Shown one piece after another: positions 1-64,000 of a stretch of 64,000 bases of DNA (positions within the stretch are counted from its first letter, which is position 1; each line of letters opens with the position of its first letter). Both the position numbers and the translations under genes were made by a program. This DNA comes from Gemmiger formicilis (GTDB lineage: Bacteria; Bacillota; Clostridia; Oscillospirales; Ruminococcaceae): assembly GCF_900167555.1 (NCBI RefSeq), contig NZ_FUYF01000001.1, positions 248,001 to 312,000 on the forward strand. Direction: 5' to 3'. The notes under the pieces were generated by a model. It saw only the letters and a list, made by a program, of their open reading frames with translations. It was not told the DNA's origin and ran no database searches.

Positions 1-197
1 GTGTGCAGGCCGCGCTGGACGAGCCTCTGCCCCCCGCAAAGCACGTATTTACGCACAAGATTTGGGAACTCGGCGGCTGGAAGGGCACCGCCCCTGCCTG
101 TGCTCTGCCCGACGGGTATGTCTGGGCCGCGCCGGAGGATTTGGCAGAGGTGTACCCCGTGCCGAATGCGTTCGGGGCGTATGTGAAGGCGAAGTGA
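1..197 (+). CDS. mutY: A/G-specific adenine glycosylase, C-terminal fragment (5' end outside window)
   Basis: Only about the last 64 residues are present, in the frame beginning at base 3 and ending with TGA at 195-197. The stretch KHVFTHKIWELGGW resembles the NUDIX-like C-terminal domain of MutY, where an 'HVFTH.xW' strand is characteristic; that domain recognises 8-oxoG opposite the mispaired adenine in base-excision repair. The glycosylase and iron-sulfur domains would lie upstream of the window, so the call rests on this tail alone. Another NUDIX-type protein ending the same way is the main alternative. No gene follows closely on this strand; about 490 bases of repeats separate it from rsmE. 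Confidence 0.62.
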   Translation, partial: VQAALDEPLPPAKHVFTHKIWELGGWKGTAPACALPDGYVWAAPEDLAEVYPVPNAFGAYVKAK

Positions 198-626
198 GGG
201 TGAGTTTCTCATGGCCATGAACGGCCAGAGCCCCTCAGACCTCGCGGGCTCGGCCAGCTCCCCACTTCGTGGGGCGCCTTTTTTCGCGGGCTCTGCTCGT
301 TTGCCGCTATGTATGACCTCCCGTGGGCTGTGCGCCAGCCACACACCTCCCCGGAGCGGTCAAGACCGCTCCCTACAAACCGGCCGTGAACGGCATTCCG
401 TAGGGAGGGGTCTTGACCCCTCCGCGCCCGTGTTCGCTTAGCGCCCGTAAAAAGGCAATAGAGCCGTAGGGGCCGCACATGTGCGGCCCGCAGCCTGCCC
501 GTCAGCACCCGTTCCAGGAAAGCCGCGGGCGGCATATATGCCGCCCCTACAAGCCATCCCGCAAACGCCCGCCTGCCTTATACGTCCCGGGTCGGGCATG
601 CCCGGCCCCTACAATACAACCAACAA
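198..626. repeat. Gene-free stretch filled with palindromic repeats (family D cluster)
   Basis: No ORF with a ribosome-binding site and a recognisable product is seen. Between about 345 and 612 there are several family D palindromes. Their cores are GGAGGGGTC-type around 350-420, GCCGCACATGTGCGGCCC at 469-488, GGCGGCATATATGCCGCCCC near 530-550, and GGGCATGCCCGGCCCC near 593-609. The core bases differ between copies but each remains self-complementary. Confidence 0.7.
222..300 (+). repeat. Family A repeat, left half only
   Basis: Carries the family A left arm (GCCCCTCAGACCTCGCGGGC, then a GCTCCCC...GGGGCGCC hairpin and a T-run) and loses similarity after the GCGGGC motif, so it looks truncated. 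The hairpin plus T-run could terminate the upstream mutY transcript. Confidence 0.6.
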
Positions 627-670
627 AAACAGGAGCATCACCACGCACGGTGACGCTCCTGTTCTTTTTT
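627..670. terminator. Bidirectional intrinsic terminator downstream of rsmE
   Basis: The stem AGGAGCATCACC / GGTGACGCTCCT around a short loop is flanked by T-runs on both strands, TTCTTTTTT on plus and TGTTTTTGTTGG on minus. On the minus strand it closes the prmA-rsmE transcript. Confidence 0.85.
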
Positions 671-691
671 ACATAGTATGGCTTGCTGCGG

Positions 692-1420
692 TTATTCCAA
701 ATTCCCGGTCAGCAGCATGACAGAGGTCAACGCGGCTAACGGTGCGGTCTCGCAGCGCAAAATGCGGGGGCCTAACCCTACGGTCACAGCCCCGGCGGCC
801 TTCGCGGCCTCGGCCTCCTCGACGGAGAAGCCGCCCTCGCTGCCGGTCACGATGGCAACGCGCTTGTACTGCCCGGGGTGCAGCACCTCCCGCAGGGGTG
901 CGCCGCCACCCTCGTAAAAGAACAGCACAACGTCGAAATCCGCAAATGCTTTGCAAACCGCGGCAAAATCGTTCAACGGCAGGGCCACGTGGGGCAGCAT
1001 GGCGCGGCCCGCCTGCTTGGCGGCCTCGGCGGCAATGCGGTTGTAGCGCTCGTTCTTGACATCCTCTTTTTTTGGCGTGGCTACGCAATACCGGCTGAAA
1101 AACGGCACGACCTCGGTCACGCCCAGCTCGACGCTGTGGCGGATGACCTCCTCCAGCTTGCCCGCCTTGGGGTAGCCCGCAAACAGCGTCACGGCGCAGT
1201 CCGGCTCGGCCTTGCTCGTCGTGCCGTCGGTGACGGAAAACTCCACCCGCCCCGGCTCGATGGCCGTGACCGTGCCGAGGTATTCCAGCCCGTCCGGCCC
1301 GCAGAGCACGACCTCCTCACCGATTCTGGCGCGCATGACGTCGGCCAGATGGTGGGCGTCGCTGCCGGTCAGCGCGGCGCGGCCATCGGCCAGCTCCCGC
1401 GTAAAATAACGATGCGGCAT
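692..1420 (-). CDS. rsmE: 16S rRNA (uracil-1498-N3)-methyltransferase RsmE
   Basis: The 242-residue length is normal for RsmE, a SPOUT-family methyltransferase that uses SAM to methylate U1498 of 16S rRNA in the small subunit. It starts MPHRYFTREL. Residues 1-70 are the PUA-like RNA-binding barrel. The C-terminal SPOUT knot is visible as VTGSEGGFS followed by LGPRILRCETAPLAAL; the family usually has RTET where this protein has RCET. The start lies three bases after the prmA stop, so the two rRNA/ribosome-modifying methyltransferases are one transcription unit, the common Firmicute order. A strong terminator follows at 627-670. Confidence 0.95.
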   Translation of the reverse strand: MPHRYFTRELADGRAALTGSDAHHLADVMRARIGEEVVLCGPDGLEYLGTVTAIEPGRVEFSVTDGTTSKAEPDCAVTLFAGYPKAGKLEEVIRHSVELGVTEVVPFFSRYCVATPKKEDVKNERYNRIAAEAAKQAGRAMLPHVALPLNDFAAVCKAFADFDVVLFFYEGGGAPLREVLHPGQYKRVAIVTGSEGGFSVEEAEAAKAAGAVTVGLGPRILRCETAPLAALTSVMLLTGNLE

Positions 1421-1423
1421 AGA

Positions 1424-2344
1424 TCAAGCCTCTTTCTTTTCGCAGATGATGCAGACCCAGCCGCGCTTCTCCTTGACCTCGACAGGCTCGAGACCTGCGG
1501 CCTTCAGCCCGGCCAGCACCTCGTCCTTGCGCTCGTCGATGATGCCGCTGGCGATGAACCGTGCGCCCGGGGCCATGAGCACCGGCACATGCGGGGCCAG
1601 CGACAGGATGGCAGCCGCCACGATGTTGGCCGTGATGATGTTGTACTGGCCGCTGGCCTTGTCGGACAGGTCGCCGACGAGGACTTTAAAACGGTCCGCC
1701 ACGCCGTTGCGCGCGGCGTTCTCGCCCGCGGTGCGCACGCACATGGGGTCGATGTCCACGCCCTCGGCGGAGTCTGCGCCTAATTTCAGCGCGGCAATGG
1801 CCAGAATGCCGGAGCCGGTGCCGATGTCGAGCACGCGCTCCCCGCCCTTGACAAGGCTGTCCAGCGTCTCGAGGCAGAGCGAGGTCGTCTCATGCGTGCC
1901 GGTGCCAAAGGCCATGCCGGGGTCCATGACGATCCTGATGCGGTCCGTCCGGTAATCCTCCCAGCCGGGCACGATGGCGAGGCGCTCGCCGATGTCCATG
2001 GCGTGGTAGTACTTCTTCCAGGCGTTCTGCCAGTCCTCCTGCTCGACGCCGGTGGTGTTGAGCTGGTAGCCGATGCCGCTGTTTTTCAGCCGCTCCTCAA
2101 ACAGGGGCAGCACCTCGGCGGGGTTCTCGTCAGGGGCAAGGTACATGTGTACGATCACGATGTCACGCGGTTTGTCCAGCAGGTCTTGTTCAATTAAATC
2201 AACGTGGGCGATCTCCCACGCCTGCTGCTCCAGGTCGCTGTAGTCCTCAATATAAATGCCGCCGTTGGCAACCATCGTTGCGATGGCTTCGGCAGTGTCG
2301 GCGTCGCGCTTGGCGACGGTGATGCTGATGTCAGTCCATTCCAT
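1424..2344 (-). CDS. prmA: Ribosomal protein L11 methyltransferase
   Basis: This 306-residue protein trimethylates ribosomal protein L11 using SAM. The N-terminal substrate-binding part begins MEWTDISITV. The class I methyltransferase core shows DPGMAFGTGTHETT, then motif I VLDIGTGSGILAIAA, and ITANIV. The open frame continues upstream to 2581, but that stretch is palindromic repeat DNA. The ATG at 2344 has AAAGGAG eight bases upstream and begins the conserved protein. It is transcribed first in the prmA-rsmE operon from a promoter near 2553-2581, so the mRNA leader contains a family D repeat cluster. Confidence 0.96.
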   Translation of the reverse strand: MEWTDISITVAKRDADTAEAIATMVANGGIYIEDYSDLEQQAWEIAHVDLIEQDLLDKPRDIVIVHMYLAPDENPAEVLPLFEERLKNSGIGYQLNTTGVEQEDWQNAWKKYYHAMDIGERLAIVPGWEDYRTDRIRIVMDPGMAFGTGTHETTSLCLETLDSLVKGGERVLDIGTGSGILAIAALKLGADSAEGVDIDPMCVRTAGENAARNGVADRFKVLVGDLSDKASGQYNIITANIVAAAILSLAPHVPVLMAPGARFIASGIIDERKDEVLAGLKAAGLEPVEVKEKRGWVCIICEKKEA

Positions 2345-2365
2345 GTGGGTGGCTCCTTTATAAAT

Positions 2366-2526
2366 TGCTTGCGGGCGCATACGGAATGCGCCCCTACGAA
2401 TAACGGGCGCGTTGCAGGGGCGGCCAATGGCCGCCCGCGGAACGCGGTGGCTGCCGCAATGTGCCTGCGGGCGGGCAATGCCCGCCCCTACATGCCCGTA
2501 GGGGCGGATCCCATATCCGCCCGAGA
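2366..2526. repeat. Family D repeat cluster between prmA and its promoter
   Basis: Several linked palindromic units: GCGGGCGCATACGGAATGCG near 2368-2395, a GGCGGCCAATGGCCGCCCG-type core near 2415-2440, a GGGCGGGCAATGCCCGCCCC-type core near 2468-2490, and GGGGCGGATCCCATATCCGC near 2500-2520. They fall in the transcribed leader of prmA. Confidence 0.75.
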
Positions 2527-2552
2527 ACTGCGCCATAACCCCATTTTTACCT

Positions 2553-2581
2553 ATTATACCGTATTTTCCCCCATAATTCAA
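2553..2581 (-). promoter_or_regulatory. Predicted promoter of prmA-rsmE
   Basis: On the minus strand TTGAAT (2576-2581) and TATAAT (2553-2558) are separated by 17 bases. About 200 bases of leader carrying the repeat cluster lie between it and the prmA start. Confidence 0.6.
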
Positions 2582-2602
2582 TCACAGAAAGGAGAAATCC
2601 CT

Positions 2603-3172
2603 ATGCAAATCACACGCTTGTCTGCTGCTGAATGTGAGGACCTCTACCGCTCTGCCCTGCCGCGGGATTTCCCTGCCGCCGAGCTGAAGCCGTTTGCCGA
2701 GATCCAACGCCTGCTGGAGTCCGGCGTCTACGAGCCGCTCCTTCTGACCGATGACGCGGGCGCACGGCTGGCCTATGCGTGGCAGGTCGTGCTGCCGGGC
2801 CAGCGCACGGCGCTGCTGGACTACTTTGCCGTGCGGTACGACCTGCGCGGCAGCGGCGTGGGCACGGCGGCGCTGGGGCTGGTCCGGGACTACGATGCCA
2901 TGCGGGTACACGACCTGGTGCTGGAATGTGAGCACCCCGCCGAGGCTCCCGACCCGTCCACCGCGCGGCGGCGCATTGGGTTTTACCTGCGGGCAGGCGC
3001 GCGGGCCACGGCGCTGGAAAGCCGGGTGTTCGGCACGCGGTACGCCGTGCTGGCCCTGCCCTGCGGTGGTACGGTCCCCGACGCGGTGCTTTGCAAAGAG
3101 CTGCGCACGCTGTACAAGGTCATGGTGCCGCACCCGTATTATCGCGGGCAGGTCATATTTTACGGCAGCTAG
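2603..3172 (+). CDS. GNAT-family N-acetyltransferase
   Basis: This 189-residue protein starts at the ATG after AGAAAGGAG. The middle shows the GNAT core: strand LLDYFAVRYDLRG, then the acetyl-CoA loop GSGVGTAALGLVRDY (about residues 90-104), and LVLECEHP. The substrate is not predictable. Its stop is 35 bases before spoVAC, with no terminator between, so it may be the first gene of a GNAT-spoVACDE unit; a sporulation link is inference only. The frame is open far upstream through repeat DNA, but nothing there supports a longer protein. Confidence 0.8.
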   Translation: MQITRLSAAECEDLYRSALPRDFPAAELKPFAEIQRLLESGVYEPLLLTDDAGARLAYAWQVVLPGQRTALLDYFAVRYDLRGSGVGTAALGLVRDYDAMRVHDLVLECEHPAEAPDPSTARRRIGFYLRAGARATALESRVFGTRYAVLALPCGGTVPDAVLCKELRTLYKVMVPHPYYRGQVIFYGS

Positions 3173-3207
3173 GCACATACTACCCCCAAAAAGGGGAGGA
3201 ATGAAAT

Positions 3208-3651
3208 GTGAAACTGGATCCCAGGCAATATGATGAGATGGTCAGCCGCGCGTCGCCGCCGTCGCCCGTGGTGCGGGACTGCGCGTGGGCGTTTTTGGTC
3301 GGCGGGGCCATCTGCACCCTCGGCGAGGCACTGCGGCAATTTTTCCTGATTTGGTACGACAAAACGCTGGCGGGCACGCTGACGAGCATTGCGCTGATTT
3401 TTCTGTCCGCCATTTTCACACTGCCGGGCTGGTACCAAAAGCTGGCCGCCAAGGCGGGCGCGGGGACGCTGGTGCCCATTACAGGGTTTGCAAACTCCGT
3501 CGTCAGCCCGGCGATTGAATTCAAGGCCGAGGGCTGGGTGACCGGTGTAGGCGCGAGGATTTTCGGTATCGCGGGGCCGGTCATCGCGTTTGGGACGCTG
3601 GCCAGCTTTGTGTGGGGCGTGCTCTACTGGCTGCTGGGAAAGGTGGGGTGA
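3208..3651 (+). CDS. spoVAC: Stage V sporulation protein AC
   Basis: This 147-residue polytopic membrane protein matches SpoVAC from its start KLDPRQYDEMVSRASPPSPV through WAFLVGGAICTLGEALRQFF. SpoVA proteins sit in the spore inner membrane and move Ca-dipicolinic acid in during sporulation and out during germination; SpoVAC behaves as a mechanosensitive channel in Bacillus. GTG is taken as start because AAGGGGAGGA lies 8 bases upstream and the protein aligns from there. spoVAD follows after 3 bases. Confidence 0.95.
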   Translation: MKLDPRQYDEMVSRASPPSPVVRDCAWAFLVGGAICTLGEALRQFFLIWYDKTLAGTLTSIALIFLSAIFTLPGWYQKLAAKAGAGTLVPITGFANSVVSPAIEFKAEGWVTGVGARIFGIAGPVIAFGTLASFVWGVLYWLLGKVG

Positions 3652-3654
3652 CCG

Positions 3655-4671
3655 ATGACGCGCAGAGGCGATACCCTGCTGTTTGACGCGCCGCCCACCG
3701 TGGCGGCCTGGGCCGCGGCAGGCGGCAAAAAGGAGAGCGAGGGCCCGCTGGCGTCGGCCTTTGACTTTGTGACGCAGGACGCGGCTTTTGGCGAGCAGGG
3801 CTGCGAAAACTGGGAGCAGGCCGAAAGCCTCTTGCAGCGCAAGGCCGTGGAGCTCTGTCTGCGCAAGGCGGATATTCCGCGTTCCAAAGTCGATATTGCG
3901 TTTGCGGGCGACCTGCAGGCCCAGTGTACGGCCAGCAACTACACGATGCGGGAACTGGGCATCCCGTTTGCGGGCATCTACGGCGCGTGCTCGACCATGG
4001 CGGAGACGCTGGGCCTTGCCGCGGTGTTTGCGGCGGGCGGCATGGCCGAGCGGGTCCTGGCGCTGACAAGCAGCCATTTTTGCGCGGCAGAGCGACAATT
4101 CCGCACGCCGCTGGAGTACGGTGCCAAGCGCACCCCCACGGCCCAGTGGACAGCCACCGCCGCGGGGGCCTGCCTGGTGCGGGCGCACGGCAGCGCGGGC
4201 GTGCCGGTGCTGTCGGTGACGTTTGGCCGCGTGCAGGATTTTGCGGTGCATGACATCAACAACATGGGTGCGGCGATGATGCCTGCGGCAGCCTCGACGC
4301 TGCTGCGCTATTTTTCGGCCACAGGGACAAGCCCGCAGGACTTTGACGCGATCTTTACGGGCGATTTGGGCGAGGTCGGTACGGCACTTCTGCATGAGCA
4401 GATGGCCAAAGAGGGGCTGCCGCTGGACAACCATAAGGACTGCGGCTGCTTATTATATGATACAAACAGTCAGAATGTACAGGCGGGCGGCAGCGGGGCT
4501 GGATGCAGTGCGGCGGTGCTGTGCGGGAAGATCCTGCCGATGCTGGCCGCGGGGCAGCTGCGCCGCGTGCTGTTTCTGGCAACGGGTGCGCTGATGAGCC
4601 AGACCACGTTTTTGCAGGGGGAGAGCATCCCGGGCATCGCCCACTGTGTCGAGCTGGGAGGTGCGGTATGA
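3655..4671 (+). CDS. spoVAD: Stage V sporulation protein AD
   Basis: This 338-residue protein has the thiolase-like fold of SpoVAD, the dipicolinic-acid-binding subunit of the SpoVA complex at the spore inner membrane. Family landmarks are the ENWEQAES segment, KVDIAFAGDLQAQCTASNYTMR, and GIYGACSTMAET around the former thiolase cysteine site. The C-terminal part has NVQAGGSGAGCSA. Its TGA overlaps the ATG of spoVAE, which suggests translational coupling. The trio C-D-E without spoVAA/AB is the set usually found in Clostridia. Confidence 0.95.
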   Translation: MTRRGDTLLFDAPPTVAAWAAAGGKKESEGPLASAFDFVTQDAAFGEQGCENWEQAESLLQRKAVELCLRKADIPRSKVDIAFAGDLQAQCTASNYTMRELGIPFAGIYGACSTMAETLGLAAVFAAGGMAERVLALTSSHFCAAERQFRTPLEYGAKRTPTAQWTATAAGACLVRAHGSAGVPVLSVTFGRVQDFAVHDINNMGAAMMPAAASTLLRYFSATGTSPQDFDAIFTGDLGEVGTALLHEQMAKEGLPLDNHKDCGCLLYDTNSQNVQAGGSGAGCSAAVLCGKILPMLAAGQLRRVLFLATGALMSQTTFLQGESIPGIAHCVELGGAV

Positions 4672-5024
4672 GTTACGTCTGGGCGTTTGTGGTCGGCGGC
4701 GCGATCTGCGTCGTAGGGCAGCTTTTTATTGATTACACGAAGCTCTCCCCTGCCCGGATCCTGACCGGGTATGTCGTGGCGGGCGTAATCTTAAGCGCTG
4801 TCGGGCTGTACAAGCCGCTGGCGGATTTTGCCGGGGCGGGGGCCAGCGTGCCGCTGCTGGGGTTCGGGCATTTATTGGCCCAGGGCGTGCAGAATGCCGT
4901 GGACGAGTGCGGCCTGCCCGGTGCGTTTACCGGCGGCCTGACGGCGGCGTCCGGCGGCATAGCGGCCAGCCTGATTTTTGGCGTGCTGGCTGCACTGGTG
5001 GGAAAAAGTAAAGATCAGAACTGA
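4668..5024 (+). CDS. spoVAE: Stage V sporulation protein AE
   Basis: This 118-residue membrane protein starts MSYVWAFVVGGAICVVGQLFIDYTKLSPARILTG in matching pieces typical of SpoVAE(b). It is predicted to have three to four membrane segments and to act with SpoVAC and SpoVAD in dipicolinate transport. The ATG overlaps the spoVAD stop by four bases (ATGA). The frame is open further upstream inside spoVAD, but the short start is the family start. A repeat and a strong terminator follow. Confidence 0.94.
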   Translation: MSYVWAFVVGGAICVVGQLFIDYTKLSPARILTGYVVAGVILSAVGLYKPLADFAGAGASVPLLGFGHLLAQGVQNAVDECGLPGAFTGGLTAASGGIAASLIFGVLAALVGKSKDQN

Positions 5025-5044
5025 GTGAGGAGTCAGGAGCGGAC

Positions 5045-5164
5045 GCCGCCCCCCTGAGAGGGGCAGACTTCCGGCGGCAACCCGCTGCCGGGCCATAATG
5101 GCACGGTTTCCCCTCATCAGTCAGCGGGCGGGGCCGCTGACAGCTTCCCCCGAGGGGGAAGCCA
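5045..5164. repeat. Family B repeat
   Basis: Degenerate copy with CCCCTGAGAGGGGC, CCCCTCATCAGTCAGCGG, CCGCTGACAGCTTCCCCC and GGGGGAAGCC elements. The family forms long imperfect hairpins and recurs near 11851, 12064, 21535, 43838 and 57525. Confidence 0.65.
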
Positions 5165-5172
5165 TTCAAACA

Positions 5173-5221
5173 AAAAACAGGGATGCAGATTTCGGTCTGC
5201 ATCCCTGTTTCTATATTGTTT
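5173..5221. terminator. Bidirectional terminator between spoVAE and htrA
   Basis: A perfect 15-bp stem (AAACAGGGATGCAGA with its complement, 5175-5210) closes a six-base loop. Convergent genes end on either side; A/T-rich tails occur on both strands. Confidence 0.85.
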
Positions 5222-6673
5222 TTACTGTGCGCTGGACCCAAGCGTAACAGCCAGCGTCAGCACCTTGCCGTCGCGCTCGACCTGGAGGTTGACGGTGTCG
5301 CTGATGCTCTTGTCCTTCAGGTAATTCTTCAACGCGGAGGAATCACTGACGGCGGTGTCATCGACGGCCAGCACGCGGTCACCCGCCTGTACACCGGCGG
5401 CGTCGGCACCGCTGCCCTTTGTGACTTCGACAACGTAGACGCCCATTGTGGAGACACCCAGCTGCTGGGCGGTCTGGGCGTCGGTCACATCCATGATCTT
5501 GACGCCCAGCGCGGGACGAGCCACGCTGCCGTTCTCGATCAGCTGCCGGCCGATCTCCATGGCTGTGTTGATGGGGATCGCAAAGCCGATGCCCTCGGCC
5601 TCACTGTAGCTGGACTTGGCATTGACAATGCCGATCAGCTCGCCGTTCGCATTGAACAGGCCGCCGCCGGAGTTGCCCGGACTGATGGACGCATCGGTCT
5701 GAATCAGCGTCATATCGTTGTTTTGCACGGTGACCTGACGGTTCAGCGCACTGACGATGCCATCGGTGACAGTGTTGGACAGCGTGCCCAGCGGGTTGCC
5801 GACGGCGACGGCGACCTCGCCCACGGCCAGGGCGTCACTGTCGCCGATGACTGCCGGGGTCAGGCCCGTAGCATCAATTTTCAGCACCGCGATGTCGGAG
5901 GTGGAATCCTGACCGACGACGGTGGCGTCGTAGCTCTCGTCGCTGCCGTTCAGCTGCACCTTTACGCTGGTCGCGCCGCTGACGACGTGGGCGCAGGTCA
6001 GGATGTAGCCGTCCTGGCTGATGATGACGCCGGAACCGGCACCGCTCTGGACGTAGTAGCCGCCGAACCAGGTCTGGCTGCTGCTCATCTGCTCGGTGGT
6101 GATGGCGACAACGCTGGGCGAGACGACAGACGCGATCTGCTGCACGCTCATGCTTGTGCCATCGGTGCTGCCTGCGGCGGTGGCATCCGTGCTGCGCTCT
6201 ACCTGCTGGACGACCACCTGGTTGCCTGTCAGGCCCGCACGGCTGGCGACCACAGCGCCGCCCAGACCGCCGCCGAAGCCCAGCGCAGCCACGCCGACGC
6301 AGGCCAGCACGCGGAGCAGGACCTTGCTGCCCTTTTTCTTCTGGGGCACGGGGGGCTGCTGCGGGGCGCTGGAATAGCTGTAGCCGTTGTAGCCGCCGTT
6401 ATTGCCATTGCCGCCGCTGAAGCTGCTGGTGTAGCCGTTGGAATCCTGCTGGGGATTCTGGCCGGACGTGCTGCCGGAATTGTAGGAAGAATAATCTGTG
6501 CGCGCCGTGTTGGCAGTGTTGGCACCGCTGGAGCCTACGTTGGGGTAGCTGCTCTGTTGGGGCTGCTGGTTCTGCGCGGGGGCGCTCTGCTCGGGCTGCG
6601 GGTTCTGGCCGTTCGGCTGACCGCTGCCGGATGTATTGTTATAGAGACCGGAGTAATCGTATTCGTTGCTCAT
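5222..6673 (-). CDS. htrA: HtrA/DegP-like membrane-anchored serine protease
   Basis: This 483-residue envelope quality-control protease has an S/G/N/Q-rich disordered cytoplasmic N-terminus (1-115), basic KKKGSK and a single membrane segment (about 118-145). The trypsin-like domain has the triad His229 (TCAHVVSG), Asp260 (DIAVLKID) and Ser335 (GNSGGGLF). One PDZ domain occupies about 388-475 (GVYVVEVTKGSGADAAGVQAGD). This is the usual HtrA layout of Gram-positive bacteria, with the protease on the outer face. The start ATG has GAAAGGAG upstream. It converges with spoVAE. Confidence 0.95.
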   Translation of the reverse strand: MSNEYDYSGLYNNTSGSGQPNGQNPQPEQSAPAQNQQPQQSSYPNVGSSGANTANTARTDYSSYNSGSTSGQNPQQDSNGYTSSFSGGNGNNGGYNGYSYSSAPQQPPVPQKKKGSKVLLRVLACVGVAALGFGGGLGGAVVASRAGLTGNQVVVQQVERSTDATAAGSTDGTSMSVQQIASVVSPSVVAITTEQMSSSQTWFGGYYVQSGAGSGVIISQDGYILTCAHVVSGATSVKVQLNGSDESYDATVVGQDSTSDIAVLKIDATGLTPAVIGDSDALAVGEVAVAVGNPLGTLSNTVTDGIVSALNRQVTVQNNDMTLIQTDASISPGNSGGGLFNANGELIGIVNAKSSYSEAEGIGFAIPINTAMEIGRQLIENGSVARPALGVKIMDVTDAQTAQQLGVSTMGVYVVEVTKGSGADAAGVQAGDRVLAVDDTAVSDSSALKNYLKDKSISDTVNLQVERDGKVLTLAVTLGSSAQ

Positions 6674-6789
6674 AGTGGTCGTCTCCTTTCGCTTTCTATG
6701 CCTACAGTATACAGGCTAATTGTGAAATAGGTTTCGTCAGAGAGTGAAAAGTATGTGAAAAACGGTGAAGATTATGACAATTTGCAGCG

Positions 6790-6818
6790 TTGCGCCGCAC
6801 AATAAAATATGATATAAT
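6790..6818 (+). promoter_or_regulatory. Predicted promoter of the Ntn-hydrolase gene
   Basis: TTGCGC (6790-6795) and TATAAT (6813-6818) with 17-base spacing, 35 bases before the start codon, in an AT-rich gap between divergent genes. Confidence 0.65.
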
Positions 6819-6853
6819 CAAATCATAAAACACATATAAAGGAGGCGTTTTCT

Positions 6854-7960
6854 ATGAAAAGGATGTTAAAGCGTATTTTGGTTGTGCTTCTGGTATTGAT
6901 CCTGCTGGCAGTGGCGGGCTTCGGCGTGCTGTACGCCGGGCGGCTGCGCACGGTAAACAGCATAGAGCAGATCACCGCGTATGACGACTATAACCTTTAC
7001 CGCATGGATGTCACGTATGATTATTCCATCGACGATGTCATCAACTACGGCATCACCGACAACCAGTCGATGATCGACGCGATTTTAAAGGAAACGCTTC
7101 CCCTGCTGCCGGTCCGCATGAAAGCCCCGAACTATGGATGCAGCGCCTTTGCGACAGTGTCCGATGGGAATATCCTGATGGGCCGCAACTATGATTTCAA
7201 GCGCGACACCTCGGCCATGCTGGTTTATTGTACGCCGAAGGACGGCTACAAATCCGTGGCGCTGGCCGCGCTGGATAATATCTCGGCCAACCAGCCGGAC
7301 ATATCCATGGCGAAAAAGCTCGCCTGCCTGACCGCTCCGTTCATCTGTCTGGACGGCATGAATGAAAAGGGTGTTTCCATCGCGGTGCTGACGCTGGACA
7401 GCGAGCCGGTCAACCAGAGCACCGGCAAGCAGAAGATTTTTACCACCCTTGCTATCCGTCTGGTGCTGGACCGCGCCGCCACGACGCAGGAGGCCGTTGA
7501 CCTGCTGGACAGCTACGATATGTTTGCGACCTCCGGGCGGGACTACCACTTCTTTGTCGTTGATGCAAGCGGCGATGCCCGCGTGCTGGAATATGACCCG
7601 GAGCAGGAGGGCCGCCCGCTGCGCTGGACGGCGATGCAGGCCATCACGAATTTTTACGGCTGCTATGCCTACATGGTGCAGCCAAACCAGAGAAATGGCA
7701 TCTACGGCCACGGAAAAGAGCGCTATGACGCTATTATGGAAGTGCTGGCAATGCGCGATCCCGACGGGGATATTCCTGCGGATATCGCATGGAAGGCGTT
7801 GCAGGCAGCCGCCCAGGACCCCAGCCCCAACGATGTGACCAGCAACACCCAGTGGTCGCTGGTCTATGACGACACCGACCTGACCGCGCAGATCGTCATC
7901 CGCCGCAAATGGGGCGACGTGATACACTACGACCTGAACACCAACGAAATCGACGGGTAA
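6854..7960 (+). CDS. Membrane-anchored linear amide C-N hydrolase (choloylglycine hydrolase / C45-like Ntn hydrolase)
   Basis: This 368-residue protein begins with a basic stretch and one membrane segment (residues 8-28), so the rest should lie outside the membrane. At residue 96 the sequence NYGCSAFA precedes GNILMGRNYDF. This is the pattern around the catalytic cysteine and the GRN.D motif of choloylglycine hydrolases and acyltransferase-type C45 peptidases. In those families the Cys becomes the N-terminal nucleophile after maturation, so cleavage before Cys96 would be needed here. Substrate (bile acid amide, penicillin, N-acyl amino acid) cannot be told. The downstream gene starts four bases later. 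AAAGGAGG precedes the start. Confidence 0.8.
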   Translation: MKRMLKRILVVLLVLILLAVAGFGVLYAGRLRTVNSIEQITAYDDYNLYRMDVTYDYSIDDVINYGITDNQSMIDAILKETLPLLPVRMKAPNYGCSAFATVSDGNILMGRNYDFKRDTSAMLVYCTPKDGYKSVALAALDNISANQPDISMAKKLACLTAPFICLDGMNEKGVSIAVLTLDSEPVNQSTGKQKIFTTLAIRLVLDRAATTQEAVDLLDSYDMFATSGRDYHFFVVDASGDARVLEYDPEQEGRPLRWTAMQAITNFYGCYAYMVQPNQRNGIYGHGKERYDAIMEVLAMRDPDGDIPADIAWKALQAAAQDPSPNDVTSNTQWSLVYDDTDLTAQIVIRRKWGDVIHYDLNTNEIDG

Positions 7961-7964
7961 TGCT

Positions 7965-8816
7965 ATGCAGATCAGGCAGGAAAAAGGCTGCTACACTCTA
8001 TATAAGGAAAACGAGGCCATCGGCACAGCCGTCGTGGACGGCACGACCATCCTGCGGTTGGAGGTCGTGCCCCGGTGGCGCGGGCGCGGCTACGGCAGTT
8101 ATCTGTTGAAAGAGCTTCTGCGCCAAAACGGCGGACTGGACCCAAAGCAGGCCACGCGGTTCACGGCTCCCCTGCCCCGGGATGCCGCGGGCAGGGCGCT
8201 GGCGCAAAAATATGGCTTTGCCCCGGACGGCAGCCAGCTGGTGCGCCGCCGCGTGCCCGACCTGTCCGCCGTGCAGCTCTGCCATGCGTTTTTGACCACA
8301 CGGCTCGCCCCCGGCGGGCTGTACGTGGATGCCACCTGCGGCAACGGCCACGACACGCAGTTCCTGTGTACGCTGGCTGGCCCGGCAGGGCACGTGCTGG
8401 GACTGGATATTCAACAGCAGGCCGTTGATAACACAAACGCGCGGCTGGCAGCGGCAGGCTATGGCGCAGTGGGGCGTGCGGTGCTGCACGACCACGCCCG
8501 CCTGGCTGAGCTGGTGCAGCCCGGCACGGCGGACTGCGTGCTGTTCAACTTCGGCTGGCTGCCGGGTGCGGAGCATGATGTGCATTCCACGGCGGACGGC
8601 AGTGTGCCCGCCATGCGTGCGGCGCTGGAGGCTCTGCGCCCCGGCGGCGTGCTGGCCGCGGTGCTCTACAGCGGAAAGGTCATCGGTGACGCCGAGAAGC
8701 AGGCCGCGCTGGCGTTTTTTAAGGCCCTGCCGCTGACGCAGTATACCGTGCTGGTCTGCGAGTTTGCAAACTGGGCGCAGACAGCGCCGCTGCCGTGCTT
8801 TGTGATCAAAAAGTAA
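7965..8816 (+). CDS. GNAT domain fused to MnmM/YtqB-like class I methyltransferase
   Basis: This 283-residue two-domain protein has residues 1-92 resembling a GNAT acetyltransferase, with VVPRWRGRGYGSYLLKELL as the acetyl-CoA loop. Residues 98-283 are a class I SAM methyltransferase with motif I VDATCGNGHDTQFL (121-134) and LFNFGWLPGAEHDVHS (193-208). The second part matches YtqB/MnmM, which makes the last methylation of mnm5s2U at the tRNA wobble position in Bacillus; stand-alone versions are about 190 residues. The GNAT part is small and may be non-catalytic. It is co-transcribed with the preceding hydrolase (4-base gap). Confidence 0.82.
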   Translation: MQIRQEKGCYTLYKENEAIGTAVVDGTTILRLEVVPRWRGRGYGSYLLKELLRQNGGLDPKQATRFTAPLPRDAAGRALAQKYGFAPDGSQLVRRRVPDLSAVQLCHAFLTTRLAPGGLYVDATCGNGHDTQFLCTLAGPAGHVLGLDIQQQAVDNTNARLAAAGYGAVGRAVLHDHARLAELVQPGTADCVLFNFGWLPGAEHDVHSTADGSVPAMRAALEALRPGGVLAAVLYSGKVIGDAEKQAALAFFKALPLTQYTVLVCEFANWAQTAPLPCFVIKK

Positions 8817-8828
8817 AGGCTGTACGTT

Positions 8829-8980
8829 AAGGCAAGCGGGCAGAGCCCCTCAGGCCTCGCAGGCTCGGCCAGCTCCCCTGTAAGGGGCGCCTTTTTGCGC
8901 GGGCCCTGCCCGCGGGAAAGCCTCCCCTTACAGGGGAGGTGGTCAAGCGCAGCGATGACCGGAGGGGCTTTGCCCGTTCG
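8829..8980 (+). repeat. Family A repeat, complete copy
   Basis: About 145 bp long hairpin-forming element. GCCCCTCAGGCCTCGCAGGC at the left end pairs imperfectly with GATGACCGGAGGGGCTTTGC at the right end. Internal GCTCCCC...GGGGCGCC with a T-run and CCTCCCC...GGGGAGG hairpins are visible. Confidence 0.8.
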
Positions 8981-8992
8981 CCGCAATAACAA

Positions 8993-9040
8993 AGGATACC
9001 CCCGTCAGGCGCACATACCTGACGGGGGTATCTTTATTCT
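8993..9040. terminator. Bidirectional terminator before the MATE gene
   Basis: A 15-bp stem GATACCCCCGTCAGG and its complement surround an eight-base loop, followed by TTTATTCT on plus and CTTTGTT on minus. It serves the convergent methyltransferase and MATE genes. Confidence 0.85.
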
Positions 9041-9051
9041 ATAAACAGAAT

Positions 9052-10416
9052 TTACGCCTTGACCTCCGGTGCGCCGCCGCCCAGCTTGGGGATGGGGCAA
9101 TGGAGGATATACCATGCAAACAGCACGGACGAGATGCTCCAGGTCAGCGGATAGGCCCAGAACACAACGCCGATGTTGCGGATGAAGTGCAGCGTGACCG
9201 TGATGTAGGTGATGCGTAGCAGACACCAGACCGCCAGCATGACCATCATTGGCACGACGGGGCGGCCCAGACCGCGCAGGATGCCCGCGCAGCAATGGCT
9301 GAACGCCAGCAGGCAGTAGAACAGCGTGATGGTGTGGGCCTGCCGCACGCCGAACGCGATGACGTCGGCCTCGCGGCTGAAAGCACCGATGAGCCACGGC
9401 GACGCAGCGTAGATGGTGGCGCCGACGACCTCGGCCATGAGCACCGAGCACAGACACCCGAACTTCATGCCCTTCTTCACGCGGTCCGGCTGGCCCGCGC
9501 CGACGTTCTGGCTGACGAACGTCGCCAGTGCCATGGCAAAGCAGGTCACGGGCAGGAAGGCGAAGCCCTCCACCTTGCTGTACGCGCCGCACCCGGCCAT
9601 GGCCTGTGCACCGAACGAGTTGATGTTGGACTGCACAATGACGTTGGCAATCGAGATGACCGAGTTCTGGATGCCGGACGGCAGGCCCTGCACGATGACA
9701 GCCTTTAGCGACGGACCGTCAAATTTTACCTCGCTCCAATGCACGGCCCACGCCTCTTGGGAGCGCGTCAGCTTGGCAAATGCCAGAACGGCGCTGACCG
9801 TCTGGGAGGCAATCGTTGCGAACGCCGCCGCGGCCACGCCCATGCGCAGCCAGCCGACGAGGATCAGATCGAGCACGATGTTGATGAGAGAGGCAGCAAT
9901 TAAATACCGCATCGGGCTCTTGCTGTCGCCGACGGATTGCAGAATACTTGCACCTACGTTATACATGACAACGGCAATTGAGCCGATGAAGTACATACGG
10001 AAGTAGGCGATGGAGTTGACGAGCACGTCGTCCGGCGTGCCCATCCAGCGCAGGATCTGCGGCGTTAAGATCACGCCGATCACCGTCAGCCCGACACCGG
10101 CCACCAGGCCCAGCGCCACGGTGGTGTGGATCGTGCGGCGCATTCTGTCCCAGTCCTTGGCGCCAAAATACCGCGCGACCACGACGCCCGCGCCCAACGA
10201 TACACCGTTGACAAAGCCGGTCAGCAGAAAAATCAGGCTGCCTGACGAGCCGACAGCGGCGAGCGCCTCGCCGCCCAGAAAGTTGCCGACGATCAGCGAG
10301 TCGGCGGCATTATACAGCTGCTGGAACAGGTTGCTGATAAAAATCGGCAGCGCAAACAGCAGCATTCCCCTGGCAACACTGCCCTGGGTCAGGGTCGTTT
10401 TTTGTTTTGTTTCCAT
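9052..10416 (-). CDS. MATE family multidrug/toxin efflux transporter
   Basis: This 454-residue inner-membrane protein has about 12 hydrophobic segments. The beginning, LFALPIFISNLFQQLYNAADSLIVG in matching parts, is the classical MATE first helix; the N-D-S and QS.GD (SVGDSKSPM) signatures recur in both halves. MATE proteins export cationic drugs or metabolites using sodium or proton gradients. The substrate cannot be inferred. The gene stands alone; upstream are family D repeats and a weak AGAAAG ribosome-binding site. Confidence 0.93.
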   Translation of the reverse strand: METKQKTTLTQGSVARGMLLFALPIFISNLFQQLYNAADSLIVGNFLGGEALAAVGSSGSLIFLLTGFVNGVSLGAGVVVARYFGAKDWDRMRRTIHTTVALGLVAGVGLTVIGVILTPQILRWMGTPDDVLVNSIAYFRMYFIGSIAVVMYNVGASILQSVGDSKSPMRYLIAASLINIVLDLILVGWLRMGVAAAAFATIASQTVSAVLAFAKLTRSQEAWAVHWSEVKFDGPSLKAVIVQGLPSGIQNSVISIANVIVQSNINSFGAQAMAGCGAYSKVEGFAFLPVTCFAMALATFVSQNVGAGQPDRVKKGMKFGCLCSVLMAEVVGATIYAASPWLIGAFSREADVIAFGVRQAHTITLFYCLLAFSHCCAGILRGLGRPVVPMMVMLAVWCLLRITYITVTLHFIRNIGVVFWAYPLTWSISSVLFAWYILHCPIPKLGGGAPEVKA

Positions 10417-10446
10417 AGTTTGCTTTCTCTATACCCATATCCTGAG

Positions 10447-10525
10447 CGGCAGAGTGCGGGTGCCTATAGAATGCGCCCCTGCGGGTGTGATTCGTAGGGG
10501 CGGATTCCATATCCGCCCGCAAAGT
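10447..10525. repeat. Family D repeat pair
   Basis: Two linked palindromes: GCGGGTGCCTATAGAATGCGCCCC and GTAGGGGCGGATTCCATATCCGCCC-type core. They lie between the starts of the MATE gene and the end of the nucleoid-protein gene. Confidence 0.7.
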
Positions 10526-10534
10526 GCCGTATGT

Positions 10535-11539
10535 TTACACCAATACGTCCTTAATCAATAAGCTCAGCCCGCCGGTTGCCGAATGGATAAACTCCACGGC
10601 GTCGTCCGAGCTGCACAGCTCGGCGGGAATCCTGATCTCAATGCCGGACTCGGTCTTGAAGCTGCGGCTTTCCAGTTTTTTGATGCGCGCGGGGGTCACG
10701 GTCACGCGGTCATTCTCCTGCACGCCGGTCTCGGCCAGCGCCTCCTCAAACCTGGGGGCGGCCAGGGGAAAATTCTCCCGGATGCGCTCGCGCACGTCCT
10801 CGACGGAGATCTGGTTGTCCACGGCCTGGTTGCGCACCAGCAGCTCGACGGCAGTCTCGGTGCCGCCGTCAAACGGGGGCACATCGTCCAGCGCCTCCGG
10901 CTCGGGGTAGGCCTCCTTCACGGCGGCCACGGCGGTCTCGCAGACGGCCTTGAGCTTGGCTTTCTCCTGCAAAGCCTCCGTGCAGCCGAACACGCGGGTG
11001 GACAGGTAAAAGTCCTTCCTGTCGTCCAGCGTGAACTTCTTCTCGATCAAACGCACCGTGCCGTTGGCGCGGTCAATGAGCGCGGCTTCGTCGGCCTTGG
11101 GCGTGCCGGGCAGCAGCGTGCGCTGCGGCACCATGCTGCTGAACCGGCCATTGCCCATCAGCTCGGTGTGGTGGGTGTAGCCGGGGCGGTAGTTGAGCTT
11201 GAGCACGCCGTAGAACGGCACGCCGTCGGCGGTAAAGTCCACGACGGCCAGATCGCCCGCCGGGATGGCCTGATATTGCAGCATCTGCTCAAAGATGACG
11301 CCCGCAATGCGGCGGGACAGGTCGATGAAATCCTGATTCTGCGCCATCTCCGCGGCAAAAGCGGAGTCCGGCAGGAACCGGCAGTTCTTTACCTCGTCGC
11401 TGGCGAACGCGCGCTCAAGCGTGGCGGTGTAATACTCGTACAGGTCAGCGTCCATGTCCATGGCGCGGTCCGACAGAACCGGCTCCGATGCGCCGGGGTC
11501 CAGCAGATGCAGAACGACCTGATTGATTTTGACTTCCAT
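10535..11539 (-). CDS. Nucleoid-associated protein, NdpA/YejK family
   Basis: This 334-residue protein begins MEVKINQVVLHLLDPGA and contains VFEQML-like (VIFEQMLQYQAIPAGDLAVVDFT), LKLNYRPGYTHH and VFGCTEALQEKAKLKA, all typical of the PF04245 nucleoid-associated family. E. coli YejK is nucleoid-bound; the role in Firmicutes is largely undefined. The ATG at 11539 follows AAGGAG with ten bases of spacing, better than the upstream ATG at 11566. The cytoplasmic protein has no membrane segment. It is divergently arranged with the small gene at 11646. Confidence 0.83.
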   Translation of the reverse strand: MEVKINQVVLHLLDPGASEPVLSDRAMDMDADLYEYYTATLERAFASDEVKNCRFLPDSAFAAEMAQNQDFIDLSRRIAGVIFEQMLQYQAIPAGDLAVVDFTADGVPFYGVLKLNYRPGYTHHTELMGNGRFSSMVPQRTLLPGTPKADEAALIDRANGTVRLIEKKFTLDDRKDFYLSTRVFGCTEALQEKAKLKAVCETAVAAVKEAYPEPEALDDVPPFDGGTETAVELLVRNQAVDNQISVEDVRERIRENFPLAAPRFEEALAETGVQENDRVTVTPARIKKLESRSFKTESGIEIRIPAELCSSDDAVEFIHSATGGLSLLIKDVLV

Positions 11540-11645
11540 AGAATGATAGCTCCTTAAAAATGGCAATATAAAATACTATACCACGATTTTCCGGGTTTGA
11601 CCAGCGGCAGCCCCGGGCAAAATAGTGACGAAAGAGGTGATTTGT

Positions 11646-11849
11646 ATGAACAAGGCTGAAAAAGAGACGCTGCTGCGCCGCACCGCACCCAGCCGCCAGA
11701 AGCAGGCACAGGAATATCTGCAGGGCCGCAGCCCCGGCACGATGCAGCGCTACGCCCCCGACGCCCACGCCGACCCGGAACAGGGCTGGGTGGAGAGTGA
11801 GGAGACGGTGAAAGAGCTGGTAAAGTGGCGGGAGGAGGCAATTTATTGA
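11646..11849 (+). CDS. Small hypothetical protein (67 residues)
   Basis: Starts MNKAEKETLLRRTAPSRQKQ, preceded by AAGAGGTGA at good spacing. The protein is hydrophilic and highly charged, with arginine- and glutamate-rich helices and no cysteine or membrane segment. It ends VKELVKWREEAIY. I do not recognise a family. A family B repeat begins right after the stop. A TTGACC hexamer at 11597-11602 may be part of its promoter, with no convincing -10. Confidence 0.6.
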   Translation: MNKAEKETLLRRTAPSRQKQAQEYLQGRSPGTMQRYAPDAHADPEQGWVESEETVKELVKWREEAIY

Positions 11850-12180
11850 GGGCGGCTTCCCCCTTGGGGGAAGCTGTCAGTGGCCCCGACCACTGACTGA
11901 TGAGGGGCAGGTGCGCCAGTATAGCCCGTTTGCCGAATGGCCGCACGGTAGGGGCCGGGCATGCCCGGCCCGCGGCCTTCCCACAGACGCGATTTTGCCT
12001 TTTTGCTGAGGGCCGGGCATGCCCGGCCCCTACGCGGCGGCATTCCTTATAAAAGGCGGCTATGGTGAGCTTACCTCTCATCCGGCCCTGCGGGGCCACC
12101 TTCAGTCTACGCGCCAAGAGCCGTCTACGGCGGTTGCGCTCCGACACGCGCCTGCGGGCGCAGCCCCTCGGGGGAAGGCT
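11850..12180. repeat. Gene-free repeat block: family B interrupted by family D
   Basis: 11851-11911 is the first part of a family B element (GGCTTCCCCCTTGGGGGAAG, CTGACTGATGAGGGGC) and 12064-12180 the second part (CTCATCCGGCCCTGCGGGGCC, GGGGGAAGGC). In between are two family D palindromes with GGGCCGGGCATGCCCGGCCC cores (11949-11972 and 12010-12034). This looks like D elements lodged inside a B element. No coding capacity is supported. Confidence 0.7.
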
Positions 12181-12576
12181 TTAGGACTGTGCCGTCAGCT
12201 TGCTGTTGGCCTTGCGGGTGAAGCGCTCGTTGTCCACAATATACCGCTCATGGGTCGCGGCGGCGATTTCGGTCACGTCGTCGTAGACGCGGGCGGTGAA
12301 GTGCAGGCGGCGGTCCTCGACGGCGGTCAGCTCGCAGTCGCAGTGTACGACCATGCCCACGGGCGTGGGGGCTGTGTGGGCCAGCGTCAGCGCCGTGCCG
12401 ACGGTGCCCTGGTCAAGCTCCAGCTCTGCCGCAACGGACTGCCAGCAGGCCCTTTCGATCAGGGCCGCCACGGCGGGTGTGGCCAGCACGGGCAGCTCAC
12501 CGCTGCCCATGGCCAGCGCGGTGTTTTCGGTGGTGACACGCAGCGCCGCGTGTCCTTTGATGCCGGGGGTCAGCAT
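12181..12576 (-). CDS. Thioesterase, fluoroacetyl-CoA thioesterase (FlK)-like hotdog protein
   Basis: This 131-residue hotdog-fold protein has GSGELPVLATPAVAALIERA and VGTALTLAHTAPTPVGM, which match the FlK-like group. The Thr (ATP), Glu (IERA) and His (AHTAPTP) correspond to the FlK catalytic Thr, Glu and His. FlK hydrolyses fluoroacetyl-CoA; most gut homologues are uncharacterised acyl-CoA thioesterases. TTAGGAGAATG gives a ribosome-binding site just before the ATG. The stop codon sits directly against a family B repeat. Confidence 0.82.
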   Translation of the reverse strand: MLTPGIKGHAALRVTTENTALAMGSGELPVLATPAVAALIERACWQSVAAELELDQGTVGTALTLAHTAPTPVGMVVHCDCELTAVEDRRLHFTARVYDDVTEIAAATHERYIVDNERFTRKANSKLTAQS

Positions 12577-12634
12577 ATAACATTCTCCTAAATTGGTTTT
12601 TATTTATAATATAGCATACTTCTAGGCAAAAAGA

Positions 12635-12668
12635 TAGTAGGGGCCGCACACGTGCGGCCCCTACATGG
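12635..12668. repeat. Family D palindrome
   Basis: GTAGGGGCCGCACACGTGCGG core with CCCCTAC end, single unit between the thioesterase promoter region and the uracil permease promoter. Confidence 0.7.
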
Positions 12669-12707
12669 CGGTCCCCACGAACAAAGCGACAAATTTTTCC
12701 CAGCATC

Positions 12708-12736
12708 TTGCACTTTCCCCTCAAGTCCGCTATACT
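12708..12736 (+). promoter_or_regulatory. Predicted promoter of the uracil permease gene
   Basis: TTGCAC (12708-12713) and TATACT (12731-12736) are separated by exactly 17 bases. A start near 12743 would put the terminator hairpin at 12750 almost at the 5' end of the RNA. Confidence 0.7.
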
Positions 12737-12745
12737 ATTAAGGAT

Positions 12746-12798
12746 AAGCAAGGGAGGCTGTAGCGTTTGAAGATAAACCGGCGGTCTCCCCTTTTTTT
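12746..12798 (+). promoter_or_regulatory. Leader terminator/attenuator, possibly PyrR-type
   Basis: AAGGGAGGCTG (12750-12760) can pair with CGGTCTCCCCTT (12780-12792), and a seven-T run follows, giving an intrinsic terminator just before the uracil permease gene. The 5' arm contains AAGCAAGGGAGGCT, which fits 12 of 14 positions of the PyrR-binding-loop consensus ARUCCNGNGAGGYU as I recall it. Pyrimidine-dependent attenuation is inferred from this and the gene's identity. Confidence 0.5.
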
Positions 12799-12825
12799 GC
12801 GGCCATTATGAGGAGGATTTCATTC

Positions 12826-14154
12826 ATGGCAGAAAAAATCGATTACTCGAAAGGCATCTATGATGCCAAACAGCTGGGCACGCCCAAGCTGTTGATCCTC
12901 GGCGCACAGCACATGTTTGCAATGTTCGGCGCAACCGTGCTGGTGCCTCTGCTGACCGGCCTGAGCGTCAGCACCACACTGCTCTGCGCAGGTCTGGGCA
13001 CGCTGCTGTTCCACTTCCTGTGCAAGGGCAAGGTGCCCGCGTTCCTGGGCTCCAGCTTTGCGTATCTGGGCGGCTTCACCATCGTGACGAACGGCGGTGC
13101 CAATCCCGAGAATCTGCCCTACGCCTGTGCGGCTGTGGCGCTGTCCGGCCTGGTCTACGTGCTGTTCAGCGGCCTGATCACCGCGTTCGGCATCCGCAAG
13201 ATGATGCGCTTCTTCCCGCCTGTTGTCACCGGCCCCATCATCATCTCCATCGGCTTGATCCTGGCCCCGAGTGCTATCTCCAACTGCCAGTCCAACTGGC
13301 TGCTGGCCTTTGTGGCGCTGGCTACCGTCATCGTCTGCAACATCTGGGGCAAGGGCATGGTCAAGATCCTGCCCATCCTGATCGGTGTGCTGGTCTCCTA
13401 CGCGGTTGCGCTCGTGACCGGCGCTGTTGACTTCCAGACCATCGGTGCGGCGGCCTGGTTCGGCATCCCCCTGCATAAGGATTCCATGGGGCTGTTCGCT
13501 ATTGACGGCAGCGAGACCTTCATCAGCGCTGTGTTCACCATCGTGCCCATCGCGCTGGCAACCATGATGGAGCATATCGGCGACATCGCCGCTATCTCCG
13601 CCACCACCGGCAAGAACTACATCCGTGACCCGGGCCTGAACAAGACCCTGCTGGGCGACGGTCTGGCTACCGCCATGGCCGGTCTGCTGGGCGGCCCCGC
13701 CAACACCACCTACGGCGAGAACACCGGCGTTCTGGCCCTGACGAAGATTTATGATCCCCTCGTCATCCGCATTGCTGCTGTGTTTGCGCTGATCCTGAGC
13801 TTCTGCCCGAAGTTTGAGGCCGTTATCAACACGATCCCCTCCGGCATCGTCGGCGGCATCAGCTTTGTGCTGTACGGCATGATCTCCGCCATCGGCGTGC
13901 GCAACGTTGTCGAGAACAAGGTCGACTTCACCAACTCCCGCAACCTGATCATTGCCGCGGTCATTCTGGTCTGCGCCCTGGGCTTCAACTCGGTGGGCGG
14001 CATCACGTTTGCGATTGCGGGCGTTAACATCAACCTGTCCGGTCTGGCCATCGCCGCCATCGCCGGTATCCTGCTGAACGCTATCCTGCCCGGCAACGAC
14101 TACGAGTTCGACGAGGGCAGCAACGAGCCGGAGAGCGCCAGCCTGCGTGTTTGA
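12826..14154 (+). CDS. uraA: Uracil/xanthine permease family (NCS2) transporter, probably uracil
   Basis: This 442-residue nucleobase:cation symporter of the NCS2 family has about 14 membrane segments. LGAQHMFAMFGATVLVPLLTG is the classical start. FLGSSFAYLGGF and the central EHIGDIAAISATTGKNYIRDPGL-like region carry the substrate-site glutamate, and GGPANTTYGENTGVLALT is the signature loop of UraA/PyrP. That loop and the EHIGD motif favour uracil over xanthine. AGGAGG precedes the ATG at 12826. A terminator in the leader suggests attenuation control. Confidence 0.92.
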   Translation: MAEKIDYSKGIYDAKQLGTPKLLILGAQHMFAMFGATVLVPLLTGLSVSTTLLCAGLGTLLFHFLCKGKVPAFLGSSFAYLGGFTIVTNGGANPENLPYACAAVALSGLVYVLFSGLITAFGIRKMMRFFPPVVTGPIIISIGLILAPSAISNCQSNWLLAFVALATVIVCNIWGKGMVKILPILIGVLVSYAVALVTGAVDFQTIGAAAWFGIPLHKDSMGLFAIDGSETFISAVFTIVPIALATMMEHIGDIAAISATTGKNYIRDPGLNKTLLGDGLATAMAGLLGGPANTTYGENTGVLALTKIYDPLVIRIAAVFALILSFCPKFEAVINTIPSGIVGGISFVLYGMISAIGVRNVVENKVDFTNSRNLIIAAVILVCALGFNSVGGITFAIAGVNINLSGLAIAAIAGILLNAILPGNDYEFDEGSNEPESASLRV

Positions 14155-14164
14155 TAAATAGTGC

Positions 14165-14352
14165 TCTCCTTGGCCCCCTCTGCGAGGGGGCTCCCGCCGC
14201 AGCGGGTGGGGGAGAGAACCTTGCGGCAGTCCGAAATATTTCGGGCAATGGCGAAGCTCTCTTCCTCCGGCCCTGCGGGGCCACCGCTCCCCTTCTGGCG
14301 CAAGCGCCACCTCCCCCGTGTCGGGGGAGTCTGTCTCGCAGAGGGAGGCAAG
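14165..14352 (+). repeat. Family C repeat
   Basis: An element of about 185 bases: CCCCTCTGCGAGGGGGC, GGGGGAGAGAACCTTGCGG, CCGAAATATTTCGGGC, GCGAAGCTCTCT and CTCGCAGAGGGAGGCAAGG. Ends are complementary, so the whole folds back. An inverted, better preserved copy is at 21312-21462. Confidence 0.75.
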
Positions 14353-14372
14353 GAAACGGAAAGGAATACCTT

Positions 14373-14726
14373 ATGACTGCTGCTGACTTTTCCAACCTGC
14401 ATCTTCAATACAAGGCCGAACAGGCCGAGGGCGAGGTCCCGGCGGTCATTGAGCATGATTTCCCCGGCGGACGAATGGTCGACCACTATTTTGTCACCCC
14501 CTCCCCTGCCTTCTGGGCGGACGAGGGCGTCCAAAGCCTGGACGGCGTGTCCGGCATCCTGTTTTTGCAGCAGCCGGACGGCGCACCGTGGAAGATCCTC
14601 GTCCATGAGCCGAGCATGATCAAAGAAGTCGTGTTCGACTTCCCGGAAGAAGAATTCCGCAAAATGCTGGCAGACAACGCCATGATTTTGCCCGGCGAGC
14701 CAGGCTTTACCCCCATTACCGACTAA
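14373..14726 (+). CDS. Hypothetical protein (117 residues)
   Basis: Begins MTAADFSNLHLQYKAEQ after GGAAAGG. The protein is acidic and soluble, with DFPGGRMVDHYFVTPSPAFW in the middle and an aromatic/hydrophobic core; no cysteine, membrane segment or known motif is visible. It lies between a family C repeat and a strong terminator, so it is probably monocistronic or read from the uracil permease transcript through the repeat. No function is proposed. Confidence 0.6.
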   Translation: MTAADFSNLHLQYKAEQAEGEVPAVIEHDFPGGRMVDHYFVTPSPAFWADEGVQSLDGVSGILFLQQPDGAPWKILVHEPSMIKEVVFDFPEEEFRKMLADNAMILPGEPGFTPITD

Positions 14727-14729
14727 GCA

Positions 14730-14774
14730 CCCCCCCGGATGCGAGAATTTTCGCATCCGGGGGATTTTTTTTGC
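14730..14774 (+). terminator. Intrinsic terminator
   Basis: CCCCCGGATGCGA and its complement with a short AATT-type loop (14732-14764), then an eight-T run. It isolates the metal-export operon that follows. Confidence 0.9.
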
Positions 14775-14783
14775 GTTTTTCGC

Positions 14784-14831
14784 TTGACAAAACCTATTTC
14801 AGGATGTATCATATGAACAAATAAACATATG
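14784..14831 (+). promoter_or_regulatory. Promoter and ArsR-type operator of the metal-export operon
   Basis: TTGACA (14784-14789) and TATCAT (14807-14812) are 17 bases apart. An imperfect 22-bp inverted repeat, with CATATG at both ends (14810-14815 and 14826-14831) and TGAACA...AAACA inside, overlaps the -10 and start point. This has the size and AT-rich shape of SmtB/CadC-family operators, so metal-dependent derepression by the adjacent ArsR protein is likely. Confidence 0.7.
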
Positions 14832-14845
14832 AAAGGATGATGACA

Positions 14846-15214
14846 TTGGCAGAGAGCGAAAAAACGCCCGAACGCTCCCCCGAGTCCGCCCAGCTGGACG
14901 AGGCCGCCATCCGCCGTTTGCAGGACGACCTGCCCGACGACGAGGTGCTTTATGATTTGGCCGAGCTGTTCCGCGTCTTTGGCGATTCCACCCGCATCAA
15001 AATTTTGTATGCGCTGTTTGAGAGCAAACTCTGCGTCAACGATATTGCCCAGGTCGTGGGCATCTCCCAGAGTGCCGTCAGCCACCAGCTGCGGCTGCTG
15101 AAAACCAGCAAGCTCGTCAAGTTCCGCCGCGAGGGCAAGGCCATGTACTACTCCCTCGACGATGACCACGTCCGCAGCATGATCGCCCTGGGCATGGAGC
15201 ATACGGAGGAATAA
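14846..15214 (+). CDS. ArsR/SmtB-family metal-sensing repressor
   Basis: A regulator of about 122 residues. Winged-helix features are FRVFGDSTRIKILYALFESKLCVNDIAQVVGISQSAVSHQLRLLKTSKLVKFRREGK in overlapping pieces; ELCVxDI-type Cys in the a3 region is reminiscent of CadC/CmtR metal sites. The N-terminal 30 residues are acidic and may be disordered. I favour the TTG at 14846 because GAAAGGA lies 8 bases upstream; ATGs at 14837 and 14840 overlap that site. It is the first gene of the regulator-chaperone-ATPase operon and should bind the operator at 14810-14831. Confidence 0.88.
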   Translation: MAESEKTPERSPESAQLDEAAIRRLQDDLPDDEVLYDLAELFRVFGDSTRIKILYALFESKLCVNDIAQVVGISQSAVSHQLRLLKTSKLVKFRREGKAMYYSLDDDHVRSMIALGMEHTEE

Positions 15215-15303
15215 AATTGTTGAAAGCTTCCCCCCCCGGGGAGAAGCCTTCAAACTACGTTACCCCATATTAAAAATTACTATATATAAAGGAGACTGCC
15301 ACC

Positions 15304-15519
15304 ATGCAGAAGAAATTCAAGATCGAAGTCGACTGCGCGAACTGCGCCGCCAAAATTGAGACCGCCATCAAGGCACTGCCCGGCGTCAAGAATGCCAGCG
15401 TCAGCTTCATGGCCCAGAAGCTGCTGCTGGAGGCCGACGACGACAAGTTCGACGCCGTGCTGAAGGATGCCGTCAAGACCGCCAAGAAGGTCGAGCCCGA
15501 TTTCGAGATCGAGCTGTAA
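15304..15519 (+). CDS. Heavy-metal-associated (HMA) domain protein, metal chaperone
   Basis: A 71-residue single HMA domain, KIEVDCANCAAKIETAI, with the metal-binding CxxC at Cys11 and Cys14, then the ferredoxin-like fold to the end. It probably hands metal to the P-type ATPase encoded next, which itself lacks an N-terminal HMA domain; the two together equal one CadA/ZntA-type pump. AAAGGAG precedes the ATG. A hairpin follows that may set a higher chaperone:pump ratio. Confidence 0.92.
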   Translation: MQKKFKIEVDCANCAAKIETAIKALPGVKNASVSFMAQKLLLEADDDKFDAVLKDAVKTAKKVEPDFEIEL

Positions 15520-15527
15520 GTTCTGCC

Positions 15528-15566
15528 ATAAAGCAGCCCATCCTGCCGATGGGCGCTTTTTATACC
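15528..15566 (+). terminator. Intercistronic hairpin, possible partial terminator
   Basis: AAAGCAGCCCA pairs with TGGGCGCTTT (15530-15560) followed by TTTTTAT. It lies between the HMA and ATPase genes of the same operon and could act as an attenuator. Confidence 0.6.
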
Positions 15567-15585
15567 CCAAACGGAGGCTACCCTC

Positions 15586-17448
15586 ATGACAAAGAAACAG
15601 AAAAAGACGCTGAAGCGCATTATCGCTGCGGCGGTACTCACGGTGCTGCTGGCACTGCTGTTCCATTTTGTGGAGCTGCCCTGGTTCGTTCAGCTTGTGC
15701 TGTGGCTTGTGCCCTATTTAGTCATTGGCCATGATGTCCTGCGCAAGGCGTTCATGGGCATCAAGAACGGCGAAGTTTTTGACGAAAACTTCCTGATGGC
15801 CGTCGCCACGGTCGGCGCCATCGGCTGCGGCGAGTATGCCGAGGGCGTGGCCGTTATGCTGTTCTACCAGATCGGCGAGTTGTTCCAGTCCTACGCCGTC
15901 GGCAAGAGCCGTTCGAGCATCACCGCGCTGATGGACATCCGTCCCGACAGCGCGAATTTGGAGGCCGGGGACGGCAGCGTCTCCGTCGTTGACCCCGATG
16001 ATGTGCCCATTGGCGCGACCATCGTCGTCAAGCCCGGTGAGAAGATCCCGCTGGACGGCGTGGTCCTGACCGGTGAGTCCACCCTGAATACCGCAGCTCT
16101 GACCGGCGAGAGCCGCCCGCGCACCGTACGCCCCGGGGATGAGGTCATCAGCGGCTGTGTGAACGCCGACGGTGTGCTGCGCATCCGGACCACGAAGATT
16201 TATGGGGAGTCCACCGTTGCAAAAATCCTTGACCTGGTGGAAAATTCCAGCCTGAAGAAAGCGCCGGTTGAAAACTTCATCACGAAGTTCGCCCGCTGCT
16301 ACACCCCCGCTGTCTGCATCGGCGCACTGGTGCTGGCGGTTGTGCCGCCGCTGTTGCTGGGCAACTGGCTTGACTGGCTCATGCGCGCACTGACCTTCCT
16401 GGTCATCAGCTGCCCCTGCGCACTGGTCATCTCGATCCCGCTGACCTTCTTCGGCGGTATCGGCGGCGCGTCCAAGTGCGGTATCCTCGTCAAGGGCGGC
16501 AACTATCTCGAGGCCCTGTCCAAGACCGGCGTGGCCGTGTTTGACAAGACCGGCACCCTGACGAAGGGAGTTTTCAAGGTCACGCACACCACCCCCGCCG
16601 ACGGCGTGACCGAGGCCGACCTGCTCGAGAGTGCGGCGCTGGCCGAGAGCTTCTCGAACCATCCCATCAGCAAGAGCCTGCGCGAGGCCTGCCCGGGTCT
16701 GGACGCCAAGCGTGCGTCCGACGCGCAGGAGATCGCGGGTCACGGCGTGAAAACGCAGGTGGATGGCCGCACCGTGCTGGCCGGCAACGCCCGCCTGATG
16801 GAGAGCGAGCATATTGACTACACCGCCGCCGAGGGCGCAGGCACGATTGTCTACGTCGCCCGCGACGGGCAGTTCCTTGGCTCCATCCTGATTTCCGATG
16901 AGGAAAAGCCTACCGCCAGGACCGCCATGCAGGGCCTGCAGGCACAGGGCGTGCGCACCGTCATGCTGACCGGTGACGCCCCCGCTGTGGCTGAGCTGGT
17001 CGCAAAGGATCTGGGCATCGACGAGGTGCACGCGGGACTGCTGCCCGCCGACAAGGTCGCGTGGGTCGAAAAGCTGCTGGCCCAGAAGCCCGAGAAGAAG
17101 GAGCTTGCCTTTGTGGGCGACGGCATCAACGACGCGCCGGTCCTGATGCGTGCCGACATCGGTATTGCGATGGGCGCGCTTGGCAGTGACGCCGCAATCG
17201 AGGCCGCCGACATCGTGCTGATGGACGACGACCCGGCCAAGATCAGCCTGGCCATGCGCATCTCCCGCAAGTGCATGCGCATTGTCTACCAGAACATCGT
17301 CTTTGCGCTGGCGGTCAAGGCGCTCTGCCTGATCCTGACCGCGCTTGGCATCACCAACATGTGGTGGGGCGTCTTTGCGGACGTCGGCGTCATGGTGCTG
17401 GCCGTGCTGAACGCGACCCGGATGCTGAATGTGAAAGAGTATCAGTAA
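15586..17448 (+). CDS. Heavy-metal P1B-type ATPase, Zn/Cd/Pb exporter type
   Basis: This 620-residue membrane ATPase has the membrane metal site SCPCALVISIPL (Cys276, Cys278) typical of P1B-2 zinc/cadmium pumps. The phosphorylation site is Asp320 in DKTGTLTKG. The TGES actuator motifs occur near 163 and 173, the SNHPISKS histidine-proline motif near 360, and GDGINDAPVL in the hinge. No HMA domain is present at the N-terminus; it is encoded separately at 15304. The context with an ArsR repressor argues for efflux and detoxification. Copper is less likely because the sixth-helix motif continues VISIPL, not the copper-pump pattern. Confidence 0.93.
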   Translation: MTKKQKKTLKRIIAAAVLTVLLALLFHFVELPWFVQLVLWLVPYLVIGHDVLRKAFMGIKNGEVFDENFLMAVATVGAIGCGEYAEGVAVMLFYQIGELFQSYAVGKSRSSITALMDIRPDSANLEAGDGSVSVVDPDDVPIGATIVVKPGEKIPLDGVVLTGESTLNTAALTGESRPRTVRPGDEVISGCVNADGVLRIRTTKIYGESTVAKILDLVENSSLKKAPVENFITKFARCYTPAVCIGALVLAVVPPLLLGNWLDWLMRALTFLVISCPCALVISIPLTFFGGIGGASKCGILVKGGNYLEALSKTGVAVFDKTGTLTKGVFKVTHTTPADGVTEADLLESAALAESFSNHPISKSLREACPGLDAKRASDAQEIAGHGVKTQVDGRTVLAGNARLMESEHIDYTAAEGAGTIVYVARDGQFLGSILISDEEKPTARTAMQGLQAQGVRTVMLTGDAPAVAELVAKDLGIDEVHAGLLPADKVAWVEKLLAQKPEKKELAFVGDGINDAPVLMRADIGIAMGALGSDAAIEAADIVLMDDDPAKISLAMRISRKCMRIVYQNIVFALAVKALCLILTALGITNMWWGVFADVGVMVLAVLNATRMLNVKEYQ

Positions 17449-17459
17449 AATTGCAATAG

Positions 17460-17497
17460 AAAAGGCGTGTGCCCGTGGGTGGGTGCACGCCTTTTTA
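17460..17497 (+). terminator. Terminator of the metal-export operon
   Basis: GGCGTGTGCCC and GGGTGCACGCC pair with a short loop, followed by TTTTTA. Confidence 0.85.
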
Positions 17498-17509
17498 GGT
17501 TGCGGGCAG

Positions 17510-17664
17510 CGGAAAACGGGCAGGAACCCCTCAGGCCTCGCAAGCTCGGCCAGCTCCCCTGATGGGGCGCCTTTTAGCGTGGGCTTTGCCCGCGTGAAAG
17601 CCTCCCCATCAGGGGAGGTGGTCGAGCGCCAGCGAAGACCGGAAGGGTTCCTGCCCGTTTCCCA
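17510..17664 (+). repeat. Family A repeat, complete copy
   Basis: Left end CCCCTCAGGCCTCGCAAGC, internal GCTCCCCTGATGGGGCGCC and CCTCCCCATCAGGGGAGG hairpins, right end GCGAAGACCGGAAGGG. It ends a few bases from the stop codon of the convergent SpoIIQ-like gene. Confidence 0.8.
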
Positions 17665-18375
17665 TTACATCAGCCCCTCCGGGTCAAGATACGCGCCGTC
17701 CTTCACGCACTCCAAATGAATGTGCGCGTCACCGCTGGTCTCCGCGGGAATGCTGCCGGCGGTGCCCAGCGCGGCGGCGGCTGTCACGCTGTCCCCTGCC
17801 TTCACGGCGGGGGCAGCGACGCCGCAGTACCGCCACGTCACGCCGTTTGCGTCCTCGACCTCGACCACACCGCCCCACAGCGCGTCCTCACTCACCGAGA
17901 CGACCTTGCCCGCCTTGGCGGCGGTCACACTCTCCCCTGCCGGGGCGGCGTAGTCTGCGCCGTTGTGGGTGCGCCAGTCGCCTAAGGTCGCACTGTAGAC
18001 CAGTTCATTGCCGCTGAACGCCGCCAGCGGCTTCGCGTCCCAGAAACCGGGCTTGGTGACAGTCTGTGCGGGCGGCGCAGCAGTGGCCTTCGGGGCCTGC
18101 GCTGCAGCAGGCGCAGGGGTGGCCGAGGGCTTTTCCGTTGCGGCGGGTGTGGTCGTCGGCTTGGGCACGTCCTGCGCGGGCTTGTCGATGGCGGTGTCGG
18201 GCTGTGTCCAGGCGGAATCATTCTGCAGCGCTTCCTTGCGGGTGCGCGTCAGGTCGGCCACGTTGCTGACAACCGTGCGCAGCGCCAGAATGCCCGCCGC
18301 GGTGGCTGCAAACACCATGGCCAGACAGAACAGATACAGCCCTTTTTCCCTGAAAAACTGTTTGATGTGGTTCAT
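17665..18375 (-). CDS. spoIIQ: M23-family peptidase domain protein, SpoIIQ-like
   Basis: This 236-residue protein has a short cytoplasmic tail, one membrane segment (about 13-33), a T/P/A-rich linker (60-115) and a LytM/M23 domain to the end. Zinc ligands are all present: His137 and Asp141 in THNGADY, and His218/His220 in DAHIHLE. The architecture and length fit SpoIIQ, the forespore membrane partner of SpoIIIAH. B. subtilis SpoIIQ lost the zinc ligands while clostridial versions usually keep them. A vegetative cell-wall endopeptidase is the alternative. Start MNHIKQFFREK has AAAGGACGGGGG upstream. Confidence 0.72.
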   Translation of the reverse strand: MNHIKQFFREKGLYLFCLAMVFAATAAGILALRTVVSNVADLTRTRKEALQNDSAWTQPDTAIDKPAQDVPKPTTTPAATEKPSATPAPAAAQAPKATAAPPAQTVTKPGFWDAKPLAAFSGNELVYSATLGDWRTHNGADYAAPAGESVTAAKAGKVVSVSEDALWGGVVEVEDANGVTWRYCGVAAPAVKAGDSVTAAAALGTAGSIPAETSGDAHIHLECVKDGAYLDPEGLM

Positions 18376-18624
18376 CTTCCCCCGTCCTTTACTTGTGAAG
18401 GTGTTGTGTATGCCGTTAGTGTGGACGTCCCGCGCGGCTTTATACATGGCAAATACAATACGTTTTGTATAATGTGGTGGTATAATACAAAACGACGATG
18501 TCTCTCTGCAAAATTTCCGTTGCATTTCTGCGCAAAACCGTGTATTATATACTATTGGATTATTATAGAGGAGTGTGCCCCGATGTGACGACCTCATAAC
18601 TGTATAACCCCAAACGGCCATGCG
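18376..18624. promoter_or_regulatory. Upstream region of the SpoIIQ-like gene with inverted repeat
   Basis: An AT-rich region with a strong inverted repeat: GTTTTGTAT at 18462-18470 and its complement ATACAAAAC at 18485-18493, flanked by a further ATACAA at 18453-18458. It may be an operator or overlap a sporulation sigma-factor promoter. I could not fit a clear SigE/F/G consensus. No gene is supported on the plus strand here. Confidence 0.4.
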
Positions 18625-18738
18625 ATTTTTGTAGGGGCGAGCATTGCTCGCCCGCTGGCCGCTTATCAGACCAGGGACTTTCCCGGAAAGGCGCTGTGTC
18701 CGTCAAGCTGGCGGGCGAGCAATGCTCGCCCCTACATT
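18625..18738. repeat. Family D inverted pair
   Basis: GTAGGGGCGAGCATTGCTCG at the left and GCGAGCAATGCTCGCCCCTAC at the right, enclosing about 60 bases of unrelated sequence. The two ends are complementary over the whole element, so this unit is a larger hairpin built from two small ones. Confidence 0.75.
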
Positions 18739-18790
18739 CTCTGCCTTTTGGCCAAGCTGATTTTTACCATTTAACACCAAGGGAGTAATC

Positions 18791-20404
18791 ATGGCATCAT
18801 TGCGCGAAGAAATCGAATCCCGGCGCACATTTGCGATCATCTCGCACCCCGACGCCGGTAAAACCACACTCACCGAAAAGCTCCTGCTCTACGGTGGGGC
18901 CATCCAGACCGCGGGTTCGGTCAAGGGCAAGCAGAGCGCCAAGCATGCGGTGTCCGACTGGATGGACATTGAAAAGCAGCGCGGTATTTCCGTTACCTCG
19001 TCTGTTCTGCAGTTCAACTATCAGGGCAAGTGCATCAACATTCTGGACACGCCCGGCCACCAGGACTTCAGTGAGGATACCTACCGCACCCTGATGGCGG
19101 CGGACTCCGCCGTCATGGTCATTGACGCCGCCAAGGGCGTTGAGGCCCAGACCATCAAGCTGTTCAAGGTCTGCACGCTGCGCCACATCCCGATTTTCAC
19201 CTTCATCAACAAGATGGACCGCGAGGCCCGCGACCCGTTTGAGCTGATGGAGAACATTGAAGAAATCCTCGGCATCAAGACCTACCCGATGAACTGGCCC
19301 ATCAGCTGCGGCAAGGACTTCAAGGGCGTCTATGACCGCAATGCTAAGCGCGTGCTGGCCTTTGAGAGCGATGGCCGCGCCAACGGCGTCAAGATGGTCG
19401 AGGAGGTCGAGGCCGAGCTGGGCGACGCCCGCCTGGACGACCTGATCGGCGCTGCCAACCATGAAAAGCTGGCCGAGGACATCGAGCTGCTGGACGGCGC
19501 TGCCGAGGAGTTTGACCTCGACGCCGTGCAGCACGGCGAGCTGTCCCCCGTGTTCTTCGGTTCCGCTTTGACGAACTTCGGCGTCGAGCCGTTCTTGAAG
19601 GAGTTCCTGCGTCTGACCCCCACCCCGCTGCCCCGCAAGGACGCGCAGAGCGGTGAGCTGGTCGAGCCGTGCAGCGAGCAGTTCAGCGGCTTTATCTTCA
19701 AGATCCAGGCCAACATGAACAAGAACCACCGTGACCGCATTGCGTTCCTGCGCATCTGCTCCGGCAAGTTTGAGCGCGGCATGGAGGCGTTCCACGTGCA
19801 GGAGGGCAAGAACATCAAGCTGGCCACCGGCACGAGCCTGATGGCCGATGACCGCGCCATCGTCAGCGAGGCCTACGCGGGCGATATTATCGGCCTGTTC
19901 GACCCGGGCATCTTCTCCATCGGCGACACACTCTGCACCGGCAAAAAGCATGTGCAGTTTGCGGGCATCCCGACGTTCGCCCCCGAGCACTTCGCCCGTG
20001 TGACCCAGGTCGATACGATGAAGCGCAAGCAGTTCGTCAAGGGCATGGAGCAGATCGCCCAGGAGGGCGCGATCCAGATCTTCCGCGACCTCGGCTCCGG
20101 CATGGAGGAGGTCATTGTCGGCGTCGTCGGCGTTTTGCAGCTGGAGGTTTTGGAGTACCGCCTGAAAAACGAGTACAATGTAGACATCCGTATGCAGACC
20201 CTGCCCTACGAGCATCTGCGCTGGGTGCTGAACGACCCGGAGGAGCTGGACATCAAGCATCTGGACGTGACCAGCGACACCCGCGCCATCGAGGATATGA
20301 AGGGCAACCCGCTGCTGCTCTTTGGCAGCCCGTGGAGCATCAACTGGGCCGAGCAGCACAATGAAGCGCTCAAGCTCTCCGAGTTCGGCAACCTGACATT
20401 TTAA
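18791..20404 (+). CDS. prfC: Peptide chain release factor 3
   Basis: This 537-residue translational GTPase recycles RF1/RF2 after termination. G motifs: SHPDAGKTTLTEK (G1), RGISVTSSV (G2), DTPGHQDFSEDTYR (G3), NKMDREARDP (G4), with domains II and III to the end (KGMEQIAQEGAIQIF). Length is standard. The start MASLREEIESRRTFAI follows AAGGGAG. The YitT gene starts 15 bases after the stop and may be co-transcribed. A 948-residue open frame on the opposite strand is a codon-bias shadow. Confidence 0.96.
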   Translation: MASLREEIESRRTFAIISHPDAGKTTLTEKLLLYGGAIQTAGSVKGKQSAKHAVSDWMDIEKQRGISVTSSVLQFNYQGKCINILDTPGHQDFSEDTYRTLMAADSAVMVIDAAKGVEAQTIKLFKVCTLRHIPIFTFINKMDREARDPFELMENIEEILGIKTYPMNWPISCGKDFKGVYDRNAKRVLAFESDGRANGVKMVEEVEAELGDARLDDLIGAANHEKLAEDIELLDGAAEEFDLDAVQHGELSPVFFGSALTNFGVEPFLKEFLRLTPTPLPRKDAQSGELVEPCSEQFSGFIFKIQANMNKNHRDRIAFLRICSGKFERGMEAFHVQEGKNIKLATGTSLMADDRAIVSEAYAGDIIGLFDPGIFSIGDTLCTGKKHVQFAGIPTFAPEHFARVTQVDTMKRKQFVKGMEQIAQEGAIQIFRDLGSGMEEVIVGVVGVLQLEVLEYRLKNEYNVDIRMQTLPYEHLRWVLNDPEELDIKHLDVTSDTRAIEDMKGNPLLLFGSPWSINWAEQHNEALKLSEFGNLTF

Positions 20405-20419
20405 GGGGAGGCGTTTCCA

Positions 20420-21304
20420 ATGCTGGCGCAGCTGAAAAAGCACCTGACCCTGCACGAACTGTGGGAGGATGCGAAATTCTTCTTCCTGCTGAATCTGGGG
20501 CTGGTCGCCACGGCGGTGGGCATCGCCGTTTTCAAAACGCCCAATCACTTTGCGTTCGGCGGCACATCGGGTCTCTCCATTGTGCTGGCGACGCTGTTCC
20601 CGCGGTGGAATGTCGGCGCGTTCATGTGGTTCATCAACGCGGCGCTCGTCGTGCTGGGGTTCGTCTTTCTGGGCGTCAGGTCCATGGGGTGGACGATCTA
20701 CTCGTCGTTCGCGCTGTCGTTCTACGTCAGCCTGTGTGAGCGGGTCTGCCCCCTTTCCGCGCCGCTGACGAGCGATGCGTTTCTGGAGCTCTGCTTCGCG
20801 GTAATCCTGTCCGCCGTCGGTGCGGCCATCGTGTTCAACATCGGCGCGTCCACGGGCGGAACAGATATTGTGGCGATGATCCTGAACAAGTACACAAGTA
20901 TGCCCGTTGGCCGCGCGCTGATGGTCAGTGACCTTGGTATTGTGCTGGTGGGCGCGTATCTCTACGGGCCTGCCACAGGGCTGTACTGCATCCTGGGCAT
21001 GATCTTGAAAAGTACCGTCGCGGACAGCGCGATTGAAAGTATCAATCTGCGCAAGGTCTGCACGGTGGTCACCTCCAACCCGCAGCCGGTGCGCGATTTT
21101 ATCGTGAACGACCTGCACCGTTCCGCCACGATGGAACAGGCCGAGGGTGCCTACACCCACGATGAAAAATGGGTGCTGACCACAGTCCTGACCCGCGGCC
21201 AGGCCCAGAAGCTCCGCCTGCACGTCCGCGGTCTGGACGACCACGCCTTTATCACGATTGTGAACAGCAGCGAGATCGTGGGCAAGGGCTTCCGGGCAAT
21301 TTGA
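20420..21304 (+). CDS. YitT family membrane protein
   Basis: A 294-residue protein with about five N-terminal membrane helices (DUF161/YitT): VGIAVFKTPNHFAFGGTSGLSIVL, then VFNIGASTGGTDIVAMIL. A cytoplasmic C-terminal DUF2179 domain (about 205-294) includes TVVTSNPQPVRDFIVNDLHR and HAFITIVNSSEIVGKGF. The family is widespread in Firmicutes; its function is not established and a transport role is only suggested by topology. GGGGAGG precedes the ATG. Confidence 0.9.
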   Translation: MLAQLKKHLTLHELWEDAKFFFLLNLGLVATAVGIAVFKTPNHFAFGGTSGLSIVLATLFPRWNVGAFMWFINAALVVLGFVFLGVRSMGWTIYSSFALSFYVSLCERVCPLSAPLTSDAFLELCFAVILSAVGAAIVFNIGASTGGTDIVAMILNKYTSMPVGRALMVSDLGIVLVGAYLYGPATGLYCILGMILKSTVADSAIESINLRKVCTVVTSNPQPVRDFIVNDLHRSATMEQAEGAYTHDEKWVLTTVLTRGQAQKLRLHVRGLDDHAFITIVNSSEIVGKGFRAI

Positions 21305-21311
21305 AAAATCC

Positions 21312-21462
21312 TTGCCTCCCTCTGCGAGGGAGGTGGCCCCGCAGGGCCGGAGGGAGAGAACCTTACCATTACCCGAAATATTTCGGATTTCCGCGAGGCT
21401 CTCTCCCCCACCGCCTGCGGGCGGAGCCCCCTCGCAGAGGGGGCCAAGGCCCTCCGCGAGAA
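21312..21462 (-). repeat. Family C repeat, inverted copy
   Basis: Contains CTTGCCTCCCTCTGCGAGG, CGGAGGGAGAGAACCTTACC, CCCGAAATATTTCGG and GAGCCCCCTCGCAGAGGGGGC, the complement of the order seen at 14165-14352. Confidence 0.75.
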
Positions 21463-21590
21463 GGCCGCGGGCCGGGCATACCCGGCCCCTACGAAGCAGC
21501 AACCCCGCTATCGGGCAATTGCGGCAAACCCGGCCCTCATCAGTCCACTTTGCGGACAGCTTCCCCCTGCGCGGGGGAAGCCTTTGCATC
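21463..21590. repeat. Family D palindrome and partial family B repeat
   Basis: GCGGGCCGGGCATACCCGGCCC at about 21467-21490 ends in CCCTAC. CCTCATCAGTCCACTTTGCGG and CAGCTTCCCCCTGCGCGGGG at 21537-21580 are a partial family B unit. The region 21305-21633 contains no supported gene. Confidence 0.65.
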
Positions 21591-21633
21591 GCACCCGTCC
21601 TCTTTTGGGCGGGTGCTTTTTCTGTGCATACAG

Positions 21634-21662
21634 TTGTAATCACTCCGTAAATATGGTATACT
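21634..21662 (+). promoter_or_regulatory. Predicted promoter of the radical SAM cassette
   Basis: TTGTAA (21634-21639) and TATACT (21657-21662) with 17-base spacing, 56 bases before the radical SAM start. It is the only clear promoter before the three overlapping genes. Confidence 0.6.
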
Positions 21663-21717
21663 TTCTATAAGTATCACCATGCTGCTTACAAACAAAATTT
21701 ACGAGGGGAACCTCTTT

Positions 21718-23112
21718 ATGAGATATTCAAAACACCTTACCTACGCGGAACGTATGTTCCTGCGGGCGCGGCTGAACCGGGTGCGGCATATCACGCTCGA
21801 CCCGGATGGGCCGGGCGTTGTGCGCATCCATCTTGTGCCCTGCCATAAGCCGGACCGCGAGACGCCGTTCACGGCCATTCTGAATGGGCAGGACATCCTG
21901 CCGCTCAACGTCAGCTGGGCCATTCTGCTGACCAACTTCATCGAGGCTTTAAAGCCCTACACCGGGAAGGAGATACGCCCGGAGGAGTGGAGCGCCATCA
22001 ACGCGCAGGCCGTGGCTGCGACCCGCAAGATTTACCGCAAGACCGAGTACGCGCAGATCGAGAGCGACCTGAAAACGCTTGTGGACTGCCTGTGCACGAT
22101 TGCCCGCGGCGGCGAGCCGCCGCTCTCGATTGAACCGGTCAGTCTGGCCGATTATGCACCGCGGATGGCCGCGCCCCACCGCATGGACCTGATGGTCAGC
22201 TCGATGGTCAAGGACGGCGCGTGGCACTGCAACCAGAAATGCCTGCACTGCTACGCCGCCAACCAGCCGCTTTCCGCCGTGCCGGAGTTGGACACCGACC
22301 AGTGGCTGGCCGTCATTGAAAAATGCCGCAACGCCGGCATTCCGCAGCTGACCTTTACGGGCGGCGAACCGACGCTGCGCCACGATCTGGTCAAGCTCGT
22401 GCAGGCGGCACAGTGGTTTGTCACCCGCCTGAACACCAATGGCCGGATGCTGACCAGCATGATGTGCAAGGACCTGCACGCCGCCAGCCTGGACGCGGTG
22501 CAGATCACGTTCTACTCCGCCGATGCCGACATCCACAACGCGTTGGTCGGCGTGGACGGCTACACCGACACGGTGAACGGCATCAAAAATGCGCTGGCTG
22601 CGGACCTGAACGTCAGCCTGAACACACCGCTTTGCAGCCTGAACAGGGACTACCTGTCGGTGGTCAGGTTCGCGCATGAGCTGGGCGTCCGCTACCTGAC
22701 TTGCAGCGGGCTGATCCCTGCTGGCAATGCCGAAAGCGACGCCAGCCGCGCCGTGCGCCTGACTCCCGCCGAGCTGGAGGATGTACTGCGCCCCGCCATG
22801 GAGTACGCCGCCGCAAACGGCATGGAAATCAACTTTACAAGCCCCGGCTGGCTGCCCGAGGAGACGCTGCGCACGCTGGGCTTTACCCAGATCCCCAGCT
22901 GCGGCGCCTGTCTGTCCAACATGGCCGTGGCGCCGGACGGCACGGTGCTGCCCTGCCAGAGCTGGCTGACCGGCAAGGGACTGGGCAATATGCTGCGCAC
23001 CCCTTGGCCGCGCATCTGGCACAGCGGTGCCTGCCGCGCCATCCGCGGCGAGAGCGCCAAAATGGAGCGCCGCTGCCAGCTGGGGGCCACCCCGATGCAG
23101 GAGGGCTGCTGA
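21718..23112 (+). CDS. Radical SAM/SPASM-type protein, candidate maturase of the adjacent Cys-rich protein
   Basis: A 464-residue radical SAM enzyme. The [4Fe-4S] site is Cys171, Cys175 and Cys178 in CNQKCLHCYA. The SAM-binding TFTGGEPTLR follows at 212-221. A C-terminal cysteine set (Cys395, Cys398, Cys413, Cys439, Cys453, Cys464) with CLSNMAVAPDGTVLPCQSW looks like a SPASM auxiliary-cluster domain, as in peptide-modifying enzymes. Residues 1-140 are a separate domain I do not recognise. Start at 21718 (MRYSKHLTYAERM) fits a GAGGGGA ribosome-binding site. The stop overlaps the next start (TGATG). Its natural substrate candidate is the nine-cysteine tail encoded next. This pairing is inferred. 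Confidence 0.85.
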   Translation: MRYSKHLTYAERMFLRARLNRVRHITLDPDGPGVVRIHLVPCHKPDRETPFTAILNGQDILPLNVSWAILLTNFIEALKPYTGKEIRPEEWSAINAQAVAATRKIYRKTEYAQIESDLKTLVDCLCTIARGGEPPLSIEPVSLADYAPRMAAPHRMDLMVSSMVKDGAWHCNQKCLHCYAANQPLSAVPELDTDQWLAVIEKCRNAGIPQLTFTGGEPTLRHDLVKLVQAAQWFVTRLNTNGRMLTSMMCKDLHAASLDAVQITFYSADADIHNALVGVDGYTDTVNGIKNALAADLNVSLNTPLCSLNRDYLSVVRFAHELGVRYLTCSGLIPAGNAESDASRAVRLTPAELEDVLRPAMEYAAANGMEINFTSPGWLPEETLRTLGFTQIPSCGACLSNMAVAPDGTVLPCQSWLTGKGLGNMLRTPWPRIWHSGACRAIRGESAKMERRCQLGATPMQEGC

Positions 23113-24287
23113 TGAAGATGAACTTTCTGCGCCGGTTGGCGCTTTTGTGCGCGGTGCTGACCTGCGGTATGCTGCTGGCCCTGCCCGCCGCTGCCGCGGA
23201 GGCTGATGCCCCCTATGCCGAGGACGGCGACATGGACTACATCCGCAGCTATGTTGTGACCGTTGACCCGCGGGAGGACGGCTCCGTCGACATCACCTAC
23301 GACATCGACTGGCAGGTCATCGACGGCGATAAGACCGATTATTTGAGCTGGGTCAAGATCGGCCTGGCCAATTCCAGCGTGGACGAGCTGACCCCGCTGA
23401 CCGATACGATCTCTGATTTACAGTACACGAGCGACGGCGGCAGCTACGCCAAGGTCGTGTTCCGTCACCGTTACTACGCGCCCGATGTGGCCGCCGCCAA
23501 CGGCGGGGAGAGCAGCGTACATTTTGCATTCAGCGTGCACCAGAGCCATTTGTTCACAAAAAACGATGACGGTACGGCAAACTTCGCGTTTACACCCGGC
23601 TGGTTCGACGACCTGAGCGTTGAAAATATGCAGGTGCGCTGGCACAATTACGACGGCTTTGTCGCCGATAACACCGGCGTGGACGGCGATTACCTGACCT
23701 GGGATTTCGGCGCGATGGGCCACGGCCAGCAGGCCATGGTGCATGTGACGGTGCCTGTCACGAACGCCGCGGCGTTTGACCCCGGCGCAGCCATGACCAC
23801 CGACGACTATGACAGCGGCGAGGACCTGGACGAGATCATCGGGGTGCTGGCAACGGTGATCGTCATCCTGCTGGCAATTGCCATCATCATCATTGCGATA
23901 GCCTCCCAGTCCCCCGAGTGGGGCGGCGGCTTCGGCAGCGGGATCGACCCCGACGACTGGTTCTGGTACACGAACGGCGTTCACACGATCCGCTGCGCCC
24001 GCTCCGCACCCCCGCCCAGCGGCTACCACCGCACGGACCCGCCGCCGGAGTTCAGGGCGGGCGGCGGCAAGACCCGCGGCGGCGGTGTGAGCCGCCACCA
24101 CAGCAACCATTCCGGCTGTGCCAGCAGCTGTGCCTGCGCGTGTGCGTCCAGCTGCGCGTGTGCCTGCGCCTGTGCAGGCGGCGGGCGCGCCGGGTGCAGC
24201 GTCAAGGATTTTTACACCGTGAAGCTCCCTAAAAAATCTGTAGGGGCCGATGCTTGCATCGGCCCGGAAACCGAGGATAAACGATGA
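23112..24287 (+). CDS. Secreted/membrane protein with nine-cysteine C-terminal tail
   Basis: A 391-residue protein with a signal peptide (1-29, ending PAAAAEA) and an extracellular beta-rich region to about 237 with YYAPDVAAANGG and TPGWFDD. One membrane helix (about 241-265, almost all I/V/A/L) is followed by a cytoplasmic tail rich in Gly/Pro. Cys336, 340, 342, 344, 348, 350, 352, 354 and 362 form a CASSCACACASSCACACA pattern followed by GGGRAGCSVKDFY. Alternating C-A pairs beside a radical SAM/SPASM gene suggest a post-translationally modified region. The last 18 or so residues come from a family D palindrome (24240-24266). The ATG overlaps the previous stop by one base. The ectodomain is perhaps DUF2207-like, not certain. 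Confidence 0.8.
   Translation: MKMNFLRRLALLCAVLTCGMLLALPAAAAEADAPYAEDGDMDYIRSYVVTVDPREDGSVDITYDIDWQVIDGDKTDYLSWVKIGLANSSVDELTPLTDTISDLQYTSDGGSYAKVVFRHRYYAPDVAAANGGESSVHFAFSVHQSHLFTKNDDGTANFAFTPGWFDDLSVENMQVRWHNYDGFVADNTGVDGDYLTWDFGAMGHGQQAMVHVTVPVTNAAAFDPGAAMTTDDYDSGEDLDEIIGVLATVIVILLAIAIIIIAIASQSPEWGGGFGSGIDPDDWFWYTNGVHTIRCARSAPPPSGYHRTDPPPEFRAGGGKTRGGGVSRHHSNHSGCASSCACACASSCACACACAGGGRAGCSVKDFYTVKLPKKSVGADACIGPETEDKR
24240..24266 (+). repeat. Family D palindrome inside the 3' end of the Cys-rich gene
   Basis: TGTAGGGGCCGATGCTTGCA and the following TCGGCCC form the usual palindrome, here translated as SVGADACIGP. The right TAC end is missing. Confidence 0.75.
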
Positions 24288-26338
24288 GCCTGGAAGACCA
24301 ATACGATGCCTGGGTCCGCGGCCTGATGGGCGGCGGCAGGTACGCCGCGACCCCGAAGCAGGCTGAGGACGCCAACGACGCCGTGCAGCAGATGCAGGCC
24401 CAGCTGGACGCCCTGACCGAGGCCCAGAAGCGCCAGACTGCCGCGGGCAGCGCACTGAACGCCGTGCAGAAGGCAGGGGCCGCCACGGCGGAGAGCGTGC
24501 GCAGGATGAGCAGCGAGCTGACGAAGTCGCTCAAGCAGGACGGTCTGCTGGGCGGCACCGTGGCCGCGCCCTCCCCTGCCCCGGCTGTGCCCGCCAAGGC
24601 GGATTTTGCCGGAGTGACCGAAAAGATCAAGGCCCAGGTGCTGGGGCAGGATGCCTTTGTCTCGGCGCTGGTCAAGGCGTTCCGCCGCCCGTTTGTGCTG
24701 GGCACGGCGGACGACACTGCTCACGCCCGCAGCGTGATGCTGCTCTGCGGCCCCAACGGCACGGGCCGCCACTATGCGCTGCAATGCGTGGTGGACGAGC
24801 TGGCCGCCCGCGGTGTGCTGCACAGCGCTGCCGTGGAGACGCTGGATCTGGCGCTCTACCCCGGCCCCGCGCAGGAGAAGCTGTTTTTGCAGGACCTTTA
24901 CGCGGCGCTGCAGTCCGACGCCGAGGTGCTGACCTTTGAGCATTACGAGAGCTGTGCCGCCAACTACCTGAATATGCTGGCGACGCTGGCGATGGACGGT
25001 ACGCTGGCATTGTCGAGCCGGTACGTTTTGCAGCGCGGCATCCTCGTGGATGTCGGCACGGCGCTGGCCCCCGGAGCCATCGGCGAGCTGCAGGCCGGCG
25101 GCAAGTATTTTGTGTTCTACTCCAACAAGGGCGAGACCGCGCTGGCCGATCACTTTGGGGCAAAGTTTGTGGACGCCGTTGCGGGCGACATCTGCCGCAC
25201 CGAGGCGTTCACCCCCGAGGCGCTGGCCGCCGTGGCCGCGCGGGAGCTGAATTATCTGGCCCAGCGCACCCGCAGGCAGTGCGGACTGGCGCTGACCATG
25301 GGCGCAGATGTGCGCGACCTGCTGGCGTCGCAGTACGGCAAGACCAGCGGTATGCAGGCTATGCGCGACTACTGCGAGACAGTCTACCGCGCGATTGCCG
25401 AGTACGTGCTGGATGCCGACGAGACGCCCGCCGACGGCACGCCCGCCGCGCTGACGGCGGAGAACGGCAGGCTGTGCATGGCCGTGAACGGCGGCGACTC
25501 CTTTGACCTGCTGGCGCTGCTGCCCCAGCAGTACCGCGGCGATGTGGACGCGGTGGAGGCTGAGCTGGACGGCATCATCGGTCTGGATGAAATCAAGAGT
25601 TATGTGCGTGACATCGCTAAAAACGTGCAGGCCCAGCAGCGCCGCAAGGCCCAGGGCCTGAAGGTTGCCGAGGTCAACATGCACATGATCTTTACCGGAA
25701 ACCCCGGCACCGGCAAGACGACGATTGCCCGCATACTGGCCAAGTACCTGAAGGCCATCGGTGCACTGCGCGGCGGCCAGCTCGTGGAGGTCACCCGCGC
25801 CGATCTGGTGGGCCGCTATGTCGGCCACACGGCCCCGCTGACGAACTCGGTCATCCAGAGCGCACTGGGCGGCGTGCTGTTCATTGACGAGGCCTACGCC
25901 CTCTACCGCGGCGGTGAGGACAGCTTCGGCCTTGAGGCGATTGACACGCTGGTCAAGGGGATCGAGGACCACCGCGACGACCTCGTCGTGATTCTGGCGG
26001 GCTACACGAAGGAGATGCAGCTGTTTTTGAGCGCGAACTCCGGCCTGGCCAGCCGTTTCCCGAATCAGATCGAGTTCCCGGACTACACGGGCGCGGAGCT
26101 GTATAAGATTCTGTGCTCGATTGCAAGATCCAAGGGCTACACGCTGGACGCTGCCTGTGAGCTGCCGCTGGTCACCTACTTTGACCGCAAGCAGGCCGAG
26201 GACGCCGCCACGAACGGCAACGGACGCATGGCCCGCAACACGCTGGAAAAGGCCATTCTGAACCAGTCCAAGCGGCTTGTTGCCGACCCGGACGCAAGCC
26301 TGGAACTGCTGGTAGTTGGGGATTTTGAGCTGGAGTAA
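24284..26338 (+). CDS. Double-AAA ATPase with C-terminal CbxX/CfqX (SpoVK-like) module
   Basis: A 684-residue protein. Residues 25-85 are helical and likely coiled. A first AAA-like module has GPNGTGRH at 156-163, in which the Walker A Lys and Thr are replaced by Arg and His, so it is probably inactive. The second module (about 425-684) is a canonical CbxX/CfqX AAA: GNPGTGKTT at 472-480, Walker B VLFIDEA at 531-537, then AGYTKEM and an arginine in LASRFPNQIEF. Its ATG overlaps the previous stop by four bases, so it belongs to the radical SAM/Cys-rich cassette. A remodelling or delivery role for the Cys-rich membrane protein is inference. Confidence 0.87.
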   Translation: MSLEDQYDAWVRGLMGGGRYAATPKQAEDANDAVQQMQAQLDALTEAQKRQTAAGSALNAVQKAGAATAESVRRMSSELTKSLKQDGLLGGTVAAPSPAPAVPAKADFAGVTEKIKAQVLGQDAFVSALVKAFRRPFVLGTADDTAHARSVMLLCGPNGTGRHYALQCVVDELAARGVLHSAAVETLDLALYPGPAQEKLFLQDLYAALQSDAEVLTFEHYESCAANYLNMLATLAMDGTLALSSRYVLQRGILVDVGTALAPGAIGELQAGGKYFVFYSNKGETALADHFGAKFVDAVAGDICRTEAFTPEALAAVAARELNYLAQRTRRQCGLALTMGADVRDLLASQYGKTSGMQAMRDYCETVYRAIAEYVLDADETPADGTPAALTAENGRLCMAVNGGDSFDLLALLPQQYRGDVDAVEAELDGIIGLDEIKSYVRDIAKNVQAQQRRKAQGLKVAEVNMHMIFTGNPGTGKTTIARILAKYLKAIGALRGGQLVEVTRADLVGRYVGHTAPLTNSVIQSALGGVLFIDEAYALYRGGEDSFGLEAIDTLVKGIEDHRDDLVVILAGYTKEMQLFLSANSGLASRFPNQIEFPDYTGAELYKILCSIARSKGYTLDAACELPLVTYFDRKQAEDAATNGNGRMARNTLEKAILNQSKRLVADPDASLELLVVGDFELE

Positions 26339-26355
26339 GGTTGACCGATACTAAA

Positions 26356-26512
26356 GGCACACGGCCAGAGCCCCTCCGGTCATCGCTGGCGCTCGACCAC
26401 CTCCCCACTGTGTGGGGCGGCTTTCTCGCGGGCAAGGCCCGCGCAAAAAGGCTCCCCGCTATGCGGGGAGCTGGCCGAGCCTGCGAGGCCTGAGGGGCTT
26501 TGCCCGTTTACC
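26356..26512 (-). repeat. Family A repeat, inverted copy
   Basis: Begins with GCCCCTCCGGTCATCGCTGG and ends GCGAGGCCTGAGGGGCTTTG, i.e. the reverse of the other copies. It contains CCTCCCCACTGTGTGGGGCGG and GCTCCCCGCTATGCGGGG hairpins. Confidence 0.8.
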
Positions 26513-26523
26513 ACAAGCATAAC

Positions 26524-26570
26524 ATAAAAACGCGGACACCCAATTTCCATCGGGTGTCCGCGCTATTTAT
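26524..26570 (-). terminator. Terminator of ptsHI
   Basis: GCGCGGACACCC and GGGTGTCCGCG pair; on the minus strand a five-T run follows directly. It lies between convergent genes. Confidence 0.8.
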
Positions 26571-26583
26571 AGCTTTTGTCGTT

Positions 26584-28263
26584 TTATCGTGCCGTATAAT
26601 CCGAATCAAGGTCAGACAGAATCCGCTCGCTGCTCTCGCGGGTGTCCGTCATGCGGACGGCGTTGCGCAGGGGCAGAACGGAGCGCGGCGTGACGGAGAG
26701 CTCGTCCACGCCGAAGGCGAGGAAGGTCTCGGTCAGAGTCAGGTCTGCGCCCAGCTCACCGCAGATGCCGACCCAGATGCCGTTCTTGTGGGCGTTCTCG
26801 GTCACAAGGCGGATCAGGCGCAGCACCGCGGGGTGATGCGGGTCGTAGAAGCGGCCCAGGTCGTTGTTCTGACGGTCACAGGCCAGCGTGTACTGGGTCA
26901 GATCGTTCGTGCCGATGCTGAAGAAGTCGACCTCCTTTGCCAGACGGTCACTGTTGATGGCCGCGGCGGGCGTCTCGATCATAATGCCGATCTGCACATC
27001 CTCGCTGTAGGGGATGCCCTCGTTTTTCAGCTCGCGGCGGACCTCCTCGCACATGCGCTTGGCCTCACGGACCTCCCAGACGGAGGTGACCATCGGGAAC
27101 ATAATGCCCAGCTTGCCGAATGCGGACGCGCGGAACAGGGCGCGCAGCTGGGTCTTGAAGATCTCGGGCCGGGTCAGGCAGATGCGCAGCGCGCGCATAC
27201 CCATGGCGGGGTTATCCTCCTTAGGCAGGTCAAAGTAGCCGATCTGCTTGTCCGCGCCGATGTCCAGCGTGCGGATGATGACCTCCTTGCCGTCCATGTC
27301 AGACAGCACCTGCTTGTAGGCTTCAAACTGCTGATCCTCGGTGGGATAGTCCGTCGTGTTCAGGTAGAGGAACTCGGAGCGGAACAGGCCGATGCCGCCG
27401 CCGTCGTTGACCTGCACGGCATGCACATCCTCGGGCGAGCCGATGTTGCAGTAGATGCGGATGGTCTTGCCGTCCTTCGTTACGTTGGCCTGGCCCTTGA
27501 GCGTTTCCAGCAGGCGCTGCAGGCGCAGCTGCTCGTCGCGCTTTTTCAGCAGGCGGTCACGGGTGTCGTCGTCGGGGTCGATGACCAGCGCACCGGTGCT
27601 GCCGTCCGCGATGGCGGCGCGGCCCTCCAGCTCGGGCTTGAGCGCGTCGCCCATGCCGACGATGGCGGGAATGCCCAGCGTGCGGGCCAGAATGGCCGTG
27701 TGGCTCGAACCGGAGCCGCCCGCCGTGATGAAGCCCAGGACCTTGGACTTGTCCAGCTGGATCGTCTCGGACGGGGCCAGGTCGTCAGCGCAGAGCAGCA
27801 CCGGCACATCGGACGCAATGCCGCCCTGCACGATGCCGCACAGGATGCCCAGAATGCGCTGGCTGACATCCTTGACGTCGGCGGCGCGGGCCTGCATATA
27901 GGCGTCGTCCATCGAGGCAAACATCTCGGCAAACTGCTCTGACGTGTCGGAGACGGCGGCCTCGGCGTTCATTTTCTGGTTGACGATGCGATCCTCAATG
28001 GCCTCCTCGAAGTCGAGGTCCTCGGCCATCATCTGGTGGGTCTCAAACAGCATGGCGGCCTCGTCGCCGGCCTCCTTGCGGGCCTGCTCGGCCAGCACGC
28101 CCAGCTGCTCGATTGCGCCGGTCTGCGCACCCTTGAAGCGGTGCCACTCGGCGTCGGTATCCTCCACCGTGTAGCGCTTGATCTCCGCCGTGGCACGGCG
28201 GTAAAAGTAAAGCGGGCCAACGCCGACACCGGCGGAAACGCCCTTGCCTTGAATCGTGATCAT
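26584..28263 (-). CDS. ptsI: Phosphoenolpyruvate-protein phosphotransferase (PTS Enzyme I)
   Basis: A 559-residue cytoplasmic enzyme that takes phosphate from PEP and passes it to HPr. The phosphorylated residue is His188 in GGSGSSHTAILAR. The PEP-binding half carries GIGLFRSEFLYL, MGMRALRICLTRPEIF and the active-site Cys in GICGELG. Length is typical (560-575). It lies 74 bases downstream of ptsH on the same transcript, with a GC-rich hairpin in the gap. The start codon ATG has AGGAGGC upstream. Confidence 0.96.
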   Translation of the reverse strand: MITIQGKGVSAGVGVGPLYFYRRATAEIKRYTVEDTDAEWHRFKGAQTGAIEQLGVLAEQARKEAGDEAAMLFETHQMMAEDLDFEEAIEDRIVNQKMNAEAAVSDTSEQFAEMFASMDDAYMQARAADVKDVSQRILGILCGIVQGGIASDVPVLLCADDLAPSETIQLDKSKVLGFITAGGSGSSHTAILARTLGIPAIVGMGDALKPELEGRAAIADGSTGALVIDPDDDTRDRLLKKRDEQLRLQRLLETLKGQANVTKDGKTIRIYCNIGSPEDVHAVQVNDGGGIGLFRSEFLYLNTTDYPTEDQQFEAYKQVLSDMDGKEVIIRTLDIGADKQIGYFDLPKEDNPAMGMRALRICLTRPEIFKTQLRALFRASAFGKLGIMFPMVTSVWEVREAKRMCEEVRRELKNEGIPYSEDVQIGIMIETPAAAINSDRLAKEVDFFSIGTNDLTQYTLACDRQNNDLGRFYDPHHPAVLRLIRLVTENAHKNGIWVGICGELGADLTLTETFLAFGVDELSVTPRSVLPLRNAVRMTDTRESSERILSDLDSDYTAR

Positions 28264-28284
28264 TGGGGAGCCTCCTTCAAATCA

Positions 28285-28325
28285 AAACCGCGGCTGCCGT
28301 CTTGCTGCGGCGGCCGCGGCCGTAC
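28285..28325 (-). other. GC-rich hairpin between ptsH and ptsI
   Basis: CCGCGGCTGCCG and CGGCGGCCGCGG can pair around a short loop. There is no T-run, so it is more likely an mRNA-stability or processing element than a terminator. Confidence 0.45.
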
Positions 28326-28337
28326 ATGATGCCGGAA

Positions 28338-28598
28338 TTACAGATGCTCGTTGAAGAACTTCTCCAGAGCGGGGGCGGCGGTGTCCTCGTCGGCACCCTC
28401 GATCTTGACGGTGACGGTGTCGCCGCACTTGATGCCCATGCCCATCAGAGCCATGAGACGGGTGGCGTCAACGGACTTGCCGTTCTTGTCAACAATGGTG
28501 ACGGTGCTCTGGCAGGTCTTGGCCTCCTTGGCCAGCATGCCGGCGGGACGTGCGTGGATGCCAACGGGCTCTTTGATTGTATAGGTGAATTCTTTCAT
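28338..28598 (-). CDS. ptsH: Phosphocarrier protein HPr
   Basis: An 86-residue protein that carries phosphate from Enzyme I to sugar-specific IIA proteins. The phosphorylated His15 is in VGIHARPAG. At the place of the regulatory Ser46 of Bacillus HPr (LKSIMG) the sequence reads ATRLMA, so the aligned residue is Arg47, next to Thr46. HPr-kinase-dependent catabolite control through Ser46 may therefore be absent or altered. Such Ser46-less HPr proteins occur in other Oscillospiraceae as far as I recall. First gene of ptsHI. Confidence 0.95.
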   Translation of the reverse strand: MKEFTYTIKEPVGIHARPAGMLAKEAKTCQSTVTIVDKNGKSVDATRLMALMGMGIKCGDTVTVKIEGADEDTAAPALEKFFNEHL

Positions 28599-28659
28599 AG
28601 CTTTTTCCTCCCATAGATGCGGTGCGGTAGGGCGCAGCGCAAATAATTAAGCTGTTATT

Positions 28660-28688
28660 ATAATAACATACTCTGCCGCCAACGTCAA
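28660..28688 (-). promoter_or_regulatory. Predicted promoter of ptsHI
   Basis: Minus strand TTGACG (28683-28688) and TATTAT (28660-28665), 17-base spacing, about 60 bases upstream of the HPr start. Confidence 0.65.
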
Positions 28689-28782
28689 CGGAAAAAGCTC
28701 CAAAAACGAGCTGAATCTTTGGTTATTTCGAATAAAAAATTGTGTGGAATGTGTACGATTCGTCCATAAATGGGTTGAATCA

Positions 28783-29556
28783 TCATTTCCGGAGAAATTC
28801 CCGCAGCACATCCTCCGGGCGGGGCGTGTGCAGCGGGTAGCGTGCGCGCAGCGGCGCGGCGGCACCGTCCATGATGTAAGGCGTGCCGACAAGGTCAAGC
28901 ATCGCCACATCGTTGTAGTTGTCGCCGAAGGCCATGACCTCGTCATGGGCGAAGCCCAGCACGCGGCAGAGCGACTCGACGCCGACACCCTTGTTGGCGG
29001 TGGTCGTGTCGATCCAGTACGGGCCCGCCACGGCGCAGTTGGCCTGCTGCCAGCGCGGCACAAAGCGGTTCGTGTACTTTTCCACGCCCTCATGCAGGTA
29101 GACCGACACCTTGACGATCTCCTCGGGGATCTCGGACGGGTCGGAGATGACCTTGTAACGGTTGCCGATAAATTGGATGCGGTCCAGCATACCGAGGCCG
29201 CGCTCCATCAGATAGGCGCAGTTCTGGCCCGAGAGCATGACCTCGCCCTGGCCGTCGCTGCGGTCCCACAGGTCGTGGGCGATTTCCTCCGCCAGTGCGC
29301 GGGGCATTGGGTTCTCGGCAATGCAGTGCTCGTCCTTGAACAGCACGCCGCCGTTCTCGCACAGGAAAACACAGCAGTCGGCCACCGGCGCAAACAGCAG
29401 GCGCAGGCTGGTGTACTGCCGCCCGGATGCCGGGCAGAACAGGATGCCGCGGTCATGCAGGGCGCGAATCTGGTCGAAAATTTCGCCCTCCAGCTTTTTG
29501 CGGCCATATTGCAGCAGCGTACCGTCAATGTCGCTGCAGATCATTTTGATTGCCAT
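28783..29556 (-). CDS. Cof-type HAD-IIB family phosphatase
   Basis: A 257-residue HAD hydrolase. Motif I is CSDIDGTLL near residue 8. Motif II is in CPASGRQ. Motif IV is FGDNYNDVAMLDLVGTPYIM near 205. The cap is the IIB type inserted between motifs II and III. These enzymes dephosphorylate sugar phosphates, FMN or PLP, and the substrate is not predictable. The ATG is followed by AIKMICSDI. It has its own promoter divergent from the carbonic anhydrase gene. Confidence 0.9.
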   Translation of the reverse strand: MAIKMICSDIDGTLLQYGRKKLEGEIFDQIRALHDRGILFCPASGRQYTSLRLLFAPVADCCVFLCENGGVLFKDEHCIAENPMPRALAEEIAHDLWDRSDGQGEVMLSGQNCAYLMERGLGMLDRIQFIGNRYKVISDPSEIPEEIVKVSVYLHEGVEKYTNRFVPRWQQANCAVAGPYWIDTTTANKGVGVESLCRVLGFAHDEVMAFGDNYNDVAMLDLVGTPYIMDGAAAPLRARYPLHTPRPEDVLREFLRK

Positions 29557-29584
29557 AATACAACTCCTTTGTGGTTACGGGAAT

Positions 29585-29636
29585 ATTGTAGCACATTTGG
29601 CAGGGTGTTTGCAATTTTGTTTGGGTGCGTTATAAT
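29585..29636. promoter_or_regulatory. Divergent promoters sharing one palindromic -35 element
   Basis: TTGCAA (29609-29614) is its own complement. On the minus strand it is 18 bases from TACAAT (29585-29590) for the HAD gene. On the plus strand it is 16 bases from TATAAT (29631-29636) for the carbonic-anhydrase-like gene. The same arrangement occurs at 53404-53455. Confidence 0.5.
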
Positions 29637-29639
29637 AAA

Positions 29640-29726
29640 TTCGTAGGGGTGAGCAGTGCTCGCCCGCGAAACCTGACGGTGGCCGTGAACGGCCCGGGTC
29701 GTCGAGGACGCCGACCCCTACAACGT
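29640..29726. repeat. Family D repeat pair
   Basis: GTAGGGGTGAGCAGTGCTCG and a GTCGTCGAGGACGCCGACCCC unit ending in CCTACA. Confidence 0.65.
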
Positions 29727-29761
29727 GCGGAAATGCGCGAAAAGAACGGAGATGCAATAGT

Positions 29762-30274
29762 ATGGCTTTCATCACAATAAACCACCATGCCCCTGCCGAC
29801 AACGGCGCGGCGTTTGTGGCCGAAAACGCCACACTGGCGGGCAGCGTGCGGCTTGAGAAAAACAGCAGCGTCTGGTACGGCGCGGTGCTGCGGGCGGACA
29901 CCGGGCGCATTGCCATTGGGGAAAACTCCAACGTGCAGGACAACGCCGTGCTGCACACCGGCCCCGGGCTGGATGTGACGGTGGGGCGCGGAACGTCCGT
30001 CGGGCACGGGGCCGTTGTGCACGGCTGCACGGTGGGCGACGGCTGCCTGATTGGGATGCACGCGACGATTTTGAACGGCGCGGTCATCGGGGACGGCTGC
30101 CTGATCGCCGCGGGGGCGCTTGTGCCGGAGAACATGCAGGTGCCCGCGGGGAGCCTTGTCATCGGCATACCCGGCAAGGTCGTGCGGCCCGTCAGCGCGG
30201 CACAGGCTGCCGCCATCAAGGCCAACGAAGAAGAATATCTGGAATTGGCGAGGGCGCACGCAGAGGCAAAATAA
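29762..30274 (+). CDS. Gamma-carbonic anhydrase-like hexapeptide-repeat protein
   Basis: A 170-residue left-handed beta-helix protein with repeated [LIV]-G-x4 turns. Metal-ligand histidines are visible in LHTG, VGHGAVVHGC and IGMHATI, and the WYGAVLRAD strand is typical of the gamma-CA/YrdA/PaaY family. Members range from true zinc or iron carbonic anhydrases to proteins of unknown function. The C-terminal helix NEEEYLELARAHAEAK is also typical. It is monocistronic, with repeats on both sides. Confidence 0.9.
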   Translation: MAFITINHHAPADNGAAFVAENATLAGSVRLEKNSSVWYGAVLRADTGRIAIGENSNVQDNAVLHTGPGLDVTVGRGTSVGHGAVVHGCTVGDGCLIGMHATILNGAVIGDGCLIAAGALVPENMQVPAGSLVIGIPGKVVRPVSAAQAAAIKANEEEYLELARAHAEAK

Positions 30275-30560
30275 CCGCGGTATGCGCTTTTGCCGGAGAC
30301 GTAGGGCGGCCAGCCCTCTGGCCGCCGCGGGGCCTTGCCGTCATTGCCTGTTCTCCGGATGGTTGTAGGGGGCGGCGTTCCCGACGCCCCGCAGGCGGCG
30401 CACGTGTCCCGGGAGAGATGAGCGAGTAAGGTGAACGGGAGAACTGTAGGGCGGGGTGCCCACACCCCTCCCTACAGTGTGAACCGTTAAAGGGGCGTGT
30501 AAGGCAAACGGGCGGTTAAGGCAAGGCCGCGGGCGGCATATATGCCGCCCCTACAGGGCA
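30275..30560. repeat. Gene-free stretch with degenerate family D repeats
   Basis: Units seen are GTAGGGCGGCCAGCCCTCTG, GTAGGGGGCGGCGTTCCCGA with GACGCCCC, GTAGGGCGGGGTGCCCACAC with CCCTCCCTAC, and GCGGGCGGCATATATGCC with GCCCCTAC. Each core is palindromic. No ORF is supported. Confidence 0.65.
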
Positions 30561-30561
30561 A

Positions 30562-30606
30562 CAAAAAAGTGCTGCAATCCATTGCGGAAAGCAGCACTTT
30601 TTTATT
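30562..30606 (-). terminator. Terminator of the ilv operon
   Basis: AAAAAAGTGCTGC and GCAGCACTTTTTT pair around a 13-base loop. Runs of T follow on both strands. Confidence 0.85.
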
Positions 30607-30613
30607 TTGGAAT

Positions 30614-32272
30614 TTACTTCAGCACCGCACCCAGATTGGCGCTGGTGACCAACCTTGCGTACCGTGCCAGCCAGCCGGTCTTGATGTTCGGCTCGGGCTG
30701 GACGTAGGCGGCCTTGCGGGCGGCAAGCTCGTCGTCGCTGACGGCCAGGTGGATGGACGCATTCGGAATGTCGATCTCGATGGTGTCCCCTTCCCTGACC
30801 AGACCGATGGGGCCGCCGGAGGCTGCCTCGGGGCTGACGTGGCCGATGGCCGCGCCGCGGGACGCACCGGAGAAGCGGCCATCCGTGATGAGTGCCACCG
30901 TGGTATCCAGCTTCATGCCCGCCAGTGCGCTGGTGGGGTTGAGCATCTCGCGCATACCGGGGCCGCCCTTGGGGCCCTCGTAGCGGATGACCACTACGTC
31001 GCCGGGGTGGATGTCACCTGCGTAGATAGCCGCAATCGCGGTGTCCTCGCTGTCAAAGACGCGCGCGGGGCCGCTGTGGACCTGCATTTCGGGCGCAACG
31101 GCGCTGCGCTTGACGACGCAGCCGTCCGGCGCAATGTTGCCCCACAGAATCTGCAGACCGCCGGTCTGACTGTACGGGTTGTCGATGGAGCGGATCGCCT
31201 TGTCGTTGAGAATTTTCGCACCGCGGATGTTCTCTCCCAGCGTTTTGCCGGTGACGGTGGGAACATCGAGGTCGAGCAGGTTCTTCTTCGCCAGTTCAGC
31301 CTGCACCGCCGGGATGCCGCCCGCCTCATACAGGTCGGGCATGTGGGTGGGGCCGGCGGGGGCCAGATGGCAGAGATTCGGCGTTCTGGCGGAAATCTCG
31401 TTAAAGAGCTTCAGGTCAATCGGGCAGCCTGCCTCCTGCGCAATCGCCAGCAGGTGCAGCACCGTGTTGGTGGAGCAGCCCAGCGCCATGTCGCAGGTCA
31501 GGGCGTTGCGGATGGAGCGCTCGTTGATGATCTGGCGCGCGGTCACGCCGCGGCTGACCAGGTCCATGATGGCCATACCGGCGTGCTTGGCCAGCTGCAG
31601 GCGCTTGGCGTAGACGGCGGGAATCGTGCCGTTGCCGGGCAGCGCGATGCCGATGGCCTCGCACAGGCAGTTCATGCTGTTGGCCGTGTACATGCCGGAG
31701 CAGGAGCCGCAGCCCGGGCAGCAGTTGCAGGTGCAGTCCTCAAGCTGAGCGTCGTCGATCATACCGGCCTTGTACGCGCCGACAGCCTCGAACATTTTAG
31801 AAAGGCTGACCTCCTCGCCGCCGTAGCGGCCTGCCAGCATCGGGCCGCCGGAGCAGACCACGGCGGGCACATCCATGCGGACGGCGGCCATGACCATGCC
31901 GGGCACGATCTTGTCGCAGTTGGGGACCAGCACCAGACCGTCCAGCTGGTGGGCCATGAACATCGTCTCAACGCTGTCGCAGATCAGTTCACGGCTGGCG
32001 AGGGAGTATTTCATGCCCACATGGCCCATAGCGATGCCGTCGCAGACACCGATGGCGGGGATGAGGATGGGGGTGCCGCCTGCCATGCGCACGCCAGCCT
32101 TGACGGCATCGGCGATCTTATCCAGATGGGCGTGGCCGGGGACGATCTCGCTGTAGGCGGAAACGACGCCGATCAGCGGACGGTCCAGCTCCTCCGGCGT
32201 GTAGCCCAGCGCATAAAACAGGCTGCGGTTTGGTGCCCGCTCCGGGCCTTTTTTGACGTTATCGCTGTTCAT
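30614..32272 (-). CDS. ilvD: Dihydroxy-acid dehydratase
   Basis: A 552-residue iron-sulfur enzyme that dehydrates 2,3-dihydroxy-isovalerate and -methylvalerate to the 2-keto acids of valine and isoleucine synthesis. Cluster cysteines are in NCDK (first ligand), [19 protein letters not shown] and the usual C-terminal RFSGASRG motif with its catalytic Ser. The start [19 protein letters not shown] is typical. It is the last gene of the T-box-controlled ilvB-ilvN-ilvC-ilvD unit, separated from ilvC by about 200 bases of repeats. Confidence 0.97.
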
Positions 32273-32297
32273 AGGTTTTCTCCGTTTTCAACTCATG

Positions 32298-32460
32298 GCA
32301 CCAGTAGGGGCGAGGCATGCCTCGCCCTCAACCTTGCGGCAGAAATCCGGTGACGGGTGGCCGCCGTCAGGTTGAGGGCCGGGCATGCCCGGCCCCTACA
32401 GAGATGCCGGTAATGCGAATATTGTAGGTGTGGATGCTCGCATCGACCCCTACAGAGCTT
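32298..32460. repeat. Family D cluster between ilvC and ilvD
   Basis: GTAGGGGCGAGGCATGCCTCG, a GAGGGCCGGGCATGCCCGGC unit and GTAGGTGTGGATGCTCGCATC units in a row. All are transcribed as part of the ilv mRNA. Confidence 0.7.
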
Positions 32461-32475
32461 GGGGCTATTTTACAA

Positions 32476-33537
<1,062 letters not shown>

Positions 33538-33539
33538 TT

Positions 33540-33692
33540 AATGGGAAACTGGGCAAATAATAAATAAAAAATAATAAATAATAAAGAATGTGGAGTTTTT
33601 GCCCCGCAGGGCAAAAACAATTTTTTTGAGCGGCGCGACAGTGGCGCGGTCCACCACATTTATTATTTCTTATTTATTATTTTTTATTTGAA
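33540..33692. repeat. AT-rich long inverted-repeat element inside the ilv operon
   Basis: Left arm CAAATAATAAATAAAAAATA... GAATGTGG (about 33553-33592) is nearly complementary to the right arm CCACATTTATTATTT...TTTTTATTTG (about 33653-33692). The centre has a GTTTTTGCCCC/GGGGCAAAAAC-like hairpin (33595-33620). It looks like a miniature inverted-repeat element unlike all GC-rich repeats in the window. It sits between ilvN and ilvC on the transcribed strand. Confidence 0.75.
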
Positions 33693-33705
33693 AGGTCTCC
33701 GCCTT

Positions 33706-34278
33706 TCACTGTGGGCAATGCGTCCCCGGCAGGGGCAGCTGCGCCTCCCCGACCTCCTGCGCGAGCTTCTGCATGTGCTCGTGCTTGCCGCCGCGCTCCA
33801 GCGCGGTGACGCCGGTGCGGCAGAGCTCCAGAATGTTGTAGCCCTTGAACATGGTCAAAAAGGCGTCGATCTTATCCGGCTTGCCGGTCAGTTCAAAAAT
33901 CATGCTGTCGGGCGACAGGTCGATGATCTTTGCCTTGTAAATGCTGGAAATTTCCCGCAGCTCGGCGCGGTTCTGGTTGTCGCACTCTACCTTTAAAAGC
34001 AGCAGTTCGCGCTGCAGGCTCTTGTCGGGGTCCAGCTCAAAGATCTGTCGGGTGACCTCAAGGCGCTCGGTCTGTAAAATCAGCTGGTTCAGCGCCTGTT
34101 CGGTGCCGCGCAGTGTGACCGTGATGCGGCTGACCGAGGGGTCATTCGTGGCGGATACCGTCAGGCTGTCGATGTTGAAGCCGCGGCGGCAGAACAGGCT
34201 GGAAATGCGCGCCAGAACGCCGTTGCTGTTGTCAACCAGCAGGCTGATGACCCGCCGGGTGTTGTTGTTCTGTTCCAT
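33706..34278 (-). CDS. ilvN: Acetolactate synthase small (regulatory) subunit
   Basis: A 190-residue protein. The N-terminal ACT domain is RRVISLLVDNSNGVLARISSLFCRRGFNIDSLTV, followed by the ALS-associated C-terminal domain (ELLLLKVECD... DKIDAFLTMFKGYNILELCRTG). It binds valine and controls IlvB. The ATG at 34278 lies 10 bases after the ilvB stop with GAGGTG as ribosome-binding site; a GTG at 34287 is an alternative. The terminal 25 residues (KHEHMQKL...) are a short extension beyond the ACT-ALS fold. Confidence 0.94.
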   Translation of the reverse strand: MEQNNNTRRVISLLVDNSNGVLARISSLFCRRGFNIDSLTVSATNDPSVSRITVTLRGTEQALNQLILQTERLEVTRQIFELDPDKSLQRELLLLKVECDNQNRAELREISSIYKAKIIDLSPDSMIFELTGKPDKIDAFLTMFKGYNILELCRTGVTALERGGKHEHMQKLAQEVGEAQLPLPGTHCPQ

Positions 34279-34288
34279 GCGTGTCACC

Positions 34289-35953
34289 TCATTCCATGAT
34301 GATGTCGTTGACGGTGCCGCCGCCGGGGATCATCGGCAGGACCTTTTCGTCCTTGCCGATGCGGCAGTCGATCCAACTCGGGCCCTTCTGCTTCATCGCG
34401 TCGGCGAACGCCGCCTTGAACTCGGCGGGCGTCGCAGCGCGGTAGCCTTTGGCCCCGAAGCCCTCGGCCAGCTTGACAAAGTCGGTCTTGCGGTGCGGGT
34501 CTGTGTCGGAGTAGCGCTTCTCGTAGAAGGTCGTCTGCCACTGGCGCACCATGCCGAGCACCTGATTGTTGAAAATTACCGTGATGATGGGCAGGTCGTA
34601 GCTGACGGCAGTGCAGACCTCGTTCAGGTTCATGTGGAACGAGCCGTCGCCCGTCAGCATGATGACGCGGGCGTCACGGCCCAGCGCCATCTGTGCGCCG
34701 ATGGCCGCGCCGTAGCCGAAGCCCATTGTGCCCAGACCGCCGCTGGTCAGGAAGCCGCGGGATTTCGTGTGGTGCAGATACTGCGCTGCCCACATCTGGT
34801 GCTGGCCGACGTCGGTAACGTAAACGGCCTCGGGGCCTGCCTGATTGCAGATCTCATCAATGATCTGGTGCGGCTTCAGCTCGGTGTCGCTGTCCACAGG
34901 CTTGTAGTCGTCCTTCTGCCAGCCGCGGATCTGCTCCATCCAGAGCTTGTGCTCGGTCTTTTCGACGTAGGGCAGAATGGCCTGCAAAATGTAGCTGGCG
35001 TCGCCGGTCAGGCTTAAATCGACGTCCACATTCTTGCCCAGCTCGCTGGGGTCAATGTCGATCTGGATGATTTTCGCGCGCTTGGCAAAGCTGTCGGGGT
35101 TCAGCGCCACGCGGTCACTGAACCGTGTGCCCACGGCAATGACCAAATCGGCCTCGTCAATGGCTTTGTTGGCGGCGTAGCAGCCGTGCATACCCAGCAG
35201 CCCTAAGTTGTGCGGCTCACCGTAGCTGAGGACACCGGCGGCCATCAGGGTGTAGGTGGCGGGCATGCCGGTCTTTTCCAGCAAATCGCGCAGGGGCTGG
35301 CAGCCCGCCGCGCTGCGGACGCCGCCGCCGAAGTAGACGATCGGGCGCTCCGACTCGTTGATCATCTGAGCGGCCTTTTTGACGTCCTCCTCATTATACC
35401 GGGTCACGGTGCGGATGAGCTCGGGCGCCTTGGGGGTGAACTCACAGGAGGCAGCCGTGATGTCCTTTGGAATATCGACGAGGACGGGACCCTTGCGGCC
35501 CGACTGCGCAATGCGGAAGGCTGCGCGCATCGTGTCGGCCAGGTCCTCGACCCGGCGCACCGTGTAGTTGTGCTTCGTGATGGGCATCGTGATGCCCTCA
35601 ATGTAGGCCTCCTGGAAGGAGTCCTTGCCCAGCAGCGTTGTGGCGACGTTGCCGGTGAAAGCGACCATCGGCACGCTGTCCATGTAGGCTGTGGCAATGC
35701 CGGTGACGAGGTTCGTGGCACCGGGGCCGCTGGTGGCCAGCACGACGCCGGTGCGGCCCGTGGCGCGGGCGTAGCCGTCTGCCGCGTGGGACGCGCCCTG
35801 CTCATGGGCGGTCAGCACATGGCGGATGCGGTCCGAGTTTTTATAAAGTTCATCGTACAGATTCAGCACTGCGCCGCCGGGATAGCCGAACAGGGTGTCA
35901 ACGCCCTGCTCGACCAGCACTTCGACGAAGATCTGTGAACCGGTCAATTTCAT
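34289..35953 (-). CDS. ilvB: Acetolactate synthase large (catalytic) subunit
   Basis: A 554-residue thiamine-diphosphate enzyme condensing pyruvate with pyruvate or 2-ketobutyrate. GYPGGAVLNLYDELY at the start carries the ThDP-activating glutamate region (HEQGASHAADGYARATG). The ThDP-binding motif is LTGDGSFHMNLNEVCTAVSYDLPIITVIFNN in pieces, and an FAD-dependent middle domain is present. The frame runs open to 36124 through the T-box leader, but MKLTGSQIFVEVL with AAGGAG upstream is the correct start. It is the first structural gene after the T-box. Confidence 0.97.
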   Translation of the reverse strand: MKLTGSQIFVEVLVEQGVDTLFGYPGGAVLNLYDELYKNSDRIRHVLTAHEQGASHAADGYARATGRTGVVLATSGPGATNLVTGIATAYMDSVPMVAFTGNVATTLLGKDSFQEAYIEGITMPITKHNYTVRRVEDLADTMRAAFRIAQSGRKGPVLVDIPKDITAASCEFTPKAPELIRTVTRYNEEDVKKAAQMINESERPIVYFGGGVRSAAGCQPLRDLLEKTGMPATYTLMAAGVLSYGEPHNLGLLGMHGCYAANKAIDEADLVIAVGTRFSDRVALNPDSFAKRAKIIQIDIDPSELGKNVDVDLSLTGDASYILQAILPYVEKTEHKLWMEQIRGWQKDDYKPVDSDTELKPHQIIDEICNQAGPEAVYVTDVGQHQMWAAQYLHHTKSRGFLTSGGLGTMGFGYGAAIGAQMALGRDARVIMLTGDGSFHMNLNEVCTAVSYDLPIITVIFNNQVLGMVRQWQTTFYEKRYSDTDPHRKTDFVKLAEGFGAKGYRAATPAEFKAAFADAMKQKGPSWIDCRIGKDEKVLPMIPGGGTVNDIIME

Positions 35954-36014
35954 GTTTCTGCTCCTTCCTGGTTTTAGCACGGCCTGCCGGGGGTCTGTAG
36001 GGCGGCCTCCCGTA

Positions 36015-36303
36015 AGAGGGGCAAAGGATAAAACAAAACAGGCTTTGCCCCCTGTATTCCAAGAGACAAAGCCTGTGTATAGCTCTGCGGTACCACTCTT
36101 ATTGGGGCAGTGCCCCCACCTCATGGGCCTCCAACAAGGCCCGGCACTGTAACGGGTGCGCCCGTACCGCCCTACTGTGATTTCGGACGGTCTGCTCCGG
36201 AATCAGTTCGCGGTCTGCTGCCCTGCTGCCTTGCACCAACCGGCAGCTCTCTGCAGGGTGCGGGACCGTTACTAACTTCCCATCCACGCATTGTCTGAAT
36301 GTG
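36015..36303 (-). promoter_or_regulatory. T-box riboswitch (tRNA-sensing leader) of ilvBNCD
   Basis: Reading the minus strand: GATGGGAAGTTAGTAACGG and CAGAGAGCTGCCGGTTGGTG are classical stem I elements. AGAGTGGTACCGCAGAGCT (about 36082-36100) is the T-box sequence that pairs with the tRNA acceptor end. A terminator ACAGGCTTTG...CAAAGCCTGTTTTGTTTT (36028-36076) closes the leader. The specifier region reads GCGAACTGATTCCGGAGC. CUG (Leu) or AUU (Ile) are both possible without folding it. The downstream genes fit a branched-chain tRNA. Confidence 0.93.
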
Positions 36304-36309
36304 TGATAA

Positions 36310-36338
36310 ACTATACCGTACTTTTGCAGATTTGTCAA
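36310..36338 (-). promoter_or_regulatory. Promoter of the ilv operon
   Basis: Minus strand TTGACA (36333-36338) and TATAGT (36310-36315) with 17-base spacing, directly before the T-box leader. Confidence 0.8.
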
Positions 36339-36434
36339 GACTTGTTTGAAAATTCCGCAACAAATCTTGCAACTTTTTGCCACGGCGTTTATACTGGTGG
36401 TAAAGAGTGTATCTCTTGGGAAAGGAATATGAAT

Positions 36435-37610
36435 ATGCTTCGTAATGAATGGCTGGCCCATTTGGATGGGCTTGTGGTGTTCCGCGGCCTGCTGGCGGCG
36501 GAGCCGCTGCGCTCTCTGCACGCGGCGCTGGCGGCGGATGAGGACGCCCTGACGGGCGCTGTCGCCGCGTTTGAGGCGGCGCTGTTTGCCCGCGGCACCA
36601 ACTGGACCGAGGCCCTGCTGGATGCCGTGCTCGAGGAGGAAAATCTCTGCCTGCGTGTGGCAGCCGGGCAGGATGCCGGGCCCGTGCTGGAGACTGCGCT
36701 GAACAGCGAGCTGGACTTTTTGCAGACGCTTGGCCGTGCGCCGCTGGACGAGGTGTTCCCCGGCGCGGCAGTGTTCCTGCCGCGGTGGGAGACAACGCCC
36801 GACGCCGACTACCACGCGGCCTATGAGGCGCGCCGTGCGGCCATGGGCCAGAAGGGCTACGGCATGTTTGCCCGCCACCATGTCTTTGCGCTGGAGGACG
36901 GGCATCTGGTGCCGGTGCGCTACCCCGACCCGCAGCGTCTGAGCGAGCTGCCCGGCTACGAGCAGGAGCGCGAGAAGGTCATTGCCAACACCCGCGCCCT
37001 GCTGGAGGGCCGCCCGGCCAATAACGTGCTGCTCTACGGTGATGCAGGCACGGGCAAGTCCAGCACGGTCAAGGCAATTGCCAACGAGTTTGCGCCCGAC
37101 GGCCTACGCTTGATCGAGGTGAAGAAGAACCAGCTCTACCAGATCCCCGCCCTGATGGACGAGCTGGCAAAGAACCCGCTGAAATTCATCCTCTTTATTG
37201 ATGACTTGAGCTTTGCCTCCAACGATGACAACTTTGCGGCGCTGAAGGCGATCCTGGAGGGCGGCGTCGGCGGGCGCAGCCATAATGTGGCGGTCTACGC
37301 CACAAGCAACCGCCGCCACCTCGTCAAGGAGACGATGGCGGACCGCAGCGGCGACGACCTGCACGCGATGGACACCCGGCAGGAGCTTATGAGCCTGTCG
37401 GCCCGGTTCGGCCTGACGGTGACGTTCCAGCAGCCTGATAAGGACCGCTATGACCGCATCCTGCTGGAGCTGGCGAAGCAGTACAATGTCCAGATGCCCA
37501 GCGACCAGCTTTTTATCAAGGGTGCCGCCTTTGCCCTGCGCGCCGGTGGCCGCAGCCCGCGCGTAGCCAAGCAGTTTGTAGAGCTGCTGGCGGCGGGCGT
37601 CAAGGTATAA
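36435..37610 (+). CDS. DUF815-family AAA ATPase
   Basis: A 391-residue protein. About 160 N-terminal residues are alanine/leucine-rich helices. The AAA core then has YGDAGTGKSSTVKAI (Walker A near 201-210), KFILFIDDLSF (Walker B near 250-258) and VAVYATSNRRHLVKE, typical of the DUF815 group related to ClpX/DnaC-type AAA proteins. Its role is unknown. ATG 36435 (MLRNEW) is favoured because AAAGGA is 8 bases upstream; ATG 36429 is only 2-3 bases from it. It is divergent from the ilv T-box promoter and ends 54 bases from the convergent ilvA. Confidence 0.87.
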   Translation: MLRNEWLAHLDGLVVFRGLLAAEPLRSLHAALAADEDALTGAVAAFEAALFARGTNWTEALLDAVLEEENLCLRVAAGQDAGPVLETALNSELDFLQTLGRAPLDEVFPGAAVFLPRWETTPDADYHAAYEARRAAMGQKGYGMFARHHVFALEDGHLVPVRYPDPQRLSELPGYEQEREKVIANTRALLEGRPANNVLLYGDAGTGKSSTVKAIANEFAPDGLRLIEVKKNQLYQIPALMDELAKNPLKFILFIDDLSFASNDDNFAALKAILEGGVGGRSHNVAVYATSNRRHLVKETMADRSGDDLHAMDTRQELMSLSARFGLTVTFQQPDKDRYDRILLELAKQYNVQMPSDQLFIKGAAFALRAGGRSPRVAKQFVELLAAGVKV

Positions 37611-37621
37611 AATTTCTCCAC

Positions 37622-37656
37622 CCTGTAGGGGCGAACAATGTTCGCCCCTACATAGC
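37622..37656. repeat. Family D palindrome
   Basis: TGTAGGGGCGAACAATGTTC with TTCGCCCCTACA, a perfect palindromic unit between convergent DUF815 and ilvA genes. Confidence 0.8.
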
Positions 37657-37663
37657 ATGAGAA

Positions 37664-38869
37664 TCAGGCGCGCTCCGTCACCAGCTTAAACCCTGCTTCC
37701 GTCAGCTTTTGCTTAATGGTCTCGATCTGCGCGGCATCTCGCGTTTCGAGGCCGAGCTTCAGGAAGCAGCTTGTGATGGCCATGTTCGCATCGCTGCGGT
37801 CATGGTGGACGCTGACGACGTTCGCACCGCAGGCGGAGACAATGTCGCTGACCAGGCTCAGCTGGCCGGGCTTGTCCTCCAGCGCGATCATCAGGTTCGT
37901 CTTGCGCCCGCTCATAACAAGACCGCGGGTGATGACGCGGGACAGAATGTTCACGTCGATGTTGCCGCCGGAAATCAGGCAGACCGTTTTCTTGCCCGCC
38001 AGCGGCAGCTTGCCGAACAGTGCGGCGGCCACCGGCGTGGCACCTGCGCCCTCGGCGACGAGCTTCTGGTTCTCCATCAGCGCCAGAATGGCCGCGGCGA
38101 TCTCGTCCTCGCTGACCGTAACGATCTCGTCCACGTACTGGCTGACCATGTCGAACGTCGTCTCGCCGGGCGTCTTGACCGCAATGCCGTCGGCAAAGGT
38201 CACGGCGCTGTCCAGCGTTTCATATTTGTGGTCGTGGAAGGCGTGCTCCATGCTGGGCGCACCCGCGGCCTGCACGCCGTAGATCTTTACCTCGGGGCGC
38301 AGGCTCTTGATGGCGAACGCCACGCCGGAGATCAGACCGCCGCCGCCGATAGGCACGATGACCGCGTCCACATCGGGCAGCTGGTCGAGGATCTCGAGAC
38401 CAATCGTTCCCTGCCCTGCGATGACCAGCTCGTCATCATAAGGATGAATGAAGGTCATGCCGGTCTGCTCCTGCAGCTCCACGGCGCGGTCATGTGCGTC
38501 GTCGTAGGTGCCCTTGACCAGCTCGACCTCGGCACCGAGGCGCTTTGTGCTCTCTACCTTCATAATAGGGGCACCGTCCGGCATACAGACAACGCTTTTG
38601 ATGCCCATGCGGGTCGCGGCCAGCGCCACGCCCTGCGCATGGTTGCCCGCCGAGCAGGCAATGACGCCCTTCGCACGTTCCTCCGCGGACAGCTGGCTGA
38701 TTTTGTAGTATGCGCCGCGGACCTTGAAGCTGCCTGTAACCTGCAAATTTTCGGTTTTCAGGTACAGATCGGTGCCGGGGCACAGGCGTGTGGCGGCGAT
38801 CAGGTCGGTCTTGCGGGCAACCTGCTTCAAGACGAACTTAGCATGGTAGATTTTATCCAGTGTAAGCAT
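37664..38869 (-). CDS. ilvA: Threonine ammonia-lyase (threonine deaminase), single ACT domain
   Basis: A 401-residue PLP enzyme converting threonine to 2-ketobutyrate, the entry to isoleucine synthesis. The PLP lysine is Lys49 in TGSFKVRGA. Phosphate-binding IGGGGLISG follows. The C-terminal ACT-type domain is LMIALEDKPGQLSLVSDIVSACGANVVSVHHDR in pieces. This short one-ACT form is the common Firmicute type and can be biosynthetic or catabolic; the adjacent ilv operon supports biosynthesis. ATG 38869 (MLTLDKIYHAKF) with GAGAGGG upstream is chosen over the longer frame. Confidence 0.94.
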   Translation of the reverse strand: MLTLDKIYHAKFVLKQVARKTDLIAATRLCPGTDLYLKTENLQVTGSFKVRGAYYKISQLSAEERAKGVIACSAGNHAQGVALAATRMGIKSVVCMPDGAPIMKVESTKRLGAEVELVKGTYDDAHDRAVELQEQTGMTFIHPYDDELVIAGQGTIGLEILDQLPDVDAVIVPIGGGGLISGVAFAIKSLRPEVKIYGVQAAGAPSMEHAFHDHKYETLDSAVTFADGIAVKTPGETTFDMVSQYVDEIVTVSEDEIAAAILALMENQKLVAEGAGATPVAAALFGKLPLAGKKTVCLISGGNIDVNILSRVITRGLVMSGRKTNLMIALEDKPGQLSLVSDIVSACGANVVSVHHDRSDANMAITSCFLKLGLETRDAAQIETIKQKLTEAGFKLVTERA

Positions 38870-38962
38870 GGGCTGTTCCCTCTCTGTTTGACAATAGTCG
38901 GGCCCGACCCGGGCTTGCCGGATCGGGCCGGGCCGCACCGTTGCGGCCAAGACACTGACATG

Positions 38963-38991
38963 AGTATAGTTGAAATTTGCTAATTTGTAAA
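38963..38991 (-). promoter_or_regulatory. Predicted promoter of ilvA
   Basis: Minus strand TTTACA (38986-38991) and TATACT (38963-38968), 17-base spacing. Confidence 0.65.
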
Positions 38992-39033
38992 GTGAAAAAT
39001 ATTCATCGGTAAATTATACAAGAATTATAATCG

Positions 39034-39083
39034 AGAATTGTACAATTCTACCACTATGTTGTGGGCGCAGAATGCTGTATAAT
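39034..39083 (+). promoter_or_regulatory. kduI promoter region with 16-bp palindrome
   Basis: TATAAT at 39078-39083 has a poor -35 (TATGTT, 39055-39060). Just upstream is a perfect 16-bp palindrome AGAATTGTACAATTCT (39034-39049). A weak -35 with a flanking palindrome suggests regulator dependence, probably by a hexuronate-responsive factor. Confidence 0.55.
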
Positions 39084-39149
39084 AGATGTAAAGATAGCAA
39101 AATATGTTTGCTTTTTAACAATCACCTTTATGAGGAGGCAATTTCCCGT

Positions 39150-39995
39150 ATGGATATCCGTTATTCCTGCAACCAGCGTGATTTCAAGCGCTACACCACC
39201 GAGGAGACCCGCAACGAAATGCTCATCACCGGCCTGTACAAGGCAGATGAGATGGTCGCCGTCTACAGCCACGTGGATCGCATGGTCACGCTGGGCTGCA
39301 TGCCTGTGCACGAGGAGGTCTCCATCGACAAGGGCATTGATGTATGGGCCAACTTCGGCACCCACTACTTCCTGGAGCGCCGCGAGATCGGCATCTTCAA
39401 TATTGGTGACGGTGCCGGCACGGTCACGGCGGATGGCAAGGAGTATCACCTGAACTACAAGGACTGCCTGTACCTGACCAAGGGCAACCAGAAGGTCACC
39501 TTCAAGAGCGACGACCCGGAGCATCCGGCCAAGTTCTACATGGTCTCTGCCCCGGCCCATTGCAGCTATGAGAACAAGCTCATCACCATCGAGCAGGCCG
39601 CCAAGCGCCCGCTGGGCAGCGTCGAGACCTGCAACAAGCGCACGATCAACCAGTTCATCCATCCCAGCGTGCTCAAGACCTGCCAGCTGTCCATGGGTAT
39701 GACCGCTCTGGAGCCCGGCAGCAACTGGAACACCATGCCCAGCCACACCCACGAGCGCCGCATGGAGATCTACACCTACTTTGAGGTCCCCGAGGGCCAG
39801 GTCGTTTTCCACATGTGCGGTGAGCCCACCGAGACCCGCCATATTGTCATGCACAACTATGACGCGGTCATCAGCCCGTCCTGGAGCATCCACAGCGGCG
39901 TAGGTACATCGAATTACACCTTTATCTGGGCCATGGGCGGCGAGAACATGGAGTTCGATGATATGGATAATATCGCCACGACTGATTTGCGCTGA
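39150..39995 (+). CDS. kduI: 5-dehydro-4-deoxy-D-glucuronate isomerase
   Basis: A 281-residue cupin-like isomerase of pectin/uronide breakdown, converting 4-deoxy-L-threo-5-hexosulose uronate to 3-deoxy-D-glycero-2,5-hexodiulosonate. The motif MPSHTHERRMEIYTYFE carries the zinc-binding His/Glu residues, and the end has the conserved WSIHSGVGTSNYTFIWAMGGEN in pieces. Length is standard. GAGGAGGC lies upstream of ATG 39150. kduD follows 126 bases later on the same strand, with a candidate operator between. Confidence 0.96.
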   Translation: MDIRYSCNQRDFKRYTTEETRNEMLITGLYKADEMVAVYSHVDRMVTLGCMPVHEEVSIDKGIDVWANFGTHYFLERREIGIFNIGDGAGTVTADGKEYHLNYKDCLYLTKGNQKVTFKSDDPEHPAKFYMVSAPAHCSYENKLITIEQAAKRPLGSVETCNKRTINQFIHPSVLKTCQLSMGMTALEPGSNWNTMPSHTHERRMEIYTYFEVPEGQVVFHMCGEPTETRHIVMHNYDAVISPSWSIHSGVGTSNYTFIWAMGGENMEFDDMDNIATTDLR

Positions 39996-40005
39996 CCGCA
40001 AGAAA

Positions 40006-40044
40006 CGCACATATTTTGCGCCGGCTTGCGCAAGATATGCGCAA
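40006..40044. promoter_or_regulatory. Candidate hexuronate operator upstream of kduD
   Basis: CGCACATATTTTGCG (40006-40020) is identical to a site in the uxaB-uxaC intergenic region (45598-45612). It is followed by a stronger inverted repeat, TTGCGCAAGATATGCGCAA (40026-40044) with 7-bp arms. Confidence 0.55.
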
Positions 40045-40121
40045 CTATTTACTTTAATTCTCGCGCCCCAGTGATGGGCGCCGGAATATATGACTGTTAC
40101 AAACTTAGGAGGTTTTGCATC

Positions 40122-40931
40122 ATGTCTGTTTGCACCCCGAAATCCTTCGACCTGACCGGTAAGGTCGCCCTCGTCACCGGCGCTTCCTATGGCATCGGCT
40201 TTGCTATTGCCACCGCTATGGCCAACTGCGGCGCCAAGATCGTCTTTAACGACATCAAGCAGGAGCTGGTGGACAAGGGTCTGGCCGCCTACAAGGAAGC
40301 CGGCATTGAAGCCCACGGCTATGTCTGCGACGTCACCAATGAGGACGCCGTCAATGAGATGGTCAAGAAGATCACCGCCGAGGTCGGCCACATCAATGTG
40401 CTGGTCAACAACGCCGGTATCATCAAGCGCATCCCGATGATCGAGATGACCGCTGCCCAGTTCCGTCAGGTCATCGACGTTGACCTGAACGCCCCCTTCA
40501 TCGTCGCCAAGGCTGTCATTCCCGATATGATCGAGCAGGGCGGCGGCAAGATCATCAACATCTGCTCCATGATGAGCGAGCTGGGCCGCGAGACTGTCTC
40601 CGCCTATGCTGCTGCCAAGGGCGGTCTGAAGATGCTGACCAAGAACATCGCCTCCGAGTACGGCAAGTACAACATTCAGTGCAACGGCATTGGACCCGGC
40701 TACATCGCCACCCCGCAGACCGCACCCCTGCGTGAGATCCAGCCCGATGGCAGCCGTCATCCGTTCGACCAGTTCATCGTCGCCAAGACCCCTGCCGAGC
40801 GCTGGGGCAAAGCCGAGGATCTGGGCGGCCCCGCCGTGTTCCTGGCTTCCGAGGCTTCCGACTTCGTCAACGGCCTGATCCTCTACGTTGACGGCGGCAT
40901 CCTCGCCTACATCGGCAAGCAGCCCGGCTGA
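40122..40931 (+). CDS. kduD: 2-dehydro-3-deoxy-D-gluconate 5-dehydrogenase
   Basis: A 269-residue short-chain dehydrogenase. The cofactor motif is VTGASYGIGFAIA, the structural motif NNAGI, and the catalytic Ser (ICSMMS) and Tyr-x3-Lys pair lie in SAYAAAKGG. It reduces the KduI product to 2-keto-3-deoxygluconate with NADH. The pairing with kduI makes this assignment strong; gluconate 5-dehydrogenase is the nearest alternative. TAGGAGG precedes ATG 40122. A strong terminator follows. Confidence 0.94.
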   Translation: MSVCTPKSFDLTGKVALVTGASYGIGFAIATAMANCGAKIVFNDIKQELVDKGLAAYKEAGIEAHGYVCDVTNEDAVNEMVKKITAEVGHINVLVNNAGIIKRIPMIEMTAAQFRQVIDVDLNAPFIVAKAVIPDMIEQGGGKIINICSMMSELGRETVSAYAAAKGGLKMLTKNIASEYGKYNIQCNGIGPGYIATPQTAPLREIQPDGSRHPFDQFIVAKTPAERWGKAEDLGGPAVFLASEASDFVNGLILYVDGGILAYIGKQPG

Positions 40932-40975
40932 TTTACTTTCTTCGAGAAGAAAGTAAACAAAGAAACTTTCAAACA

Positions 40976-41020
40976 ATAAAAAGGACATCCGCTTGTGAAA
41001 GGGCGGATGTCCTTTTTTTG
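40976..41020 (+). terminator. Terminator after kduD
   Basis: AGGACATCCGC and GCGGATGTCCT pair around a ten-base loop, followed by seven T. Confidence 0.9.
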
Positions 41021-41021
41021 T

Positions 41022-41245
41022 TGCACGGTAGGGGCCGGGCATGCCCGGCCCGGCAGTGTATGGTAAACGGACGCTTGCGGGAATCTCCCGGGCCGCATAT
41101 ATGCGGCCCCTACACCTCTGCCGCCCTGTAGGGGGCGGCGTCCCCGACGCCCCGCAGGGGGAAGCAGCTTACGGGTAAGACGTAGGGCGGCCTGCCCTCA
41201 GGCCGCCGCGGAGGGGTCAAGACCCCTCCCTACAAAACGACCCGC
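41022..41245. repeat. Family D cluster between kduD and the epimerase gene
   Basis: In order: GTAGGGGCCGGGCATGCCCG, a GGGCCGCATATATGCGGCCC unit, GTAGGGGGCGGCGTCCCCGA, GTAGGGCGGCCTGCCCTCAG, and GGAGGGGTCAAGACCCCTCC. Five different palindromic cores share the same ends. No gene is supported in the 323-base gap. Confidence 0.75.
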
Positions 41246-41254
41246 AAGGGGGCT

Positions 41255-42127
41255 TTACCCGATGGTCACGCTCCACTTGAACTCCTTGCTCTCGCCGGGG
41301 TTCAGTTCGATGTGATGGCCTGCCTCGTTGACGGAGTTGGCCCAGCCGTTCCAGGGCTCCATGCAGACGAAGCTCTCGGCGTCCTGCTGCCAGAGCACGC
41401 CGTTGGTGAAAACGCTCTCGTCAAAGCTGACCGTGACCTTGTGGCCGTTGCCGGAGTCGGTGAAGCGCATCGGGCTCTTGACGCCGGTCATCAGGCGGAT
41501 GGAGTCGGCACTCCCCTCCTTGCGGGTCAGGGTGATGGTCTCGGGCGCGGCGGGCTGCTCGCCCTTGGCGCTTTCGCTGCAGGTGGCGGCGTCGATGTCA
41601 AACGCGACGTTGTCCAGCTTGCTGGCGGCGAAGTACGGGTGGAAGCCGACGCTGAACGGCAGGGCCTTGTCGCCGGTGTTGACGACGGTCAGGGCCAGCG
41701 TGGCGGTGCTGCCGGTCAGGGTGTAGCGCATGGTCAGGGAAAAATCGAACGGGTAGACGAACTTTGTCAGACCGTTGGGGGTCAGGGTCAGCTCAATGGC
41801 GGTGTCGTCCGCGCTCTTGACCTGCCACGGCACGAGGTCGGCCAGGCCGTGGACCTCGATGGGATAGGCCGCGCCGTTGAAGTGGTGCACGCCGTCGTCC
41901 GGTTTGCCGCAGTTCGGGAACAGGATGGGGATGCCGCAGCGCGGGCGATCCGTGGACTCGAAGTTTTTGTCGCGCAGCCACAGGTATTCGTCGCCGTTTT
42001 TGGTGAAGGATGTGGCCATGCCGCCCTTCTCGGGTGTGACGGTGAAGGCGTACTCGCCGTCGGTCAGGGTCAGGGTCTTGTAGGAAGCACCGTATTTTTC
42101 ATAGGTGCCGGTAGTCAGAGTAGACAT
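41255..42127 (-). CDS. Aldose 1-epimerase family protein
   Basis: A 290-residue GalM-like beta-sandwich mutarotase: GIPILFPNCGKP at the substrate pocket, VHGLADLVPW with the catalytic His, SVGFHPYF with the second His and MEPWNGWANSVN near the end. The last motif is common in the glucose-6-phosphate 1-epimerase/LacX-like branch. The context (uxaA, uxaB upstream on the same strand) suggests it interconverts uronate anomers, but this is inferred. GGAGAGCC precedes ATG 42127. Confidence 0.88.
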   Translation of the reverse strand: MSTLTTGTYEKYGASYKTLTLTDGEYAFTVTPEKGGMATSFTKNGDEYLWLRDKNFESTDRPRCGIPILFPNCGKPDDGVHHFNGAAYPIEVHGLADLVPWQVKSADDTAIELTLTPNGLTKFVYPFDFSLTMRYTLTGSTATLALTVVNTGDKALPFSVGFHPYFAASKLDNVAFDIDAATCSESAKGEQPAAPETITLTRKEGSADSIRLMTGVKSPMRFTDSGNGHKVTVSFDESVFTNGVLWQQDAESFVCMEPWNGWANSVNEAGHHIELNPGESKEFKWSVTIG

Positions 42128-42147
42128 GATAAGGCTCTCCTTTGTAT

Positions 42148-42242
42148 GCACGTAGGGGCCGCACATGTGCGACCCGCAACTTTGTGGAAAGCACCCGATT
42201 GCGGGTAAGTTGCGGGCCGGGCATGCCCGGCCCCTACAGCGT
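42148..42242. repeat. Family D pair between uxaA and the epimerase gene
   Basis: GTAGGGGCCGCACATGTGCG and GGGCCGGGCATGCCCGGCCC with CCTAC end, lying in the intercistronic space. Confidence 0.75.
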
Positions 42243-42279
42243 AGTGGATTTTTCGTGTTTAATTATACCACAAACAGGC

Positions 42280-43764
42280 TTACAATACAACGCCATCCTT
42301 AAAGATCGAGATCTCGCGGAAGCCCTTCTTCTCGGCGCAGGTCTGCTTGCCGGAGGCAACATCCAGCACAAGCTGGTACAGGTCGGCACCGGCCTCGTCC
42401 AGCGTGCGCTCGCCGTCCGCGACGACACCAGCGTTGAAGTCGATCCAGGTCTTTTTTCTGGCGGCCAGCTGGCTGTTGGTGGCAATTTTCAGCGTCGGCG
42501 CGGGGGCACCAAACGGTGTGCCGCGGCCCGTGCTGAACAGCACCATGTGCGCGCCCGCAGCAGTCAGCGCCGTGGCGGAGACCAGGTCGTTGCCGGGGCC
42601 GTACAGCATGTTCAGGCCCTTGGTGGTGACGGGCTCGCCGTAGTCGATGACATCCATGATCGGCGCGGAGCCGCCCTTCTGCACGCAGCCGCAGGACTTG
42701 TCCTCCAACGTCGTGATGCCGCCCTGCTTGTTGCCCGGGCTCGGGTTGTCGTAGACGACCTCATTGTGGCTGATGAAGTACTCTTTGAAGCCGTTGATCA
42801 TCCTGACGGCCTTCTCAAAGACCTGCTCGTTCTGGCAGCGGTCCATCAGGAAGCCCTCGGCACCGAACATCTCGGGCACCTCGGTCAGCACGGTGGAGCC
42901 GCCGCGGGCGCACAGCATATCACTGAAGCGGCCAATCGTCGGGTTGGCGGTGATGCCGGACAAACCGTCCGAGCCGCCGCACTTCATGCCGACGACCAGC
43001 TCGCTGGCAGGGATCGGCTCACGCTTAAACTGCGCGGCGTAGGCGGCCAGCTCTTTCAGGATCTCGCGTCCCGCGACCAGTTCGTCCTCAACGTCCTGGC
43101 AGGTCAGGAACTTGACGCGGTCATGGTCGTAGTCGCCCAGCTCGGCCAGGAACTGCTCATGGGTCAGGTTTTCGCAGCCCAGGCTCAGCACCAGAACCGC
43201 GCCCGCGTTGGGGTGACGCACCAGAGATGCCAGCAGCTTGCGGGTCTGTGCGTGGTCATGGCCGGTCTGGGAGCAGCCGAACGGATGGGTGAAGGTATAT
43301 AGTCCGTCGATGCTGCCGGTCACAAGGTCCTGATTGTCGCGCACGAGCGCCTTGGCGCAGTCGTTGACGCAGCCGACAGTCGGGATGATCCAGATCTCGT
43401 TGCGGATGGCAGCGCGGCCATCCTTGCGGCGGTAGCCCATGAAGGTGTCAGGCGCGGCGGGGGTCAGCGGGTGCACATTGGGGTGATAGCTGTACTCGAT
43501 CTCACCGGAGAGATTCGTGTGGATGTTGTGGGTGTGCATCCAGGTGCCGGGCACGGCGTCCGCCGTGGCGTGGCCGATGGGAAAGCCGTATTTGATGACG
43601 TTTTCGCCGCTTTTGATAGGCGCAATGGCCATCTTGTGGCCCTGGGGGATGTCCTCAATGGCGGTGACGGTGGTGTTATCGACGGGGACTGCCGTGCCTT
43701 TGGCGATGGAATGCAGGGCGACGACGACGTTGTCCTTGGGGTTGATCTTAATGGCGATAGGCAT
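42280..43764 (-). CDS. uxaA: Altronate dehydratase
   Basis: A 494-residue enzyme removing water from D-altronate to give 2-keto-3-deoxygluconate. The N-terminal SAF domain (about 1-90, DIPQGHKMAI) and the large catalytic domain with conserved Cys/His motifs (HPFGCSQTGHDHAQT, GCENLT, MKCGGSDGLSG) match UxaA. Galactarate dehydratase (GarD) is the nearest paralogue; the neighbouring uxaB and uxaC favour altronate. ATG 43764 (MPIAIKINPKDNV) has AAGGAGA upstream. A GC hairpin separates it from uxaB. Confidence 0.94.
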   Translation of the reverse strand: MPIAIKINPKDNVVVALHSIAKGTAVPVDNTTVTAIEDIPQGHKMAIAPIKSGENVIKYGFPIGHATADAVPGTWMHTHNIHTNLSGEIEYSYHPNVHPLTPAAPDTFMGYRRKDGRAAIRNEIWIIPTVGCVNDCAKALVRDNQDLVTGSIDGLYTFTHPFGCSQTGHDHAQTRKLLASLVRHPNAGAVLVLSLGCENLTHEQFLAELGDYDHDRVKFLTCQDVEDELVAGREILKELAAYAAQFKREPIPASELVVGMKCGGSDGLSGITANPTIGRFSDMLCARGGSTVLTEVPEMFGAEGFLMDRCQNEQVFEKAVRMINGFKEYFISHNEVVYDNPSPGNKQGGITTLEDKSCGCVQKGGSAPIMDVIDYGEPVTTKGLNMLYGPGNDLVSATALTAAGAHMVLFSTGRGTPFGAPAPTLKIATNSQLAARKKTWIDFNAGVVADGERTLDEAGADLYQLVLDVASGKQTCAEKKGFREISIFKDGVVL

Positions 43765-43787
43765 AAGATGTCTCCTTAGCTTCTGAT

Positions 43788-43822
43788 AAAAGTGGGGCCG
43801 GAGGGCAACCTCCGGCCCCAAT
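43788..43822 (-). other. Intercistronic GC hairpin between uxaB and uxaA
   Basis: GGGGCCGGAGG and CCTCCGGCCCC form an 11-bp perfect stem with a GCAA-type tetraloop. No T-run follows, so it may stabilise mRNA ends. Confidence 0.6.
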
Positions 43823-43835
43823 GGGGTACGTTTTA

Positions 43836-43978
43836 AGCCTTCCCCCTTGGGGGAAGGTGGCCGTAAGGCCGGATGAGGGGCGGGTGTGCGGGGGCAGACC
43901 GTAAACGGTCAATATCGGCAGACTCGGCCCTCATCAGTCGGCTGCGCCGACAGCTTCTCCCGATGGAGAAGCCTTTGG
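43836..43978. repeat. Family B repeat between uxaB and uxaA
   Basis: CCTTCCCCCTTGGGGGAAGG, GTGGCCGTAAGGCCGGATGA, CCCTCATCAGTCGGCTGCGC and AGCTTCTCCCGATGGAGAAG. It abuts the uxaB stop codon. Confidence 0.75.
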
Positions 43979-43982
43979 ACGC

Positions 43983-45482
43983 TTACAGGCAGGAAGCATA
44001 CGCGGCCAGTGCGCCGTTCTCGCGGATGTTGGTCAGATTCTTGACGGTGGCCTCCTCGAAGCCGGGAACCTTGGTCAGGTCCTGGCCCCACATCTGCTCG
44101 TTGGTCATGACGGCATGGACCAGCGTCGGGACATCGTCGTTCTTGTGCTCGTTGTAGAATTCAAGGACCCAGCGGTCATCGGAGACGGTGTACTCGTTGC
44201 CCTTGGCGCGCTTGCAGACCAGACCCTTGTCGGTCAGCTCCTGCACATCATTGCTGTAGAAGGCAATGTAGGCGGCGAAGCTCATGGTCAGGCAGGTGGG
44301 CAGCTTGCCGTTCTTCCCGACGTACTCGAGGAAGGACGGCATGTTGCGGGCACGCCACTTGGAGGTGGAGTTCAGAGAGATGCTCATCAGCTCATGGTTG
44401 ACGAACGGGTTGTTGAAGCGGTCCTGCACAGCAGCGGCGAACTTCTTGCAATCATCCTGATCCAGCGGCAGGATGGGCACGACCTCGTCCAGCAGCATCT
44501 TGTTCATGTAGCCCAGAACGGTGGCGTCGTGCATGCAGTCACGGACGATGTCAAAACCGGCCAGATAAGCGCCCAGCACAAAGCCGGTGTGCGCGCCGTT
44601 CAGGATGCGGACCTTGCGCTTCTTGTACGGGCTCATGTCGGGGGTCACAAAGACGCGGCTCTCGAGACCGGCCTTGCGGAAGGGCAGCACGTCGTTCAGC
44701 TTGGTGTCACCCTCGATGACCCAGACGCCAAAGACCTCGCCGACGTCCAGCAGGGGGTCAGCGTAGCCGTGCTTCTGCTCAAGCTCGGCGACCTCCTTCG
44801 GGTCACGGATGCGGCCCGGAACGATGCGGTCAACCAGAGAACCGCAGAAGGTGCAGTCCTCATTGACGTACTTCCTGAAGCCGTCGTCCAGGCCCCACTG
44901 GTCAATGTACTGGTTGACGCACTTGAGCAGCTCCTTGCCGTTGTTGTCGATCAGCTCGCAGGCCAGCATGATGATGCCCTTCTTGCCTGCCTTGTAGCGG
45001 TGGTACAGCACCTGGGTCAGCTTGCCGGGGAAGCTGGATGCGGGCACGTCCTCCAGCTTGCAGGCGGGGTCGTAGACGATGCCTGCCTCGGTGGTGTTGG
45101 AAACGATGATCTCAAGATCGTCGCTGGCGGCGACGTCCATCATCTGCTTAAAGCCCTCCTCCTCATACGGGTTCAGGCAGCGGGAGACGCTGGAGATAAC
45201 GCGCTTGTCATCGACCTTACGGCCGTTTTCACTGCCGCGCAGATACAGGGTGTACAGACCCTCCTGCTCGTTGATCATCTTGGCCAGGCCGGGGGCGATG
45301 GGCTGGACCAGAACGCACTTGCCGTTCCAGTCGGCCTTCTCGTTGGCCAGATCGAACCAGTAATCCACGAACGCGCGCAGGAAGTTGCCCTCGCCGAACT
45401 GCAGGACCTTCTCCGGGGCGTTTTTCAAAATATAGCCGTTGTAGCCGGATTTTGCAAGAACTTCATAATTCAAGGTATCCAT
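43983..45482 (-). CDS. uxaB: Tagaturonate reductase
   Basis: A 499-residue long-chain polyol dehydrogenase that reduces D-tagaturonate to D-altronate with NADH. The N-terminal VLQFGEGNFLRAFVDYWFD is the Rossmann start of the mannitol dehydrogenase superfamily. The catalytic lysine region is KVRILNGAHTGFVLGAYLAG, and SISLNSTSKWRARNMPS is characteristic of UxaB. UxuB (fructuronate reductase) is a related alternative but differs in length and start. AAGGAG precedes the ATG. Strong promoter at 45551-45579. Confidence 0.94.
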   Translation of the reverse strand: MDTLNYEVLAKSGYNGYILKNAPEKVLQFGEGNFLRAFVDYWFDLANEKADWNGKCVLVQPIAPGLAKMINEQEGLYTLYLRGSENGRKVDDKRVISSVSRCLNPYEEEGFKQMMDVAASDDLEIIVSNTTEAGIVYDPACKLEDVPASSFPGKLTQVLYHRYKAGKKGIIMLACELIDNNGKELLKCVNQYIDQWGLDDGFRKYVNEDCTFCGSLVDRIVPGRIRDPKEVAELEQKHGYADPLLDVGEVFGVWVIEGDTKLNDVLPFRKAGLESRVFVTPDMSPYKKRKVRILNGAHTGFVLGAYLAGFDIVRDCMHDATVLGYMNKMLLDEVVPILPLDQDDCKKFAAAVQDRFNNPFVNHELMSISLNSTSKWRARNMPSFLEYVGKNGKLPTCLTMSFAAYIAFYSNDVQELTDKGLVCKRAKGNEYTVSDDRWVLEFYNEHKNDDVPTLVHAVMTNEQMWGQDLTKVPGFEEATVKNLTNIRENGALAAYASCL

Positions 45483-45550
45483 ATATGCTTCTCCTTAACA
45501 TGAACAAATCTGGTGCGCAGCGGGGGGCTGCAGCACGTTCTGTTACCTGC

Positions 45551-45579
45551 ATTATATTTTCTTTAGGCCGTTTCGTCAA
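45551..45579 (-). promoter_or_regulatory. Promoter of uxaB-uxaA
   Basis: Minus strand TTGACG (45574-45579) and TATAAT (45551-45556), 17-base spacing. Confidence 0.75.
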
Positions 45580-45596
45580 GATTCATTCCGTAAACA

Positions 45597-45714
45597 GCGC
45601 ACATATTTTGCGCAGTTTTGAGGCCAATTTTGGGATTCCGCATCTTGCACAACAAAGAACCGCACTTTTTGGCTATAATTTCGATTAACAAGCAATTTTT
45701 GCAACTTGTGCAAG
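45597..45714. promoter_or_regulatory. Divergent uxaB-uxaC control region with repeated operator-like sites
   Basis: GCGCACATATTTTGCGC (45597-45613) shares a 15-mer with the kduD upstream region. Further on, CTTGCACAA (45644-45652) and CTTGTGCAA (45705-45713) are inverted relative to each other, about 60 bases apart. The second overlaps the uxaC -35. This layout fits an operator set for a shared hexuronate regulator. No regulator gene lies in the cluster. Confidence 0.5.
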
Positions 45715-45734
45715 GTAAAATAGTTATGTATAAT
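45706..45734 (+). promoter_or_regulatory. Promoter of uxaC
   Basis: TTGTGC (45706-45711) and TATAAT (45729-45734), 17-base spacing; the -35 lies within the CTTGTGCAAG site. Confidence 0.65.
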
Positions 45735-45848
45735 AATAGCAGAGCATGCTGTTTTGGGTCATCTTTACAGCGCAAGGTATGTGCTATCAGGGCCCGGGGC
45801 GGCATTCCCCCGACTATCATTTATAACATCATTAAGGAGCGTCTGTAC

Positions 45849-47291
45849 ATGAAAGCATTTATGGACAAGGACTTTTTGCTGGAGACCCCTACCGCGCAGC
45901 ATCTGTACCACGACTATTCGGCCAAGCTGCCCATCGTGGATTACCACTGCCACATTCCCCCGCAGGAAATTTATGAGAACCGCCGCTTTGAGAACATCGC
46001 GCAGGTCTGGCTGGGCGGCCATCAGGTGCTGGCCGACGGCAGCGACTACTATTTCGGCGACCACTACAAGTGGCGCGTGATGCGCTCCAACGGCGTGCCC
46101 GAGGAGTACATCACCGGTGACAAGCCGGATCGTGAGCGCTTTCAGAAGTTTGCCGAGAGCCTGGAGATGGCCATCGGCAACCCGATGTATACCTGGTGCC
46201 ACCTCGAGCTGAAGAAGTACTTCGGCTATGAGGGCGTGCTGAACGGCGAGACCGCCGAGGAGGTCTGGAACCTCTGCAACGACAAGCTGCAGCATGACCC
46301 GAAGCTGACCGTCCGCGGCCTGATTGAGCAGAGCAACGTTGCCATGGTCGGCACCACCGACGACCCCATCGACTCCCTCGAGTGGCACAAGAAGATCAAG
46401 GAAGACCCGACCATCAAGGTCGTCGTCGCCCCGTCCTTCCGCCCCGACAAGGCCCTGAACATCCGCAAGGAGGGCTTCGCCGATTACATCCATAAGCTGG
46501 AGGAAGTTGTGGGCCGCAAGTTTGCCTGCGCAAATTGCGTTGTCAGTGCGCTGGAAGAACGCCTGGAGTTCTTCGTCGAGATGGGCTGCCGCGCTTCTGA
46601 CCACGGTCTGGACTACATCCCCTTCGCTGAGACGAACGCTGAGAAGGCAACTGCTGCCTTCAAGAAGGCCATGGCCGGTGAGACCCTGACCAAGGAGGAA
46701 GGCGACGAGTACACCACCTACCTGCTGCTGAAGCTGGGTGCCCTGTACAAGAAGCACAACGTTGTCATGCAGATGCACTACAGCTGCCTGCGCAATGTCA
46801 ACGACAAGATGTACCGTAAGCTCGGCCCCGACACCGGCTTTGATATGATCGCCGTGACCGATTGCAGCGCTACCATCAGCAGCCTGCTGAGCGCACTGAC
46901 CAAAGAGGACGCCTGCCCGAAGGTCATCCTGTACAGCTTGAACCCCGCCGACTTCGACATGCTGGGCACCATTCTGGGTGCGTTCCAGGATGACGAGATC
47001 CCCGGCAAGATCCAGCTGGGCTCCGCCTGGTGGTTCTGCGACACCGACGACGGCATGTACCAGCAGATGAAGACGCTGGCGCGTCTGGGCCTGCTGGGCA
47101 ACTTCATCGGTATGCTGACCGACAGCCGCAGCTTCCTGAGCTACACCCGCCACGAGCTGTTCCGCCGCCTGATGTGCAACCTCATCGGCAACTGGGTCGA
47201 GAACGGCCAGTACCCCAACGACGAGAAGTCTCTGAAGAAGATCGTCGAGGGCATCAGCTATTATAATGCGAAGCGGTATTTTAATCTGTAA
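45849..47291 (+). CDS. uxaC: Glucuronate/galacturonate isomerase
   Basis: A 480-residue uronate isomerase of the amidohydrolase superfamily, interconverting glucuronate/fructuronate and galacturonate/tagaturonate. Metal-site motif PIVDYHCHIPP is near residue 30. Other landmarks are VAMVGTTDDPIDSLEWH, MQMHYSCLRN and LGSAWWFCDTDDGM. The start MKAFMDKDFLLET matches family starts and has TAAGGAG upstream; the long upstream frame is promoter DNA. Divergent from uxaB and probably co-regulated with it. Confidence 0.97.
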   Translation: MKAFMDKDFLLETPTAQHLYHDYSAKLPIVDYHCHIPPQEIYENRRFENIAQVWLGGHQVLADGSDYYFGDHYKWRVMRSNGVPEEYITGDKPDRERFQKFAESLEMAIGNPMYTWCHLELKKYFGYEGVLNGETAEEVWNLCNDKLQHDPKLTVRGLIEQSNVAMVGTTDDPIDSLEWHKKIKEDPTIKVVVAPSFRPDKALNIRKEGFADYIHKLEEVVGRKFACANCVVSALEERLEFFVEMGCRASDHGLDYIPFAETNAEKATAAFKKAMAGETLTKEEGDEYTTYLLLKLGALYKKHNVVMQMHYSCLRNVNDKMYRKLGPDTGFDMIAVTDCSATISSLLSALTKEDACPKVILYSLNPADFDMLGTILGAFQDDEIPGKIQLGSAWWFCDTDDGMYQQMKTLARLGLLGNFIGMLTDSRSFLSYTRHELFRRLMCNLIGNWVENGQYPNDEKSLKKIVEGISYYNAKRYFNL

Positions 47292-47305
47292 TTGAGATAG
47301 TGCGA

Positions 47306-47354
47306 TAAAAATTTCCCGCCTGTAACGTGTTGTACAGGCGGGATTTTTTGTTGG
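47306..47354 (+). terminator. Terminator after uxaC
   Basis: TCCCGCCTGTA and TACAGGCGGGA pair around a seven-base loop, then TTTTTTG. Confidence 0.9.
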
Positions 47355-47361
47355 TGGTAAC

Positions 47362-47569
47362 GGGAAAAGGCAAAAGCCCCTCAGGCCTCGCAAGCTCGGC
47401 CAGTCCTTCGGACCCAGACCCCTCTGTCGCTCCGCGACATCTCCCCGCGCAGCGGGGAGTCACCCCACTGCGTGGGGCGCCTTTTTGCGCGGGCGAAGCC
47501 CGCGGGAAAGCCTCCTCGCAGCGCGGGGAGGTGGTCAAGCGAAGCGAAGACCGGAGGGGCTCTGCCTGT
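47362..47569 (+). repeat. Family A repeat with internal expansion
   Basis: The normal left end GCCCCTCAGGCCTCGCAAGC is followed by about 60 extra bases (CTTCGGACCCAGACCCCTCT... CTCCCCGCGCAGCGGGGAG) before the usual GGGGCGCCTTTTTGCGCGGG and right half. It abuts the stop codon of the DUF559 gene. Confidence 0.75.
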
Positions 47570-47941
47570 TTACGGCTGCCTTGACTTCTCGGCAAGTCGT
47601 TTTTTTACCTCAATATCGAGCTGCCTGCACACCCCATCAAAATTCCGTATTATATCTAAATTGGAAAATCGCAGCACCTGTATCCCCTGCTGCTGCAAAT
47701 AGGCGGTGCGGCGTTCGTCGTAGGCCTTGCCCGCATCCTCATAGTGCTGGCCGCCGTCCAATTCAACAGCTAATCCAGCGGCACAGCAATAAAAGTCCAG
47801 AATATACGGTGCGACGAGCTTTTGACGGCTGAATCGAGGAGAATAGCCGCGAAGGAAGTCGTACCAGAGGTGGCGTTCCTCTTTAGTCATATCGTGACGG
47901 AGCTTGCGGGCACGGGAAAGGAGTTCTTTGTATTCGGGCAT
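47570..47941 (-). CDS. DUF559 (Vsr-like endonuclease fold) protein
   Basis: A 123-residue protein. It starts MPEYKELLSRARKLRHDMTKEERHLWY, then FSRQKLVAPYILDFYC, VELDGGQHY and YLQQQGIQVLRFSN. The D-x-Y/E-x-DGGQH pattern is the putative PD-(D/E)XK-like active site of the DUF559/Vsr-related family. Many such genes are linked to mobile or defence DNA; the true role is unknown. It is flanked on both sides by family A repeats in the same orientation, and the TAA stop lies at the edge of one. AGGAGCC precedes the ATG. Confidence 0.85.
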   Translation of the reverse strand: MPEYKELLSRARKLRHDMTKEERHLWYDFLRGYSPRFSRQKLVAPYILDFYCCAAGLAVELDGGQHYEDAGKAYDERRTAYLQQQGIQVLRFSNLDIIRNFDGVCRQLDIEVKKRLAEKSRQP

Positions 47942-47977
47942 GGTAGGCTCCTTTTTGTTGGTGGAAAGTGATGGAAA

Positions 47978-48128
47978 ACGGGTAGAGCCCCTCAGGCCTC
48001 ACAAGCTCGGCCAGCTCCCCACTGCGTGGGGCGCCTTTTTGCGCGGGCGAAGCCCGCGGGAAAGCCTCCTCGCAGCGCGGGGAGGTGGTCGAGCAAAGCG
48101 AAGACCGGAGGGGCTCTGCCCGTTCCCG
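47978..48128 (+). repeat. Family A repeat, complete copy
   Basis: Nearly the same sequence as 47362-47569 without the expansion. Its right end is two bases from the Rrf2 gene stop. Confidence 0.8.
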
Positions 48129-48129
48129 G

Positions 48130-48561
48130 TTACTCACAGCTTTCCTGTTCCTCCGGCACCTCGGGCATCGTCCGCAGCTGCTCCAGCGTGATGCCATCCA
48201 CATATTTATTGATCAGGTCATTCAGCCCGGACCAGAAGTCCAGCGTGTGGCACTGGCTGCGGTGGGGGCAGTCCACCGACGACGCCAAACACGGGATGGC
48301 CGTCAGCTCGCCCTCGACGGCGCGCAGGATCTCGCCGGAGGTGATCTCCCCTGCCGGGCGCGCAAGCCGGTAGCCGCCCTGCGCACCGCGCACGCTGGAT
48401 ACCAGCCCGGCCTTCGCCAGCGGGGTGACGATCTGCTCCAGATATTTTAAGCTGATGCGCTGCTTATCACTGATGTCCTTCAGCGGGATCAGGTCGTTGG
48501 GGCGGTTGGCCAGTTCCACCATCAGGCGCAGGGCATAACGGTCACGGGTCGAAAATTTCAT
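48130..48561 (-). CDS. Rrf2-family regulator, IscR-like with three Cys
   Basis: A 143-residue winged-helix regulator. Start MKFSTRDRYALRLMVELA is typical, the recognition region is ISLKYLEQIVTPLAKAGLV, and VRGAQGGYRLAR follows. Cys91, Cys98 and Cys104 have the spacing of the IscR [2Fe-2S] ligands, so it probably senses iron-sulfur status; CymR-type regulators lack these cysteines. ATG 48561 follows AAAGGGAG. The upstream inverted repeat may be its own operator. The neighbouring Met/Cys transport locus suggests, but does not prove, a sulfur link. Confidence 0.9.
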   Translation of the reverse strand: MKFSTRDRYALRLMVELANRPNDLIPLKDISDKQRISLKYLEQIVTPLAKAGLVSSVRGAQGGYRLARPAGEITSGEILRAVEGELTAIPCLASSVDCPHRSQCHTLDFWSGLNDLINKYVDGITLEQLRTMPEVPEEQESCE

Positions 48562-48582
48562 GGTAAAGCTCCCTTTATCGGA

Positions 48583-48597
48583 ATTAGTAACACTAAT
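48583..48597 (-). promoter_or_regulatory. Inverted repeat upstream of the Rrf2 gene
   Basis: ATTAGTAACACTAAT, a 15-base palindrome with 6-bp arms, lies 22 bases before the start. A TTGACA on the minus strand (about 48625-48630) may be the -35. Autoregulation is plausible. Confidence 0.5.
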
Positions 48598-48693
48598 CAT
48601 AGCATAATTCTAGGAATTTTGCAAGTTGTCAACCTATTAAAATAGTAGGATATATGCAAAATGCCGAAATGTGCAATTTTATGCAAACAAGTG

Positions 48694-48722
48694 TTGACAG
48701 AATCGGTTCACAGGCGTATACT
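48694..48722 (+). promoter_or_regulatory. Promoter of the leader peptide-metQNI unit
   Basis: TTGACA (48694-48699) and TATACT (48717-48722), 17-base spacing, about 50 bases before the leader peptide. Confidence 0.8.
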
Positions 48723-48779
48723 GTGAGCCATGGAAGGCAAACAACGCCGACCAAAGATTCAAGAAAGGGGTACAGAACC

Positions 48780-48872
48780 ATGAATGCAGTCTGCTTTGGT
48801 ATGATGATGTGCATGTGCATGATGCGTAAGCGTCCTGTGCCAGCTTTCTTGTGCGCAAATTACAGCGCGTAA
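48780..48872 (+). CDS. Met/Cys-rich leader peptide (30 residues), candidate attenuator of metQNI
   Basis: The 30-codon ORF starts MNAVCFGMMMCMCMM and ends CANYSA; 7 of 30 residues are Met and 4 are Cys, with a run MMMCMCMM at 8-15. AAGAAAGGGG is the ribosome-binding site. It follows a strong promoter. Twelve bases after the stop an intrinsic terminator begins, and the methionine-type ABC transporter genes are next. This is the layout of classical amino-acid attenuation: slow translation of Met/Cys codons when these amino acids are scarce would prevent terminator formation. I infer the mechanism; sequence and order are directly seen. Confidence 0.75.
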   Translation: MNAVCFGMMMCMCMMRKRPVPAFLCANYSA

Positions 48873-48883
48873 TGAAAACTTGC

Positions 48884-48918
48884 AGCGGGATGCCGGAAAG
48901 CCGACATCCCGCTTTTGT
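48884..48918 (+). terminator. Attenuator terminator between leader peptide and metQ
   Basis: AGCGGGATGCCGG (48884-48896) and CCGACATCCCGCT (48901-48913) pair with an AAAG loop and one mismatch, followed by TTTTGTTTGG. Confidence 0.8.
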
Positions 48919-49048
48919 TTGGAAAGGAAGTTTGTGACTATGGAAAGAGGTTCCGTTTACAAGCAGCCCGGTGTGCGAATGTGACGCTTTGAGGGAAGCT
49001 GACCGTTCAAAACCAACACACCTGACGATATATAAAGGAGAATTTACC

Positions 49049-49954
49049 ATGAAAAAACTGATTTCTGCAACGCTCGCCGCTTCTCTGGCCCTGTCGCTGG
49101 CCGCCTGCGGCTCCTCCGCTTCTACTGATTCCGTCGCCGCATCCTCTGAGGCTGCCTCCACCGAGAGCACCGCAGCTTCCTCCGAGGCTGCCGAGTCCAC
49201 CGCCGAGACCAGCGAACTGGCCGGTACGACCCTGAAGGTCGCTGCCTCCCCCACGCCCCATGCCGAGATCCTGAACGTGGCCAAGGAGATTCTGGCCGAG
49301 CAGGGCATCGACCTCGAGGTTGTTGAGTTCAGCGACTACGTCCAGCCCAACCTCGTCACCGAGAACGGCGAGGTTGACGCCAACTACTTCCAGCACACCC
49401 CCTACCTCGACAGCTTCAACGAGGAGAACGGCACCCATCTGGTCAGCGTCGGCGCGGTCCACTATGAGCCGTTCGGCATCTATCCGGGCAAGAGCGATGA
49501 TCTGGCAAACATTGCGGACGGCGCGACCATCGCCGTGCCCAACGACACCACCAACGAGGCCCGCGCTCTGCAGCTGCTGGCCGCCCAGGGCCTGATCACC
49601 GTCCGTGACGGCGCCGGCCTGACCGCTACGGTCAACGACATCACCGACAACCCCCACAACCTGCAGATCAAGGAGATCGAAGCTGCTCAGCTGCCCCGCA
49701 CCGTGCAGGATGTTGACTTCGCCGTCATCAACGGCAACTACGCAATGGAGGCCGGCTTCTCCGTCGGCAAGGACGCTCTTGCTACCGAGGATGCTTCCTC
49801 CGAGGCTGCCCAGACCTACGCCAACGTACTGGTTGTGAAGGAAGGCCGCGAGAACGACCCCGCCATTCAGGCGCTGTACGCTGCCCTGACCGGCGACAAG
49901 GTCAAGGATTACATCAACAGCACCTACGACGGTGCGGTTGTGCCGATTTTCTAA
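49049..49954 (+). CDS. metQ: MetQ/NlpA-family substrate-binding lipoprotein
   Basis: A 301-residue lipoprotein. The signal peptide ends in the lipobox SLAAC with Cys20 as lipidated residue, then a Ser/Ala/Glu-rich linker (21-58). The mature fold has LKVAASPTPHAEIL, VNANYFQHTPYL-like (VDANYFQHTPYLDSF) and IPNDTTNEARAL-like (AVPNDTTNEARAL), all family hallmarks of the methionine-binding protein. It may bind L-/D-methionine or related sulfur compounds. First structural gene of metQNI after the attenuator. AAAGGAG precedes the ATG. Confidence 0.95.
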   Translation: MKKLISATLAASLALSLAACGSSASTDSVAASSEAASTESTAASSEAAESTAETSELAGTTLKVAASPTPHAEILNVAKEILAEQGIDLEVVEFSDYVQPNLVTENGEVDANYFQHTPYLDSFNEENGTHLVSVGAVHYEPFGIYPGKSDDLANIADGATIAVPNDTTNEARALQLLAAQGLITVRDGAGLTATVNDITDNPHNLQIKEIEAAQLPRTVQDVDFAVINGNYAMEAGFSVGKDALATEDASSEAAQTYANVLVVKEGRENDPAIQALYAALTGDKVKDYINSTYDGAVVPIF

Positions 49955-49977
49955 GATAAAGCCTCGCACCGCCGTAA

Positions 49978-50064
49978 ACGGGCACGGGCGGATATGGAAT
50001 CCGCCCCTACGGTACGGCAGGCAACGAAATTGTAGGGGCGCATTCCATATGCGCCCGCTGGCAG
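49978..50064. repeat. Family D pair between metQ and metN
   Basis: GGGCGGATATGGAATCCGCCC with CCTAC, and GTAGGGGCGCATTCCATATG with GCGCCCG. Both are inside the operon. Confidence 0.7.
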
Positions 50065-50111
50065 AACGCAAAGAAAAAACTTGCAACCTGTCAGAATAAA
50101 GCGTAAAATTA

Positions 50112-50146
50112 TAGCGAATGAGTTTTTGCGCTCATTCGCTATCTTT
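50112..50146 (+). other. Hairpin upstream of metN
   Basis: AGCGAATGAG and CTCATTCGCT form a 10-bp perfect stem with a T-rich loop, 20 bases before metN. No T-run follows; it may control processing or translation. Confidence 0.55.
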
Positions 50147-50167
50147 GTAAATGAGGGAGAATCACCC

Positions 50168-51166
50168 ATGATCGAACTGCAACACCTGACCAAGCGCTTT
50201 GCCACGCAGGGCGGCACGGTCGTCGCGCTGAACGACATCAACCTGACGATCCGGGACGGCGACGTCTACGGCATCATCGGTATGTCGGGCGCCGGAAAAT
50301 CAACACTGGTACGCTGCATCAATATGCTGGAGCGCCCGGACGAGGGAAATGTCATCGTCAACGGCAAGCAGATGCAGGACCTGCGCGCCGCCGACCTGCG
50401 CGCCGCCCGGCGTGAGATCACCATGATTTTTCAGCAGTTCAACCTGCTGATGCAGCGCACCTGTCTGCGCAATATCATGTTCCCGATGGAGCTGGCGAAG
50501 GCCCCCGGAGACAAGGCCGAGGCCCGCGCCCGTGAACTGCTGGAGCTGGTCGGTCTGCCCGATAAGGCCGATGCCTACCCGGCGCAGCTGTCCGGCGGCC
50601 AGAAGCAGCGCATTGCGATTGCCCGTGCCCTGGCAACGGACCCGAAGGTGCTGCTCTGCGACGAGGCGACGAGCGCCCTGGACCCGAACACGACCCACGC
50701 CATTTTGCAGCTCATTCAAAAAATCAACCGTGAGCTGGGCATCACAGTCGTCATCATCACCCACCAGATGAGCGTTGTGGAGGAGGTCTGCAACCGTGTG
50801 GCCATTCTCGATAACGGCACTGTCGTCGAGGAGGGCGAGGTGCAGGCTATCTTCAGCCATCCTACGTCCAAGGCGGCGCGGCGGCTCGTCTACCCCGCCG
50901 GTGCGCCCCAGGCCGAGGTCCTGCCCGGCCACAAGCTGGTGCGTGTGGCCTTCGGCGGCACCCAGACCACGGACAAGCCGCTGGTGGCAAGCCTTGCCAT
51001 TGAGTGCGGTGCGCTCGTCTCGATCATGGCGGCGGACACCCGCATTGTGAACGGCCAGACGCTGGGCAGCATGCTGCTGGCGCTGCCCGACGACGACAAG
51101 GCCGCCGCGGCACTGGAGTACATCAGGAACTATCCCGGCATTACTTTTGAGGAGGTGAACGGCTGA
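50168..51166 (+). CDS. metN: Methionine ABC transporter ATP-binding protein
   Basis: A 332-residue ABC ATPase. The Walker A is GMSGAGKST, the signature LSGGQKQRIAIARAL and Walker B VLLCDEATSALDP. A C-terminal NIL/ACT-like domain (about 250-332) is the methionine-sensing part that causes trans-inhibition in MetN. ATG 50168 has GAGGGAG upstream. The stop overlaps metI by one base. Confidence 0.96.
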   Translation: MIELQHLTKRFATQGGTVVALNDINLTIRDGDVYGIIGMSGAGKSTLVRCINMLERPDEGNVIVNGKQMQDLRAADLRAARREITMIFQQFNLLMQRTCLRNIMFPMELAKAPGDKAEARARELLELVGLPDKADAYPAQLSGGQKQRIAIARALATDPKVLLCDEATSALDPNTTHAILQLIQKINRELGITVVIITHQMSVVEEVCNRVAILDNGTVVEEGEVQAIFSHPTSKAARRLVYPAGAPQAEVLPGHKLVRVAFGGTQTTDKPLVASLAIECGALVSIMAADTRIVNGQTLGSMLLALPDDDKAAAALEYIRNYPGITFEEVNG

Positions 51167-51864
51167 TGGCAGAGCTTTTTGCAGGCAAGGAATGGCAGAC
51201 GTTCTTGCAGATTTTGCCCACCATTCCGTTTGAAACATGGGAGACCGTCTGGTCCACTGTCGTCGCAACGCTGCTGGCGCTGGTCATCGGTCTGCCGCTG
51301 GGCGTCTGCCTGGTCACGGGCGAACAGGGCGGCGTGCGTCCCCTGCCCCGCTGGCTCATGGCGCTGCTGAACGGCCTGGTGAATCTGCTGCGCAGCGTGC
51401 CGTTTTTGATTTTGATGATCATTGTCATTCCGCTGTCCCGCGCCATCGTGGGCACGTCCATCGGTACGGTGGCGTCCATTGTGCCGCTGGTCATCGCATC
51501 GTTCCCGTTTGTGTCGCGTCTGGTCGAGACCAGTATGCGCGAAGTGGACGCGGGTGTCATTGAGGCCGCCCAGAGCATGGGCGCAACGCCGCTGCAGATC
51601 ATCACCAAGGTCATGGTGCCCGAGAGCATGCCGAGCCTGGTTGCCAACGTGACGATTGCCGCCACGACCATCATGGGTTACGGCGCAATGGCCGGCATCA
51701 TCGGCGGCGGCGGCCTTGGCAAGATCGCCATCAACTACGGTTACTACCGCTTTAACGTGGTGCTGGAGTTCTTTGCCACGGCGCTGCTGGTCGTGCTGGT
51801 ACAGATTTTGCAGACCGTCGGCACAAAGCTGGCCATCAAGTGCGATAAGCGCATCCAGAAGTGA
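51166..51864 (+). CDS. metI: Methionine ABC transporter permease
   Basis: A 232-residue permease with five to six membrane segments: ETVWSTVVATLLALVIGLPLG at the start, LLRSVPFLILMIIVIPLSR, and the coupling motif EAAQSMGATPLQIITKVMVPESMPSLV near 145-175. It partners with MetN and MetQ. The ATG lies in TGATG with the metN stop, so translation is coupled. Confidence 0.95.
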   Translation: MAELFAGKEWQTFLQILPTIPFETWETVWSTVVATLLALVIGLPLGVCLVTGEQGGVRPLPRWLMALLNGLVNLLRSVPFLILMIIVIPLSRAIVGTSIGTVASIVPLVIASFPFVSRLVETSMREVDAGVIEAAQSMGATPLQIITKVMVPESMPSLVANVTIAATTIMGYGAMAGIIGGGGLGKIAINYGYYRFNVVLEFFATALLVVLVQILQTVGTKLAIKCDKRIQK

Positions 51865-52190
51865 TTTGAGGGAACCGAGATTTAACATATTTTTCAAATT
51901 GGCGTGACAGGGCGGACATAAATGCAGTGTATAGTATAACCAGAGTTAAGGGAAACGTCCCAAGACACATTACACTGCCGCCCTGGCCATGCCAGAAGCA
52001 ATCGCTTCGGCCACGGCGCAGACAACCAACAAGGCCGTGAAGCCATTTGAATAGATACAAAAAAGCCTCCTGCATCGGTTGTGATGCAGGAGGCTTTTAT
52101 TTTGGTGCGCCCGCCACGGTAAGGCGGACTAACGTTTGCGGGAAGGCTGCGGGCCGGGCATGCCCGGCCCCTACAAGGGAGGCGGGTGCC
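51865..52190. other. Gap after metI: candidate small transcript and terminator
   Basis: TATAGTATAAC near 51930-51940 resembles a -10 element and a GTGACA is upstream (51904-51909), with a long 20-base spacing. A 21-codon ORF MPEAIASATAQTTNKAVKPF at 51989-52054 has no good ribosome-binding site. A strong terminator is at 52059-52102, and a family D palindrome (GCCGGGCATGCCCGGC core) at 52148-52178. A small RNA is possible, unproven. Confidence 0.3.
52059..52102. terminator. Intrinsic terminator
   Basis: AAAAGCCTCCTGCATC and GATGCAGGAGGCTTTT form a 16-bp stem with a six-base loop. Confidence 0.9.
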
Positions 52191-53243
52191 TTACAACCCG
52201 TTCACGTCCGCTATCAGCTGCTCCACGGCTTCGTCCTTCGTGGCCCAGCTGGTGCATACGCGCACGGCGGTGTGGTGCTTGTCGGGCTTGCCCATGTGGG
52301 TCATGGCGTAGGTCTCGGCCAGCTTCTCGTACCACTCGTCGGGCAGGACAAAGAACTGCTGGTTCGTCGGGGAGTCGTGCAGCACCTTGCAGCCCTTTGC
52401 CTCAAAGGCGGCGCGGATGCGCAGGGCCTGCTTGTCGGCCTTTTTCGCCATCGTGAAATACAGGCTGCTGCCGCTGCCGTCCTCGCCGTCCAGCAGAGCC
52501 AGGAACTGCTCGCCCAGCAGGCGGCCTTTCGCCAGCATGCCGCCGTGCTGCTTCAGGCAGTAGCGGAAATCGGGCTTCAGATCGTCGTTTGTGATGACGA
52601 CGGCCTCGCCGAACAGCGCACCGCACTTGGTACCGCCCAAGTAAAACACGTCGCAGAGCGCGGCGTAGTCCTGCAGGCTCAGATCGTTGGCGGGGCTCGT
52701 CAGGCCGTAGGCCATCCGCGCACCGTCCACGAACAGGTAGAGTCCCAGCTCGTAGCAGGCGGCGGAAATGTCGGTCAATTCTTCCTTGTTATAAAGGGTG
52801 CCGACCTCGGTGGGGTTCGAGATGTAGACCATGCCGGGCTGGACCTCGTGCTCGTGGCTGGCGTTGGCGCGGTGCTCCTCCACGGCTTTGCGGATCTGGC
52901 GGGCCGTGATCTTGCCGTTTTTGCCGGGCAGCGCCAGGCACTTGTGGCCTGTGGCCTCGATGGAGCCGGTCTCGTGCACATGGATGTGCCCGGAGTCGGC
53001 GCACAGCACACCCTGCCACGGTTTGAGCGCCGCCGCAATGACGGTCAGATTCGCCTGGGTCGCGCCGACGAAAAAGTGTACGTCGGCGTCGGGAGCGTCG
53101 CACAGGCGCTTGATCTGCGCGGCGGCCTTGGCGCAGTATTCATCCTCGCCATAGCCGGGGGTCTGGTCGAAATTGGTCTTTTGCAGAAACTCCAAAACCG
53201 CGGGGGCCGCGCCCTCGCCATAGTCACATTCAAAACGAAGCAT
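52191..53243 (-). CDS. Low-specificity L-threonine aldolase (beta-eliminating lyase family)
   Basis: A 350-residue PLP enzyme. FVGATQANLTVIAAAL, HIHVHETGSIEATGHKCL and the PLP lysine in DVFYLGGTKCGALFGEA identify the threonine aldolase/LtaE group, which cleaves L-threonine or allo-threonine to glycine and acetaldehyde. The Tyr-Gly-Glu-Asp (PGYGEDEY) segment is typical of this clade. It is transcribed divergently from the NSS transporter with shared promoter elements, so uptake of an amino acid substrate by that transporter is a reasonable guess. Confidence 0.9.
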   Translation of the reverse strand: MLRFECDYGEGAAPAVLEFLQKTNFDQTPGYGEDEYCAKAAAQIKRLCDAPDADVHFFVGATQANLTVIAAALKPWQGVLCADSGHIHVHETGSIEATGHKCLALPGKNGKITARQIRKAVEEHRANASHEHEVQPGMVYISNPTEVGTLYNKEELTDISAACYELGLYLFVDGARMAYGLTSPANDLSLQDYAALCDVFYLGGTKCGALFGEAVVITNDDLKPDFRYCLKQHGGMLAKGRLLGEQFLALLDGEDGSGSSLYFTMAKKADKQALRIRAAFEAKGCKVLHDSPTNQQFFVLPDEWYEKLAETYAMTHMGKPDKHHTAVRVCTSWATKDEAVEQLIADVNGL

Positions 53244-53273
53244 ATTTTTGACTCCTTAGTAAAGTATTGCACG

Positions 53274-53360
53274 CTTTGCAGGGGCGGACAGTATTTGCCC
53301 GCGGAGCCTTCCGGCTGCCGCAAGGCTGGCGGGCCGATGCGAGCATCGGCCCCTACAGGT
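53274..53360. repeat. Family D pair in the leader of the threonine aldolase gene
   Basis: CAGGGGCGGACAGTATTTGC (degenerate) and GGGCCGATGCGAGCATCGGC with CCCCTACA end. Confidence 0.65.
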
Positions 53361-53403
53361 ACGGGCAAATCTCCAATCGACCCACGCCGCGGGTGTTGCT
53401 ATA

Positions 53404-53455
53404 ATTATAACACTGTGATTCCCCACTTGCAAGTTTCGCCGCGGTACGCTATAAT
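53404..53455. promoter_or_regulatory. Divergent promoters sharing one palindromic -35 element
   Basis: TTGCAA (53427-53432) is 17 bases from TATAAT on both strands: 53450-53455 for the NSS transporter and 53404-53409 (ATTATA on plus) for the aldolase. Polymerases could not occupy both at once. Confidence 0.6.
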
Positions 53456-53487
53456 AATTCTACTTTTGGATAGAAAAGAGGAATTGT

Positions 53488-54855
53488 ATGGACCCCAAAA
53501 ATCAACGCGAAAGCTTCGGCTCACGCCTTGGCTTCATTCTGGTCAGCGCGGGCTGTGCTATCGGCATCGGCAACGTCTGGCGCTTCCCCACAGTCACCGG
53601 CCAGTACGGCGGCGGCATCTTTGTGCTGTTCTACCTGCTCTTTTTGGTGCTCATGGGTCTGCCGGTCCTGACGATGGAGCTGGCCGTGGGCCGTGCGGGC
53701 CGCGGCGCGGCGCGCAGCGCCTACAAGGCGCTGGAGCCCGGGGGCAGCAAGTGGCATATCCACGGCTGGTTCTGCATGGTGGGCTGTGTGCTGCTGATGA
53801 TGTACTACACCACCGTCTCCGGCTGGATGGTCGACTACTTCTTCCGCTTCCTGACCGGCAGCTTTGACGGCCTGACCTCCGAGCAGGCCGCCGGCGTCTT
53901 TGGCGAGATGCTCTCGAACCCTGTCGAGATGGTTTTCTGGATGGTCGTCATCACGCTGGCGGGCTTTGTCGTCTGCGGGCGCGGCCTGCAGGGCGGTCTG
54001 GAAAAGGTCGGCAAATGGATGATGAGCGCCCTGCTCGTATTGATCCTTGTGTTGGTTGTGCACAGCTTCACGCTGTCCGGCGCGGGCGAGGGCCTGGCCT
54101 TCTACCTGCTGCCCGACTGGTCCCGCGCCACCGGACAGGGCCTGGGCAGCGTCATTACAGCGGCTATGAACCAGTCGTTCTTTACCTTAAGCCTCGGCAT
54201 CGGCGCAATTGAGATTTTCGGCAGCTACATGGACCGCCGCTTTACCCTGCCGGGTGAGGCCGCCCGCATCTGCGTGCTGGACACCATTGTGGCAGTCTGC
54301 GCGGGTCTTATCATCTTCCCGGCCTGCTTCTCCTTCGGCATCTCGCCCGACGCGGGACCGAGCTTGATTTTCATCACGCTGCCCAACGTCTTTACAAACA
54401 TGGCGGGCGGACGCCTGTGGGGCGCGCTGTTCTTCCTGTTCATGACGTTCGCCAGCTTCTCCACGGTCATTGCGGTGTTTGAGAACATCATCGCCTGTGC
54501 GCGGGAAAATTTCGGCTGGGACCGCCGCAGGGCTTGCCTGGTGGGCGCGGCGGCCCTGGTCGTGCTGGGCCTGCCCTGCGCGCTGGGCTACAACGTGTGG
54601 AGCGGCATCCAGCCCCTGGGCGCGGGCAGCACCGTGCTGGATTTTGAGGACTTCCTTGTCAGCAACGTTCTGCTGCCGGGCGGCAGCCTTGTTTATCTGC
54701 TGTTCTGTGTCACCAAATGGGGCTGGGGCTTCGACAAATACACCGCCGAGTGCAACACCGGCAGCGGCCCCAAAATGCCGCAGTGGGTCAAGCCCTACTT
54801 TAAATACGTTCTGCCGGTCCTGATCGCCGTCATTCTGGTGCAGGGCCTGCTCTGA
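53488..54855 (+). CDS. Sodium-dependent transporter, NSS (SNF) family
   Basis: A 455-residue membrane symporter with about 11-12 helices. The first helix carries GCAIGIGNVWRFP, the sodium/substrate unwinding motif of bacterial LeuT/MhsT/TnaT-like proteins. GRGLQGGLEKVGKWMM and AMNQSFFTLSLGIG are further family landmarks. NSS proteins of this clade import amino acids with sodium. Substrate is unknown; divergent threonine aldolase hints at a hydroxy amino acid. GAAAAGAGG precedes the ATG. Confidence 0.93.
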   Translation: MDPKNQRESFGSRLGFILVSAGCAIGIGNVWRFPTVTGQYGGGIFVLFYLLFLVLMGLPVLTMELAVGRAGRGAARSAYKALEPGGSKWHIHGWFCMVGCVLLMMYYTTVSGWMVDYFFRFLTGSFDGLTSEQAAGVFGEMLSNPVEMVFWMVVITLAGFVVCGRGLQGGLEKVGKWMMSALLVLILVLVVHSFTLSGAGEGLAFYLLPDWSRATGQGLGSVITAAMNQSFFTLSLGIGAIEIFGSYMDRRFTLPGEAARICVLDTIVAVCAGLIIFPACFSFGISPDAGPSLIFITLPNVFTNMAGGRLWGALFFLFMTFASFSTVIAVFENIIACARENFGWDRRRACLVGAAALVVLGLPCALGYNVWSGIQPLGAGSTVLDFEDFLVSNVLLPGGSLVYLLFCVTKWGWGFDKYTAECNTGSGPKMPQWVKPYFKYVLPVLIAVILVQGLL

Positions 54856-54856
54856 A

Positions 54857-54898
54857 GCAAAATGCCGCGCGGCTCCCTGTGAGCCGCGCGGCATTTGT
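54857..54898. terminator. Bidirectional terminator
   Basis: AAATGCCGCGCGGCTC and GAGCCGCGCGGCATTT, a 16-bp perfect stem with a five-base loop between convergent genes. Confidence 0.9.
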
Positions 54899-55116
54899 TA
54901 ATTGCGGTTTACCTCCGGGTTATCGGTGCGCCCCAGCAGATAGTCTATACTGACGTTATAGAAGTCGGCCAGCTTGACCAGCCTTTCTGCGGTCAGCTCA
55001 ATAACGCCGTTTTCATACTGAGAGTAGGTGTTCTGGGATACGTGGAGGACACTGGCAAGATCGCACTGACGAAAATCGTGATCTTCCCGTAGGCTTCGTA
55101 TGTTCGGATATTCCAT
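54898..55116 (-). CDS. XRE-family helix-turn-helix regulator
   Basis: A 72-residue single HTH_3 domain: IRSLREDHDFRQCDLASVLHVSQNTYSQYENG with recognition helix VSQNTYSQYE, and the standard FYNVSIDYLLGRTDN end. It likely acts as a dimeric repressor. Upstream lies a 15-base palindrome that could be its operator, and a short ORF is divergently encoded. Its stop codon is inside the terminator arm of the NSS gene. Confidence 0.93.
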   Translation of the reverse strand: MEYPNIRSLREDHDFRQCDLASVLHVSQNTYSQYENGVIELTAERLVKLADFYNVSIDYLLGRTDNPEVNRN

Positions 55117-55173
55117 AGGTTGACTACCCCCTTACGACTATTATCGTTATCTTGGAGGCAGATATTGATATTT

Positions 55174-55188
55174 ATCTGTAATACAGAT
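55174..55188. promoter_or_regulatory. Candidate XRE operator
   Basis: ATCTGTAATACAGAT, a palindrome with 6-bp arms and a 3-base centre, lies between the divergent XRE gene and the short ORF at 55222. Confidence 0.5.
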
Positions 55189-55221
55189 GTAATAGATTGC
55201 ATAACAATAGGAAGAAACGAT

Positions 55222-55317
55222 ATGACGGAAAGTAAAGGGCGTTCTACGGCCCTTTGTCTGCCTGCGGGCGGGCTGCGTATGCGATTGCAGGAGTCCTTCT
55301 ATGTTGTCAAACCATGA
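55222..55317 (+). CDS. Short ORF divergent from XRE regulator (31 residues)
   Basis: Starts MTESKGRSTALCLPAGG, preceded by AGGAAG at usable spacing, and ends FYVVKP. The first codons include AAAGGGC...GCCCTTT, which can fold as a hairpin. Whether it is translated is unknown. I give it only because it has a ribosome-binding site and faces a regulator and operator. Confidence 0.3.
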   Translation: MTESKGRSTALCLPAGGLRMRLQESFYVVKP

Positions 55318-55340
55318 AATTGAACTTTTTGAGTATCGGC

Positions 55341-56114
55341 TCACGCCGACTGCGCGTTCAGCCAGCGGTGCAGCTCGTCCCGGATGGCGGCAAACGCAGC
55401 GGCGGTGTCCGGGTTATCGGTTTTAAAATCCAGCAGCCGCCACAGCCAGCCCTGCTCGTCCACAATGCGCAGGCTCTCGGGATAGCACAGCTCAAACACA
55501 AGCGACGCATGGCCGACGGCGTTGTCGGCGGGGTACTGCTTTAAGCCGTGCAGCACGCAGTGGTGGGCGTTAAAGGCGTCCAGCACGGCGGGCGTCACCG
55601 GGCTCCGGCGCAGCGCCGCAGTGCTGACGTTGTAAATTTCCTCCATCGGTGTCTCGACGTTGACCCGCAGAATGTCGATCTTGTCGGCGTCGCGCAAAAT
55701 CTGGCAGAACAGCCGCGTGCGGTCATCCAGCGCCTCCGGCAGACGGAACGCGCTGTGCCATTCCACAGCGGTGCGCAGCAGTGCGTCGGCACCGGCATCG
55801 TCCAGATAGTCCCGGATGCGTCCCTCGTCGAACAGCACCGCGACGCTCAGCGCGGCGTGGCTGACCGACTGTGCATCGATAAATGTGTTGTAGCGGCGCA
55901 GCTGCTCAAAGCGGCCTACATCGTGCAGGATGCCGGACAGCCACGCCAGATCGACATCCTCCGGCGGCAGGTCCAGGCTTTGGGCAATGCGGGCGCAGAG
56001 CGCCGCCACGCGGTAGGTATGGTCGATTTTCAATTTGACCTTGGCGTCAGCGGCGTTGTAGTGCGCGGCATAGTCGGCAAAGGCTTTTTGTGCGCGGGCA
56101 CGGTCAATTTTCAT
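55341..56114 (-). CDS. HD-domain phosphohydrolase
   Basis: A 257-residue HD-superfamily protein. Metal ligands: His in KIDHTYRVA, the HD pair in SGILHDVGRFEQ, His in EWHSAF and Asp in RDADKIDILR. The order and length fit an uncharacterised Firmicute HD phosphohydrolase group acting on nucleotides or similar phosphoesters; the substrate is unknown. ATG 56114 (MKIDRARAQKAF) is the start, with GGGAAGTGATAGT upstream. A promoter TTTACG-17-TACACT is present on the minus strand at 56134-56162. Confidence 0.88.
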   Translation of the reverse strand: MKIDRARAQKAFADYAAHYNAADAKVKLKIDHTYRVAALCARIAQSLDLPPEDVDLAWLSGILHDVGRFEQLRRYNTFIDAQSVSHAALSVAVLFDEGRIRDYLDDAGADALLRTAVEWHSAFRLPEALDDRTRLFCQILRDADKIDILRVNVETPMEEIYNVSTAALRRSPVTPAVLDAFNAHHCVLHGLKQYPADNAVGHASLVFELCYPESLRIVDEQGWLWRLLDFKTDNPDTAAAFAAIRDELHRWLNAQSA

Positions 56115-56226
56115 ACTATCACTTCCCTGTTTCAGTGTACCACATCCGGCAAAATGCGTAAACTGCAATGTTTATAAAATTTACTCCACAACGAATGACA
56201 TTTTTGGACAAATGGTTTAAAAATCC

Positions 56227-56255
56227 TTGACATCGGGGCAAAAAAACGCTATTCT
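56227..56255 (+). promoter_or_regulatory. Promoter of the TetR gene
   Basis: TTGACA (56227-56232) and TATTCT (56250-56255), 17-base spacing. Confidence 0.7.
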
Positions 56256-56290
56256 TAAAGTAGTAAATCGCGAGGAAGGCGGTGCATACG

Positions 56291-56857
56291 ATGAACGCCA
56301 AAGGGGACGCAAACCGCAGTGTGCGCATGACCAAGCAGCGGCTCTACCAGGCGCTTATTACGCTGTTGCAGCAGAAAAGTCTGCGGGAAATAACAGTCCG
56401 GGAGCTGACCGAGCTGGCAGGGATCAGCCGCGGCACATTCTATTTTCACTACGCGGACATTTATGCCCTGATGGACCAGATGGAGGCCGCCCAGCTGGCA
56501 CGGCTGAACGACCTGATGGACTCCCTGATCCCCAGCATCTCGCAGGAGGACGCGCCCCCCGCGCTGGTGGCGCTGTTCACCTACATGACCGAGAACCCCG
56601 ACCTCTGTCAGGCCCTCTACGGCAAAAGCTGGGAGTCGGAGTTCACCCGCAACGCCAAAAAGCTGATTGCGGAGCGCTGCCTGGGCGAGTTTGCACCCGA
56701 CGGCGGCACCGAGGAGCAGAAATATATGCTGGCCTTTGCGGTGAACGGCTGCTTTGGCACGATTGTAGCCTGGCAGGAGGCCGGTTTTCAGCCGCCCGCG
56801 GCGGAGATCGCCCGCATCACCTGGCAGGCCATCCGCGCTGTGAAGGGGCGGATGTGA
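56291..56857 (+). CDS. TetR/AcrR-family transcriptional regulator
   Basis: A 188-residue protein. The N-terminal DNA-binding domain is RMTKQRLYQALITLLQQKSLREITVRELTELAGISRGTFYFHYADIYAL in pieces, with recognition helix SRGTFYFHY. The C-terminal ligand-binding half belongs to the TetR_C_7/DhaS-like group by its length and FAVNGCFGTIVAWQEAGF. ATG 56291 is taken because GAGGAAGG is 11 bases upstream; a GTG at 56282 is too close. The PTS IIA gene follows with its own promoter. Confidence 0.9.
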   Translation: MNAKGDANRSVRMTKQRLYQALITLLQQKSLREITVRELTELAGISRGTFYFHYADIYALMDQMEAAQLARLNDLMDSLIPSISQEDAPPALVALFTYMTENPDLCQALYGKSWESEFTRNAKKLIAERCLGEFAPDGGTEEQKYMLAFAVNGCFGTIVAWQEAGFQPPAAEIARITWQAIRAVKGRM

Positions 56858-56882
56858 GCGAAGCAAGTTTCCCTTGCCTGCC

Positions 56883-56911
56883 TTGCCTTTTGGGGCAAGA
56901 CGGGGTATAAT
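56883..56911 (+). promoter_or_regulatory. Promoter of the PTS IIA(Glc) gene
   Basis: TTGCCT (56883-56888) and TATAAT (56906-56911), 17-base spacing. Confidence 0.65.
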
Positions 56912-56961
56912 ATAACTACAAGTACGCCCGCATGACCGGGCTGATGAAGGAGAGCTTTACG

Positions 56962-57477
56962 ATGGGTTTCTTTGATTTTCTGAAAAAGTCTGCCGAGCCT
57001 GCCGCCCCCGCGGCCCCAGCCTTCCCCGTGACCCTGGCTGCTGATGCCAAGGGTACCGTTGTGGCGATGGAGAACATCCCCGACGAGGTGTTTGCACAGG
57101 GCATCCTGGGCAAGTGCTGCGGCATCGACCCTACCGAGGGCAAAATTTACGCCCCCGCGGACGGTGAGATCACCCAGGCCCCCGACAGCGGCCACGCGCT
57201 GGGCATCATGACCACTGCCGGTGTTGAGGTGCTGATCCATGTCGGCGTTGACACCGTCGAGATGAAGGGCGACGGCTTCAGCCCGAAGGTCAAGGAGGGC
57301 GACAAGGTCAAGAAGGGCGATCTGCTGCTGGAGATGGATCTGGACAAAATTGCGGCTGCCGCTCACCCCGCCGTGGTGATTACCGTCGTCACGAACACCG
57401 ATGATTTCAAGGACGTCGAGGTCGTGGCCTCCGGCGCCGTGGAGCCGGGCGCGGATCTGATCAAGATCAGCAAGTAA
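56962..57477 (+). CDS. PTS glucose-family IIA component
   Basis: A 171-residue stand-alone IIA domain. The phosphorylated His93 is in VLIHVGVDTVEM, with supporting His78 in SGHALGI. GKIYAPADGEI and GDKVKKGDLLLEMDLDKI are family blocks. It would accept phosphate from HPr, encoded at 28338, and pass it to a IIB domain not present in this window. The first 20 residues are a Pro/Ala linker after MGFFDFLKK, which may be amphipathic. GAAGGAGAG precedes ATG 56962. Confidence 0.94.
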   Translation: MGFFDFLKKSAEPAAPAAPAFPVTLAADAKGTVVAMENIPDEVFAQGILGKCCGIDPTEGKIYAPADGEITQAPDSGHALGIMTTAGVEVLIHVGVDTVEMKGDGFSPKVKEGDKVKKGDLLLEMDLDKIAAAAHPAVVITVVTNTDDFKDVEVVASGAVEPGADLIKISK

Positions 57478-57485
57478 ATTTTTAC

Positions 57486-57526
57486 CGATAAAAAAGCGGG
57501 CACCCGATTGGGTGTCCGCTTTTTGG
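57486..57526 (+). terminator. Terminator after the IIA gene
   Basis: AAAAAGCGGGCACCC and GGGTGTCCGCTTTTT around a GATT loop. Confidence 0.9.
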
Positions 57527-57668
57527 CTTCCCCCGAGGGGGAAGCTGTCACTGTAAGGTGACTGATGAGGGCAGAGCTTGCCATAGCTGCCCGTTTGCGG
57601 TTCGCAATCGGTAGCTTACCCCTCATCCGGCCCTGCGGGGCCACCTTCCCCCGCGGGGGAAGGCTTTA
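57526..57668. repeat. Family B repeat, best complete copy
   Basis: GGCTTCCCCCGAGGGGGAAG, CTGTCACTGTAAGGTGACTG, ATGAGGGCAGAGC... CTTACCCCTCATCCGGCCCT, GGGGCCACC, and TTCCCCCGCGGGGGAAGGC. Outer and inner parts are complementary. Nothing further is seen from 57669 to 57828 apart from AT-rich spacer. Confidence 0.8.
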
Positions 57669-57828
57669 GAATTTTGCAGCCCCGCAGAGAATACGCTTTT
57701 TCTTCCTATCGATCACTCCTGTCGGGTTGCTTTTTGAGTACAGCTGCAGTATACCCGGTACAGATGAAAGAACATTGAAGAAAGCGTGTAAAACCTGGGG
57801 GGAATCGTGTGGATAAAATTTGAAAGGC

Positions 57829-57856
57829 TTGACAATCAGCGGTGGACGTGTATAAT
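57829..57856 (+). promoter_or_regulatory. Promoter of the thiT transcript
   Basis: TTGACA (57829-57834) and TATAAT (57851-57856), 16-base spacing, immediately before the TPP riboswitch. Confidence 0.8.
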
Positions 57857-57871
57857 AGGTTTGGACATAAA

Positions 57872-57976
57872 AACAGGGGCGCTGAGGGGCATCCTCGGCT
57901 GAGATCGAAACAAACCGCAGTTTCGGGTCGCCTTGAACCTGATCCGGGCAATGCCGGCGTAGGAAGTTTGACCCAA
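57872..57976 (+). promoter_or_regulatory. TPP riboswitch (THI element)
   Basis: The conserved order is present: CAGGGGCGCTGAGGGGC, GGCTGAGATCG, a P3a stem AAACCGCAGTTT, CCTTGAACCTGATCCGGGC and AATGCCGGCGTAGGAAG. Thiamine pyrophosphate binding should favour the terminator hairpin that follows and shut off thiT. Confidence 0.95.
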
Positions 57977-57987
57977 CACGTCATAAC

Positions 57988-58036
57988 GCTTTTGCGCCTG
58001 CAAGTGTACCTTGCGGGCGCTTTCCTGTTTTTACGT
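57988..58036 (+). terminator. Riboswitch-controlled terminator
   Basis: GCGCCTGCAAG and CTTGCGGGCGC (57994-58021) with a five-base loop, then TTTCCTGTTTTT, between riboswitch and thiT. Confidence 0.85.
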
Positions 58037-58060
58037 TACATTTTTTGAGGAGTGGATACC

Positions 58061-58627
58061 ATGTCCAAAACCTATTCCAAGACTCGCACTCTTGTGGAGT
58101 GCGCCCTGATGATCGCCCTGGGCACCGTGCTGGCGAACATCAAAATTTTTGAGATGCCCAACGGCGGCTCCATCACCCTGCTGAGCATGCTGCCGTTCAT
58201 CCTGGTCTCCTACCGCCACGGCACAAAATGGGGACTGTTCACGGGCTTTGTCAACAGCCTGCTGCAGATGCTGCTGGGCTTCTACGCGCCCCCGGCTCCC
58301 GGCCTGCTGCCGCTGGTGGGTATGATCCTGCTGGACTACGTGCTGGCCTTCACCCTGCTGGGTCTGGCCGGTGCGATTGCCAAGCCGTTCAAGAACCGTC
58401 TGGTCGGTGTGGCCGTCGGCACGGCAGCGGTGTGCGGCATCCGCTTCCTGTGCAGCTTCCTGTCCGGCGTGCTGATCTGGGGCAACCTGAGCGACGGTCT
58501 GCCCGCCTGGACCTACAGCCTGACCTACAACGGCAGCTACATGCTGCCCGAGACCATCCTGACCACGGTGGCCGCGGTGCTGATCTACAAGGCAGCCCCG
58601 CAGCTGTTTGCCGCGCAAGAGCAGTAA
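58061..58627 (+). CDS. thiT: Thiamine ECF transporter S component
   Basis: A 188-residue, six-helix thiamine-binding S component that docks on the shared ECF module (not encoded here). Start MSKTYSKTRTLVECALMIALGTVLANIKI and the binding-site stretch WTYSLTYNGSYMLPE match ThiT, including Trp, Tyr and Asn that contact thiamine in known structures. The TPP riboswitch upstream confirms the substrate. GAGGAG precedes ATG 58061. Confidence 0.96.
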   Translation: MSKTYSKTRTLVECALMIALGTVLANIKIFEMPNGGSITLLSMLPFILVSYRHGTKWGLFTGFVNSLLQMLLGFYAPPAPGLLPLVGMILLDYVLAFTLLGLAGAIAKPFKNRLVGVAVGTAAVCGIRFLCSFLSGVLIWGNLSDGLPAWTYSLTYNGSYMLPETILTTVAAVLIYKAAPQLFAAQEQ

Positions 58628-58635
58628 GCGCAAAA

Positions 58636-58678
58636 TAGTTTTCCCGGTACGTGATAGCACGTACCGGGATTTTTGTTT
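58636..58678 (+). terminator. Terminator after thiT
   Basis: TCCCGGTACGTG and CACGTACCGGGA with a short loop, followed by TTTTTG. Confidence 0.85.
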
Positions 58679-58683
58679 GCCGA

Positions 58684-59010
58684 GCGGTAGGGGCCGGGCA
58701 TGCCCGGCCCGCGGCGTTTTGATAAGCGCACGTTTCCGGGCAGTTTGTAGGGGAGGGTCTTGACCCTCCCGTGCCGGTTCGCGGCGGAGGCAGGTGCCCG
58801 GGAGGGATGAATCCCTCCCCTACGGGTGAACCGTGAACGGGCAACGGCGCAGACTGGCGGGCCGGGCATGCCCGGCCCCTACAAAGCAGTCCAAAGCAAG
58901 CATTGAATCGGTGTAGGGGGCGGCGTCCTCGACGCCCCGCGGAGGGGGCAAGACCCCTCCCTACAAGCCGATTTTTAAGGGGCTATAGGGGCGGATTCCA
59001 TATCCGCCCG
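58684..59010. repeat. Gene-free family D cluster (five or more units)
   Basis: Seen in order: GTAGGGGCCGGGCATGCCCG; GTAGGGGAGGGTCTTGACCC; a GGGAGGGATGAATCCCTCCC unit; GGGCCGGGCATGCCCGGCCC; GTAGGGGGCGGCGTCCTCGA with GACGCCCC; GGAGGGGGCAAGACCCCTCC; and GGGGCGGATTCCATATCCGC. All keep palindromic cores. No coding region is supported. Confidence 0.75.
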
Positions 59011-59026
59011 TGCCAGCTCTCGGCAA

Positions 59027-59070
59027 CGCAAAAATGCCCCGGTACGCAGAATCGCACACCGGGGCATTGG
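59027..59070 (-). terminator. Terminator of dapL and the FMN-barrel gene
   Basis: AATGCCCCGGTGTGCG and CGTACCGGGGCATT pair (minus strand), followed by TTTTGCG. Confidence 0.8.
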
Positions 59071-59083
59071 CTTTACGTAAGTA

Positions 59084-59494
59084 TCAGTAGTTCATAATGT
59101 CCTTCACAGCACCGGACATCGAGAAGAGCTTGGCGGACAGATGGTCGAGGTAGACGATGCCGAGCTTGTTGCCCGTCTCCTCATTATACATGTCGGCCAG
59201 CTGGGGCATGACCTGGAACGCGGCGGCCTGGGCCTCGGGGCTGTTGTCAAAGTTTGCCGTGCCCTGCACGCGCAGCCACTCGCCGCGGTCATTGGCGGCG
59301 CAGATCTCGAGGTTCGTGTTGTCCAAAAGCTGCTTGTAGGCGGCCTTGTGCTTGCCCAGGGCAATGCACAGGTGGCCGTTGTACCACATGGCAAAACCGA
59401 TGGGACGCACGCGGGGCAGATAGCCATCGACGGTGGCAAGGTAGAAGGTGGGATTCTCTTTCAGAAATTCCATGATTTCTTCATTTGGTTTCAT
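59084..59494 (-). CDS. Pyridoxamine 5'-phosphate oxidase-family (FMN split-barrel) protein
   Basis: A 136-residue protein: FLKENPTFYLATVDGYLPRVRPIGF, then LEICAANDRGEWLRVQGTA, and LGIVYLDHLSAKLFSMSG. This is the small split-barrel flavoprotein fold; true PNPOx activity is doubtful at this size, and a flavin- or F420-type reductase of unknown substrate is likelier. It starts 21 bases after the dapL stop on the same strand, so it is probably in the dapL transcript. Confidence 0.85.
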   Translation of the reverse strand: MKPNEEIMEFLKENPTFYLATVDGYLPRVRPIGFAMWYNGHLCIALGKHKAAYKQLLDNTNLEICAANDRGEWLRVQGTANFDNSPEAQAAAFQVMPQLADMYNEETGNKLGIVYLDHLSAKLFSMSGAVKDIMNY

Positions 59495-59515
59495 GGTGTA
59501 AACCCTCCCGCAATA

Positions 59516-60700
59516 TTACAGTGTGGCCAGCGCCGCTTTGATGCGTGCGGCGGCCTCCTTGGTGCGCTCGGCATCGCCGAACGCCGTCAGACGGAAATAC
59601 CCCTTGCCGCAGGGGCCGAAGCCCTCGCCGGGGGTGCCCACAACGTGGGCGTGCTCGAGCAGCCAGTCAAAAAACTCCCAGCTGCCCATCTCGTTGGGGC
59701 AGCGCAGCCAGATGTAGGGGCTGTTCTTGCCGCCGCAGTACCAGACACCGGCCTCGTCCAGCGCTGCTGCAATGACAGCGGCGTTGGCGCGGTAGTAGTC
59801 GAGGTTCTGCTGGATCTCCTTCATGCCCTCGTCGGTAAAGACGGCCTCGGCACCGCGCTGCACAACATAGGCAACGCCGTTGAACTTCGTAGTCTGGCGG
59901 CGCAGCCACATCTTGTTCAGCTTGCCGCCGGCCAGCGCCTGCGGCACGACGGTGTAGCCGCAGCGCGTGCCGGTGAAGCCTGCAATCTTGGAGAAGCTGC
60001 ACACCTCGATGGCAACCTCCTTCGCGCCCTCGACCTCAAAGATGCTGCGGGCGAGACCCGGCTCGGAGACGAAGCACTCGTAGGCGGCGTCAAACAGGAT
60101 GACCGCGTCATTGGCCTTCGCCCAGGCGACCCAGGCCTTGAGCTGCTCGACGGAGTAGGTCGCGCCGGTGGGGTTGTTGGGGCTGCAGATGTAGACGATG
60201 TCCGCGTGGGGGGCCTCGTCCGGCATCGGCAGGAAGCCGTTCTCCGCCGTGGCGGGCAGGTAGAGAATCTTGCGGCCCGCCATCACGTTGTCATCGACGT
60301 AGACCGGGTAGACCGGGTCGGGAACAAGGATCGTGTTGTCCTGACTGAACAGGTCCAGCAGGTTGCCCAGGTCGCTTTTGGCACCGTCGGAGATGAAAAT
60401 TTCGGACATATCCAGCTCGACACCGTGGCCCGCGTAATACCTGCGGATAGCGTCGCGCAAGAACTCATAGCCCTGCTCGCTGGGAATATAGCCGTGGAAC
60501 GTGCCCTTGTGGCCCTGCTCCTCAACGGCCTTGTGCATGGCCTCCGTCACGGATGCCGCCAGAGGCAGGGTGACGTCGCCGATGCCCAGACGGATGACGT
60601 CTGCCTCGGGATGGGCCTTCTGGTAGTCGGCTACCTTGTGGGCAATGGTGCTGAACAGATAGCTCTCGTTCAGCTCGGCGTAATGCGGATTCAGCTGCAT
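59516..60700 (-). CDS. dapL: LL-diaminopimelate aminotransferase
   Basis: A 394-residue class I/II PLP aminotransferase converting tetrahydrodipicolinate straight to LL-diaminopimelate for lysine and peptidoglycan. The start MQLNPHYAELNESYLFSTIA and LGIGDVTLPL are diagnostic of DapL. The PLP lysine is in CSFSKIAGFTGTRCGY. The frame extends upstream, but ATG 60700 begins the conserved sequence and has a GAGGGGGAACC ribosome-binding site. A promoter lies at 60735-60763. Confidence 0.96.
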   Translation of the reverse strand: MQLNPHYAELNESYLFSTIAHKVADYQKAHPEADVIRLGIGDVTLPLAASVTEAMHKAVEEQGHKGTFHGYIPSEQGYEFLRDAIRRYYAGHGVELDMSEIFISDGAKSDLGNLLDLFSQDNTILVPDPVYPVYVDDNVMAGRKILYLPATAENGFLPMPDEAPHADIVYICSPNNPTGATYSVEQLKAWVAWAKANDAVILFDAAYECFVSEPGLARSIFEVEGAKEVAIEVCSFSKIAGFTGTRCGYTVVPQALAGGKLNKMWLRRQTTKFNGVAYVVQRGAEAVFTDEGMKEIQQNLDYYRANAAVIAAALDEAGVWYCGGKNSPYIWLRCPNEMGSWEFFDWLLEHAHVVGTPGEGFGPCGKGYFRLTAFGDAERTKEAAARIKAALATL

Positions 60701-60734
60701 TATGGTTCCCCCTCGTTTATACCTATATAAATTT

Positions 60735-60763
60735 ACTTTACCACAATTCGCGGCGGTGTGCAA
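60735..60763 (-). promoter_or_regulatory. Promoter of dapL
   Basis: Minus strand TTGCAC (60758-60763) and TAAAGT (60735-60740), 17-base spacing. Confidence 0.6.
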
Positions 60764-60795
60764 TAGAATTTGCAAAGGGAATTTTTATGGGTGAT

Positions 60796-60902
60796 TTGTA
60801 GGGGAGGGTCTTGACCCTCCCGTGAGGGATAAATCTCTCCCCTACTGTAGGGGGCGGCGTCCTCGACGCCCCGCGGAGGGGTCAAGACCCCTCCCTACAA
60901 TC
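60796..60902. repeat. Family D cluster reaching into the DtxR gene
   Basis: GTAGGGGAGGGTCTTGACCC, GTAGGGGGCGGCGTCCTCGA and GGAGGGGTCAAGACCCCTCC with CCTACA. The last unit provides the end of the reading frame at 60882. Confidence 0.75.
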
Positions 60903-61271
60903 CTCCCCGTACAGGCTCTCGCACTTCTCGTCGATCTCCCTTGCGGGCAGCGACACGGCCATGGCCACCGCGGCGCTGTAGCATTCCTCGGGGGTGAAGC
61001 CCTCGCCCGCCAGCGGGAAGTGCTGCAAAATCTTCTCGACCAGCTCGTCGTAATAGCGCGCGTAGAGCACGCCGCGGTCCGTGATGTAAATTTTGCCGTA
61101 CCGCCGCCGCACAATGACCCCCTGCTTCATCAGGCTGGTCAGGATGCTGGTGACGCTGGGCTTGGTCACGCCCATGGCCTGCGCCAGTGCCAGCGACGAG
61201 ACCTCGGTGCTTTGCTGCGCCAGATGGTGGATGGCCAGCAGATAACGCAGGCTGGAATCGGTCAGGGTCAA
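60882..61271 (-). CDS. DtxR/MntR-type metal-dependent repressor
   Basis: A 129-residue protein. The winged helix is SLRYLLAIHHLAQQSTEVSSLALAQAMGVTKPSVTSILTSLMKQGVI in pieces. The short dimerisation/metal region follows (LPAREIDEKCESLYG, with a candidate Cys/Glu/His site EGFTPEECYSAA). The family senses Fe(II) or Mn(II). TTG at 61271 is used because GGAGAG is 8 bases upstream and no ATG fits. The last five codons (CREGS) come from a family D palindrome. Next to feoAB, an iron role is likely. Confidence 0.82.
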   Translation of the reverse strand: MTLTDSSLRYLLAIHHLAQQSTEVSSLALAQAMGVTKPSVTSILTSLMKQGVIVRRRYGKIYITDRGVLYARYYDELVEKILQHFPLAGEGFTPEECYSAAVAMAVSLPAREIDEKCESLYGEDCREGS

Positions 61272-61293
61272 GGTACATCTCTCCTTATACCAA

Positions 61294-61338
61294 ACTAAAA
61301 GGGGGCGCGGGCCACGAACGGACCCGCGCCCCCTTCAG
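61294..61338 (-). terminator. Terminator of the feo operon
   Basis: GGGGGCGCGGG and CCCGCGCCCCC (61301-61333), 11-bp core stem, followed on the minus strand by TTTTAGTTTGG. The DtxR gene begins just after it. Confidence 0.8.
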
Positions 61339-61349
61339 GCACTTATGCT

Positions 61350-61559
61350 TTACTTACTGTGGCAGGCACCGCCGCAGGTTTTGCAGTTCCCTGTGCAGCC
61401 GCCGTGACTGCCGCAGCCACCGCCCCCGCAGGAGCCGTCACAGCAGCCGAGGCCGCCGGTCTTGTGTTCATGATACAAGAGCCAGCCGGTACCGCCAAAC
61501 ACGAAAATCGAAACGATGATCGTAGGCAGGTTAAAATTAGCAGCTAAAAACTCCATCAT
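61350..61559 (-). CDS. FeoB-associated Cys-rich membrane protein
   Basis: A 69-residue protein with one membrane helix (about 11-29) and a Gly/Cys/His-rich tail containing eight cysteines (39, 40, 44, 49, 55, 59, 62, 66). This small family regularly follows feoB in Clostridia. A role in metal handling or FeoB assembly is proposed for the family, not proven. Two adjacent ATGs are possible starts; AAAGGAG is upstream. It is 50 bases after feoB. Confidence 0.9.
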   Translation of the reverse strand: MMEFLAANFNLPTIIVSIFVFGGTGWLLYHEHKTGGLGCCDGSCGGGGCGSHGGCTGNCKTCGGACHSK

Positions 61560-61609
61560 AAAAAGTCCGCTCCTTTCCGGAAGAATACGGTAGTATTATA
61601 CATTTAAGA

Positions 61610-63808
61610 TTACTTGGAAGCAACAGCCTTCTTGGAATCGAACGAAACCTCGTTGACACCCTCGTACTTGTTGGGGCGGAACAGCAGGTAGATCGTGAAG
61701 GCGATGATGGCGATTGCCACAATGGTGAAGATGTTGAAGCTGACCTCACCGGTGATCAGGCCGCCGATCTGGTAAACGACCAGAGAAGCGCAGTAGGCAA
61801 ACAGGCACATATAGCCGATGGCGATAGCAGTCCACTTGCCGTTGTTCATCTCGCGCTTGATGGCGCCCATAGCAGCGAAGCAGGGAGCGCACAGCAGGTT
61901 GAAGATCATGAAGCTGTAAGCGGAGAGGGCGGTGAAGCTGGCAGCAACCTCGGGCCAGATCTCGTCGCCGTTGTCAGACAGCTCGTCAGCATAGTGATAC
62001 AGAACACCGAAGGTACCGACGACATTCTCCTTGGCAATCAGGCCGGAGATAGAAGCGACGGTTGCACGCCAGTTGCCGAAGCCCTGCGGGATGAAGATCC
62101 AGGAAATTGCGCTTGCAACGATAGCCAGGATGGAGTTGTCCTGATCCTCGACCATCGTGAACGCGCCGTTCTCGAAGCCGAAGCCCTGCAGGAACCACAG
62201 GATGATGGTGGCAGCCAGAATGACGGTGCCGGCACGCTTGATGAAGGACCAGCCGCGCTCCCAAGTAGCGCGCAGGACGTTGCCCCAGGCGGGCACATGG
62301 TAAGCGGGCAGCTCCATAACGAACGGAGCAGGATCACCGGCGAACAACTTCGTCTTTTTCAGGATGATGCCGGAGATGATGATGGCTGCAAAGCCGATGA
62401 AGTAAGCGGAGGTGGCGACCCAGCTGCTGCCGCCGAACAGAGCACCTGCGATCAGGCCGATGATGGGCATCTTGGCACCGCAGGGAATGAAGCAGGTGGT
62501 CATGATCGTCATACGGCGGTCACGCTCGTTCTCGATGGTACGGGAAGCCATAACACCGGGAACACCGCAGCCGGTACCAACCAGAATGGGGATGAAGCTC
62601 TTGCCGGACAGACCGAAGCGGCGGAAGATACGGTCCATGATGAAGGCGACACGGGCCATGTAGCCGACATCCTCCAGGATGGACAGCAGGAAGAACAGAA
62701 CGAGCATCTGGGGAACGAAGCCCAGAACAGCGCCGACACCGGCGACGATGCCGTCCATGATCAGGCCGTACAGCCAGCCAGCAACGCCGATGGATTCCAG
62801 CAGGCCGCCCAGGGCGTTCGGGACGATCTCACCGAACAGAACATCGTTCGTCCAGTCGGTGGCAAAGGTGCCGATGCCGATGCCGCCGTCCGCAACGGAG
62901 GTGCCCATCGCGATGGCGTACATCAGCCACATGATGAGCGCGAAGATCGGCAGAGCCAGGATACGGTTCGTGACGAACTGGTCGACCTTATCGGAGACAG
63001 TCAGGTTCTCGGTGCGGGGCTTCTTCTTGACGGCCTTGTCAACAACGCCGTTGATGTAAGCGTAGCGCTGGTTGGTGATGATGCTCTCGGCGTCATCGTC
63101 CATTTCCTTCTCGCAGTCGGTGATGTGGGCGTCGATGTGGTCCAGCAGCTCTTTGTTCAGGTTCAGCTCAGCCTGGACCTTGTCGTCGCGCTCAAACAGC
63201 TTGACAGCGTACCAGCGCAGGAAGCGGCCATCGACCTTGCCCTGAATGGACTCCTCAATGTGGGCGATGGCATGCTCAACGCTGCCGGTAAAGACGTGAG
63301 GCAGCTCGCCTGCCTTGCCCTTCTTGGCAGCGGCGACGGCCAGCTCGGCAGCCTTCTCGCTGCCCTCGTTCTTCAGGGCGGAGATCTCGACGGCCTCGCA
63401 GCCCAGCTCGTTGGACAGCTTCTTCAGGTCGATCTTGTCGCCGTTCTTGCGGACGAGGTCGATCATGTTGACGGCCATGACCACGGGGATGCCGAGCTCG
63501 ATCAGCTGGGTGGTCAGGTAGAGGTTACGCTCGATGTTGGTGCCGTCGATGATGTTCAGGATGGCGTCGGGCTTCTCATTGACGAGGTAGCCGCGGGCAA
63601 CGACCTCCTCCAGCGTGTAGGGAGACAGAGAGTAGATACCGGGCAGGTCCTGGATCACGACGTCGTCGTGACCCTTGAGCTTGCCTTCCTTCTTCTCGAC
63701 GGTAACGCCGGGCCAGTTGCCGACATACTGGTTAGAACCGGTCAGGCTGTTGAACAGGGTGGTTTTACCGCAGTTCGGGTTGCCTGCCAGAGCAATTTTA
63801 ATTGCCAT
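61610..63808 (-). CDS. feoB: Ferrous iron transport protein B
   Basis: A 732-residue membrane GTPase importing Fe(II). The N-terminal G domain has GNPNCGKTTLFN (residues 8-19), DLPGIYSLSPYTLEE and NMIDL (G4); a guanine-dissociation-inhibitor-like helical domain spans about 170-270. The membrane part contains two Gate domains (VPQMLVLFFLLSILEDVGYMAR, GCGVPGVMASRT, TCFIPCGAKMPI). The Gate cysteines in GCGVP and IPCGAK are thought to contact iron. Length is typical. GAAAGGGG precedes the ATG. It is 33 bases after feoA. Confidence 0.97.
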   Translation of the reverse strand: MAIKIALAGNPNCGKTTLFNSLTGSNQYVGNWPGVTVEKKEGKLKGHDDVVIQDLPGIYSLSPYTLEEVVARGYLVNEKPDAILNIIDGTNIERNLYLTTQLIELGIPVVMAVNMIDLVRKNGDKIDLKKLSNELGCEAVEISALKNEGSEKAAELAVAAAKKGKAGELPHVFTGSVEHAIAHIEESIQGKVDGRFLRWYAVKLFERDDKVQAELNLNKELLDHIDAHITDCEKEMDDDAESIITNQRYAYINGVVDKAVKKKPRTENLTVSDKVDQFVTNRILALPIFALIMWLMYAIAMGTSVADGGIGIGTFATDWTNDVLFGEIVPNALGGLLESIGVAGWLYGLIMDGIVAGVGAVLGFVPQMLVLFFLLSILEDVGYMARVAFIMDRIFRRFGLSGKSFIPILVGTGCGVPGVMASRTIENERDRRMTIMTTCFIPCGAKMPIIGLIAGALFGGSSWVATSAYFIGFAAIIISGIILKKTKLFAGDPAPFVMELPAYHVPAWGNVLRATWERGWSFIKRAGTVILAATIILWFLQGFGFENGAFTMVEDQDNSILAIVASAISWIFIPQGFGNWRATVASISGLIAKENVVGTFGVLYHYADELSDNGDEIWPEVAASFTALSAYSFMIFNLLCAPCFAAMGAIKREMNNGKWTAIAIGYMCLFAYCASLVVYQIGGLITGEVSFNIFTIVAIAIIAFTIYLLFRPNKYEGVNEVSFDSKKAVASK

Positions 63809-63841
63809 TTGGTTAAACCCCTTTCTTTACTTTTTCAGAAC

Positions 63842-64000
63842 TCACTCAACTTCGATCATTTCGGCGTCAGCCTTGCGGACGCTGAGCTCGTAGTTGCGGA
63901 CGGTCAGCTCCATCGGGTCGCCCAGAGGTGCGACCTTGCGGACGTAAACCTTGGTGCCCTTGGTCAGGCCCATGTCCATGATGCGGCGCTTGACAGGGCC
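63842..64000 (-). CDS. feoA: Ferrous iron transport protein A, 3' part (5' end outside window)
   Basis: The last 52 codons are present: GPVKRRIMDMGLTKGTKVYV, then APLGDPMELTVRNYELSVRK and ADAEMIEVE. This is the SH3-like FeoA fold, where KRRLxDMGLTxG and the GDPxEIxVRGYxLSLR pattern are diagnostic. FeoA stimulates FeoB. The gene's start and the operon promoter lie past the window end. Confidence 0.93.
   Translation of the reverse strand, partial: GPVKRRIMDMGLTKGTKVYVRKVAPLGDPMELTVRNYELSVRKADAEMIEVE

Follow-up and report, generated by a model that had tools for sequence, protein, structure and literature searches.

A radical SAM/SPASM enzyme and a Cys-Ala-tailed membrane protein form an apparent two-gene module in gut Clostridia

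We analysed a 64,000-nucleotide stretch of the Gemmiger formicilis genome (the window) in which a radical SAM/SPASM enzyme gene (gene 1) is followed by the gene of a membrane protein carrying a strip of Cys-Ala units (gene 2). This looks like a two-gene module conserved in gut Clostridia, so far undescribed, that joins an enzyme to an apparent dedicated protein target. It is likely that gene 2 encodes a protein substrate dedicated to the gene 1 enzyme, with the tail modified by a scheme of the kind proposed below.

The enzyme subfamily was examined through the best 80 named of at least 463 relatives (49-90% identity), and the partner gene adjoins the enzyme gene in all 80 loci. The tail is visible in 77 of the 80, with one locus (L168) cut inside it; the contigs of three others (L129, L130, and L135) stop within the partner gene. 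The full tail is found in 76 named loci, downstream of the enzyme in 75 and upstream in one, and in 71 of them the two genes are separated by between -11 and +33 nt. In a class-level sample of 391 genomes, the enzyme (E<1e-50) and the tail protein are detected in the same 11 genomes, representing 8 families. These counts exclude nine of 20 enzyme matches as generic (E 6.5e-41 to 5.8e-46, covering only about residues 169-454 of the query), whose genomes have no tail matches, and five of 16 genomes in the tail-protein search as DUF2207-like (E 4e-5 to 7e-4, query residues 5-80 only; one, G273, also matches PF09972). The enzyme and the tail protein also share the same 31 of 35 genomes in a genus-level sample, and among 59 genomes picked for carrying the module, 56 have one tail and three have two. 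A phylum-level scan with a tail-only profile detected nine of 398 genomes at E<=0.01; only Gemmiger (G000) is strong (2.8e-16), and the other eight, weakly matched (3.5e-4 to 8.8e-3), may carry a stray tail. An earlier note on this DNA, which proposed the pairing, named among its refuting observations two that genomes can show. Neither was made: homologues of the Cys-rich protein without a radical SAM gene are absent from the 391-genome sample (11 of 11 have the enzyme), and no pairing of the enzyme with another peptide was found in the 80 closest named loci, where the Cys-tailed partner is always adjacent.

All features lie on the forward strand. Gene 1 (21718-23112) encodes 464 amino acids, including a 150-residue N-terminal domain; gene 2 (23112-24287) encodes 391 amino acids; and gene 3 (24284-26338) encodes a double-AAA ATPase. 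The three frames were recovered with overlaps of 1 base (genes 1 and 2) and 4 bases (genes 2 and 3), as the earlier note had claimed. The same note described a three-gene cassette behind one promoter. Genes 1 and 2 do form the core module, but the AAA gene is lineage-specific. A consensus scan identified a promoter-like site at 21634-21662 (TTGTAA-17-TATACT, with TG before the second hexamer; 9/12), but it is only a consensus match: a second such site lies within gene 2 (23620-23648), and the region has two sites against 0.9 expected in shuffles. The plasmid search returned no record covering 80% of gene 1 (one partial match, 31.6%) and the single match in the phage collection is an unverified, unannotated faecal contig; a mobile-element reading was rejected.

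Gene 1 matches the Pfam families Radical_SAM (PF04055, 2.4e-17) and SPASM (PF13186, 4e-08). The reported CNQKCLHC is confirmed at residues 171-178 and constitutes a CX3CX2C radical SAM motif, of which C171, C175, and C178 are each kept in 40 of 40 aligned relatives. Five of the six SPASM-like cysteines noted earlier are conserved (C395 in 40, C398 in 39, C413 in 40, C439 in 37, and C453 in 40 of the 40 relatives), but the sixth, C464, is present in only four; C329 is an extra invariant cysteine (40 of 40). With this motif in a predicted radical SAM barrel (model pLDDT 89.7) and C-terminal cysteines of the SPASM/twitch auxiliary-cluster type, the protein belongs among the radical SAM/SPASM enzymes. 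No NCBIfam model is reached at its curated cut-off, the best being NirJ2 (93 bits, cut-off 500); the sequence neighbours include the heme enzymes NirJ2 and AhbD as well as PqqE and MoaA. The predicted model has SkfB as its best structural match, followed by SuiB, with CteB and TigE within the top 12 (TM 0.45-0.56); BlsE, PqqE, anSME, MoaA, and viperin are also matched. Because the neighbours span such different enzymes, neither sequence nor structure tells which reaction gene 1 catalyses. Among PADLOC models, it matches viperin (6.5e-15), over part of the radical SAM core.

The N-terminal domain (21784-22167) is predicted to consist of strands (residues 23-63) and then four helices (65-149), an order that resembles the RRE peptide-binding domain and that fits the strand and helix order described for SkfB (PMC6231123). 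Assignment as an RRE by sequence is unsupported. A Pfam scan of 38 such domains touched PqqD in two, weakly (best 0.078); a PDB sequence search gave 12 matches at E<=10, none of them an RRE protein (best 0.025, a ribosomal protein); and comparison by hhalign with 15 SCIFF maturases found no similarity to their RRE region (0.4%). Full-length hhalign of the gene 1 family against SCIFF maturases reached 98.5%, with an alignment (residues 145-427) limited to the core and a portion of the SPASM region.

The gene 2 protein has, as reported earlier, an N-terminal hydrophobic helix resembling a signal peptide, a single further helix at residues 238-264, and nine tail cysteines between residues 336 and 362; a beta ectodomain and a cytosolic tail complete the predicted topology. 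The earlier reading of GGGRAGCSVKDFY as the protein end is incorrect, as 23 residues come after it. At its 3' end the gene carries a palindromic REP-like repeat (24239-24265; second copy at 53331-53357), within or beyond which the last 15 residues fall, and it is at this repeat that the C-terminus departs from its relatives, the nearest of which (L009) ends KLPKKEELP. Named relatives are mostly 306-451 amino acids long. Across 71 proteins, the 15 residues after the helix contain a mean of 2.4 K+R versus 0.97 before it, a charge bias from which we infer that the Cys-Ala tail is in the cytosol, where the enzyme is. Model confidence is low in the tail (block means 33-40 from residue 321), so we make no prediction on its shape.

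No NCBIfam model is reached at cut-off by gene 2, PADLOC has no match for it, and models of lipoprotein partners match neither gene 2 nor 43 relatives at E<=0.1. Foldseek aligned the ectodomain with M1 aminopeptidase-type proteins and oligosaccharyltransferase chains (E about 1e-06 to 2e-05, TM 0.25-0.35 by query); these matches are taken as a shared beta-sandwich, and a catalytic assignment was rejected. The start of the ectodomain is weakly DUF2207-like: PF09972 is matched by 22 of 44 aligned family members at E<=0.1 (best 8.8e-06), gene 2 itself being without a match, and hhalign of the family against DUF2207 gives 51.6% (E 1.5e-4) over 29 columns.

The Cys-Ala tail (24117-24197, Cys 336-362, ending GGGRAGC) is more conserved than any other part of the partner protein and is a candidate modification site. 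It is nearly invariant across the 76 named relatives, and in two paralogue pairs identity is 115/251 and 209/368 before the tail versus 23/25 and 24/25 within it. Every repeat cysteine is followed by Ala (517) or Val (28), that is in 545 of 545 cases, compared with 25 of 300 for the other cysteines of the same proteins. The spacing of the tail cysteines varies (2, 3, 4, 5) while the Cys-Ala/Val unit is kept, and the likely unit is therefore a cysteine with its next residue. The tail codons vary, so conservation is at the level of the protein sequence. Directly after the repeat comes the conserved follower SVKDF (24198-24212), a possible recognition element; in 75 named relatives it keeps S/T in 75, K in 75, D/N in 74, and F in 69. 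In three genomes with divergent enzymes the follower is swapped for SERGYQVLHWL. A Gly-rich stretch precedes the Cys tail of gene 2, and a zinc-ribbon-like segment precedes it in some relatives (a Pfam zinc-ribbon in 2 of 44; seen in L049, L104, L105, and L113).

Outside the core, the AAA gene accompanies the module as an accessory in Gemmiger, Fournierella, and near kin. It is present at 12 of the 80 named loci, with two changes on the enzyme tree after exclusion of five rows whose contigs end too soon. The AAA+ pair described earlier holds for a strong C-terminal AAA domain, but the N-terminal half has only weak Torsin/ClpV-like matches (E about 0.001). Against the SpoVK model TIGR02881, gene 3 scores 1.6e-89 and 299 bits, under the curated cut-off of 423, and it is below the cut-off of each of the SpoVK, CbbX, and EccA models. 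PADLOC models for IetA (7.7e-09) and TRIP13 (1.6e-06) are matched over part of the AAA core.

Several explanations of the pairing were weighed. That an ordinary radical SAM gene lies by chance beside a low-complexity membrane protein would suit the patchy distribution (11 of 391 class genomes), but it is refuted by the full co-occurrence over 8 families and the adjacency in 80 of 80 named loci, and we give it practically no weight. Adjacency alone would also fit a cofactor or regulatory link. The tail could be an unmodified metal- or Fe-S-binding strip (CxCxCxC) to which the enzyme is coupled as client, donor, or sensor, with no covalent change. Alternating cysteines generally suit metal binding, the enzyme keeps many cluster-type cysteines (C171, C175, C178, C329, C395, C413, and C453, 40 of 40), and the zinc-ribbon-like segment lies ahead of some tails. 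Metal binding does not, however, require Ala or Val after each cysteine, nor the invariant non-Cys follower GRAGC(S/T)xK(D/N)F, nor a radical SAM enzyme in 11 of 11 sampled tail-bearing genomes, and we judge this explanation improbable. We place still less confidence in a released peptide, for which the tail would be a RiPP core cleaved off the membrane protein at a later step. The architecture of gene 1 is like that of RiPP maturases and the Gly-rich stretch is a possible protease site, but in flanking sequence of up to 5 kb other neighbour families each occur in at most 12 of 80 loci (antisense frames over genes 1 and 2 excluded, judged among the members listed), and a conserved stretch after the repeat with a large ectodomain ahead would be unusual for a precursor peptide.

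Modification of the tail by different radical SAM chemistry (alternating residues epimerised, cross-links of the C-C or C-O type formed, or Cys converted to formylglycine) is a stronger competitor than either of these, if still an unlikely one. SuiB, which performs C-C chemistry, and anSME, which performs formylglycine chemistry, are among the structural matches of gene 1, and the alternating pattern would also suit a chemistry acting on every second residue. Radical SAM epimerases that attack Calpha, as sactisynthases do, are described in a review (PMC8326336). Epimerases nevertheless have no need for Cys at alternate sites, and the varying spacing points to the cysteine with its next residue as the unit.

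We favour, very probably, the tail as the substrate of the enzyme. Cys-based thioether cross-links would be the likeliest product, with about an even chance of being correct. The earlier proposal, in which a full-size membrane protein has its cytoplasmic Cys tail modified by the enzyme, is upheld in part, through the co-occurrence, the adjacency, and the charge bias. In the scheme we propose, the gene 2 product would enter the membrane by way of its signal sequence, with a single helix as its anchor, the beta domain outside and the Cys-Ala tail inside, as the charge bias and the model suggest. The enzyme would bind the tail, perhaps via its N-terminal domain and the conserved (S/T)xK(D/N)FY follower, and successive Cys-Ala/Val units would be modified by the 5'-deoxyadenosyl-radical chemistry of its superfamily. 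The mature tail, rigid and poor in thiols, would then cap a surface protein with a role in stress or in the envelope. The AAA ATPase added in Gemmiger, Fournierella, and near kin perhaps handles or extracts the tail protein. More tentatively, and with the balance somewhat against it, this class of post-translational modification may be new and may occur widely in Clostridia of the gut and rumen. A strip of tandem Cys-Ala(/Val) units at the cytosolic end of an integral membrane protein would be turned into consecutive cross-links derived from Cys, such as a small thioether ring for each Cys-Ala unit. The resulting tail, tethered to the membrane and resembling a non-canonical polymer, would have a structural or redox/metal role rather than being secreted as a peptide.

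The known targets of radical SAM/SPASM maturases are mainly small peptides, along with a few subunits of enzymes. The unnamed subfamily studied here is tied to a single type of partner, a membrane protein with the Cys-Ala tail as its best kept part. If the tail is modified, the pair would show that common gut bacteria (Gemmiger, Fournierella, and Lachnospiraceae) use radical chemistry to reshape a membrane protein at its inner end. The system is compact, and by varying its repeat number, spacing, and follower one could learn how such enzymes read their substrates.

The earlier claim that no described system has this composition holds within Pfam, NCBIfam, and the open-access literature, where no pair of such an enzyme and a Cys-tailed membrane protein is found among the matches listed, and its support is limited to these sources. 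Parts of the locus do resemble known systems. Gene 3 shares the C-terminal AAA domain and lid of SpoVK, CbbX, and EccA and adds a second, weakly AAA-like N-terminal region. DUF2207 membrane proteins have an outer domain that starts like that of the gene 2 relatives, but of 15 frames picked at their loci, nine have a Gly-rich tail at the end and no more than one Cys among the last 60 residues (the remaining six picks are other frames). The radical SAM/SPASM family TIGR04133 (rSAM_w_lipo) would, to judge by its name, have a membrane-anchored lipoprotein as partner; gene 1 scores 64.7 bits against its cut-off of 425. The sactisynthases and other RiPP maturases (SkfB, CteB/SCIFF, SuiB, and TigE) are like gene 1 in the radical SAM core, the C-terminal SPASM/twitch region, and, by prediction, the N-terminal strands followed by helices, and a Cys-rich substrate candidate likewise adjoins the enzyme. 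These maturases act on small precursors, whereas the N-terminal domain of gene 1 has no RRE sequence match and its candidate is a 391-aa membrane protein, in place of the short precursor with leader and Cys-rich core that defines sactipeptides and ranthipeptides. Gene 1 is also below the cut-off of the SCIFF maturase model TIGR03974 (425 bits), which the same genome matches at a separate locus (G000:C65). The radical SAM enzyme QhpD, described in PMC8172795, has a translated protein as its target, the small gamma subunit of quinohemoprotein amine dehydrogenase, in which it forms several thioethers between Cys and Asp/Glu methylene carbons. Like QhpD, gene 1 would be directed at a protein, but at the Cys-Ala tail of a membrane protein in place of a small enzyme subunit.

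The core of the locus is two genes, and the enzyme and the tail protein are paired and conserved across genomes. The gene for the radical SAM/SPASM enzyme (gene 1, 464 residues, 21718-23112) is followed by that for the Cys-Ala-tailed membrane protein (gene 2, P0002, 391 residues, 23112-24287) and the double-AAA protein (gene 3, 24284-26338), coordinates that bear out the overlaps of 1 and 4 bases described in the earlier note. Among the matches listed, Gemmiger formicilis supplies the closest named relative of gene 1 (90%). Searches with gene 2 as query matched 7 of the 197 genomes in the family set and 31 of the 35 in the genus set. Orthologues of gene 1 (E below 1e-200) occur in the identical 31 genus genomes, and the enzyme gene immediately precedes the tail gene in all 7 matching family genomes. 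Across 391 genomes sampled from the class, and with weaker matches of both profiles set aside, the tail-protein profile is clearly matched in 11 genomes; the enzyme profile (E<1e-50) picks out the same 11, which are spread over 8 families. Elsewhere in the window are a T-box leader (36059-36295, minus strand) and a TPP riboswitch (57865-57982, plus strand).

A scan of named genomes gave at least 463 stretches encoding some enzyme relative (E<=1e-3); since one of the two patterns used would match radical SAM proteins at large, not every stretch need belong to the enzyme subfamily. The best 80 of these (49-90% identity to the enzyme) were retained; they come from Gemmiger, Fournierella, Oscillospiraceae, Lachnospiraceae, Pseudobutyrivibrio, Acetatifactor and unnamed Clostridia, and include two bins under other names, Saccharibacteria (L158) and Cacconaster (L128). 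The tail gene is visible in 76 of these best 80 loci (75 downstream of the enzyme, one upstream), and in 71 of the 76 the two genes are separated by -11 to +33 nt. The tail frame starts late, 518-768 from the enzyme, at loci L131, L150, L153 and L175 because a stop or shift breaks the gene, whose N-terminal part adjoins the enzyme. A contig end cuts inside the tail at L168 and within the partner gene at L129, L130 and L135, so the partner adjoins the enzyme in 80 of the best 80 loci. A tail is matched at E<=1e-5 in every one of 59 genomes picked for carrying both genes: 56 have a single tail and 3 have two.

Several loci depart from the simple arrangement. Two tail genes, or a tail gene ahead of the enzyme, are seen at L109 (7782-9706), L171 (38-1327) and L165 (4040-4987); at L171 the second copy lies immediately ahead of the enzyme gene, on the opposite strand. 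In-frame stops or shifts in the tail genes of L131, L150, L153 and L175 and in the enzyme genes of genomes G462 and G543 reflect either decay or sequencing error. Gene 1 also occurs at 100% identity in an unverified human faecal record of 7.4 kb titled 'Bacteriophage sp.' (L205, MT837216.1); the record is probably a piece of chromosome deposited under a phage name. An AAA gene lies near the pair in 12 of the best 80 of at least 463 loci, some of which end before any third gene, and requires two changes on the enzyme tree of 51 rows; a role for the AAA protein is putative.

The tail is the conserved part of the partner protein. We aligned 76 tails on GRxGC; because the tails were selected by the pattern CxCxC...GRxGC, the Cys of that pattern and the GR-GC letters are conditioned. 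Ala follows each of the last three tail Cys in 76 of 76 tails, and the follower, the conserved stretch after the repeat, has Lys in 75/75, Asp/Asn in 74/75, Phe in 69/75 and Tyr in 69/75. In the Cys cluster ahead of GRAGC, Ala (517) or Val (28) is next after 545 of 545 Cys. In these proteins, Cys that lie over 60 residues ahead of the motif have Ala or Val next in 25 of 300 cases. The preceding residue is variable (Ala 357, Ser 151, Gly 27, and others), and the Cys are spaced by 2, 3, 4 or 5. A young DNA repeat as the source of this regularity is ruled out by the mixed codons: the tail positions counted use each of the four Ala codons and both of the Cys codons, and selection therefore acts on the protein. 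Paralogues in two genomes are 46% and 57% identical before the tail and match at 23/25 and 24/25 positions within it. At four loci (L049, L104, L105 and L113) the stretch of the tail protein that joins helix and tail contains a CxxC...CxxC segment resembling a zinc ribbon.

From its N-terminus on, the gene 2 product has a hydrophobic helix, a beta ectodomain predicted with confidence, a single membrane helix and then the Cys-Ala tail. The N-terminal hydrophobic segment is present in 70 of 71 tail proteins of at least 280 residues. Over these 71 proteins, K+R and D+E average 2.4 and 0.7 in the 15 residues that follow the membrane helix, and 0.97 and 3.6 in the 15 that precede it. Under the positive-inside rule this bias places the tail in the cytosol, on the same side as the enzyme. 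A palindromic REP-like repeat, TGTAGGGGCCGATGC...GCATCGGCCC, lies at the 3' end of gene 2 (24239-24265) and at 53331-53357 (two copies within the window, none expected); the C-terminus of gene 2 there is unlike that of its nearest relatives.

DUF2207 matches at E<=0.1 were detected in 22 of 44 relatives of gene 2 (best 8.8e-06), P0002 itself has no DUF2207 match, and the profile comparison with DUF2207 is weak (51.6%). In a 60-genome sample, DUF2207 is matched at E<=1e-10 in 13 genomes, which do not include the source genome of the window. Of 15 frames chosen at the matching loci, 9 have a Gly-rich end with at most one Cys among the final 60 residues, and the remaining 6 are evidently other frames. 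Given these matches and ends, the tail family looks like a DUF2207-like protein with a Cys-Ala tail where others have a Gly-rich one. A Streptococcus mutans DUF2207 protein is reported to influence acid and peroxide tolerance and biofilm (PMC10457818), which is only a hint to the function of the tail protein.

The structure model of gene 1 is confident (pLDDT 89.7, pTM 0.88). Foldseek places SkfB at the top (2.4e-16) and SuiB second, with BlsE, CteB, PqqE and TigE within the top 12; the TM-scores by query are about 0.5 and the rmsd is large, as a different placement of the domains would lead one to expect. The peptide-binding RRE domain of SkfB has three strands, then four helices (PMC6231123); the gene 1 model has a first helix (9-18), four short strands (23-63) and four helices (65-149). 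Because sequence comparisons of this N-terminal domain gave no support for an RRE, we treat it as a hypothetical RRE suggested by the model. Cys 171, 175, 178, 329, 395, 413 and 453 are kept in 40 of 40 relatives, Cys 398 in 39, Cys 306 in 38 and Cys 439 in 37.

In three genomes (G462, G534 and G543; loci L077, L079 and L078) the same Cys-Ala repeat runs into another ending, GRVGCSERGYQVLHWL, a second type of tail. Two of the three enzymes, those of G534 and G543, were placed in the tree, where they form the most distant branch (100% SH-aLRT). The repeat stays constant while the follower switches together with the enzyme, and these three cases fit a scheme in which the enzyme would recognise the follower and react at the repeat. 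We infer that the enzyme binds the tail and carries out a reaction there that yields a modified product.

Neither gene 1 nor gene 2 reaches the cut-off of any NCBIfam model; Pfam detects only general radical SAM, SPASM and 4Fe-4S domains in gene 1 and no named domain in P0002. We found no such enzyme and tail pair in the part of the open-access literature that was searched. QhpD is a radical SAM enzyme that acts on a translated protein and makes several thioethers in an enzyme subunit (PMC8172795), and the name of the radical SAM family TIGR04133 refers to a lipoprotein partner. Unlike in both of these, the candidate substrate here is a large protein of the membrane whose Cys-Ala strip is cytosolic.
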